This document shows, piece after piece, positions 1 through 35,177 of a stretch of 35,177 nucleotides of DNA; position 1 is the first letter of the stretch, and each line of letters opens with the position of its first letter. Both the position numbers and the translations under genes were made by a program. The stretch lies in the IMG/VR virus record IMGVR_UViG_3300006990_000086, positions 1-35,177 of that record. The stretch is one strand, 5' to 3'. The notes under the pieces were generated by a model, which had not been told where the DNA came from, searched no databases, and worked only from the letters and a program-made list of their open reading frames with translations. Source of the DNA: a virus.

Positions 1-335
1 TGCTTCTCGAAAGGCTTAATAAATCTCTCAGAGAAAGCATCAGTGCTGGACCGTGGATTACCCGACAGCCATATCTGACTGTCCTGCTCTCGGAGAGTAG
101 GAGTTAAAGCCTTGAGACTATCGAAAGATATTGTCTGCGCTTCCTCAACCCAGAACAGGTTGAATCCGAACATCGACTTGACCGCCTCCACGTTGCGAGC
201 CAAACCTCTGAATTTAAAGCTAGGTTCACCGTTGAAGAGTATTTGATTGTTCTGGACCTCAAAGTCCTCAAGCCCGTAGCTCTCTATCTGCGAGGCCAGC
301 AGGCTGTGTACCGAGTCATCAATGGAGTTCTGAAA
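1..335. repeat. Imperfect terminal overlap, left copy
   Basis: This stretch aligns without gaps to 34843-35177. Bases 1-81 and 253-335 are identical in both copies. All 23 mismatches I count fall between 82 and 252. Nearly all are silent in the terminase frame, with one two-residue change. This fits circular permutation plus strain variation better than a physical terminal repeat. Confidence 0.9.
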
Positions 336-494
336 CTCTCGGAAGGCTCCGATCTTCTGGCCGCGCAGTGCCTTTAGAAGACACAGGGATGCTAGGCCAT
401 AGCTTTTGCCGCTGCCTCTGCCGCCGTAGACCACAATGAAGCGTTGTTTAGCCTCAAGCACTGGTAACAGCTTTGGAGCGATCTGCAGATTCAG
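1..494 (-). CDS. terL: Terminase large subunit, N-terminal part (allele A)
   Basis: This is the ATPase half of the DNA-packaging motor. The Walker A motif GGRGSGKS (residues 24-31) and Walker B FWVEE (about 114-118) are both visible. No ATG, GTG or TTG lies between the upstream in-frame stop and the conserved start of the protein. The best start is a CTG at 494-492 that shares two bases with the TGA of the small terminase gene, seven bases after GGGAG. The next usable codon is an internal GTG, which would leave only a very short lead before Walker A. The frame runs off the left edge and continues at the right end of the window. Joining the two pieces over their shared 335 bp gives a 475-aa protein, close to P22 gp2 (about 499 aa). 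This copy has Gln-Asp at residues 138-139 (approximate), where the right-end copy has Ala-Gly. Confidence 0.9.
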   Translation of the reverse strand, partial: MNLQIAPKLLPVLEAKQRFIVVYGGRGSGKSYGLASLCLLKALRGQKIGAFREFQNSIDDSVHSLLASQIESYGLEDFEVQNNQILFNGEPSFKFRGLARNVEAVKSMFGFNLFWVEEAQTISFDSLKALTPTLREQDSQIWLSGNPRSSTDAFSERFIKPFEK

Positions 495-862
495 TCTAGG
501 TCTCCCGGATTCACTACCTCAATGGTAACGTGGTAGTCCTTCTCAATCGGCCTTCCCTCTGGGCCTGATATCTCCTGACGGCTCTTCTCGGTCCATCCCA
601 TCCTTTGAGACAGCCAGAGCTTCATGCTTGGATGATCGCCTTCCATCGCCTTGTCATAGAGCTTCTCAACCATAATTATCCCGGCTCTGGTCAGGCCACG
701 CTTATAACTATCAGAAACTCTGCTATCCCGCTTCATTATTTCCTTTAACGTGTTGACGCTAATACAGAAATAATCCGCAAGCTGCTGTTGCGTTAATGAT
801 GGTGCAAGCCTTTCAACCTCGGCTACCTCATCATCGGTAAATACTTTCTCTGGTCGCGCCAT
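491..862 (-). CDS. terS: Terminase small subunit (DNA recognition)
   Basis: A 123-aa protein directly upstream of the large terminase, which is the usual place for the small subunit that recognises the packaging site and feeds DNA to the motor. The N-terminal half holds a helix-turn-helix-like segment (about residues 22-45, around LTQQQLADYFCISVNTLKEI). The middle, with ...AMEGDHPSMKLWLSQRMGW (about 72-90), is typical of phage small terminases, where 'P.MkfwLK.rmGW' recurs. P22 gp3 is longer (162 aa) and unrelated in sequence by eye. The start ATG overlaps the stop of the upstream CHC2 gene (TAATG) and the stop overlaps the CTG start of terL, so the three genes are translationally coupled. 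The call rests on the motif and the position. Confidence 0.85.
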   Translation of the reverse strand: MARPEKVFTDDEVAEVERLAPSLTQQQLADYFCISVNTLKEIMKRDSRVSDSYKRGLTRAGIIMVEKLYDKAMEGDHPSMKLWLSQRMGWTEKSRQEISGPEGRPIEKDYHVTIEVVNPGDLD

Positions 863-1296
863 TAGAGAAACTCTTGCTGTGTCTCTGGGATAATTGTCTG
901 AGCTATGCCAGCCTCAGTTCGATTATGCCTACGGGCCATAGCCTCCATGTAGGCTTTGTGATCCTTGTGCCTGATGCGCTCTCCTGATCTCTTTGCGCTT
1001 TGATATATCGCAATGAGAAAATCATCATCTTCCTGTGTTTTCTTCAGAAGATAATGCGGATCAGCGTCAAATTCTTTACTGTCTTCAAACAGCGCACTTG
1101 CATTTAGACCTATGGATTCTACCACACTATCACCTTTAGCGCCGCAGGCAAAGCAATACATCAGCAGCTTTCTGTCCTTCACGCTGACGGTCATGCTGGG
1201 ATTCTTGTCATCGTGAACCGGGCAACAGGCAGTCCAGCTCTCTTCTCCGCGCCGTCTTACCTTGTCCAGACGGTCTAATACTTGGTCATACCACAT
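862..1296 (-). CDS. Stand-alone CHC2 zinc-finger protein (primase-like)
   Basis: A 144-aa protein whose first half is the zinc-binding domain of DnaG-type primases: Cys25-Pro-x-His28, then PSMTV, then Cys48-x2-Cys51 followed by GAKGD. In primases this finger reads template DNA and helps choose the priming site. No TOPRIM catalytic domain follows; the rest is charged and contains no motif I recognise. It could be a template-recognition subunit working with host DnaG, or a DNA-binding regulator. The ATG follows GGAGGCGAT, and the gene begins 16 bases after the OB-fold gene ends, so both share one transcript. A full DnaG is about 580 aa, so this is a minimal form. I see no sign of a broken downstream part in this window. 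Confidence 0.75.
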   Translation of the reverse strand: MWYDQVLDRLDKVRRRGEESWTACCPVHDDKNPSMTVSVKDRKLLMYCFACGAKGDSVVESIGLNASALFEDSKEFDADPHYLLKKTQEDDDFLIAIYQSAKRSGERIRHKDHKAYMEAMARRHNRTEAGIAQTIIPETQQEFL

Positions 1297-1312
1297 TCGT
1301 TTCTATCGCCTC

Positions 1313-2146
1313 CTACGCGGCCTGAGCCGCGCTTGATAATACAGTTGCTTTGGATGGACGCTTGAAGAAGCCAAACTTAGAATCTTTGTCTGACTGCGTG
1401 ACTGCCGCAGTAAACTGGATGCGATCATTGCGGTTAGCATCAAGGCTTGATGGCACTGTTCCCCAGACGCGGAAGCCACGGTCATCCTGAACAAGCATCT
1501 TGAGAGTGCTGCCGTAGTAGCTCTCCTGCCATTTCATTGCAAGCAAAGTGCCAGTAATAACCAGACGGCCTTCAGGAACATCTTCTCCTTCCGCGTGGAC
1601 CGCATCGCGCTCAGCAAGCTCTTGCTCTGTCTTTTCCTGAGCCAGACGCTGCAGCTTGTAGATGTCGCCCATGAGGTAATCCTCAATCGCTTCGATTAAG
1701 TCCTTTGGGCATTTGCTGACGTAAACGTAGCAAAGCGTACCGGAACCGCCTTCATAATGCGCTCCAGTGCCTACGCCGATAAGTTTCTTCTGCACCTGCG
1801 GCAAAGCGTTAAAATGGCTGATGAAATCTTCAGCACGGTCTACAGGAACGTCTGTAATTCTATGGTCCTGTGAAAATGCGCCAAGCTTATGGCTCGCGTG
1901 ATCTTCGTCCTCCGGCCACGGCAGAAATTGACCTTTCAAGTAAACATTGCTGCCTTCGTCAGTTTCCCAACGGTAGCCTTCGATAGGCGCGTGGAATCCG
2001 GCGCTGGATATGTTTGGCTCAATGCCATCATTCCGCTCTGCCGCCACACGCGCAAGACGGGTCTGATATGCCTTGATGCCGCGCTCACGGGCAGCTTCAT
2101 AGTCTTCGATACGCTGACCTAACCAGTTGTAGAATTGCTCGCTCAT
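1313..2146 (-). CDS. Unknown 277-aa protein with a C-terminal OB-fold-like segment
   Basis: First gene behind the third leftward promoter/leader. No enzyme motif is visible. The last ~85 residues (about 190-275: RLVITGTLLAMKWQESYYG...KMLVQDDRGFRVWGTVPSSL...DRIQFTAAVTQSDKD) alternate in a way expected of a five-stranded OB barrel. I know similar 'VKMLV.DDRGFRVWGTVP' segments from phage DNA-metabolism proteins. The N-terminal ~180 residues are rich in charged helices and contain a Gly-rich patch (about 127-137). Single-stranded DNA binding at the fork is a reasonable guess, given the adjacent CHC2 finger and helicase, but it is inference. The ATG is preceded by GAGGAG at good spacing and a 5' stem-loop. 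Confidence 0.7.
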   Translation of the reverse strand: MSEQFYNWLGQRIEDYEAARERGIKAYQTRLARVAAERNDGIEPNISSAGFHAPIEGYRWETDEGSNVYLKGQFLPWPEDEDHASHKLGAFSQDHRITDVPVDRAEDFISHFNALPQVQKKLIGVGTGAHYEGGSGTLCYVYVSKCPKDLIEAIEDYLMGDIYKLQRLAQEKTEQELAERDAVHAEGEDVPEGRLVITGTLLAMKWQESYYGSTLKMLVQDDRGFRVWGTVPSSLDANRNDRIQFTAAVTQSDKDSKFGFFKRPSKATVLSSAAQAA

Positions 2147-2164
2147 TCGTTTTTCTCCTCAAAG

Positions 2165-2183
2165 GAGCAGCACCGCGCCGCTC
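2165..2183 (-). promoter_or_regulatory. 5' leader stem-loop, copy 3
   Basis: On the minus strand this is a 7-bp stem (GAGCGGC/GCTGCTC, one G-U pair) closing a GCGGT loop. It ends 18 bases before the ATG of the 277-aa gene and starts about +4 from the predicted transcription start. It matches the leaders at 4463-4483 and 5004-5026 in stem, loop core and distance to ATG. Confidence 0.7.
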
Positions 2184-2193
2184 TATGGTTCCC

Positions 2194-2221
2194 ATTCTAC
2201 TGGCATATCACACAGAGTCAA
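2194..2221 (-). promoter_or_regulatory. Leftward sigma70-type promoter 3
   Basis: Minus-strand TTGACT and TAGAAT with a 16-bp spacer, just after a terminator and before the stem-loop leader of the 277-aa gene. The bases upstream of the -35 (...AAAGTG...GTGTTGAC) resemble those of promoter 1 at 5035-5063, which suggests shared regulation. Confidence 0.65.
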
Positions 2222-2251
2222 CACTTTTTCACACTTTCACCAAAATAAGTT

Positions 2252-2270
2252 AAAAAGCCCGTGCGTGGGC
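2252..2270 (-). terminator. Rho-independent terminator after the helicase gene
   Basis: On the minus strand GCCC-ACGCAC-GGGC is followed by five T. The stem is only 4 bp, so it may be weak. It lies about 100 bases after the helicase stop and just before promoter 3, dividing the early left region into two transcription units. Confidence 0.5.
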
Positions 2271-2372
2271 CAGTCGGTCAGATCACAAGCTGGAGTTGCC
2301 ACGAATTGGCGGTAGGCTTGCTCTGACTGCAGGTGTTTTTCGGGAGAAATCCAACGCACCGCCTGCTGACGC

Positions 2373-3899
2373 TCATTTGTCACGCCTGTGGGCGTAACGT
2401 ATGTTCCTAGAAGTAATCCATCTTACAGCCTCTGGTAGCGGCTCCTTTTCTACCTGCTTGAGACCATTGGGCGCACAGCTCATAGCCTCGATGTATTTAT
2501 GATAGGCCCAGCCGTGCTTGTAGTTCTGTTGCTTGGCATACCACAGGAAGCTGCTGTACCACGCCTGCTTGTCCTCTTTTGTCAGTGTGGCTCTTCTCTG
2601 GGCCGCTGGTGACATATTCTTAGCCTTCACCAGCATCTCGCCATTATCCTTGAGCACAGGCACATCGCTAGGCAAAACGTGTCCACAAGCCTTACAGCGC
2701 CTGCCTGTCATAGCACTACGGCATACTGGGCAAGGCCGGACTATTGGCTCGCGCTCCTCCTGCTTGGTCTGCTTCTTCTCGTCAAATCTGCGATCACCTG
2801 AATCCAGCTCATGCGGGATGATGTCTTCTGGAAAGCAATTGAAATGTTCAAGGTTACCAGCATGATCGAGCACCGTGGCCTTCTCCTTGCCGGGATGAAT
2901 CCGCCAGCACCTTCCGATTCTTTGAATCCACGCAATGCGGCTCTTGGTCTTGTAGGCGTCAATGATGATCTCAATGCCAGTATCGTCAAAGCCTGTGTTG
3001 GTCAGCTTGGAGTTGACCAGAATCTTATAGTCTCCGCGCTTGAAGTCCTCAAAGATGTAGTTCTGTAGCTCACGATCCATATAGCCATCAACGTGGACGG
3101 CGATCTCAGAGCCGATCTCAGAGTTGAAACGCTCAACTAGGCTCTTGCTGTAGGCTATGGACGGAGCAAAGCACAGAGCGCGTCTGGTGAGCCCGTTGCT
3201 GTGCTTGACGTAGTTCTGCACGATATCGCCAGCCAGCGTGTCATCATCCAGCATCTTCTGGCCCAGAGCCTTCGGATCATAGTCGCTGCCTCCTGTGCTG
3301 AGCGCCTTTGTCTTGATGCCAGATGCGTCAACTGACCTGCCGACGTAATATTCTGTTGGCGTAAGCCAGCCTTCATCAATCAAGTCTCTTGGCGTACAAG
3401 TGACGATCAGATCATCGTACAAGCCTTCAGCGGCCATGCCTTTGCTGTACGGCGTAGCAGACAGGCCAATCCACGGTATGCCGGTTAAGCGCCTCATAAG
3501 CTCTGTCACGCCTTTGTAGAGCGTATGGCACTCATCTACTACTGCAATGTCAAAACCGAACCGCTTGCGTCTCAGAGCCGTCTGGATGCTTACAATCTGT
3601 ATCTGCTTCCTCGGATCATAACGCGGGTCATCGCCCTGCATCACGCTGTAGCTGCAATTACAGCTATCGAAAACCTGCGTTGTTTGAGTCAGCAGCTTCA
3701 ACCTGTCTACGAAAAACACAGCCCGATAGTCTGGATTGTGCTTGTTCTTCTCCACAGCGTTCATCAGGATGTAGGCCGCAATGTGCGTCTTGCCCATACT
3801 GCACGGCGCTGCCAATACCGGCCTCTTATGGCCTGACCGCAAGCTGGCGCGTAGTGCGTCAACTGCGGTCTTCTGGTGTGGCCTTAGCTCAATTGACAC
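2373..3899 (-). CDS. DEAH/DEAD-type superfamily 2 helicase with zinc ribbon
   Basis: A 508-aa ATP-driven nucleic-acid helicase. In order it shows LRPHQ near the N-terminus (Q-motif region), Walker A APCSMGKT (31-38), Walker B DECH (122-125), motif III SATP (147-150), a second RecA-like domain with NTGFDDTGIE (about 308-317), and motif VI QRIGRCWR (about 329-336). A Cys-x2-Cys...Cys-x2-Cys ribbon follows (PCPVC...CKAC, about 385-400), then a C-terminal tail. The order resembles UvsW and type III restriction/RecG-like phage helicases used for replication restart or annealing. No replicative DnaB-type helicase or polymerase is present, so this may open DNA for host enzymes. The start overlaps the 77-aa membrane gene by 11 bases. 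Confidence 0.9.
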   Translation of the reverse strand: MSIELRPHQKTAVDALRASLRSGHKRPVLAAPCSMGKTHIAAYILMNAVEKNKHNPDYRAVFFVDRLKLLTQTTQVFDSCNCSYSVMQGDDPRYDPRKQIQIVSIQTALRRKRFGFDIAVVDECHTLYKGVTELMRRLTGIPWIGLSATPYSKGMAAEGLYDDLIVTCTPRDLIDEGWLTPTEYYVGRSVDASGIKTKALSTGGSDYDPKALGQKMLDDDTLAGDIVQNYVKHSNGLTRRALCFAPSIAYSKSLVERFNSEIGSEIAVHVDGYMDRELQNYIFEDFKRGDYKILVNSKLTNTGFDDTGIEIIIDAYKTKSRIAWIQRIGRCWRIHPGKEKATVLDHAGNLEHFNCFPEDIIPHELDSGDRRFDEKKQTKQEEREPIVRPCPVCRSAMTGRRCKACGHVLPSDVPVLKDNGEMLVKAKNMSPAAQRRATLTKEDKQAWYSSFLWYAKQQNYKHGWAYHKYIEAMSCAPNGLKQVEKEPLPEAVRWITSRNIRYAHRRDK

Positions 3900-4122
3900 A
3901 GGCGCTACCGCATCTATAAGTTGGCTTCCACGGCTCGCAATGCTCAGATCCTGCCGGAATGCCTACATAGTCATGCCCTGTCGCTTCCCACGCTTTGCGT
4001 CCTTGACAAGCATCGCTGTAGTAGGGATCTGTCGAGAATATTCCGTTTAACAGCATTATGAGCATAAACATAAACAGAATTGTGGTTGCTGCTGCGTACA
4101 GGCTTTCTTTTACTATCTTCAT
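3889..4122 (-). CDS. Small membrane protein with Cys-rich outer part
   Basis: A 77-aa protein with one strong hydrophobic span (about residues 10-29) after a short basic N-terminus, then a polar tail with four cysteines (39, 62, 71, 75). By the positive-inside rule the tail faces the periplasm, where two disulfides could form. It is translated by start/stop overlap (TAATG) with the gene before it and overlaps the helicase start. Early expression and topology would suit a superinfection-exclusion or host-envelope protein, but nothing proves it. I do not recognise the family. Confidence 0.6.
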   Translation of the reverse strand: MKIVKESLYAAATTILFMFMLIMLLNGIFSTDPYYSDACQGRKAWEATGHDYVGIPAGSEHCEPWKPTYRCGSACVN

Positions 4123-4445
4123 TATTGAGCCTCCGCGATCTTCTGAATTTCGTCACGGGTCATTTTATCAACAGCTTCCTGCATTATCTTGCGAGCAAAC
4201 TGAGCGCTGTCGAGCGAACCGCTATTCATGAATGACATAAGAGCATTGGTGATTTCTCCAGCGTCAGCGCAAAGATTGAAAGCCTCATACATAACATTGT
4301 GTGCAGCGTCTGAGTTATCTGGGTGAGTGAGCTTGTCCTGAATGTCCTCAAACAGTTGTCGATCAAGGACATCAAAGTCAACGTAACCGTCAACTGTGGC
4401 TCTTCGTATTTCTTCGTAAGTTGAAGTTGTAAAGACATCTAACAT
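4122..4445 (-). CDS. Unknown 107-aa acidic helical early protein
   Basis: First gene behind the second promoter/leader. The frame is open further upstream through a GTG, but that would place the start inside the leader stem-loop. The ATG at 4445 follows CGGAG at normal spacing and matches the layout of the two sister leaders, so I choose it. The protein is acidic and helical, begins MLDVFTTSTYEEI, and has no motif I recognise. It probably forms an operon with the 77-aa membrane protein and helicase downstream. Confidence 0.7.
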   Translation of the reverse strand: MLDVFTTSTYEEIRRATVDGYVDFDVLDRQLFEDIQDKLTHPDNSDAAHNVMYEAFNLCADAGEITNALMSFMNSGSLDSAQFARKIMQEAVDKMTRDEIQKIAEAQ

Positions 4446-4462
4446 TCGCGTTCTCCGTAAAA

Positions 4463-4483
4463 GGAGCCGCACCGCGCAGCTCC
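4463..4483 (-). promoter_or_regulatory. 5' leader stem-loop, copy 2
   Basis: An 8-bp minus-strand stem (GGAGCTGC/GCGGCTCC, one U-G pair) closes the same GCGGT loop as copy 3. Stem positions differ but still pair: the G-U of copy 3 is U-G here. It starts about +3 from the predicted start site and ends 17 bases before the ATG. Confidence 0.7.
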
Positions 4484-4492
4484 ATGATTCGT

Positions 4493-4520
4493 ATTATACA
4501 CAGGTCTTACACTAATGCAA
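4493..4520 (-). promoter_or_regulatory. Leftward sigma70-type promoter 2
   Basis: A perfect TATAAT -10 with TTGCAT 16 bp upstream on the minus strand. The -35 begins four bases after the stop codon of the 61-aa gene, so this promoter sits tightly between genes. The preceding GTGTTG is shared with promoters 1 and 3. Confidence 0.75.
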
Positions 4521-4523
4521 CAC

Positions 4524-4709
4524 CTAATCCTTGAGCGCCGCGATTGCAGCGCTGAGTGATTTGAATTGATTGTCTTGGCCTTCGAACCATTCTCCTACTG
4601 AGAACATACCTTGCCACCGCTCGATGCTGTAATACTTACCAGCAACCTTGACCTCGTACTCAGTGTAGCCGTCTTCCCGTTCGAATACTTTCTTGGCCTT
4701 GATTGTCAT
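4524..4709 (-). CDS. Unknown 61-aa early protein
   Basis: I start it at the ATG at 4709 because GGAGGAG lies just upstream and it avoids the 32-base overlap with the previous gene that a longer frame would need. It begins MTIKAKKVFEREDGYTEYEV and looks like a small beta-rich fold: VFEREDGYTEYEVKVAGKYYSIERW, then GMFSVGEWFEG. It could be a host-takeover protein. The family is not recognised. Confidence 0.65.
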   Translation of the reverse strand: MTIKAKKVFEREDGYTEYEVKVAGKYYSIERWQGMFSVGEWFEGQDNQFKSLSAAIAALKD

Positions 4710-4719
4710 CTGGCTCCTC

Positions 4720-4986
4720 CTAGACTCGAACGGTGATTCGGGCGCTGACAACTTCCTGCTTCTTGGTGTGAGCGCTGATGAATTGTGGTGACAGCTTGAG
4801 CTTGACCGCTTTCATGTCCAGCGTCTTACGCTCTGCTACGGATACTGTCAGGATGCCGTTGTTGCCTTTGTACTTGCCAGCACCTGCTTTTTTGAAGTCA
4901 GTTATCAGAGACTGCTGGGCAGCTTTTAGGCCAGCAATCTGAGCCTCTAACTCTACAATTCGGTCTATTTGTTGAGCTTGTGTCAT
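4720..4986 (-). CDS. Unknown 88-aa early protein with N-terminal coiled coil
   Basis: First gene behind the strongest leftward promoter. Residues 5-33 form a heptad-like helix (IDRIVELEAQIAGLKAAQQ). The rest is a short Gly/Lys loop (KAGAGKYKGNNG) and a beta-like half (ILTVSVAERKTLDMKAVKLKL). The layout of a helix followed by a small basic fold recalls phage host-nuclease inhibitors, but the likeness is weak. The ATG has GGAG at good spacing, and the 61-aa gene follows 10 bases after its stop. Confidence 0.65.
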   Translation of the reverse strand: MTQAQQIDRIVELEAQIAGLKAAQQSLITDFKKAGAGKYKGNNGILTVSVAERKTLDMKAVKLKLSPQFISAHTKKQEVVSARITVRV

Positions 4987-5003
4987 TCGTTTTTCTCCGG
5001 TTT

Positions 5004-5026
5004 GTGAGCTGCACCATGCCTCTCAC
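5004..5026 (-). promoter_or_regulatory. 5' leader stem-loop, copy 1
   Basis: On the minus strand GTGAG/CTCAC (5 bp), a 2x2 internal loop, then GC/GC closing an ATGGT loop. It starts about +2 and ends 17 bases before the ATG of the 88-aa gene. The loop differs from copies 2 and 3 but keeps the GGT and closing GC pairs. Confidence 0.65.
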
Positions 5027-5034
5027 TGAATACA

Positions 5035-5063
5035 ATCTTAGTCTATTGCTTACACCGCGTCAA
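5035..5063 (-). promoter_or_regulatory. Leftward sigma70-type promoter 1
   Basis: Minus-strand TTGACG and TAAGAT with a 17-bp spacer. It drives the 88-aa and 61-aa genes and possibly the whole leftward unit. The preceding GTG and A-rich stretch resembles that of promoter 3. Confidence 0.7.
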
Positions 5064-5375
5064 CACATCTTTTGCACTTTTCTAGGCAAAAATGTCATTT
5101 AGATGCTTTGGGACACCAGTATTCATATCAGAGCGTGGTACGAGAGATCAAGATTGCAAGAACGCCTTCACCTATCCGTGGTAGCCGCGTCGAGCCTCCA
5201 TTGTGTCCGTGAGCTTGTTTGCCGCCTTCGCTTCGCTGGTCAGGCGCGGTCGCATCAAAACCCGTTGATTTCTAGTGTTCCGGCCTACAAAGCTCGCCGT
5301 GAGCATAATCACTGAGTTGCGGTCAGGATTTACCACACCGTCTTGCGAGGATAATTCAAACTCAAAAATAAGTCT

Positions 5376-5414
5376 ACGGACAAAACAGCAAAATATTTAG
5401 GCATTTTTGTCCGT
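5376..5414. repeat. 10-bp perfect inverted repeat in the control region
   Basis: ACGGACAAAA (5376-5385) and TTTTGTCCGT (5405-5414) are exact reverse complements, 19 bases apart around an AT-rich centre. It could bind a dimeric regulator or an origin protein, or form an RNA hairpin. The right arm lies just before the possible TACTAT -10 at 5425-5430. Confidence 0.75.
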
Positions 5415-5424
5415 GACTTTGTGG

Positions 5425-5471
5425 TACTATTGTGTTGTGCGGTCATCGTGCTAAGAAACAGCACCTTGCAC
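5425..5471 (+). promoter_or_regulatory. Weak second rightward promoter and leader hairpin (tentative)
   Basis: TACTAT at 5425-5430 has no good -35. Just downstream GTGCT/AGCAC (5448-5464) forms a 5-bp stem, with outer GTGC/GCAC arms (5437-5440, 5468-5471). If it is used, the recombination operon would have a structured leader of about 170 bases. Confidence 0.3.
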
Positions 5472-5546
5472 CCGTCAGCAAGCGGATTAAAGTCCTCTAA
5501 ATCCCGTTAATCTCGTGGTCCGGCTGATCGCACTCCTCTTCACCTG

Positions 5547-5575
5547 TTGACACGCCTGGCACACTCAACTACACT
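5547..5575 (+). promoter_or_regulatory. Rightward sigma70-type promoter for the recombination operon
   Basis: A perfect TTGACA, 17-bp spacer and TACACT. The predicted start is near 5582, giving a leader of about 28 bases to the ERF ATG. Confidence 0.7.
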
Positions 5576-5609
5576 CGCCTTTCCTTTTACACCTTGACGG
5601 GATAATTTT

Positions 5610-6176
5610 ATGGAAAACATTGAGTTTTGGAAGTCCTTTGCGAAATGCAGAGGGAAGTTTGTCACACCAGAAAAAGACCAAACGAACAAGCACACCAAGC
5701 AGAAATACTGGTCTGTAGCTGTGCTGAACGATGCAGCGCGGGACTGCTTTGGTGATGAAATCGTGTACTACTTCACTGATGTCAACGCTGAGGATCAGCT
5801 AGGCTGCACTATCACGCTGATCCATTTGAAGAGCGGTCAATCACACTCCCAGCTTACGTTAGTCGATAAGGTCAAGAAGACTGAGCAAGGCTGTGGCACT
5901 GGCTATACCTACGCCAAACGCTACTGCCTGATGGGCCTGTTTGCTCTCGGTGATCCTGAGAATGACAATGACGCGCAGCACGAAGCTGAAGAGCCTGCTG
6001 AGACCGGCAAGATAGACAGCATAAAGGCTGACTGCGAGAAGGCTGGTATGAATCTTGAAACGTGCCTGCGGTCTGTGAAGGCTAACAACTGGAATCTTAG
6101 CGAAAAGCAGATAGCGCAGCTTAGGAAGATTCTCAAAGAGCGAGAGCAAGTATCTCAGCAGGACTCATTCCTATGA
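5610..6176 (+). CDS. erf: ERF-family single-strand annealing recombinase
   Basis: A 188-aa protein with the family hallmark Q-G-C-G-x-G-Y-T-Y-A-K-R-Y followed by an acidic Asp/Asn/Glu run (residues 93-123). P22 Erf and its relatives form rings that anneal complementary single strands and help circularise or join phage DNA. The C-terminal third is charged and ends without an obvious extra domain. P22 Erf is about 204 aa, so the length fits. It is first in the operon after the TTGACA promoter. Its stop overlaps the exonuclease start (ATGA), the classic recombinase-exonuclease pair. The ribosome site (ACGGGA) is modest. Confidence 0.9.
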   Translation: MENIEFWKSFAKCRGKFVTPEKDQTNKHTKQKYWSVAVLNDAARDCFGDEIVYYFTDVNAEDQLGCTITLIHLKSGQSHSQLTLVDKVKKTEQGCGTGYTYAKRYCLMGLFALGDPENDNDAQHEAEEPAETGKIDSIKADCEKAGMNLETCLRSVKANNWNLSEKQIAQLRKILKEREQVSQQDSFL

Positions 6177-6772
6177 GATATTTCTATCACGAGCAAGGCA
6201 GCGATGAATGGCTGAGAAGCAGATGCGGGTTCATCACTGCGTCTAACTTCAAACTTTTAGTTACAACGACAGGCACTAAAAGTCGGTCAGCCAAAACCTA
6301 CCTGAATAAAGTTGTCGCTGAGCGCGAAGTTCCTATACCCATTGAAACTTACAAATCTAAATCAATGGAGACAGGCACTGAGCGAGAGGATGAAGCTCGA
6401 AGCAAATTTGAGCTGCTGCACAACATAGAGATTAAGCAGGTTGGCATGATTGCTTTGGACGATCACGATGTAGGGTGCTCGCCAGACGGCCTGTGGGCCG
6501 ATACAGGCATCGAAATCAAATGCCCAGAGCGTCATACTCATACAGGTTACAGGCTTGATGGCGGCCTTCCTAGCGAGTATTTCCAGCAAGTACAAGGCAC
6601 TATGTGGGTGCTTGGCTTGGATTATTACTGGTTTTACTCTTACAACCCAGATCATCATGATTTTAAAATAAAAGTAGAACGTGATGATGAATGGATCGAC
6701 AAAGCGTCCAAGATAATTATCGAGGCCGCACAATTAGCAGATAAACAAACAAGGAGACTGATAGATGGATAA
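6173..6772 (+). CDS. YqaJ / lambda-exonuclease-type nuclease
   Basis: A 199-aa PD-(D/E)XK exonuclease. The active site is clear: SPD105-G, then E114-x-K116 in GIEIKCP, and Q139 in the YFQQVQGTMWV helix typical of YqaJ. It would chew 5' ends of duplex DNA and hand the single strand to the ERF protein. The N-terminal RCGFITASNF segment (18-26) is also usual in the family. It overlaps erf by four bases and the next gene by eight. Confidence 0.92.
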   Translation: MRYFYHEQGSDEWLRSRCGFITASNFKLLVTTTGTKSRSAKTYLNKVVAEREVPIPIETYKSKSMETGTEREDEARSKFELLHNIEIKQVGMIALDDHDVGCSPDGLWADTGIEIKCPERHTHTGYRLDGGLPSEYFQQVQGTMWVLGLDYYWFYSYNPDHHDFKIKVERDDEWIDKASKIIIEAAQLADKQTRRLIDG

Positions 6773-7067
6773 TTACAAGCCAAAAGAATGGGTCCAGTTG
6801 ATGGGCATTAATAAGTCTAAATTTGAAGATGATCAGTATTACGCCAGCATCTCGGAGGATGACATGAAGGCTCTGTTTGAGGCTGTCAATTCGGGTCAGA
6901 TAAAAAAGACACAATACGGTTATGAGCTGAAAGGCTGGGTAAATACCAATAGCAAAACTGGTGCTAAATTTATTTCCTTGAAGTGGGAAAAGATTGCTAG
7001 CGAAAAGCCCAATCCTGCCAGCGGTCCAGACACAACCATTGAATTAGCTGAGGACGTGCCTTTCTGA
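6765..7067 (+). CDS. Small protein with SSB-like acidic C-terminal tip
   Basis: A 100-aa protein ending ...ELAEDVPF, much like the DDDIPF tip by which bacterial SSB recruits repair enzymes. The middle has a beta-like stretch (YELKGWVNTNSKTGAKFISLKWEK, about 52-75). The body is shorter than a canonical OB-fold SSB, so I call it SSB-like only. Coupling to the exonuclease and a start overlapping its end support a role with single-stranded DNA in the recombination pathway. It could instead be a partner that mimics the SSB tip. Confidence 0.6.
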   Translation: MDNYKPKEWVQLMGINKSKFEDDQYYASISEDDMKALFEAVNSGQIKKTQYGYELKGWVNTNSKTGAKFISLKWEKIASEKPNPASGPDTTIELAEDVPF

Positions 7068-7297
7068 TGAAAGTTGTAGAGTTTGAAAAAGCTGAGCGAC
7101 AGATCAAAAACGAAGCAGTAAAAGCGTTTGTTGAGATGGGCTACTCGCAGGCCATCGAGTTTGAGGATTACGATGAAATGCGAAGAGCTTACTGGTCAAT
7201 CAAAGGCTGGCTGCGAGGCAAGGACATTACCTTCGACGTACAGCAGGTAACCAATGGCGGCTTTCACATTGTGAAGGTGAGGAAGTCTGATGCCTAA
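7067..7297 (+). CDS. Unknown 76-aa recombination-operon protein
   Basis: Begins MKVVEFEKAERQIKNEAVKA and ends IVKVRKSDA. It looks like an alpha/beta small domain with a basic C-terminus. The start and stop overlap neighbours on both sides (TGATG, then 8 bases), so it is translated in step with the exonuclease and NinG genes. I do not recognise it. Confidence 0.6.
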   Translation: MKVVEFEKAERQIKNEAVKAFVEMGYSQAIEFEDYDEMRRAYWSIKGWLRGKDITFDVQQVTNGGFHIVKVRKSDA

Positions 7298-7715
7298 AAT
7301 AACCATCAAGCCAGAAGATAGATGGTTTTCTAAGTGCGTCCGAGAGGCTGCTGATTGGACTTGTGAATGCTGCGGGAAGAAGTACGAGGAGAACAGCTCT
7401 GCGCTACACGCCTCGCACTACTTCTCTCGGCGGCACAAGGCTATAAGATATTGCCCTGACAATGTTTTTGCTCATTGCTTCGGATGCCATCAGAAGCTCG
7501 GCGGCAACCCGGATGACTTTCACAAATGGATGGTCAACAAGGTAGGAGAGGCGATGCTTGAGATACTGCGTGAGAAGCGCAACGACATCGGCTTAGCTAA
7601 GACTATCAACAAGAACAAGAAGGATGTGGCACGGCACTACCGTGAAGAGTACAAGCGCATCAAGGCTGTCAGAGATGCTGGTGCGGTTGGTTTTATAGAC
7701 ATCATTGAATACTAG
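7290..7715 (+). CDS. ninG: NinG-like HNH-fold recombination protein
   Basis: A 141-aa protein with Cys25-x2-Cys28, His40-Ala-Ser-His43-Tyr, Asp57-Asn58 and Cys63-x2-Cys66-His67, then GGNPDDFHKWMVNKVG. This is the lambda NinG (Rap-region) pattern, in which a zinc-binding HNH-like core precedes a helical tail. In lambda NinG belongs to the nin recombination genes beside NinB; the exact reaction is not settled. Here it lies two genes downstream of exonuclease and just before an HNH gene and NinB, which supports the call. Confidence 0.82.
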   Translation: MPKITIKPEDRWFSKCVREAADWTCECCGKKYEENSSALHASHYFSRRHKAIRYCPDNVFAHCFGCHQKLGGNPDDFHKWMVNKVGEAMLEILREKRNDIGLAKTINKNKKDVARHYREEYKRIKAVRDAGAVGFIDIIEY

Positions 7716-7738
7716 GAGACTCAAATGACGGGCGAGTT
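7714..7738. repeat. 25-bp direct repeat, left copy
   Basis: Matches 8136-8160 at 24 of 25 bases. It covers AGGAG, the spacer and the first codons (ATGACGGG...). The two copies bracket the HNH endonuclease gene at a spacing of 422 bases. Confidence 0.85.
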
Positions 7739-8135
7739 TATTCCAAGCAAAAAATCTGTTTGGCCCAGTGCTGGCAAATCTAGGCTATTCGGAAATGTTT
7801 CTGATGAGAGTAAAAGAAGGATCGTGCAAAAGAAAGCGGAAACCAAAAAAAGCGTTTCTGAAATACTTGATGAGCTTATTACAAAGTATTTGGCTCTAAT
7901 AGAGCCAAGAAAAAATCAATATGTTGGCAAAGGTTGGCCGAAAGAAGTAATAGATAAGCTAGAACACAAGTGTCAAAAATGCGGAGCAACAGCAAAAGAA
8001 GCTCAGTTGCATATAGACCATATCGCTCCTGCAAGCCTTTTCCCAGAGCTTTGCAAAAGCCCAGATAACATACAAATACTTTGCCAAACTTGTAATTCCA
8101 GCAAAGGCAATCGTTATATAAGAGATTATAGGTGA
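7725..8135 (+). CDS. HNH endonuclease, possibly mobile
   Basis: A 136-aa protein. The C-terminal half is a clear HNH nuclease: Cys83-x2-Cys86, LHIDHI (His96, Asp98, His99), DNIQ (114-117), Cys120-x2-Cys123-Asn124 and SSKGN. The N-terminal ~65 residues look like a helical, possibly ribbon-helix-helix-like domain (SDESKRRIVQKKAETKKSV). The gene is more AT-rich by eye than its neighbours and sits inside a direct repeat of the start region of ninB. This is the pattern expected for a homing-type gene that came in with its own copy of the local ribosome site. It may also serve packaging, as HNH proteins do near terminases, but the terminase lies far away. Confidence 0.85.
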   Translation: MTGEFIPSKKSVWPSAGKSRLFGNVSDESKRRIVQKKAETKKSVSEILDELITKYLALIEPRKNQYVGKGWPKEVIDKLEHKCQKCGATAKEAQLHIDHIAPASLFPELCKSPDNIQILCQTCNSSKGNRYIRDYR

Positions 8136-8160
8136 AGGAGACTCAAATGACGGGTGAGTT
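8136..8160. repeat. 25-bp direct repeat, right copy
   Basis: Covers the AGGAG site and first codons of ninB, nearly identical to 7714-7738. The HNH gene's stop (TGA at 8133-8135) ends directly before it. Confidence 0.85.
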
Positions 8161-8566
8161 GTGGATCGTAAACACTGAGCATAAATTAGAAAATGTTAAG
8201 AAGCATATCGAAGAGGCTTGGCAAAAGGACCGATACTTGGTCATAACCTGCAAGACAGGTAAGCAACGTAGCATCAGGCAAAACTCTGCACTTCATTTAT
8301 GGTGCGAGCAGATAGCCGCTGAGCTGAACGAACGCCATTTGGATGTACGAGTTCTGCTTGAGCATCATCCAGAGATTGAGTGGAACCGTGAGGCTGTTAA
8401 AAGCTACTTGTGGAAACCCGTTCAGAAGGCTCAGACGGGTGAAGAATCAAGCGCAAAGGTAAACAAAGTAGACTACATTAAAACGTATGAAGTTTTGAAT
8501 AAATACCTTGGCGAAAAGTTCGGCATCCACGTTCCGTGGCCTGTGAATGATAATACTGAAGATTGA
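8147..8566 (+). CDS. ninB: NinB/Orf-like recombination mediator
   Basis: A 139-aa protein once started at the ATG with AGGAG (8147); an upstream GTG in the same frame would start it inside the HNH stop and lacks a good site. It has RSIRQN (41-46) followed by ...LW (51-52), matching the lambda NinB/Orf core RSLDQNxxLW, and the family's helical body. Lambda Orf binds single-stranded DNA and helps load recombinase in place of RecFOR. Its presence beside ERF, exonuclease and NinG makes a coherent nin-type module. It overlaps the following gene by 20 bases. Confidence 0.82.
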   Translation: MTGELWIVNTEHKLENVKKHIEEAWQKDRYLVITCKTGKQRSIRQNSALHLWCEQIAAELNERHLDVRVLLEHHPEIEWNREAVKSYLWKPVQKAQTGEESSAKVNKVDYIKTYEVLNKYLGEKFGIHVPWPVNDNTED

Positions 8567-9053
8567 TCCCAACTGGCTAGACATTGCCTACGGTGAGCCT
8601 GAAACGCTAAATCATCAAAGCGTAAATAGTAACAGCAAGATAACAGGCACTCTTGGCGAGCTAGCTACCTGTCAGGTATTAGATGGACTCGGCATTTCTT
8701 TTGATTTTGCCGATTCCAAAGATTACGATCTAATTGTGAAAGGTCTGAGATTTGACGTTAAAAGTAGTCGAGCGCCGAAGTACGGAAAGCGAGAAGCAGG
8801 TAACGGATTAGTTACGGCGTATCTCCGAGACCATCAAAAGTGTGATGTTTACATTTTTTGCTGCGTTGACATAGACAAAGAAGAAATTGCTGTTATGGGC
8901 TACTGCAGCAAAGAATGGTTTTGGACCACAAAAAAAGGAAACGATTACGCCGCCGGAGAAATAGTTAAGACTAGGCGAATAAAATCAGACGCTAGGCTGT
9001 TAGGATACCGTTATTTAAAAGATATTGAAGAGATCGCAAAATGGAAGGCATAA
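8547..9053 (+). CDS. PD-(D/E)XK-like nuclease, family unknown
   Basis: A 168-aa protein. Residues 33-72 read like a restriction-fold nuclease: GTLGE (Glu38) on the first helix, Asp61 in DYDLIV, then FDVK (Asp70, Lys72). Beyond it is a beta-rich domain with two CxC-like pairs (CDVYIFCCVD, then GYC). It could be the resolvase or end-processing nuclease of the recombination module, taking the place of lambda Rap or RusA. That is inference from position. The chosen ATG has no strong Shine-Dalgarno, but the overlap with ninB supports it. Confidence 0.68.
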   Translation: MIILKIDPNWLDIAYGEPETLNHQSVNSNSKITGTLGELATCQVLDGLGISFDFADSKDYDLIVKGLRFDVKSSRAPKYGKREAGNGLVTAYLRDHQKCDVYIFCCVDIDKEEIAVMGYCSKEWFWTTKKGNDYAAGEIVKTRRIKSDARLLGYRYLKDIEEIAKWKA

Positions 9054-9259
9054 GTTTTATTTTAAAAAATCCAGAAGACTGCGAAGAATGGCTGAAGAGA
9101 GCTGCTGAAAACTTTAACAGCCGTGACCTTAACTACATAGCCACGCTTGCTTGGAACCTTGGACATCTTGAAGACTTTGTTTTCGCTGACGAAGATCGCA
9201 GCAAAGAGTTCTTCAGGTATATGGAAGAGAGTGACCGATACGGATCAGAGCTGCACTAA
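9041..9259 (+). CDS. Unknown 72-aa acidic protein, last in the early right operon
   Basis: A small acidic, helical protein (CEEWLKRAAENFNSRDLNYIATLAWNLGHLEDF). It starts 13 bases before the previous stop and ends convergently, overlapping the thermonuclease gene on the other strand by 15 bases. No family is recognised. Confidence 0.6.
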   Translation: MEGISFILKNPEDCEEWLKRAAENFNSRDLNYIATLAWNLGHLEDFVFADEDRSKEFFRYMEESDRYGSELH

Positions 9260-9643
9260 TTCTCTGTTACGGATGTGCGCGGCTGCTATATCAGCTTTGT
9301 TCTGCCCGTAGTACGGAACAGCGTGGTGAGCTTGTATCATCTCATCGCAGAGCCATTTATCATCTACGCAGAAATCACCTAAATATCTGCCGTACTTGCC
9401 TTTCTCTCTCGTCTTGAGAAGTATGTGATCGCTGTTCAGAAAGTCTTTGACAAACTTCTTAGAGGCTTTGCCGAATTGTTTTTCTTCCAAATCTCTAGTG
9501 CGAGACTCGGGAGCGTCAATACCGTACAGACGAATGCGCTGCTTACGCACACTAACAGACCAACCCAGATCAACATTGACATCAATAGTATCTCCATCAA
9601 CGACTCTAACAATCTCACAAACAAAGATATAAGGATCATACAT
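9245..9643 (-). CDS. Staphylococcal-nuclease-like thermonuclease (SNase domain)
   Basis: A 132-aa nuclease with the SNase signature VDGDT (Asp16, Asp18), RLYGIDAPE (Arg38, Asp43, Glu46) and KYGRYLG (Arg86). All the residues known to bind Ca2+ and phosphate in this family are present. No signal peptide precedes it, so it acts in the cytoplasm or after lysis, for example on host DNA. It is the last leftward gene and overlaps the lysozyme gene by eight bases. Confidence 0.92.
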   Translation of the reverse strand: MYDPYIFVCEIVRVVDGDTIDVNVDLGWSVSVRKQRIRLYGIDAPESRTRDLEEKQFGKASKKFVKDFLNSDHILLKTREKGKYGRYLGDFCVDDKWLCDEMIQAHHAVPYYGQNKADIAAAHIRNRELVQL

Positions 9644-10067
9644 ACTCGCCTGACCTTATGATATCGGCAAGCTCTAACGCTCTACCGCCTACCTGCTTTG
9701 CCCATCGGCTATCAAGAAACTCAGTGCTAGCCTCATCGTAATTGCCCTCTTCCATCGCGGCTAGTGCTCGCTTAAAAAGTCTGAACCTTGTCGCGCCCAG
9801 ATTCAGAAAGATATTGATGATTGCCTCTTGACGCGTTTCATCTAATTGACCAAACCACGGATACTCAGCGCTAAGCTCTTTTATACATCGAAGGATGTCA
9901 TTCGACAGCAGGTATTCTATCTCTTCCATTGCCAGCCCTATGCCGCCCTCTGGATCAATATTTCTACCAACGCCAATAGTCAGCTTACCGCTTGAGCATT
10001 TGTAAGCGTGAGTCTCTACGCCCTCGTGGCGCTTTAGTTGTTCAATTAGCTTATCCATCTTATTCAC
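9636..10067 (-). CDS. Phage lysozyme (T4-type, GH24 fold) with E-C-T triad
   Basis: A 143-aa peptidoglycan hydrolase. Glu15 (KRHEG), then eight residues, Cys24 (YKCSSG), then five residues, Thr30 (LTIGVG) match the E-8-(D/C)-5-T catalytic pattern, with Cys in the place of T4 Asp20. The rest follows the family, including the NIFLNLGATRF helix. It begins at GTG, whose last two bases are shared with the holin stop. GGAGG is nine bases before this GTG but too far from the next ATG, so I keep GTG. There is no signal peptide or SAR domain, so it needs a holin pore. Confidence 0.88.
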   Translation of the reverse strand: MNKMDKLIEQLKRHEGVETHAYKCSSGKLTIGVGRNIDPEGGIGLAMEEIEYLLSNDILRCIKELSAEYPWFGQLDETRQEAIINIFLNLGATRFRLFKRALAAMEEGNYDEASTEFLDSRWAKQVGGRALELADIIRSGEYV

Positions 10068-10531
10068 TTCTGAGAGCCTCCATAAAAGAACGCCGCGCAG
10101 GTTCCCAGTATTCCTGATAGCTGGCCCAGCACGAGTGAGATTATGGTCTCATCATTTTGATCGTGAGGCAGAATAGTCACGGTCATTACATAAGCTCCGT
10201 ACAAAATAAGAGCAAGAATGCAAAAGACTTTAGGCGTAACATCGCTTGCAAACTTAGTCCTAGCATCCTTCCTGTCCTCAACCTCAGTCTTAAATGACTC
10301 AAGGTCTATCTCCATTTCTCGGATCTTTGTTTTAAAATCTTGATCTGCTTGTTTTACAAGAACCGCTTTGTCAGGTTCGCGCTCTATTAAATCCTCGATT
10401 TCATTAGCAGTTGCAGTTTCAGGCAAGCCTAGTTTAGATGCAGCCATCTTTACAGCCATTCCTGCCATCGGACCGCCTGCAGCACTAGCTATCGTTGGCG
10501 CTAGTGATTTAAGCAAGCCGCCTAATTTCAT
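10064..10531 (-). CDS. Probable holin of the 3TM / GTA-holin type
   Basis: A 155-aa protein: an Ala/Gly-rich amphipathic start (residues 5-35), a charged middle (45-90), then two clear membrane spans (about 97-115 and 127-152), ending FFYGGSQK. This resembles the 3TM holin family from gene-transfer agents, whose C-terminus has the same small-residue helix and ...YFGSS ending. It lies directly before the lysozyme. Lysis timing and pore formation are expected, but not shown. Confidence 0.75.
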   Translation of the reverse strand: MKLGGLLKSLAPTIASAAGGPMAGMAVKMAASKLGLPETATANEIEDLIEREPDKAVLVKQADQDFKTKIREMEIDLESFKTEVEDRKDARTKFASDVTPKVFCILALILYGAYVMTVTILPHDQNDETIISLVLGQLSGILGTCAAFFYGGSQK

Positions 10532-10731
10532 TCGACAGTTTCCACAATAGTGTCAATTGTGTCGCAAACGTCAGGAACAATAACGCCAGCCGTGGCAGAA
10601 AGCGCTCCTCTGCCCACTGCCCGAACACCTTTGTAAAAGGAAGAGCAGTATATTTCTTTGTTAGCAATAACTTGTTCAACAGATGTGCAGCTTGATAAGG
10701 TAAACACAAACAATAGACAAATCAGTCTCAT
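10528..10731 (-). CDS. Small lipoprotein in the lysis cassette
   Basis: A 67-aa precursor with a hydrophobic signal and lipobox LSSC15 (then Thr, Ser, so outer-membrane sorting is expected). After Cys15 only 52 residues remain, with cysteines at 29 and 56. It is too short and not proline-rich, unlike a typical Rz1, and no Rz-like partner with a coiled-coil periplasmic domain sits beside it. It could still be an outer-membrane spanin partner or an anchor for the lipase. The stop overlaps the holin start. Confidence 0.7.
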   Translation of the reverse strand: MRLICLLFVFTLSSCTSVEQVIANKEIYCSSFYKGVRAVGRGALSATAGVIVPDVCDTIDTIVETVE

Positions 10732-11462
10732 TTCATTTTCTCCAGTTGCCTAGCAGCTTCTTGGTTTATAGGCTTTACCTTCTCTTGAGAATCAAGATAC
10801 TCTTTTAGCCTTTTCTTGTAATCGTTCATGCTGTGGTCAGCGACTCTATCGGCCACGCCGCCTCTGTCAGCTCTTCTAGTGTCCTTGCTGGGATTTATAT
10901 AGTCTGGGCCTGTATTGCTAAAGTATAGCATTGTCTGCGACTTAGAAGGCCCGTAGAGCAGCCGTGGGACTCGTGCAACCATATCACTGCCGTTTACGCA
11001 GGATATCTGATTGTCGAGCTTCATCGGCCTCTTAAAGCCTTTAAAAAACGTGTTCGGCTTACCGAATGTGATGAGATTGATATTGTCGTGCTTGCCGTTC
11101 ATCTTGGAGGCAGACATCTCTGCGAGCGCACCTCCTAGACTGTGGCCTGTAAACATCGTTCGCTTTTTTGGGTCAATGTGCTTCTTGATCTCTTTCCAGA
11201 TAGAAGCGTGTTGTAGAACGAAACCTGCGTGGCACATCCTTCCGGCATACGGAACCGGGATAGCAGTCAGGTCAGTTATGATGTCGTTTAGCTTTTTCTC
11301 AGTACCTCGAAAAGCAATAACATCTATGCTTTTGCGCTTGATTACAAAAGCCGTGGCTCCTGTGATCTTGTTTTCTATCTTTATGGCGTCCTTATTCTTC
11401 TGGTTGTAAGCCTTCTCTGACCAGCTTGCAGCCATATTTAGTAAAACAGGATCAAGTTTCAT
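10728..11462 (-). CDS. Class 3 lipase-like hydrolase
   Basis: A 244-aa alpha/beta hydrolase. FRGT (51-54), HAGF (78-81), TGHSLGGA with nucleophile Ser108, TFGKPN (132-137), GSDMVARVP with Asp160, and VADHSMNDY with His210 give a complete Ser-Asp-His triad in the Lipase_3 layout. The substrate is not shown; phospholipids of host membranes fit the position in a lysis cassette. It has no signal peptide, so it would reach the envelope only after the holin opens the inner membrane. Start and stop overlap both neighbours by four bases. Confidence 0.88.
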   Translation of the reverse strand: MKLDPVLLNMAASWSEKAYNQKNKDAIKIENKITGATAFVIKRKSIDVIAFRGTEKKLNDIITDLTAIPVPYAGRMCHAGFVLQHASIWKEIKKHIDPKKRTMFTGHSLGGALAEMSASKMNGKHDNINLITFGKPNTFFKGFKRPMKLDNQISCVNGSDMVARVPRLLYGPSKSQTMLYFSNTGPDYINPSKDTRRADRGGVADRVADHSMNDYKKRLKEYLDSQEKVKPINQEAARQLEKMK

Positions 11463-11680
11463 TTCTCGGCCTTGTTATCTAGTTTCTTAAAAATAGCGCC
11501 TAGTGTTTCTTTGATCTCACGGATGTCCTCGCGGTAATCATCTTTAGCAACGTACTTTTCAGGAATTTGCTTCATGTCAGCGTCGATTCTATCAAGCAAG
11601 ACAAAAACACGATTAACTAGCCAACCGCCACCAAAGCTAATGATTGCTAAAAATACGTTAAATCCAGTTTGAAATTCCAT
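11459..11680 (-). CDS. Small one-span membrane protein with coiled coil
   Basis: 73 aa: MEFQTGFNVFLAIISFGGGW (span about 8-28), then a charged coiled coil (35-70). The same form, MeFqTGFN...GGW then KYV.KDDYR.DI.EIK, recurs in phages I know from marine samples and is often placed with lysis genes. It may be a holin-accessory protein. Confidence 0.65.
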   Translation of the reverse strand: MEFQTGFNVFLAIISFGGGWLVNRVFVLLDRIDADMKQIPEKYVAKDDYREDIREIKETLGAIFKKLDNKAEK

Positions 11681-12184
11681 TTACTCTTCCACGTTTAAAG
11701 GGTTATCCAGTATGCGCTGGATACGTTCTTCAAGGTCATCACGCATTGCTCGTAGTTCGTTATCTACATCTCTAAGACTGTCGTTTACACGCTCTTCTAA
11801 AGCGTACACGTCATCTCTAAGCTCTCTCGTGGCTAAGACAACAGAATCATCAGTGCCTCTAGCAATCCGCTCTGTGGCGTCTATATCGACTTGCAGGCGG
11901 TCTATGTTATTCATCAACTCGACTATATCTTGATCTAAAGCTCGTTCCACGGCTGCTATTAAGACTTCAGCAGCATCTAATTTAGTGCTTAATACGGCTA
12001 ATTCTTCGTCATACGAGCTAAAGTCAGGCGAAACGTAGGCAGTTACTGCTTCTTCGGCATCCAACAAACGCTGATACAACTCGAAGCCTCCCCACATCGC
12101 TGCGCCAATACTACCTAAAAACGGTATAATTAGCAGTAACTTACCGCCAGATACCTTTACCTCACCGACTTCTATCTCTGCCAT
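11681..12184 (-). CDS. Membrane-anchored coiled-coil protein
   Basis: 167 aa with one span (about 12-33) and a long acidic coiled coil with heptads (VIAAVERALDQDIVELMNNIDRLQVDIDATERIARG...) to near the end. It overlaps the start of the NIDO-like gene by 13 bases and may anchor or assemble that protein in the envelope. It is third in a cassette shared with two exported proteins. Rz-like function is possible (an inner-membrane coiled coil pointing into the periplasm), and the length fits Rz, but sequence evidence is weak. Confidence 0.65.
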   Translation of the reverse strand: MAEIEVGEVKVSGGKLLLIIPFLGSIGAAMWGGFELYQRLLDAEEAVTAYVSPDFSSYDEELAVLSTKLDAAEVLIAAVERALDQDIVELMNNIDRLQVDIDATERIARGTDDSVVLATRELRDDVYALEERVNDSLRDVDNELRAMRDDLEERIQRILDNPLNVEE

Positions 12185-14001
12185 TGCAGGTCCACCAAAT
12201 CGTTGTAGCCTTGATTACCCGTCACACGCAAAATACCCACAGGATTTGCCCGAATATTGTTTGCTGGATAAGGTTGCGTGGACGAGTAAAACTCTCTATC
12301 TGTAAGACTTACATCTTGATACTGACTAAACGCCGGGTTGTTAGAGATTAAAAAAACAGCAAGGCTCTGGTCTGTAAATCCACCCGTGTCCTCTAAGTTC
12401 TCTAGCTGGCTGTCTAAACTCTGCTGTACATCAGCTTGGCTCATAGCTCGAATCTGCGTCTCAGCTCTTTGCACTGTGCGCTGTTCGTCGCGGCTCGGAG
12501 GTGTTACGTCAAAGCGGCTAAAGTCCGGTAGCTGTGCTGACAAGAATTGCCCTACGCTCTGCCCTGTCGCAATAGCATCGTTAAAATCGTTTTCAAACTG
12601 CATTTGCGCTGGAGGAGCCAAACTTTCTTGAGTCAGCCCGTTTACTTCTTGCTGTTCTGATTGAGTTACAAATACCTCAGTAATTTGCTGCTGCATCTCT
12701 GTTACTGCTTGGTCTGAGTCGATCTCATCTACACTCATAACCGTTTGCGGCTGATAGCTTTGGGATGTAAGGCTCATAGCAATCCCAACAACATCAATGG
12801 CTGGTTTTGCAACAGCGCTCACGCTTTTTGCCGCAGGTTCTGCTCGTGTCTCTGCGGCTACTTCAACAAGAGCGGCTTGGGCTTCGACAGGTCTTGCGAC
12901 GTCCACTATCGGCTCTGCCCTAACAACAACACGTTCTGGAGCAGGTTCTGGTCTTGGCTCCCGAGTTACTTGGACAACCTCAACTGATGTTTCGACAGCT
13001 TCTACTGGTCTAGTCTCTCTAACCTGTTCTACAGTCTGCCGCTCACCTGTAATTTCTTGCTGCTGTCTACTAGGCTCTATAGGATTCGGGCTTGCAAACA
13101 TTTGCTCCTGCGGTGCTTCCTGATAAATCTGCGGAGCTAATTGCGTTAATGCTCTCGGTCTTCCCATAGCGTCTGGCTGATCTAGATACAAAAAGTCATC
13201 AGCCGAATCGCCAAATACAGTATCAACCGCTTGCTCTGCGTAGGTAGGAGGAGCTGATTCTTGACCGCCACCACCTTTTGGTTGGTTCAATGTGCTGGCC
13301 TGCCCTACCAGACCAAATACATCGCCATAGTTGTTAGTTGTCAGATCACCGCCGTAGCCAGAGATTAATTGTCCTGTAGCGTTTGGGTTCATCGTAAACT
13401 TGTCACCATAAAACTGCTGCGTATGCCAAAACGGGTCAGCGGCAGTGTCGCCTGTCCAGCCGATAAAGGCTTGATGACTGTCGATAGCTACATCTTGGTA
13501 TAGGTACTCATACCCGCCAGTTTTATCTATGTTCAACTGAAACGTATTAACAGAGTTAGGCCGGTTGTATTCGGTGACTTTGTACCAGAGAAACTTAGAC
13601 TCGGCTTCGTTTGTCGAGTAGTAATACCCGTCACCGTCTCTTATATTGGTGTCATCAAGATCAGTCCATAACGGAGCAAGCATATAGCTAAACTGCCCGA
13701 CCTTGGCATCTAGGTAGTTAGGTGTACCCGCACTAAAGTTATAACCATCACAGCAGTGACCGTATGTCGGACGTGTTTGAACGCCTAGATTGTTCTGATT
13801 AGTAGGCGACCAAAGCAAAATAAACCCGTTGGTCGACATCCAAGCGTCAGTAAATACTTTGTCCAAGTACGGGAAATCATGCCCAAGCTGAACGTGATAG
13901 GCAGAATCGTCTACACCATTCATAACTTGCGTCATGCCAACAGGATCGAGGTCAGCATAAGCAATAGCTGGAAACAGGATAAGTAACGTCAGACGTTTCA
14001 A
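12172..14001 (-). CDS. Exported protein with NIDO-like domain
   Basis: 609 aa with a Sec signal peptide (cut after AYA16). The domain from about 20 to 230 has features of NIDO domains: TNGFILLW, then a run with MLAPLWTDLDD and an aromatic/Tyr-rich middle (YYSTNEAESKFLWYKVTEYNRPNSVNTFQLNI). A long Ala/Val/Pro/Glu-rich linker (about 300-390) follows, with many short Val-Glu and Arg-Pro runs, then Gln/Ser-rich helices (about 420-540) and a short C-terminal segment. NIDO domains occur in extracellular adhesion proteins, so it may be secreted, on the host surface or in the virion. It starts by ATGA overlap with the N/T-repeat gene. Confidence 0.75.
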   Translation of the reverse strand: MKRLTLLILFPAIAYADLDPVGMTQVMNGVDDSAYHVQLGHDFPYLDKVFTDAWMSTNGFILLWSPTNQNNLGVQTRPTYGHCCDGYNFSAGTPNYLDAKVGQFSYMLAPLWTDLDDTNIRDGDGYYYSTNEAESKFLWYKVTEYNRPNSVNTFQLNIDKTGGYEYLYQDVAIDSHQAFIGWTGDTAADPFWHTQQFYGDKFTMNPNATGQLISGYGGDLTTNNYGDVFGLVGQASTLNQPKGGGGQESAPPTYAEQAVDTVFGDSADDFLYLDQPDAMGRPRALTQLAPQIYQEAPQEQMFASPNPIEPSRQQQEITGERQTVEQVRETRPVEAVETSVEVVQVTREPRPEPAPERVVVRAEPIVDVARPVEAQAALVEVAAETRAEPAAKSVSAVAKPAIDVVGIAMSLTSQSYQPQTVMSVDEIDSDQAVTEMQQQITEVFVTQSEQQEVNGLTQESLAPPAQMQFENDFNDAIATGQSVGQFLSAQLPDFSRFDVTPPSRDEQRTVQRAETQIRAMSQADVQQSLDSQLENLEDTGGFTDQSLAVFLISNNPAFSQYQDVSLTDREFYSSTQPYPANNIRANPVGILRVTGNQGYNDLVDLQWQR

Positions 14002-14864
14002 CGGACTCTCCTGTCAGGCTCTGGGATTCGATCAGGGTTAGCTTCCCACAACGCTTTTGCCTCATCTCCTATCTTGCCCTCGTAAGGACACGGTGTCCCT
14101 GCGCTCATCATGCTTGACCAGACACGGTAGTCCTGACACATCAATGACACAGCGGCAACCCGCATACCCATATCGTAAAGTGTTTTACCTAACTTTATTC
14201 TTTCGCAGTTGATGTCTCTGACAGAACGTCCTGTAGATAAACCTAATATCTGTGTTTGGACAGCACCAGATATGCCTGTTGTACATAGATCTTGGCTGTA
14301 GCTGCTACCAATACTAGGAGCAATTGCGCTTGGCGGCGGTGACTCTACCTTTTGTGTTACTCGCTGCGTTGAGTCGCTAATGCTCTGGCTGTTGGTTACG
14401 TTGTTGTTAGTGTTCATTGCCGTAATATCACTCACGCTAGCGCTTGTGCTAAAGCTCGTACTATTGGACGTTGAGGCAGATGTTGAATTGCTGGTGTTAG
14501 TGTTGTTGCTCGTCGATATCGAGTTATTGACGTTCGTATTGGTGTTATTGCTCGTATTTGTATTGGTGTTGGTATTGTTAGACGTATTGGTGTTGATGTT
14601 GTTAATCAAGCCAGTGTAGTCCGTAGTGTTTATATTCGTGTTGGCGTTTGTTGAGTTAGTAGTTGTGTTAATCGTAGAGTTGTTAGTATTTGTGTTGGCA
14701 GATGTGCCAGTGTAAGTAGTGTTGTTAGTGTTGTTATTGTTGTTGTTATTGGTATTAGTGCTAGTTGCTGTGCTTGTTGCAGTCGTAGTGATCTCTGTCT
14801 GCGTCTGTGCATATACAGGCAGAGATATAAAGCTCAATACTGTGATCGCAACGTATTTGTTCAT
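13998..14864 (-). CDS. Exported Asn/Thr-repeat protein with Cys-containing C-terminal domain
   Basis: 288 aa with a signal peptide (about 1-19). Residues ~25-165 are almost only Asn, Thr and Ser, in TNT/NTN-type runs. After VTQKVESPPPSAIAPS (170-184) comes a well-formed domain with cysteines at 194, 220, 243 and 259: SQDLCTTG, RDINCERIKLGKTLYDMGMRVAAVSLMC, then MSAGTPCPYEGKIGDEAKALW. I recall this combination from uncultured marine phage contigs, where its function is unknown. It sits right after the tail fibre. The repeat would be an extended, possibly glycosylated or water-binding stalk. Confidence 0.75.
   Translation of the reverse strand: MNKYVAITVLSFISLPVYAQTQTEITTTATSTATSTNTNNNNNNNTNNTTYTGTSANTNTNNSTINTTTNSTNANTNINTTDYTGLINNINTNTSNNTNTNTNTSNNTNTNVNNSISTSNNTNTSNSTSASTSNSTSFSTSASVSDITAMNTNNNVTNSQSISDSTQRVTQKVESPPPSAIAPSIGSSYSQDLCTTGISGAVQTQILGLSTGRSVRDINCERIKLGKTLYDMGMRVAAVSLMCQDYRVWSSMMSAGTPCPYEGKIGDEAKALWEANPDRIPEPDRRVR
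14370..14792. repeat. Low-complexity Asn/Thr codon tract
   Basis: About 420 bp of near-repeated AAC/AAT/ACT/ACA codons (GTT/ATT/GTA on the plus strand), inside the 288-aa gene. It is prone to slippage or recombination, and three-base changes would keep the frame. Confidence 0.8.
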
Positions 14865-14873
14865 TGCACAAAA

Positions 14874-17800
14874 TTAAACAATCCTAACCTTCAAGTTAGC
14901 CGCGTTATTTGACGTTATCCTAACCTTGTTCTGGGCAGGTGCATCGTAGGTGTAGTCAGTTCCTAGTATTGCGCCTTGGTTCAAAACATTGGCATCGTAG
15001 TTAATCGCCACACCGTCACTGGATGGAACCGTACTACCGCTAGACATGTTAAAGATAATTGCTAAGTCTAGGTCATCAGCTAGAGTGAAGTGATTGGCAT
15101 CAGGGATAGCGTCTAGTTGGGTTTTGTTCATTTGGTTTGCAGCCGTTCCCATTGCCTCCTGTATAGCGTAAAGCTCTGCATTTACTGTGGCGTTAGTCCA
15201 AGTCGTAGAGCCATACGTTGCGTTAGAGTTGTACTGCCAAGTGCCTGAGTTGTTCCTGACTATACTCCTCTCACCATCAGTGCCTTTGGCAACCTTCCAC
15301 GTTGTACGGTCATCAGTAGATACGCAGTAGTAGATAGCACCATTACCAGCAGCTTCATCTGCTGTCATTGAATTAATATCAGTCCAGTATTGAGAGTCTG
15401 TAGAGGTGGTGGTGTGAGCAGCGTGATAACCGCTTGCAATTAGTGTTGAGCCAGAAGTGTAAGAATACACCTTGTCGTTTTGATTCCCTGTTATAAACAT
15501 CTTTGTGCCGTCTGCACTGAATGCTATTCCAGTTGGATTTGAGTCTACACTCGCAGTATTAAAAGATGTGCCTGAATAGCTCCCGCTTGTTATTAAGAAG
15601 GCAGTTGATAAATTGTATTGAAATATATTGTTAGTTGCCGTTTCATTAAGAACAAATACTTTTGTTCCGTCATTTGAAAAGAACAAGCCTTGTGCTGATG
15701 TAGCCTGCGATGCAACACTAAGAACACCAACATGCGTTGCCGAGGTTATGTCGTTTGCTGTACTCAGATTCCACTGATTAATCTCATCATCTGTATCACC
15801 TATCGTGTACAGCTTTGTACCGCCACTTGCTAGTTGAACAGCGCGTGGGTTGCTTTGTAGTGATGACGTATCTAACTGTGCGGTTTTACTGACGTTGCTT
15901 AAATCAAAGCCTGTTGTCAGTGTATATTCAGCAATTCTTGGCCCTGAATACTGAGCTATCAGCATTATAGTTCCGTCATCAGAAAAACATATTCCTGTAG
16001 GGATATTGCCTGAATCTGAAACACTAGCCGAACGTGTAAACGATTCTGTCGTGATGTCGTAATTTGTACTCAAAGCATATTCATTGACCCTGTCGTTTTG
16101 GCTATCAACGATAAACATCTTTGAACCGTCAGAATTAAAAGCAATATCTTCTGGTGCGGTGCCTTCTGCTGATAAAGCTCTGTCAGTTACATAAGATGCG
16201 GTTGCAATGCCATAACCAACTGTATTGCTGCTTAGCTCTAAGTCTCCATCAGTCGTATTGAATTGGATACCATACATCTTCCATGAGCCAGATGCTATTG
16301 CGTTTGTGTTTGTGAAATTAGTGAGTGCGTTATAAGTACCACTCGTTGCCGTTAATACCGCCACACCACCATTACCTTCAATCACCTTTCCAACATCAGC
16401 AGATGCAAATGAGCCTGAGCCTAATGTAAATGTACCGTTACCAACAGCAGAAGGCGTTAAAGTTACAGCAGGAGCAGTGTTATACCGCGTGTAGTTCTCC
16501 GAGGATGAATTAACATCCCAGTCGTTATTGCTTACACCTGTCTGAGCAACTTCTTTAGTTACTCCAATAACAGGAGACAGCACATTACCCGACAAGGTAA
16601 TAGTAGATGTTTCACCTGCGGAGTATGTCTTGGTTTGAGTGCCAGCGGTCACAGAAATATTGTTTAACTGTGTTTGTATACTACTGGTCACACCATCCAC
16701 ATAGCCCAACTCTGTAGCTGTAAGACCAGCAGGAATGCCATCTAATACGTTTACCTCTGCTGCCGTAGCTGTGACATCAGACACCTGAGATAAAGTAATG
16801 CTTGTTGCAGTAGGTGCTACGTTTGCCCAAGAAGAGCCTCCGTATACTTTCATCACATTGGAAGACGTATTGAAATAAATCGCACCAGTAACTAGCGCAT
16901 TGCCATCGTTGTCTACTGTTGGATCACTCGACTTAGCGCCTAGATACCTATCATCAAATTCATCGTATTTATTAGCCGCATCTGTGGCTGACGAAGCAGC
17001 CGAAGTAGCACTTCCTGCCGCTGCTGTGGCTGATGACGCACTAGCTGTCGCGCTGGTAGCAGATTCTCCAGCCTTAGTCGTTGCTATCCCAGCCTGAGTT
17101 GTCGCTGTAGAGGCGCTAGTGCTTGCAGCGTTTTGAGAAACCAACGCAGCAGCAGCGCTTGCCGCAGACTCTGCCGCTTTAGTGGTCGCGGTTGAGCTGC
17201 TACCAGATGCAGATGACGCGCTAGAAGCAGCGGCGGTAGCGCTTGAGGCTGCTGCATTCTGAGAAACTAGAGCGGCAGCCGCAGATGTAGCACTTGCAGC
17301 AGCGGAAGCGGCAGAATTTGTCTCAGCAGTCTCAGCATTAGTCTCGGCTGTTTCTGCGTTAGTCTCAGCGGTCTCGGCGGCAGTTTTTGCCACAACGGCA
17401 GCATCCTTTGCAACAACGGATGCGTCCTTTGCAGTCTCAGATGCTGTGGCAGACGTAGCCGATGCTGTGGCAGATGTGGCCGATGCTGCGGCAGATGTCG
17501 CGGATGACGTTGCAGATGTTGCCGCTGCTGTCGCTGAGCTTGCCGCCGCCGTAGCACTCGCCGCTGCTGCCGCTGACGTACCTACCCAGTGACTGCCAGA
17601 GCTGGCTGGGACGTTACCCGTGTTGCTGTTTTGCAAACTGGTGTACAAGATGCCATCTGTGCCTACCACATTCTCGTGGATAGCGTAGGTGCGAGTAGAT
17701 AACCACGCAAAGGCTATGCTTGCCCAGTATGCCGTAACGCTGGCGGGATTGTTGTTTAAATTACTGTTCTGCAGGCTCTGATACTGGAGATTGTTGTAAG

Positions 17801-18269
17801 TAACAACTGCGCCAGTTTGATAGGTTATCCCGGCGTTCCATTCTACTGAGTACAGGAGCGTCCAGTATCCTGACGTAGACGTAGGATCGTTGTTCTGATT
17901 ACCTGCGGCGAGAGATCGGTAGTATTGACCATCGCTACCCAATACCACAGCATCAGCACTGTATATCTTCGTAGCTACCCAACCGTCACCAAATACACTA
18001 GCCGTCTGACCTATCGGGTCACGAACCAGTATCTGTACATCATTCTTGTCTACCAGTATTGCTTTAGCAGTACCGCTGAAGAATATGTTTGGTTGCCTAC
18101 CAGCCGCAGTTAAGATGACCGGGTTGGTATTAGCGATAGTCTGGTTGATGTCGCTGAAGGTATCTTTGAGAGTAGTTGTACCTGTCTCGTAGAAATATAT
18201 CTTACCGCTGCTTAGAGGATCGCCTGCGTCATCAAAGTATTGTGCGTTTATCTCGCCAAATCTAGCCAT
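14874..18269 (-). CDS. Tail fibre with CBM-like modules, coiled coil and propeller-like repeats
   Basis: 1131 aa. Residues 1-95 (MARFGEINAQYFDDAGDPLSSG.IYFYETGT) are the N-terminal domain I know as the virion-attached base of marine phage fibres. Three tandem modules at about 97-137, 141-183 and 187-229 (W..G..Y..GA.V...G..YQSL..N..N.PAS....W) resemble carbohydrate-binding modules. An Ala/Ser/Thr-rich coiled coil follows (232-432), then ...DVTATAAEVNVLDGIPAGLTATELGYVDGVTS (about 498-530), common in phage fibres. Residues ~705-945 carry five repeats of about 45-50 residues (FSDDGT.M....Q.D....EY.LST.....), like NHL or beta-propeller blades, and are probably the receptor-binding part. It stands at the end of the tail gene cluster, as expected. 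Confidence 0.85.
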   Translation of the reverse strand: MARFGEINAQYFDDAGDPLSSGKIYFYETGTTTLKDTFSDINQTIANTNPVILTAAGRQPNIFFSGTAKAILVDKNDVQILVRDPIGQTASVFGDGWVATKIYSADAVVLGSDGQYYRSLAAGNQNNDPTSTSGYWTLLYSVEWNAGITYQTGAVVTYNNLQYQSLQNSNLNNNPASVTAYWASIAFAWLSTRTYAIHENVVGTDGILYTSLQNSNTGNVPASSGSHWVGTSAAAAASATAAASSATAAATSATSSATSAAASATSATASATSATASETAKDASVVAKDAAVVAKTAAETAETNAETAETNAETAETNSAASAAASATSAAAALVSQNAAASSATAAASSASSASGSSSTATTKAAESAASAAAALVSQNAASTSASTATTQAGIATTKAGESATSATASASSATAAAGSATSAASSATDAANKYDEFDDRYLGAKSSDPTVDNDGNALVTGAIYFNTSSNVMKVYGGSSWANVAPTATSITLSQVSDVTATAAEVNVLDGIPAGLTATELGYVDGVTSSIQTQLNNISVTAGTQTKTYSAGETSTITLSGNVLSPVIGVTKEVAQTGVSNNDWDVNSSSENYTRYNTAPAVTLTPSAVGNGTFTLGSGSFASADVGKVIEGNGGVAVLTATSGTYNALTNFTNTNAIASGSWKMYGIQFNTTDGDLELSSNTVGYGIATASYVTDRALSAEGTAPEDIAFNSDGSKMFIVDSQNDRVNEYALSTNYDITTESFTRSASVSDSGNIPTGICFSDDGTIMLIAQYSGPRIAEYTLTTGFDLSNVSKTAQLDTSSLQSNPRAVQLASGGTKLYTIGDTDDEINQWNLSTANDITSATHVGVLSVASQATSAQGLFFSNDGTKVFVLNETATNNIFQYNLSTAFLITSGSYSGTSFNTASVDSNPTGIAFSADGTKMFITGNQNDKVYSYTSGSTLIASGYHAAHTTTSTDSQYWTDINSMTADEAAGNGAIYYCVSTDDRTTWKVAKGTDGERSIVRNNSGTWQYNSNATYGSTTWTNATVNAELYAIQEAMGTAANQMNKTQLDAIPDANHFTLADDLDLAIIFNMSSGSTVPSSDGVAINYDANVLNQGAILGTDYTYDAPAQNKVRITSNNAANLKVRIV
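16974..17576. repeat. Ala/Ser/Thr-rich coiled-coil codon tract
   Basis: About 600 bp of near-repeated GCA/GCT/ACA/TCA codons in the fibre gene, including three tandem AETAETN-type units (about 298-318) and SQNAA-type repeats. Length variants are likely. Confidence 0.8.
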
Positions 18270-18279
18270 TATTCGTTAC

Positions 18280-20145
18280 CTATATCTGATCGAAGCTAAG
18301 CAGAAGCTCTCTCATTGCCCTAATTTGGGATTGCTCGTCCCTGCCCAGAGCTGCATCTGCGGCTCTTCTAGCCGTTGCCCTTGCAACATTTGCGTATGCG
18401 CCCGCTCTACTCTGAGACTGACCAACAGCTTCACCAATTTGACCCGAAAAGCTAGTTGGAGCCTCTGTGCCAAACATTTTATCTAGCTCTATTGTAAAGG
18501 CCGTCTGATTGATCACATCATCATCAAACTCACCGCCATATTTATTTGCAAGAGATTGCATTTCATCTATCGAGTCAAGCAGAAGGGCTCTATATTGAGC
18601 ATTTGATCCAAGTCCTCGCAATCTAGTACCTAATGCCCTAGCAGCACTTGAGCTATCATAATTAACAGTTCCCATTGCGTCCTTGAAGTTATCAAGCGCG
18701 TCTATAGTTTCAGCATACTGCTGATTTGCAGCCCTATATCCTTCAAAATTTTCACTTAAAACTTCATTTAGGTCACGCCGCAATCCTTTGACTATATTTA
18801 ATGTTTCGCCTGTCAATGGCTTTTGCAAATTTTGCGTACCATAAGTAACAAGCTCATCAATATATTTCTTCATTTTGTGAATCTCATAGGCGTCTATGTT
18901 TCTTCCTTGAGACATCCTTTTCACAATATTTTTCAAGACACGTTCCGCGCCAGAAATGCCAGCAATATCCGCAGCGGAGAAATCTAAAGTTAAATCAGGC
19001 TTTACTGTTACTCCAATCTCATCTAGTGCGCCAACAAAGTTATCTATAGCAGAGCCAAAATCAACACGATTTCCTTTTAGGTTATTTCTTGCATAACGGC
19101 CAATACTTTGACCTGCTTGCCTGTTAGCTTTCAACACCGATTTGTATCTGTCTAGCATAGACTGACCAGCTATATCTGTGCTTCTATCAAGCATTTTTGA
19201 TCTAGTGTCTTGGCGGCCTCTTTCCATTCTAGTCATAGACTCAAGCATATTTCGCCTGTCTTGAGGACTAGACTCTCTTATCATTGCTACCAATCCTTCA
19301 TCCCATCCGCTTCTTAAAGCAGCTGTTTGTGGAGGACTAACAACTGCTTGCATCTGCGGTCTTGGTTGAACCGGGCCTTCTGGGCCAACTGTTGTAGTAG
19401 CTCCAGATGGAGCTTCCTCTAGCCTGTATGGAGCGGTTCTGACATTAATCGCTTCTATGCCTCCGCTCTCAATGTCTTGCGCCGCCTGCCTTCTTGCTGG
19501 AGTTTGAACGGTTCTTCTAATCCTGCCAGCTTCTTCGGCTGCAACTGTTCCGACATCTGCGAGGAGCCTGCCTCCTTGTTCTTTAGCAACTTTGCCGCCT
19601 CCTCCAACAAAACCAATGTTTGCTAGAGCTTCTATATTTCTTGCGGCTCTTGGATATTCCTGAGCAAATTGCTGATATTGCTCCATCCCTGAGCCAAGCG
19701 CCTGCATACCATATCTCATAAGAGGTTGATCCATAAATATGCCTAGCTGATTGATTACCTCATCTTCCAAAACGTCTGGAGTTATGGCAGACACGCCTCT
19801 TCCAACATACCCAAGACCTTCTCCTATAAGATCACCAAGATAGGCCGGAACCTGACTTCCGGCTTGCAATATTGCTTCTCGTGGTGTCTGCTCGCCTCTT
19901 AACGTAGCGCCAAAAGCCTCTCGTACATTTTGCATGCGCGGGCCTTCGCTAGTTGCAAGAGCCTCTAAACCTCTTTCCGTAGCTCCGAGGAATGCTCTTC
20001 CTGTCGGGCCAATTCGAGGCTGCTCAGGCGCATCAGTTATGCCCAGCTCGCGCTTGACTGCGGCTTGAATAACTTCAGGACTCGTATTTGGAGGAAACTG
20101 TAAAATACGCCCGTCTGGCAATTCTGCGATAATATCTTCTTCCAT
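18280..20145 (-). CDS. Probable ejection/internal virion protein (621 aa)
   Basis: N-terminal 30 residues (IAELPDGRILQFPPNTSPEVIQAAVKRELG) match a small domain that occurs at the start of large virion proteins in many phages. The rest is long, helical and Ala/Arg/Gln-rich, with a Gly-rich hydrophobic patch (about 165-180). P22 ejects gp7, gp20 and gp16 into the host; this one occupies the gp16 position at the end of the tail gene order. No lytic transglycosylase or protease motif is visible. Function by position. Confidence 0.65.
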   Translation of the reverse strand: MEEDIIAELPDGRILQFPPNTSPEVIQAAVKRELGITDAPEQPRIGPTGRAFLGATERGLEALATSEGPRMQNVREAFGATLRGEQTPREAILQAGSQVPAYLGDLIGEGLGYVGRGVSAITPDVLEDEVINQLGIFMDQPLMRYGMQALGSGMEQYQQFAQEYPRAARNIEALANIGFVGGGGKVAKEQGGRLLADVGTVAAEEAGRIRRTVQTPARRQAAQDIESGGIEAINVRTAPYRLEEAPSGATTTVGPEGPVQPRPQMQAVVSPPQTAALRSGWDEGLVAMIRESSPQDRRNMLESMTRMERGRQDTRSKMLDRSTDIAGQSMLDRYKSVLKANRQAGQSIGRYARNNLKGNRVDFGSAIDNFVGALDEIGVTVKPDLTLDFSAADIAGISGAERVLKNIVKRMSQGRNIDAYEIHKMKKYIDELVTYGTQNLQKPLTGETLNIVKGLRRDLNEVLSENFEGYRAANQQYAETIDALDNFKDAMGTVNYDSSSAARALGTRLRGLGSNAQYRALLLDSIDEMQSLANKYGGEFDDDVINQTAFTIELDKMFGTEAPTSFSGQIGEAVGQSQSRAGAYANVARATARRAADAALGRDEQSQIRAMRELLLSFDQI

Positions 20146-20148
20146 TTC

Positions 20149-21426
20149 CTAGTCCGGTATTGGGTTGCCGTTTTCGTCAAATCGTATGACTCGCGGGCCA
20201 GCAGGCGCTCCCGCAGGCGCTCCCGCAGGCTGCTGAACCGATGACATTGCCGCGCTTAGGTCAAACGCTAACAAATCTTCGATATCTTGCGCTGTTGCTT
20301 CGTCGCCCTCTTCTCTGGCTCGCTGTATGCCTCTTCTTGCAGTGTTTTCTGCAATGGCTAACGCCTGCCTAAGAAGGCTTCTGTTTACTTCGTTATTCTG
20401 AGAAAATCGAGCAGATATGCTCTCCAATCTGCGCCCTTCATCTTCTGTAAATGCTGCACCAAAAGTTTCTCTTAATTGACTAAGCACGGCTCGGCTCAAA
20501 TTTTGAGATAACTCACCAGCATCTGCGCCAGTAACATCAAAAAAGTCTGTAACAGCCAACTTGAAATCAGCGAAAGTTCCAGTATCAACACGATCAAGCA
20601 GATCAAGAGATCTCTTCAAGACCGCTGTTGAATCTGCTGCCGCAACAGCTCTGTCAATCAAGCCTCTTGCAGATTCAACTGCACCTTTAGCTCTCTCTAC
20701 TCCGGTAGCCACATCAGACTCGTATACAATTCCTGACTGTATTGCGGCATCAAGAACACGCTGCTTTTCAGCGGCGTCAGTTATCAACATACCAGTTCTA
20801 TCATAAACTTCAGGAGGCCCAACTCTAGGCTTGGTGACAAATGTTCCATCCTTGTAGTTGATGGTTTTTGCAGCACCCATCCTGCCCTCAAAACCTCTGT
20901 AGCTCATGAATTCCTGATAGTCAGGAGTTCCCGGTGTTAATCCAGCGGCTTCTGCCTGCAATTGCAATGATCTAAATGTTGAAGGTACTTGACCGCCAAA
21001 CGGCTCAATCATTCCCGTCCTGACACCCATTTCTACCGTAGAGTCAATCTGCGGCAAAATGGCATCAAAACCTCCAGACATCAGGCTATCTGCTAAGCGC
21101 ATTGTAGATGTAGTGTCTGCTCCTATTTGTTGCAGCAATTGCACCCGATCACCAAGAATATCCATTGCCTGTCTGGTGTCTCCGGTTTTAGCCAACTGCT
21201 GTATTCTGAGAGCATCCTGAGCAGCAGACTTTGTTAGCGCATCTTCTAGCTGCAAGCCGCCCATAACATTCTGCATTCTCTGTTGCTCTTCAGCTCGCAT
21301 CTGCTGCCGAAACTGCGGGACTTGCCCTGTAGCAGCCGCGCCCAATCCTCTAAGCAGGGTAGGAACATCTGTCCTACGCTGTTGCATTGGCATTCTGCCG
21401 CCTAGTAGTGATGAATTGTCAGCCAT
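20149..21426 (-). CDS. Probable ejection protein (425 aa)
   Basis: Helix-rich and Gln/Arg-rich, starting MADNSSLLGGRMPMQQRRT, with a coiled-coil half (about 230-390). The C-terminus carries three PAGA-type units ahead of GPRVIRFDENGNPIPD; the DNA has a 12-bp tandem unit there (about 20201-20230). It sits between two other long helical proteins and is coupled to both. No similarity that names a family is visible; the role follows from gene order. Confidence 0.62.
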   Translation of the reverse strand: MADNSSLLGGRMPMQQRRTDVPTLLRGLGAAATGQVPQFRQQMRAEEQQRMQNVMGGLQLEDALTKSAAQDALRIQQLAKTGDTRQAMDILGDRVQLLQQIGADTTSTMRLADSLMSGGFDAILPQIDSTVEMGVRTGMIEPFGGQVPSTFRSLQLQAEAAGLTPGTPDYQEFMSYRGFEGRMGAAKTINYKDGTFVTKPRVGPPEVYDRTGMLITDAAEKQRVLDAAIQSGIVYESDVATGVERAKGAVESARGLIDRAVAAADSTAVLKRSLDLLDRVDTGTFADFKLAVTDFFDVTGADAGELSQNLSRAVLSQLRETFGAAFTEDEGRRLESISARFSQNNEVNRSLLRQALAIAENTARRGIQRAREEGDEATAQDIEDLLAFDLSAAMSSVQQPAGAPAGAPAGPRVIRFDENGNPIPD

Positions 21427-21435
21427 TTATTTATC

Positions 21436-23415
21436 CTACGTTATCCTTGATATGCCAAACGGGTTATAAGCTTGATATCCAGCCGGAGCAGTTCCTGTCA
21501 TCTGGGTCATATTAGATACTGGGTAAGTCGTTTGTGGTTGCGTTGAAGGAGTTAGCCCTTGCCCAAACTCATAACCCAATGCAGCGCCTTGCAGTATGCT
21601 TCCTGCTGCGTTTGGAGGAGGAACAAACTGTGCTGCTGGTACGCCTGCCAAGTTACTAGCTATACCTTGATTAATGTTGGCCTGTAATACCGCTAACTCA
21701 GTCTGTGCTGCCGCATCACCTGCTGCTGCTGACTGCTGTAACTGGTTCATGTAGTTGGTTTGGGCTGCAATCATAGGAGCCGTGCCAGCGCCCTGAGCCT
21801 GCTGTAGATCAGCAAGCTGAGATGATGTTGTGCCAATCATTCTATCTAACTGTTCGCCTGCGCGAGTCCTCATTCCTGCTACGTTAAGCCCTGTCTGAGC
21901 AGCAAGGTCGGCTGCGCGAGTACCTATGCCTAACGCAATATTGGATCGGCCTGCACCTAGCCCAGTTCGTAAATCAGCTTCGCTGACACCCAACTGCTGC
22001 GCTAAGTTAGCCAGCTGCGTACCTTGTTGTGTAGCTGCCTGCATCTCTGTGGTCCCGCCAAGCACACCCAGATTAGCTAATTGCTGAGCGCCGCCTGTGG
22101 CGATATTAGCAGCACTGCCTCTGGCGCCAAGCCCTTGAGCTGACAGCGCTTGAAGATTACCTATCTGATTTTGTAAGTCTTGAGAAGCCAGCCCTGTACC
22201 GTACCGGGCAAGCTCTTTCATGACATTACCACCACCCACGCCGCCTCTAGCGGCTGCGGTGCGGAGGGCTGCCTGCTCACCCTGCTCTCGCAGGAATTGC
22301 ATCTGTGGGCTTTCCTGATAAGCCTGCTGAAATGCTTCTTGTCCCAAAGCGCCAGAGAGCGCCAGTTGCTGTTGTAGCGCCTGACCACCAGCCTGAGCGT
22401 ATGGATCAAACATACCCTCTGCTCGCTGGAATCCTGACTCAATGTCAGCCCTAGCGCCTCCCAGAGCTTGCTGGAGAGCGCCTATGCCTGTTTGAGTACC
22501 CTGCATGATATCTTGTCTGGCTTGGCCTATACCGCCTCTGAGCGCTCCTATGCCGCCCAGTGTGCCAGCGGTCAGCTCTCTGCCTGCTGCGCCTGCGGTA
22601 GTTCCCAAAAGCCCTGTAGCCCTTCCTGCGCCGCCTAACGCAGCTTGTTCTGCTGCTGCCAAACCTACTGGTAGCTGTGGGCCAGCCATACCGCCTGTTT
22701 GTGCGTTTCTTAAAAGGTTGGGATTGTTTGCATCCGGGACCGTGGTCACGGGAGGCGAAACAACCGGAGGCGGCGCAACTGCAGGAGGTTGCGAAACAAC
22801 CGGAGGAGGAGTTACAGGAGGAGGAGGAGGCGTTACAGCCGCCTGTGTAGCAGGAGGCGGCACTCTTTCTGCTCTCATGCGATCAAACGCGCTGTTCACA
22901 AAATCAAGCCCTAAACCATACTGGTCAGCTACCTGTTGAGCGGTTGTTGCTCCAGACGCTAAATCATCAAACACCTGACTCTGTATTCTGCCAAGATTGT
23001 TGTTAACGTAATCAACGCTAACGCCATATTCTTGAGCAACCTGCTGTGGAGTCTTCGCACCGCTTGATAGCTCACCTACAGCCCTGTTTATATCTTCTTG
23101 TGTAAATGCTGGGCGAGATGTATCTATCACCTTATCAAGTGGCCGAGTAGGAGTATTAACAGGTTCAGATTGGACCTGCTTCTCAATAACCTGCTGGATA
23201 GGAGGCGCATCAGTTATAACCTGATCATAAGCCTGTCTCGCAACCGCTGGATCAACACCCATCACATTTGCAATGTAATTAAGATCAGCGCCGACATCAT
23301 CAATAAGCCTAGCGATCTCTGGGACCGTGGCATTTGGCGTAGACTTTATGAAATCGAGAACAATAAACTCGGCTTCTCTTACGCCCTCTGTATCTTCTCG
23401 CTTGCCTCTCATCAT
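21436..23415 (-). CDS. Probable ejection protein with HTH-like repeats and Pro-rich linker (659 aa)
   Basis: The first ~170 residues contain helix-turn-helix-like repeats: EDINRAVGELSSGAKTPQQV (about 109-128) and QVFDDLASGATTAQQV (about 147-162) are near copies about 36 residues apart, with a related unit at 18-65 (EFIVLDFIKSTPNATVPEIA). A Pro/Val linker (about 187-233) follows. The rest (about 240-620) is an Ala/Gln/Gly-rich amphipathic helix region, as in ejected P22 gp20-type proteins. DNA binding by the repeats would be unusual for an injected protein. It overlaps the gp7-like gene by four bases. Confidence 0.65.
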   Translation of the reverse strand: MMRGKREDTEGVREAEFIVLDFIKSTPNATVPEIARLIDDVGADLNYIANVMGVDPAVARQAYDQVITDAPPIQQVIEKQVQSEPVNTPTRPLDKVIDTSRPAFTQEDINRAVGELSSGAKTPQQVAQEYGVSVDYVNNNLGRIQSQVFDDLASGATTAQQVADQYGLGLDFVNSAFDRMRAERVPPPATQAAVTPPPPPVTPPPVVSQPPAVAPPPVVSPPVTTVPDANNPNLLRNAQTGGMAGPQLPVGLAAAEQAALGGAGRATGLLGTTAGAAGRELTAGTLGGIGALRGGIGQARQDIMQGTQTGIGALQQALGGARADIESGFQRAEGMFDPYAQAGGQALQQQLALSGALGQEAFQQAYQESPQMQFLREQGEQAALRTAAARGGVGGGNVMKELARYGTGLASQDLQNQIGNLQALSAQGLGARGSAANIATGGAQQLANLGVLGGTTEMQAATQQGTQLANLAQQLGVSEADLRTGLGAGRSNIALGIGTRAADLAAQTGLNVAGMRTRAGEQLDRMIGTTSSQLADLQQAQGAGTAPMIAAQTNYMNQLQQSAAAGDAAAQTELAVLQANINQGIASNLAGVPAAQFVPPPNAAGSILQGAALGYEFGQGLTPSTQPQTTYPVSNMTQMTGTAPAGYQAYNPFGISRIT

Positions 23416-23990
23416 AACGGTATCTGCCCATCGCTTTGGAATGTCAGCATTGCTTGTTGCATTTGATCAACTGGCGCGGCTGCTTGTTGTGTGGCTTGTC
23501 CCTGACCGCCCGGAACAGGAGTAAACTGCATCTGCACTGGAGGAGCTTGATCTGCTGTGTTGACCACTCCCAAAGGCGCTAGCACTGAATAATCTAACTG
23601 ACCGCCAACATTCTGAGCCTGCGGCATATATCCCAATGAACCAGTTCCAAGAAGAGCTGACATACGAAAAGGAACCGCCTCAGCGATTCGCTGCTGAGCC
23701 ATATAGTTACCTTCCCGGAATTGCTCTAGCTGTGGTCTAAACATAGAACCAGCCAAAGCTAGCGCCCTGTTTGCGCTCTCTTGCCGGATGTCCTGAGACC
23801 TTTGATATGCTGGAGCTAATGGCTCTAACGCCTCTTGACCGAAGTTCTGAATGGCCTGCATAGCCTCACGGCGCATACGTTCTGAAGATTCTGTTTGGCC
23901 TTCTGCAGCTTTTCTTGCCTGCCTAGCGCCATACGCTCCCGCCGCCGCGCCCGCAAGGCTTCCTGCTACCGCTAATAATGGTACTGGCAT
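23412..23990 (-). CDS. Probable DNA-transfer / ejection protein (gp7-like position, 192 aa)
   Basis: MPVPLLAVAGSLAGAAAGAYGARQ (1-25) is hydrophobic and Gly/Ala-rich, like the start of P22 gp7. The middle (about 30-100) is helical and charged and the end is Pro/Gln-rich. It comes before the larger ejection-type proteins, as gp7 does in P22. The likeness is of composition and order, not of firm sequence. Confidence 0.6.
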   Translation of the reverse strand: MPVPLLAVAGSLAGAAAGAYGARQARKAAEGQTESSERMRREAMQAIQNFGQEALEPLAPAYQRSQDIRQESANRALALAGSMFRPQLEQFREGNYMAQQRIAEAVPFRMSALLGTGSLGYMPQAQNVGGQLDYSVLAPLGVVNTADQAPPVQMQFTPVPGGQGQATQQAAAPVDQMQQAMLTFQSDGQIPL

Positions 23991-24000
23991 CTGTGTTCTC

Positions 24001-24252
24001 CTAAACCGCTATCCAACCCTTACTTCGGTCACCACCGATCTCAGGCTGCATTTTTCTGTATTGAATTGATCCCGCGCTTCCAGTGGTGTCGAGATATAAA
24101 CTAAATTGTACCGCTTCAACTACACCCTCTGGGCTTCCTGCACCCGTTATCGGTATAGATAAAGCCGCTTCCTGCGTAAACTGCCTGAATGGCTGCTCCA
24201 TCGTGCCATTAGCATCAACTATCGGCTGAGCCGCGTTTAGCTTATAGCTCAT
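24001..24252 (-). CDS. Unknown 83-aa virion-region protein
   Basis: MSYKLNAAQPIVDANGTMEQPFRQF... is a short beta-rich protein (AVQFSLYLDTTGSAGSIQY). It overlaps the gp10-like gene by four bases and lies in the slot that P22 fills with gp26, but it is much too short and not coiled-coil, so it is not that needle. It could be a small tail protein. Confidence 0.6.
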   Translation of the reverse strand: MSYKLNAAQPIVDANGTMEQPFRQFTQEAALSIPITGAGSPEGVVEAVQFSLYLDTTGSAGSIQYRKMQPEIGGDRSKGWIAV

Positions 24253-25676
24253 TGCGTTGCCACAATGTCAGCAGTCATCTGTATAAATACTGGCTTTACA
24301 GGCTCACTCATCGTAAACCTAAAAAGCTCAAATCGTGAAGCCCTGCCGTTTCGGTTCCATATCACCCTGCGGTTGTACTCGCCAACCTTACCAATGCTGC
24401 GGTATCTAGCATCTGACCATATTTTACCATCTACAGACCGCTCTAATCCCACTTTCGGGTCCACAGCAGACGAATTACCTACACCGCTTTCAACTGTAAG
24501 CTCTAGCTCTGGCAGCACAAACGACTGCATATTGCTTTGAAACGGCTGAGTTACGATAGTTCTGCGAATCTCAGTGTTATATTCTGTGTACACATTCTGG
24601 CCTAACAGGCCAACCCTTCCATCTACCAGATCGCCAGCCCACAATTGATTGTATGCACGGACCAAAGCGTTTACCCGATACGCACCTAGAGCGCCATCAA
24701 CAAATGACTTCCTTTCATGCCATCGCTTGCTGATCGTGTCATAAACCAACGTAGTGCCGGGTAGCGCAAAGCCAACAAAATACGCACCTTTTTCTGCGTA
24801 TGACCAGCTATATATATCAAGTATCTGGGCCTCAGTAAGAGCACTTAGCTCTTTGTCTATCGCAGTGGTAGATATCTTGGCTACACTGTTACCGTTTAGC
24901 GCCCAGATCGCAGGCGACTCATTCGCACCAGCACCAACAAACACAAACGTATCTTGAATAGACTGAATGCTAAACGGGCTAGATATACCTTTACTCAGGA
25001 ACAACCCTGTGCGCTGGAACGGAAAGTCAGCGCCGCCAATGTTCTGAAATGCTTCTATCGTCTGCGAACCGCCGATAAATAGCTGGTTCTTGAAAACTAT
25101 CGGAGCAACGATTTCATCTGGGTCCGACTCTGCAGTGCCGAAGTCTAGCGCGTTATACGCCAAACCATCATTCAATGCGCTGACAATAAACTTCTTGGTG
25201 TCTGTCGTTAGGCAGAAAAACCCGTCAATAAAAACAACCTGCTGCGGATTACCGTTAGCCGTAAAATCAGAATCAGTAATCTGAGCAAAAGTATTAGCAA
25301 CGTGATTGTAGATGTATCCAGCACCGCCCGGAACCAACAGTAATAACTGCGTTCCGTTGTCAGCCATTGACACCCTGCCACTACCACCTATCGCCACATT
25401 GCTTCTTGTCGTAAGAGTGTAGTCCTCTGCCATACTGTACAGGTGACTGCCGATCAGAAAGTAAGGCACACCATTCATTTCATGAGCGCCGCGGCAGTTG
25501 TTTAATTCACTTGCGCTAGCAACCTGAGTAAGTCCGGGAGTGCCGAAGAGAGTCTCCTGATTCAACGCAGGAGCCTGAGCTATGTTTGGGTATAAGTTAG
25601 TGCATTCCTGCGCTGATATCGGCAGAGAATCGCTCTCATAGTACCCGTTAGCTATTGGCAGGATGACTTTTGGCAT
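24249..25676 (-). CDS. P22 gp10-like packaged-DNA stabilization protein
   Basis: 475 aa, against 472 in P22 gp10. The N-terminus (MPKVILPIANGYYESDSLPISAQECTNLYPN) is typical of the family in marine podoviruses, and the body is beta-rich (NNCRGAHEMNGVPYFLIGSHLYSM, ...VVFIDGFFCLTTDTKKFIVSA). In P22 gp10 forms a hexameric ring under gp4 and closes the tail channel. The gene follows gp4 by one gene, as expected for the order gp4-gp10. The start overlaps the previous stop as TAATG. Confidence 0.82.
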   Translation of the reverse strand: MPKVILPIANGYYESDSLPISAQECTNLYPNIAQAPALNQETLFGTPGLTQVASASELNNCRGAHEMNGVPYFLIGSHLYSMAEDYTLTTRSNVAIGGSGRVSMADNGTQLLLLVPGGAGYIYNHVANTFAQITDSDFTANGNPQQVVFIDGFFCLTTDTKKFIVSALNDGLAYNALDFGTAESDPDEIVAPIVFKNQLFIGGSQTIEAFQNIGGADFPFQRTGLFLSKGISSPFSIQSIQDTFVFVGAGANESPAIWALNGNSVAKISTTAIDKELSALTEAQILDIYSWSYAEKGAYFVGFALPGTTLVYDTISKRWHERKSFVDGALGAYRVNALVRAYNQLWAGDLVDGRVGLLGQNVYTEYNTEIRRTIVTQPFQSNMQSFVLPELELTVESGVGNSSAVDPKVGLERSVDGKIWSDARYRSIGKVGEYNRRVIWNRNGRASRFELFRFTMSEPVKPVFIQMTADIVATQ

Positions 25677-26521
25677 TAATTAACTAATCCAAGAATTGCA
25701 TCAGTAACTACCACATTATCTGTGCTGGTCGCGTTACCAACATACAATTCAACGTAATCATTTTGAGCTAAGGACACATTGAAAAACGTAGAGCAGTTTG
25801 CCGTTTGCGCCGTGTCTACTTCTCTAACGATTTTAGATCCAGCCTCTACCGTGCCATTCTTGGCAATCTGTATAAACAAGTCTTGATTGTTTGCAGACGC
25901 AGGCTTAATAGTAGCGGTAACGTGGACAGCAACTACTCTAGTCGTTGTTCCGTTGTAGACAATCTTGCCAGTAGTATCTCCGGTAAAACCTGACTGTATA
26001 CCCACCGTAAACGTGCCTGCGGCTTTAACTGGCGTTCCTGCCGTTCCAATGGTCGTTGCGGTAGAGTTACCCTGAATATGCACCTGAGCATACGGCAGAG
26101 CATCTGCTGATAACGTGACGTAGTTACTTGTTGAAGTAGCGGTTATCCCATCACCACCAACAATACTGGCTATATCAGGAGTAGCGTCAGTAGTGTTTAG
26201 GAGCAGAGGTCTACCAGTAGAATCAGCGGAAAAGTTATGCTTTAGCTCTACACCGTTTTGGGAAGATACGCTAGCCAATATCCCAGCGCCGCTCTCGATG
26301 TTCCTGATCTTGTTTACTGAGCCATCTATGTCTAAGACTGCAATACCAGTAGCCGCACCAGTTTGCGTGATAGAGCCTGTAACACCGAGACCGCCAACGA
26401 AGTTAGCGTAACTGATCTTGTAGTTTGTGCCGTTTACGAAGTAGTCCATAAACGCGCCAGCGTCTACCGAAGTCTTCGCAACAAAATCTGACTTCTTCCT
26501 GCCCTGCGATCTATCAACCAT
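25676..26521 (-). CDS. Virion fibre with jelly-roll (C1q/TNF-like) end
   Basis: 281 aa. The first 60 residues are a small basic attachment-like piece (RSQGRKKSDFVAKTSVDAGAFMDYFVNGTNYKISYANFVGGL). The C-terminal half (about 145-281) alternates beta strands with small loops (KIVYNGTTTRVVAVHVTATIKPASANNQDLFIQIAKNGTVEAGSK) and ends VVVTDAILGLVN, which suits a trimeric jelly-roll head. It may be a head or neck fibre. P22 has nothing between gp4 and gp10, so this is an added gene. Confidence 0.6.
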   Translation of the reverse strand: MVDRSQGRKKSDFVAKTSVDAGAFMDYFVNGTNYKISYANFVGGLGVTGSITQTGAATGIAVLDIDGSVNKIRNIESGAGILASVSSQNGVELKHNFSADSTGRPLLLNTTDATPDIASIVGGDGITATSTSNYVTLSADALPYAQVHIQGNSTATTIGTAGTPVKAAGTFTVGIQSGFTGDTTGKIVYNGTTTRVVAVHVTATIKPASANNQDLFIQIAKNGTVEAGSKIVREVDTAQTANCSTFFNVSLAQNDYVELYVGNATSTDNVVVTDAILGLVN

Positions 26522-26996
26522 TTGTATTTAGCTCCAATCCTATCGCGCCAGTAGATTCGGCCAATATTTCTTCTTCAGACTCTGGGTAAAAATGTCCGGG
26601 AAAGCCAAACAACGTATCTTCGTTGCCTGAACCAATCGGAAGTGTTGCAGGATTCTTGCTCTTACCTAATGTCTGCCCTAACAGGCGCATTGTGTTAAAA
26701 CCATCCCGCGCAGCCTTCACCAGACCTTGAGAGATCACGCCGTTATAGTCAGGCGCAACCTCTATAGCCATATTAGCAATCAAGCCTCTCAGGGCGCCTG
26801 TAGGAATCGTTACGTCATCACCTAAGTCAGATACCTCTGTGTACCCTAGCTGGATACCCTGAGCGTCTAGCTCGGTCATGTAGTTATTCATAGAAAATAT
26901 GAAATCACTATACTCATCAGGCTGCAGCGGTGCCTCACTGGCCTGCACTAGAATTCTTTGTAAGGATGCCTTTGCAACCTGCGCCACAGTAGCCAT
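26514..26996 (-). CDS. P22 gp4-like tail accessory / packaged-DNA stabilization protein
   Basis: 160 aa, against 166 in P22 gp4. The helical N-terminal half (VAQVAKASLQRILVQASEAPLQPDEYSDFIFSMNNYMTELDAQG) and the GALRGLIANMAIEVAPDYNGVISQGLVKAARDGFNTM segment are the family pattern. Two rings of gp4 bind the portal and complete the head after packaging. It overlaps the next gene by eight bases. The downstream order fits. Confidence 0.85.
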   Translation of the reverse strand: MATVAQVAKASLQRILVQASEAPLQPDEYSDFIFSMNNYMTELDAQGIQLGYTEVSDLGDDVTIPTGALRGLIANMAIEVAPDYNGVISQGLVKAARDGFNTMRLLGQTLGKSKNPATLPIGSGNEDTLFGFPGHFYPESEEEILAESTGAIGLELNTNG

Positions 26997-27184
26997 TATT
27001 CGAAATTCATTCCTTTTTGCTTTATACGTTTTTGCACAGACTTGGACAATTCGCCTAAGTGAAATAGTTGAACGCTAGATTTTGTATGCGATTTGCCAGT
27101 GTGCAACGTCCCATCTTCCATCTTGTGCATTTCACCAGAGTGTAGTTTGCCGCTCCTTGTATAATGCGATACACCTTTAGCCAT
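26996..27184 (-). CDS. Small basic His/Lys-rich protein (62 aa)
   Basis: MAKGVSHYTRSGKLHSGEMHKMEDGTLHTGKSHTKSSVQLF: repeated 'G.(L/M)H.G..H' units, then a helical end (LGELSKSVQKRIKQKGMNFE). This form is common beside coat genes of marine podoviruses as far as I recall. GCGGAG precedes the ATG. Possibly a packaged basic protein. Confidence 0.65.
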   Translation of the reverse strand: MAKGVSHYTRSGKLHSGEMHKMEDGTLHTGKSHTKSSVQLFHLGELSKSVQKRIKQKGMNFE

Positions 27185-27200
27185 TCGTCACTCTCCGCGC

Positions 27201-27239
27201 TTAGTATGGTTTTTTCTTTTTGCCTTTTTTGTTTGGCAT
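27201..27239 (-). CDS. 12-residue basic micropeptide
   Basis: MPNKKGKKKKPY: seven of twelve residues are Lys. A perfect AGGAGG stands at ideal distance before the ATG, and the frame ends at TAA before the next gene's ribosome site. The site and context argue that it is translated. It is too short for ordinary gene finding. Confidence 0.55.
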   Translation of the reverse strand: MPNKKGKKKKPY

Positions 27240-27248
27240 TTTTGCCTC

Positions 27249-27425
27249 CTATTCAAATGTTGGTTTTTTCTTCTTAGCAGTACGCGCACTCTGTCGGAAT
27301 GCGCCAGCAGTAGGCGCTCCAGCGCTTCCCGGCGATCTCATGCGCTCAGGTGTTCTGCCCTGCGCTCTTTGCCGCTTTATCCTTTTCCGCTTCTTGTGGA
27401 TATTGGAATAGAGACCGTCACTCAT
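27249..27425 (-). CDS. Small basic protein of 58 aa
   Basis: MSDGLYSNIHKKRKRIKRQRAQGRTPERMRSPGSAGAPT...SARTAKKKKPTFE. Start at the ATG that overlaps the upstream stop, with AAGG upstream; a GTG nine bases earlier is less likely. The 'LY.NIH.KRkRIK...PGS.GAPTA.AF..SARTAKK' pattern is one I know from many marine phages as an uncharacterised protein beside the coat gene. Confidence 0.7.
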   Translation of the reverse strand: MSDGLYSNIHKKRKRIKRQRAQGRTPERMRSPGSAGAPTAGAFRQSARTAKKKKPTFE

Positions 27426-27693
27426 ACTTAGCACCCTTGCTTTTCATCGACTTAGCACCTTTACATTTCCAGCGCTTGCGGCTCAAGTTGTTAGGAGTAT
27501 TGGGATCGTTTTGCTTTTCTTTTGGCAATCTTTTCTTGATGCCAAGAGACCGAGCACAATAGGAATCACCCTTACTTGTACCCGGCTTGACTCTCGGACC
27601 ACCTCCTTTGGCTTCGCCAGCCTGCCCGTAGGAGACTCGCTTACCGCTTTTGGTGACCTTAACTTTAGCTTTGCCTTTTCTCGGTTTAGCCAT
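27418..27693 (-). CDS. Small basic Lys/Gly-rich protein of 91 aa
   Basis: MAKPRKGKAKVKVTKSGKRVSYGQAGEAKGGGPRVKPGTSKGDSYCARSLGIKKRLP... with PNTPNNLSRKRWKCKGAKS near the end. It has two cysteines (46, 77). The start lies directly after the T-run of the coat terminator with no Shine-Dalgarno, so expression would need read-through. Similar proteins are known to me from marine phage gene clusters; the role is unknown and may be as a minor basic virion protein. Confidence 0.7.
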   Translation of the reverse strand: MAKPRKGKAKVKVTKSGKRVSYGQAGEAKGGGPRVKPGTSKGDSYCARSLGIKKRLPKEKQNDPNTPNNLSRKRWKCKGAKSMKSKGAKYE

Positions 27694-27728
27694 AAAAAAA
27701 TTGGGAGCCGAATACTAAACAGCTCCCA
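27694..27728 (-). terminator. Rho-independent terminator after the coat gene
   Basis: On the minus strand a 7-bp stem (TGGGAGC/GCTCCCA) with a 13-base loop, followed by a run of seven T that ends at the ATG of the 91-aa gene. Cutting most transcripts here would favour scaffold and coat over the genes below. Confidence 0.85.
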
Positions 27729-27743
27729 TAACGTCTCAAGGGA

Positions 27744-29015
27744 TTATGCTACGCCGAAGCCTTGACCAGCCATAAACGGATTGAATGTTGCGTATGCAGG
27801 CAACAAGTCAAAACGAATCTTCTGGGTGTTGGCATCACCATCTGCGTACTTACTAACTCGAATGCTCATACCGTCTTCGGTAGTAGCAATAGTGTCAGTA
27901 GAGTAGAGCTTAGGCAGTTTCACAGTACCCATTCCAAATGCTTGCTTAGTGAAGAACAAGTTTGGTTGGTACAGAGTAGCTGAAGCACTAAGAACGGTAA
28001 CTACAGCACCGTTAGCAGGTGCAGCGTCTACAGTGTTGTACTGACCATTAGCCTCATAGATCGCAGGACCAGCAACAACAAGGTTGCCAGCACCACTACC
28101 GTTAAGAGTAACGTCAGCAGTTACAACGCCTGTCCACGGCACGTTAGCGCCAGCAGCGTCAATCATAGCTGTGCGAGTGTCTAGGTTCAGACGGTTCACA
28201 TCAGCGATTGTGATCATATCACCAGCCTTAACTACCATATTTGCTTGGAGAGCAGTAACGGCGATAGTCTGAGTCATAGTGTCTTTAGCTGTGACATAAG
28301 TTGCGTCAGGAGCCGCAGACAGAGTACCCGCACGGTCAGCGCCAGTGCCAGCAGTAAAGCTGGACAGAGCGTTAGATGTCAGCGCTCGCAGACCGCCAAA
28401 GTTCTGAGAGATTTGTGCATTCTCCCAAGCGGTACGAACCAACTGATCTGATGCGTTCAGACCTTGCTGGATGTTAGCAAGTGCGCTAGTAGTAAAAGGA
28501 TTCATCAGGTAGTAGCGTTCTGCAGCAGCAGGTACGCCGATAGAATCCATCAGTGCACCAGCACCAGCTACATCTCCCCAAGCATCAACAGCCTGACCGT
28601 GAGCACCATACTTTAAAGATGCGTTCTTGAGCATAAAGCTCGCAAGGTCAATCTCCAAATCGGTTACGATTCGTCGTGCCATTGGGTTAAGGATTTGCTC
28701 CAACTGGTCGAGTTCCAGAGCCTCTTCGACGTTTCCCCACTCAGTGGCTACGGTGAAGTAGTTCTGTACAGTACCAGTTGCTTTACCAGCAATGATGTCT
28801 GACTTTGTAGCGGATGAAATATTACCGCCAGAAGTACGGATGGAGTTGTAGTCATGTGGACGCTTGAAGTCTACATTGCTACCACTTGATGGGTTGAATT
28901 TGCCACTCAGGAGTTGAGTGTCAACGGTCTTTGTTACAACCCGGCTGGACTCGAATGCCTCTAAAAAGACACGGGCCACTTTCCGGGTAATATTGCTATT
29001 AAGATTATTAGCCAT
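27744..29015 (-). CDS. Major coat protein (P22 gp5-like)
   Basis: 423 aa, close to P22 gp5 (430 aa). It starts MANNLNSNITRKVARVFLEAFESSRVVTKTV, with a typical N-terminal arm, then DFKRPHDYNSIRTSGGNISSATKSDII, an HK97-like core (ATEWGNVEEALELDQLEQILNPMARRIVTDLEIDLASFM) and a beta-rich insertion (about 225-330), the I-domain position of P22. The strong AGGTGAT ribosome site, the scaffold gene 16 bases upstream and the terminator downstream fit a high-output protein. Confidence 0.88.
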   Translation of the reverse strand: MANNLNSNITRKVARVFLEAFESSRVVTKTVDTQLLSGKFNPSSGSNVDFKRPHDYNSIRTSGGNISSATKSDIIAGKATGTVQNYFTVATEWGNVEEALELDQLEQILNPMARRIVTDLEIDLASFMLKNASLKYGAHGQAVDAWGDVAGAGALMDSIGVPAAAERYYLMNPFTTSALANIQQGLNASDQLVRTAWENAQISQNFGGLRALTSNALSSFTAGTGADRAGTLSAAPDATYVTAKDTMTQTIAVTALQANMVVKAGDMITIADVNRLNLDTRTAMIDAAGANVPWTGVVTADVTLNGSGAGNLVVAGPAIYEANGQYNTVDAAPANGAVVTVLSASATLYQPNLFFTKQAFGMGTVKLPKLYSTDTIATTEDGMSIRVSKYADGDANTQKIRFDLLPAYATFNPFMAGQGFGVA

Positions 29016-29031
29016 TTTCGGATCACCTCAT

Positions 29032-29838
29032 TCATTCAAACATTGCTCCTTTCGGTCCTCGCGCTTTAGGCGCAACACCAGCTTTTGCTGGCTGCTCAAC
29101 CGGATCAGGAGCGGCATTTACTTTAGGTTTCAATGCAGCAGCCTTTTCTCGTACATGAGTTGCTATCCTCACCGCAGCTTGCGCCGGACTCATAGACCGG
29201 ATGGTGTCTAGCTCGGTTACGTTCTGACTGAGGTACTTTGTTATGGCTGGTCCCAGATCGTCCTCTAAAATATAGTTGACTACATCATCCGAGATGCCAA
29301 ACGCAGCAACGGAATTACCCGCTGCCTGTAACTCTTCATTAGTAATGCCAAGCTGGACAGCTCGCTGCGAGTAGGTAGATACCTTCTCGTTCAAAGCCTC
29401 CTGCTGTTTCATTACCTGCTCTTGTTGCAAACGCTGTGCTTCCTGTTGTTGGAAGCGCTGCTGTGCATCAAATGCAGCCTGTCTAGCTATGGCTTCATCG
29501 CGCATTCGGAGCTGTTGCTGATACTCCTGATCACTCAGGGCATACGGGTCCGGCTCCTTCGGCACGTTTGGCCTTTCCTGCTTTGGCATCTGCTGCTCAA
29601 GGCTTGATAAACGCTGTTTTAGCTCTTCAGCTTCTCGCTCTTTTTCCCTGAGCTTGAAAACTTTCTCAGCTATAGCTTTATCAAACGCCTCTTGCTGCCT
29701 ATCGTCAAAGACAGGTTTGGTTTGTTTTTCCTGAGCCTCCTCAGTATCCGGTGATGATTCGGAGCCAGTTTCCTGACCTTCGGTTTCTACGTCTTCAAGC
29801 TCTATTTCAGCCTCATCGACAATATCTTCCTGTTCCAT
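29032..29838 (-). CDS. Scaffolding protein (P22 gp8-like position)
   Basis: 268 aa from the ATG at 29838, which has GGAAGG upstream; a TTG 51 bases before would extend it to 285 aa but has a poorer site. It begins MEQEDIVDEAEIELEDVETEG and is acidic for about 40 residues, then long charged coiled-coil helices (about 50-180, rich in Q, E and R), then a compact basic tail ending KARGPKGAMFE. P22 gp8 is also long and helical with a basic coat-binding C-terminal helix-turn-helix, and is 303 aa. Confidence 0.82.
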   Translation of the reverse strand: MEQEDIVDEAEIELEDVETEGQETGSESSPDTEEAQEKQTKPVFDDRQQEAFDKAIAEKVFKLREKEREAEELKQRLSSLEQQMPKQERPNVPKEPDPYALSDQEYQQQLRMRDEAIARQAAFDAQQRFQQQEAQRLQQEQVMKQQEALNEKVSTYSQRAVQLGITNEELQAAGNSVAAFGISDDVVNYILEDDLGPAITKYLSQNVTELDTIRSMSPAQAAVRIATHVREKAAALKPKVNAAPDPVEQPAKAGVAPKARGPKGAMFE

Positions 29839-29915
29839 CTTACCTTCCGTAAATGCCGTCAAATAAACGGTGACGTTCCGTGCCTCCAAGTAAGCGTGGA
29901 GTTCGCTGTAGCCTA

Positions 29916-29942
29916 ACTATACCACATATTGTGCTTTTGCAA
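29916..29942 (-). promoter_or_regulatory. Leftward promoter for scaffold and coat
   Basis: On the minus strand TGG-TATAGT is an extended -10 with TTGCAA 15 bp (or CTTGCA 16 bp) upstream. Predicted start near 29909 gives a leader of about 70 bases to the scaffold ATG. Together with the terminator at 27694 it would frame a two-gene head unit. Confidence 0.55.
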
Positions 29943-29999
29943 GCAATTATTGCAAATGCACTTGTTTAACACTTTCGTATACTTTGTTATACTCACTCA

Positions 30000-30167
30000 A
30001 TGGATGACTTAATTAAAAAGTATTTTGACTGTTTCGGACACCTTGATTTTGAAGGTATTTTAACCGCAGAAGAGATATTCGAATCTGGCAGCTTTACTGA
30101 ACACGAATCTATTTTAATCCACGAGATTCTAAGTTCCGATATACACCTTCCAGCCATTGTTCATTAG
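30000..30167 (+). CDS. Possible 55-aa antisense-strand gene, leaderless
   Basis: MDDLIKKYFDCFGHLDFEGILTAEEIFESGSFTEHESILIHEILSSDIHLP: an acidic, helical, natural-looking protein, read opposite to all neighbours. TATACT ends six bases before the ATG, so a transcript would start at the ATG itself. The 3' half overlaps the end of the 530-aa gene. No Shine-Dalgarno. It could be a late-added gene. Confidence 0.35.
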   Translation: MDDLIKKYFDCFGHLDFEGILTAEEIFESGSFTEHESILIHEILSSDIHLPAIVH

Positions 30168-31701
30168 CCATTTGATAATCTTGAGCCGATCCTGATGTCT
30201 GAAAAGACCTGTACGGGTCATGCCTGCCAGCTCTTGCCGCTATTGGGTCAGGATACATAACATCATAAGGAACCATTGGTTCCGTTATTGCAATTCCGCC
30301 TTGACTCGGAATAATCGTGTTGTAAGACCTATTCAGAGTTGGATCAACAACCATGTCAGATGGATTTATATCCGTTGATACCATAGCCCTAGCACCGCTC
30401 ATGCCTTTGGGCATATTCATCATTTCTTGCTCATTGACAACAGAGTAAATGTCATTTGGTATTGGGAACCCTGATTTCTGAAAAGCTGGTTTGTTTAATA
30501 TTGCATCTCCCATAAAGGCTTTACGCTTGTTTCCTGCTGAAGCAGTAGGAGAATCTGTTGTCAGCCATTCCAATAGCTGCTCCGGTGATTCATAACCGGG
30601 CCAACTTTCTGGTATTCCTTTCAGGTCTTTGTTATTTGGATTTAAATTGGCAATAGCCGAGTCCAGCATAACAGCCTGATCTCTGGTCAAATCACCTTGT
30701 TGCTTTATCATGTTGACAGCAATTTGAGACGGCGGCACAGAAAAATTAGAGCCGGGATTTGCCATTGCTGTGTACATCAATACTGGGTCTTGCTGCGTCT
30801 CTTCTCGCACACGATTAACGTGAGCTTGCTTGCTTCTAGCAGCGCCGCCCATGCTCATCCAGTTACCATATCTGTCTAAATGCTGCGGGCCTCCTTCTAC
30901 CAGCACTGGATCAATGTCGATTCCAGATACTCTATCAACTTCTCCGTAAATTGTTTTGTCAGCAGGCAAAATCACCAGAGGCTTTCCTAGCAAGTCTTCG
31001 TAAGTCGCAGATTGCATAAACAAATTGTCAGGCTGAGTATATCTACCGCCCAGCAGTCGAGCCTGTTCCCGCATTGCAAAGTCTGGATCAGTTTCGTATC
31101 TGTTTACTAGACCGCGATACGATCCTTTTGCAATATTTTCTGGTCTTGACTGTAAGTCAGTCGCAGCCATTAGCGGGTTAGTGCTGTAACCTTTTTCGTT
31201 CCTAAAATCTCTGGGCGGTGTTTCAACAATCCTGCCAGCCTCAGCGGTCTGTACTACCGGCCCGTAATCGCTTCTTGTCGGGACATCGATGTAACTTCTT
31301 AGGCTGGTTTCACTTGCCTTTATACCTTTTGCAGCAGCGTCTCCTAAAATTGGCAACATTCCAGCAGCCAAAGCCGTGGTGTCTATAGCAGTGCCTATCA
31401 GATCACCAGAGCCAATGGATTGACGCAGGTCTCCTACGCCAACGGCATCGCCTACGCCGGGAATGAAGTCCATCGCTCCTACCGCAGTATCTACTAGCTG
31501 GCCTGTGCGATAACCTTCTCTGCCTGCAATATTGCTACCGCCAAAGAAGTCATTTAGAGCTGATCTTGCGGTCTCTCTGAACGCAGGATTGAACGGATTG
31601 TATGACGTAGGCGCAGCCTCATAACCCAAGTTTCTTGGATTGGTGTTTAGCCCTCGGCGATTAGCCTCTAGTTGTGCAAGCTCTTGGTCCGTTCTAGCCA
31701 T
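30109..31701 (-). CDS. Unknown 530-aa protein between portal and scaffold
   Basis: Starts MARTDQELAQLEANRRGLNTNPRNLGYEAAPTSYNPFNP. A Gly/Ala-rich hydrophobic patch (about 70-125, VDTAVGAMDFIPGVGDAVGVGDLRQSIGSG...) may insert in membrane or bind other virion proteins. The C-terminal 350 residues are mixed and have no motif I can name. P22 has no gene here. It starts eight bases before the portal stop, so it is made with late proteins and may be an internal or ejected virion protein. Confidence 0.65.
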   Translation of the reverse strand: MARTDQELAQLEANRRGLNTNPRNLGYEAAPTSYNPFNPAFRETARSALNDFFGGSNIAGREGYRTGQLVDTAVGAMDFIPGVGDAVGVGDLRQSIGSGDLIGTAIDTTALAAGMLPILGDAAAKGIKASETSLRSYIDVPTRSDYGPVVQTAEAGRIVETPPRDFRNEKGYSTNPLMAATDLQSRPENIAKGSYRGLVNRYETDPDFAMREQARLLGGRYTQPDNLFMQSATYEDLLGKPLVILPADKTIYGEVDRVSGIDIDPVLVEGGPQHLDRYGNWMSMGGAARSKQAHVNRVREETQQDPVLMYTAMANPGSNFSVPPSQIAVNMIKQQGDLTRDQAVMLDSAIANLNPNNKDLKGIPESWPGYESPEQLLEWLTTDSPTASAGNKRKAFMGDAILNKPAFQKSGFPIPNDIYSVVNEQEMMNMPKGMSGARAMVSTDINPSDMVVDPTLNRSYNTIIPSQGGIAITEPMVPYDVMYPDPIAARAGRHDPYRSFQTSGSAQDYQMANEQWLEGVYRNLESRGLK

Positions 31702-33916
31702 TGTTGACGACTCTCATCAGCTCAGCGTCAGACATCATAGCCATCCGGGCCTTGCGCTCCTGCTCATCCATCATATCGGTCATCTGCTCTTGGTTGTCTA
31801 GCTGATCACCAAATGCCTTGATGTTGGTGTGGTCTATTGTTGCGCCAGCCTTCTCAGCCTCTACCTGCGCCTTTATGCGATTGGTTTGGGCGTTGAAGAC
31901 ATCAACTTGCGTCTTGGCTTGCTCGGCTACCAGCTCGTTTTGATCGTTCTGGGCTTGCAGCTGTATCCTCAAGGTGTCGTTCTGCACCTTCTGTGCGTCT
32001 ATCTGGGCCTTCATCATGTCAGCCTGAGCCTTCATCTGCTCTGCCTGCGCGAGCACCATTGCGGGATCAGGAGCCTGTTGTTGTCCCTGCGCCTGCATCT
32101 TAGCGGCCATCTCTTGCAGCTCTTCCTCGGTCATCTGGGATTGCGGGATCAATCCGGCAGCAATCATCTGTATCCGCTTGCGCTCTGCAATCTGTGATGC
32201 TGCAGGTGTGGCTATATTCTGCAGAAGCAAATCACCAGCGATCTGCATCAGGCTTGGATCAGTCTGAGCCAGCGTTGTGATTGCTTCGATGGTCTCCTGC
32301 TGACGGTTGCGGAAGCTAGGTCCAGCCCGACAGGTAACGTCATAGGTTCCAACCTGCAGATCATTGACGGTGACAATCTCGCCTGTGGCGTTGTCGATCA
32401 CCTTCTGATTGATAGGCACCATATCGTAGGACTCATCCTCGCGGAGTATCCTGACCTGACGCTCTGTGTCGTAGACCATTGGTATAGCATCCTTTAGGAG
32501 CCTTCCTGTAGCCGCTACCGCAATCTCTAGGCCGCGACTGTACTTCATCGTGCTATTGGTTCCACGGTCCTGCAACTGCTTGATAGCAACGCCAGACTGT
32601 AGACCGGGATTGTCTCCCATATTCGCAGCGAACATACCAGCCGTCTGGCCTATGATTGCTCGCATAGACTCAGATATCCGCGCTAGTCCGGGATTGACCT
32701 GACTTCCTCCCTGCTGCTGTGGCACGGCAGGTGACTCTGGGTCTACGTTGTAGAATTGTACGGGATCAGCGTTGGTGTTTAGCGTTTGGAGCTGCTTCTC
32801 ATGCCCTGAAGCCTGAGCCATTGTCATCCAATACTTGGCCCTCGGAGCAAGCGCACCTTCCTCTATCTCACGGGATACGCTGTAGTTCATCACCCGCTGC
32901 GGATCAAGCAGCTTCTCAACTACTCCCCAGTAGATTGTCTTGTTCTCGAATATCTTGAAGTTGGCGTAAGCTGGTACCACAGGAATTCGGCAAAATACGG
33001 TCTCTTTCTTGTCTTCTAAGAAGTCTTTCGCATCAAAGAACCGTGAGCAAACATAGTGCTTCTTGCGGGTCCGGCGCTTTGCCTCAGTTACACCAATGGC
33101 TGCAAGATCATCTACAACCTTCTCAAAGTCTTCATTAACCTCATGCACCTGACCGTTCGACATCATGACCAGCTCGCGGTCTTCTGACTCAAGATAAAGA
33201 AACTCACCAACCACAATGCACTCAGCCTTGTCGTAGTATGCTTCGCCTTCCCGGTCATCATCTACGCTTTCACCAGAGCCTTCAGGGAATCTGGCCTCGT
33301 ACTCATCCTTCGCCATTGCGTGAAGCACGAAGGCATAACGACTGTCGGACTTATCCTGATTCTCTGCTGCGGGATCAAACCACACCCGATCTACAAAGTT
33401 TCCTATGTGCTCAATAGCTAGGTCTTGGTCGAAACTATTGTCATCAACGTATTTCTGGACCACGCGCCAGCCATCCATCCCGCCGATCACCATATTGCGA
33501 GCGCACTGGGCATAAGTAGTCTTGGCATTAGACATCTGCTCAATGTTGCGGATGATGCCGTCATAGGCAACGGCAAGGTCTTTAGTTGCATCGCCTCCAG
33601 CTGGAGATACTCGGATGTCGTAGTCGGATTGCTCTATCTCAGAGGCAACCTGATCCACTATGGGATTAACCATATCGAACGTATAGCGCGGCTTGGCTTC
33701 GTTAGAGTTCCACCAGTACGGCTCCCACTGACCATCACGCTTATCTAAGAACAAATGAGCTTCTCTGACGCGCTCACGGTTGTCCTTGTCTGCTTGCTGG
33801 CACTTATCCAGCAGCTCGATAACGTCCTGATGCTCCTCGTAATCTGCTTTGTAGGCAAGATCGTCCTCAGTCGCACCGCGATCCTCTAGCTCTTTGCCAT
33901 CATCATAACTAGCCAT
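31694..33916 (-). CDS. Portal protein (P22 gp1-like)
   Basis: 740 aa, against 725 in P22. Many stretches follow gp1: KRDGQWEPYWW, RYTFDMVNPIVDQVASEIEQSDYDIRVSPA, QCARNMVIGGMDGWRVV, DRVWFDPAAENQDKSDSRYAFVLHAM, and a late VTCRAGPSFRNRQQETIEAI. Residues ~610-720 are a long Gln/Ala/Met-rich helix (APDPAMVLAQAEQMKAQADMMKAQIDAQ...), which corresponds to the C-terminal barrel of P22. It forms the dodecamer through which DNA enters and leaves. It overlaps terL and the 530-aa gene by eight bases each. Confidence 0.93.
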   Translation of the reverse strand: MASYDDGKELEDRGATEDDLAYKADYEEHQDVIELLDKCQQADKDNRERVREAHLFLDKRDGQWEPYWWNSNEAKPRYTFDMVNPIVDQVASEIEQSDYDIRVSPAGGDATKDLAVAYDGIIRNIEQMSNAKTTYAQCARNMVIGGMDGWRVVQKYVDDNSFDQDLAIEHIGNFVDRVWFDPAAENQDKSDSRYAFVLHAMAKDEYEARFPEGSGESVDDDREGEAYYDKAECIVVGEFLYLESEDRELVMMSNGQVHEVNEDFEKVVDDLAAIGVTEAKRRTRKKHYVCSRFFDAKDFLEDKKETVFCRIPVVPAYANFKIFENKTIYWGVVEKLLDPQRVMNYSVSREIEEGALAPRAKYWMTMAQASGHEKQLQTLNTNADPVQFYNVDPESPAVPQQQGGSQVNPGLARISESMRAIIGQTAGMFAANMGDNPGLQSGVAIKQLQDRGTNSTMKYSRGLEIAVAATGRLLKDAIPMVYDTERQVRILREDESYDMVPINQKVIDNATGEIVTVNDLQVGTYDVTCRAGPSFRNRQQETIEAITTLAQTDPSLMQIAGDLLLQNIATPAASQIAERKRIQMIAAGLIPQSQMTEEELQEMAAKMQAQGQQQAPDPAMVLAQAEQMKAQADMMKAQIDAQKVQNDTLRIQLQAQNDQNELVAEQAKTQVDVFNAQTNRIKAQVEAEKAGATIDHTNIKAFGDQLDNQEQMTDMMDEQERKARMAMMSDAELMRVVNNG

Positions 33917-35177
33917 AATTCTTCCATCCTGAGAAATTTATCTCTACAGGTTTGACATTTTTAAGTTTTGGCGAGTGCATTGACATCATTAAAGCATCGC
34001 CCATATTCGGAGAAGGTATTGAATACGGCTTCTTCGCCATTTCTATCTTGCTCAGTATCTGGATTTTACCAGAGTTTGAGCGCTTCAACGGAATTCTGCA
34101 AACCTCAGAGCGCAACTGCTCAATGCTATTAATGTCTGATGACAGGCTAATCAGCTCTTCTGGATTGATGTACTGGCCCTTCACCACAGCCCGATACGTT
34201 GCCTCAAACCTATCCCGTAAAGTCCACCACATTTGGGCACGTTTGTTAAAGAAGGTTTCTTTATTAGTCTTTGCTCTCTGGCTTCCACCTAACGTGTATG
34301 GCATCTCTGGGTCATAAGGCGACTCGGAACCCTTGAACATGTGATACTCCATCTTCTTGCCTTCAAGCGCCTGATCTACTTGTCGCTTGAGGCTTATCCC
34401 AAGACCGTCACAGTCCCAGATGAAGTGGTCTGCCTGAGCTGCTACTGCCTTGTCCAAGGCCCAGTCCATACCCTCATTGGCATCACCTGTTAAGTTTTCA
34501 CACACATCCAGAATGACGTTGCCGTGGCGCAGCGCGTAACCCTTACTGTCACCGCCCTCATCCGATGGATCGTGCGAAGCAAGCAAAGCACCCTCTGGCT
34601 TCCATCCCAGCTTCTTGTGCGCGTCTATCGCGGCATCAAACCAGTCAGGCTCTATGATACTGTCCTGCACCGTATCTAAGTGCTTGCCTTCCCAGATGTG
34701 CTCGTACATAGCTCTGGGTAGGTTCTGCCGATCATGTATCCGCTCCTGTTCTAGCGGAGTCTTCACAAACCACGGGTTATCTTCGTAGTTCATCCTTATC
34801 ACTAGGTGCATATCGTCTTCATATATCCCATCACGGTTGAGCTGCTTCTCGAAAGGCTTAATAAATCTCTCAGAGAAAGCATCAGTGCTGGACCGTGGAT
34901 TACCCGACAGCCATATCTGACTGCCTGCTTCCCGAAGCGTAGGAGTTAGAGCCTTTAGACTATCGAAGGATATTGTTTGTGCCTCTTCAACCCAGAACAG
35001 GTTAAAGCCGAACATTGACTTGACCGCCTCTACGTTGCGAGCCAAGCCTCTAAATTTAAAGCTAGGTTCACCGTTGAAGAGTATCTGATTGTTTTGGACC
35101 TCAAAGTCCTCAAGCCCGTAGCTCTCTATCTGCGAGGCCAGCAGGCTGTGTACCGAGTCATCAATGGAGTTCTGAAA
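33909..35177 (-). CDS. terL: Terminase large subunit, C-terminal part (allele B)
   Basis: 422 codons in frame to the window edge; the first part continues at 1-494. Visible are Walker B LFWVEE, the coupling motif SGNP, then the RNase H-like nuclease: Asp in LLASHDPSDEGGD (about residue 256 of the whole protein), FIWDCDGLG (about 308-310) and the C-terminal MGDALMMSMHSP. It cuts and translocates concatemers into the portal. The start of the nuclease chain lies inside this copy. The allele has Ala-Gly where the left copy has Gln-Asp. Confidence 0.93.
   Translation of the reverse strand, partial: FQNSIDDSVHSLLASQIESYGLEDFEVQNNQILFNGEPSFKFRGLARNVEAVKSMFGFNLFWVEEAQTISFDSLKALTPTLREAGSQIWLSGNPRSSTDAFSERFIKPFEKQLNRDGIYEDDMHLVIRMNYEDNPWFVKTPLEQERIHDRQNLPRAMYEHIWEGKHLDTVQDSIIEPDWFDAAIDAHKKLGWKPEGALLASHDPSDEGGDSKGYALRHGNVILDVCENLTGDANEGMDWALDKAVAAQADHFIWDCDGLGISLKRQVDQALEGKKMEYHMFKGSESPYDPEMPYTLGGSQRAKTNKETFFNKRAQMWWTLRDRFEATYRAVVKGQYINPEELISLSSDINSIEQLRSEVCRIPLKRSNSGKIQILSKIEMAKKPYSIPSPNMGDALMMSMHSPKLKNVKPVEINFSGWKNYG
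34843..35177. repeat. Imperfect terminal overlap, right copy
   Basis: Aligns to 1-335 with 23 mismatches in the middle and 81 and 83 identical bases at the two edges. Confidence 0.9.

Follow-up and report, generated by a model that had tools for sequence, protein, structure and literature searches.

The three genes directly downstream of the tail-fibre gene in the window, by which we mean the whole 35,177-nucleotide stretch analysed here (IMG/VR virus record IMGVR_UViG_3300006990_000086, which encodes P22-type coat and portal proteins), form a conserved unit, A-B-C, that recurs in distant phages. As judged from the genomes compared, the unit is marked by tight gene linkage, export signals, a membrane segment, exchange of the head of B and kinship of A with a family of exported proteins in bacteria. 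We tentatively favour the view that the trio is an envelope-anchored adhesin or fibre module acting on infected cells.

According to gene calls made by simple scripts, A and B overlap by 4 nt and B and C by 13 nt, and 9 nt separate the end of the tail-fibre gene from A (Table 1). C is followed by a gapless operon for a 73-aa membrane protein, a lipase, a small lipoprotein, a 155-aa membrane protein and a lysozyme, after which a nuclease gene is located. The 73-aa gene belongs to this shared downstream cassette and stands outside the trio. Within the same lysis region, positions 10728-11462 encode a class-3 lipase (PF01764, E 1e-16), and positions 10528-10731, between the lipase and the 155-aa membrane protein, encode a 67-aa lipoprotein with an LSSC lipobox, which is conserved among related marine phages.

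Table 1 Features of the A-B-C locus in the window, with the evidence on which each assignment is based.
Feature	Position	Strand	Basis
Gene A (288 aa), exported protein with Asn/Thr/Ser stalk and C-terminal four-Cys domain	13998..14864	-	ORF, alignment, PHROG match
A signal peptide, residues 1-19	14808..14864	-	sequence and heuristic
A Asn/Thr/Ser-rich stalk, residues about 21-178	14331..14804	-	composition
A conserved domain, residues about 179-277	14034..14330	-	alignment A4, AlphaFold model
Gene B (609 aa), exported head-linker-tail protein, TTG start	12172..14001	-	ORF
B head, NIDO-like beta domain, residues about 17-240	13282..13953	-	Pfam, model, head swaps
B disordered Val/Glu/Pro/Arg linker, residues about 241-467	12601..13281	-	pLDDT
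B C-terminal part, residues about 468-609	12175..12600	-	conserved among phages differing in head
Gene C (167 aa), putative inner-membrane anchored coiled coil	11681..12184	-	ORF, alignment, coiled-coil family matches
C transmembrane segment, residues about 15-35	12080..12142	-	hydropathy
C C-terminal NPL motif, residues 161-163	11696..11704	-	alignment, locus survey
73-aa membrane/coiled-coil protein, phrog_462, directly downstream of C	11459..11680	-	PHROG match

A scan of IMG/VR with the A domain returned at least 591 confirmed relatives, and phage records matching A numbered nine at first, with two more found by a freshwater query. The order A, B-like gene and NPL (or NPM) protein was present in 11/11 cultured or complete phage records; HTVC115P and HTVC023P have extra small genes between B and C, as Baldr has between A and B. 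The middle gene of the Roseobacter phages and of ct7L0027 codes for an unrelated exported-looking protein, from which we conclude that the constant members are A and C. The survey was extended to 100 loci with enough sequence, most of them from IMG/VR or MAG-binned contigs and with exact duplicates alone removed; 94 of these carry, after A, a short ORF with NP and one of L, I, M, F or V near its end, and in 85 of the 94 this ORF is the second gene after A. Carriers comprise podo-, myo- and jumbo-sized phages, including cultured Pelagibacter and Roseobacter phages, and the "bacterial" MAG contigs matching A look, by their gene content, like phage contigs that were binned with their hosts. Since the trio is conserved across such diverged genomes, the sequence comparison rules out chance ORFs.

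These results bear on an earlier note on this DNA, which had described an exported three-gene cassette, consisting of a protein with a ~140-residue Asn/Thr/Ser stalk and a four-Cys domain, a protein with a NIDO-like domain and a long Val/Glu/Pro linker, and a membrane coiled coil, and had proposed that the three genes constitute one undescribed system. The cassette is real, with overlapping minus-strand genes, signal peptides, a membrane anchor and a coiled coil; the stalk and the domain were confirmed, the four cysteines being conserved, and the description of the second protein holds, with a NIDO match that is sub-threshold. The proposal of a single system came through both checks that the note had suggested, since the trio co-occurs in distant phages and no known spanin or tail family was recovered by sequence, nor any PDB fold above Z 5. 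We found no description of the trio in the open-access literature, and the available part of the HTVC027P transcriptome paper does not mention its genes (PMC12753301).

The signal peptide of A terminates VYA^Q, and residues 21-165 (145 aa) comprise 45 N, 44 T and 25 S. The stalk varies greatly in length between relatives; for the window, we rejected the idea that it is a long DNA tandem-repeat artefact. The domain that follows contains a PPPSAIAPS motif, four cysteines (194, 220, 243 and 259, all among the invariant columns of alignment A1) and a predicted beta-hairpin followed by four helices, which in the AlphaFold model mostly have a pLDDT above 90, the hairpin being of low confidence (pLDDT 50-65). 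A matches phrog_20531 (E 1.9e-11), and the PDB fold search with its domain gave no useful match (best Z 2.2). PDB searches by sequence likewise gave no useful relatives, and the structural search of BFVD returned uncharacterised relatives only, one of which led to Achromobacter phage phiAxp-2. In one public record, of CRP-810, A is labelled "OmpA family", a label that the sequence does not support, as this protein has no Pfam match.

B starts with a signal peptide, and its head matches Pfam NIDO (PF06119) with E 0.0069 and 16.9 bits, below the gathering cut-off of 25. The NIDO-like assignment is supported by a relative of B that also matches NIDO (18.6 bits, again below the gathering score of 25) and by a confident beta-rich model of residues 22-240. 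Over residues 240-467 the pLDDT is below 50, and the C-terminus is helical and modelled with low confidence; the whole model matched PDB folds up to Z 5.0 only, none of them useful. Between its head and linker, B of loci L039, L041, L044, L047 and L122 carries Cys-rich repeats that read C..NPLY...CPGY..AY..QQC or nearly so.

Across relatives, the head of B is either NIDO-like or CBM4/9-like, and comparing the loci region by region reveals recombination at this position. Loci L012 and L018 share 97% identity in A, 94% in the linker, 98% in the C-terminus of B and 99% in C, but 54% in the head, and the window and L038 share 87% in A and 75% in C, but 1% in the head. The tail fibre, A and head are 100% identical between L028 and L032, with 63% identity in both linker and C. 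Pairwise identities, whose correlations are confounded by shared ancestry and gene distance, gave r 0.76 for the B C-terminus against C as well as against A, and 0.24 for the head against C. We conclude that the head is an exchangeable part, while A, the B C-terminus and C stay constant. The head does not have to match the receptor of its own phage, since the window and L012 have heads of 95% identity together with quite different tail fibres (25%), and the correlation between head and tail-fibre identity is weak overall (0.25).

C has a single N-terminal hydrophobic segment followed by coiled-coil family matches, and hydropathy places a transmembrane segment in 64/64 of its relatives; the probable orientation is with the coiled coil in the periplasm. 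The alignment of C-like proteins shows N161 as invariant and P162 and L163 as almost so; one of its rows, another small membrane protein from HTVC115P, is unlikely to be an orthologue of C. A weak match to a tape-measure PHROG is coiled-coil-like in nature. The labels "lysozyme" on C of CRP-810 and "putative lysozyme" on C of CRP-207 are unsupported, both proteins being NPL coiled-coil-like; public records name as lysozyme the NPL coiled-coil-like proteins at L140:8213-8635 and L009:3292-3873, where the label looks wrong.

Signal-peptide-like N-termini were scored in 65/65 A and 70/70 B proteins by a simple heuristic; since 41% of neighbouring genes also pass it if every possible start is admitted, these counts are supportive only. 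The window's A and B both lack a lipobox, and a crude heuristic flagged three of 135 A/B N-termini. We found no route across the outer membrane for the trio.

Relatives of A also occur outside the trio. The phiAxp-2 protein matches PHROG 20531 and aligns with A on the cysteines, and three more Achromobacter phages (ART, 2-1 and AXY1) carry an A relative beside a conserved exported repeat protein; in all four phages the pair lies in accessory regions without annotated lysis genes. Such exported pairs of repeat protein and A relative (L285:44598-45710 in phiAxp-2) are shared among distinct groups of Achromobacter phages. Chromosomal A genes were found on a Variovorax replicon and in 7/399 genomes of the order searched around G256; from Variovorax and the common gene set, we take the carriers to be Burkholderiales. 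At seven of nine bacterial loci, the gene immediately before the A relative encodes an exported Gly/Ser/Asn/Thr repeat protein, which is not itself part of the phage trio. These operons (L289:5950-7950 in Variovorax, L302-L306 and L308) sometimes include a third small exported protein, and their proteins had no meaningful match in Pfam and NCBIfam. LuxR-type regulators lie near two bacterial A loci, and a diguanylate cyclase near one of these. From the look of the sequences and their neighbours, the operon may be read as biofilm-like. In a midpoint-rooted tree of A, bacteria and Achromobacter phages form one clade (support 0.83) and aquatic phages another (0.97).

The earlier note had offered four functions, namely superinfection exclusion, an envelope-spanning lysis device, binding of lysate particles and virion decoration; the evidence leans towards an adhesin-like surface complex, and the lysis device has lost ground. 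An adhesin-like complex is favoured because the bacterial relatives of A lie beside exported repeat proteins and because the head of B is exchanged like a binding domain; it is weakened by the missing route across the outer membrane and the absence of CsgG. According to this proposal, the infected cell would export the trio late in infection, as suggested by its position among late genes. A would be a flexible Asn/Thr stalk borne by a disulphide-bonded assembly domain, and the long linker of B would bear a binding head that is exchangeable between NIDO and CBM4/9-like types, while C would be anchored in the inner membrane with its coiled coil reaching into the periplasm. The conserved NPL tip of C, the domain of A and the C-terminal part of B might together hold the complex, which, displayed on the surface, would benefit the phage by making the infected cell or its debris sticky, so that neighbours or particles are retained, or by otherwise altering the cell surface. 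It is conceivable, if rather doubtful, that the trio represents a new kind of phage-made surface machine, in which C holds A for fibre assembly and B as adhesin, and by which many aquatic phages control the sticking of infected cells and lysates to cells or particles.

The genomic neighbourhood fits lysis as well, since endolysin and holin-like genes often lie next to the trio. Among 132 near neighbours, the annotated families that occur most often are endolysin PHROGs (seven GH19-type and two phrog_7); these are missing from the most-matched families of the 119 farther genes, although at least one of the latter is an annotated lysozyme; a lysozyme/GH19 or holin-like cluster lies near the trio in 45/70 loci. 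C, with an N-terminal transmembrane segment and then a coiled coil, has the topology of an i-spanin, no lambda-type Rz (PF03245) exceeded the cut-off in 39 carrier records (E. coli control positive), and the module is common to several morphotypes, as lysis genes are. C could hence be an inner-membrane spanin with A or B as its periplasmic or outer partner, the device disrupting the outer membrane after endolysin action. We consider this unlikely, and it is weakened by the absence of the trio from most phages with the same cassette and by its coexistence with a spanin-like phrog_812 gene (L080 and L139). When the phage lineage of the window was sampled by searches with the lipase and the 155-aa protein, giving 60 loci with enough upstream sequence, A was present in 15/60 loci with the same lipase/holin/lysozyme cassette and the trio was missing in 45/60, counts that are approximate, as some contigs were counted twice. 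The rarity of lipobox flags, the A relatives in bacterial chromosomes and in Achromobacter phages away from annotated lysis genes, and an exchangeable binding head without obvious lysis role also argue against a lysis device.

In the same sample, an alternative 70-aa/156-aa pair occurs in 0/15 loci with A, while one or both of its genes occur in 36/45 without A; the slot is therefore exclusive in the lineage of the window, occupied by either the trio or the pair, and the 156-aa family and the trio coexist in other phages. In L143, L149, L151 and others, all related marine podophages, a 70-aa signal-peptide Cys protein and a 156-166-aa protein with a C-terminal transmembrane segment replace the trio just upstream of the 73-aa gene or the lipase. 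A slot filled by one or the other exported or membrane set would suit superinfection exclusion or debris masking, in which the complex covers envelope receptors and blocks adsorption or injection by other phages or progeny, and so would export and membrane binding of the proteins, a head exchanged like a recognition domain and the accessory location of the Achromobacter phage relatives. We regard this as quite improbable all the same. Heads and tail fibres do not vary in step, which makes masking of the phage's own receptor unlikely, and known exclusion genes are small and quickly varying, so that a three-protein unit conserved across phage groups would be unusual among them. That the proteins belong to or decorate the virion, possibly binding lysate particles, is very improbable, since A and B carry signal peptides and C a membrane segment, unexpected for cytoplasmic assembly, and A and B have no structural PHROG match, even though the trio adjoins the tail fibre and glycan-binding-like heads are common among virion proteins.

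To our knowledge, exported multi-gene modules are rare in tailed phages. The trio is present in pelagiphages and roseophages as well as in freshwater phages and jumbo-sized contigs, and may therefore meet a need common to phages in dilute water. Should it be an adhesin, it would provide a mechanism, open to test, by which phages control cell aggregation and debris in the ocean and which does not depend on the already debated phage curli genes. In addition, it draws attention to a family of exported bacterial proteins, still unnamed, beside repeat proteins in Burkholderiales; the module is made testable by its relatives in Achromobacter and Pelagibacter phages that are in culture.

Among known systems, phage-borne curli or type VIII secretion genes of pelagiphages and of Melnitz have been proposed to act in aggregation (PMC7029224, PMC9599517, PMC9004378); in Melnitz, whose system differs from the trio, no aggregation was seen (PMC9004378). 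The trio shares with phage curli the aquatic phages, overlapping hosts and exported low-complexity proteins, but B and C have no curli counterpart. We rejected the idea that the trio is curli, based on the lack of CsgG in the cultured or complete carriers (0/11; control positive in 4 genomes), of a Pfam curlin match in 11 A proteins, and of an association between bacterial A genes and CsgG (3/7 against 4/14 genomes). PHROG 20531, matched by A and its phiAxp-2 relative, has no recorded function or partners. Rz/Rz1 spanins resemble the trio in the lysis-gene neighbourhood and in the membrane-anchored coiled coil, C having the N-terminal transmembrane segment and probably the periplasmic coiled coil of an i-spanin. 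In contrast to an o-spanin, which is an outer-membrane lipoprotein with a lipobox, A and B look like signal-peptidase-I substrates, and replacement of spanins by the trio was rejected on account of the spanin-like genes that coexist in some carriers and the many relatives with the same lysis cassette but without the trio. The head of B is of the type found in NIDO (PF06119) and CBM4/9 adhesins, with sub-threshold matches, but its long disordered linker and conserved C-terminal part are absent from those families. The Burkholderiales operon differs from the trio in its Gly/Ser repeat partner, in that no B or NPL protein was seen, and in its separate clade, but has in common with it the four-Cys A domain, the export signal and a Ser/Thr/Asn-rich N-terminus.
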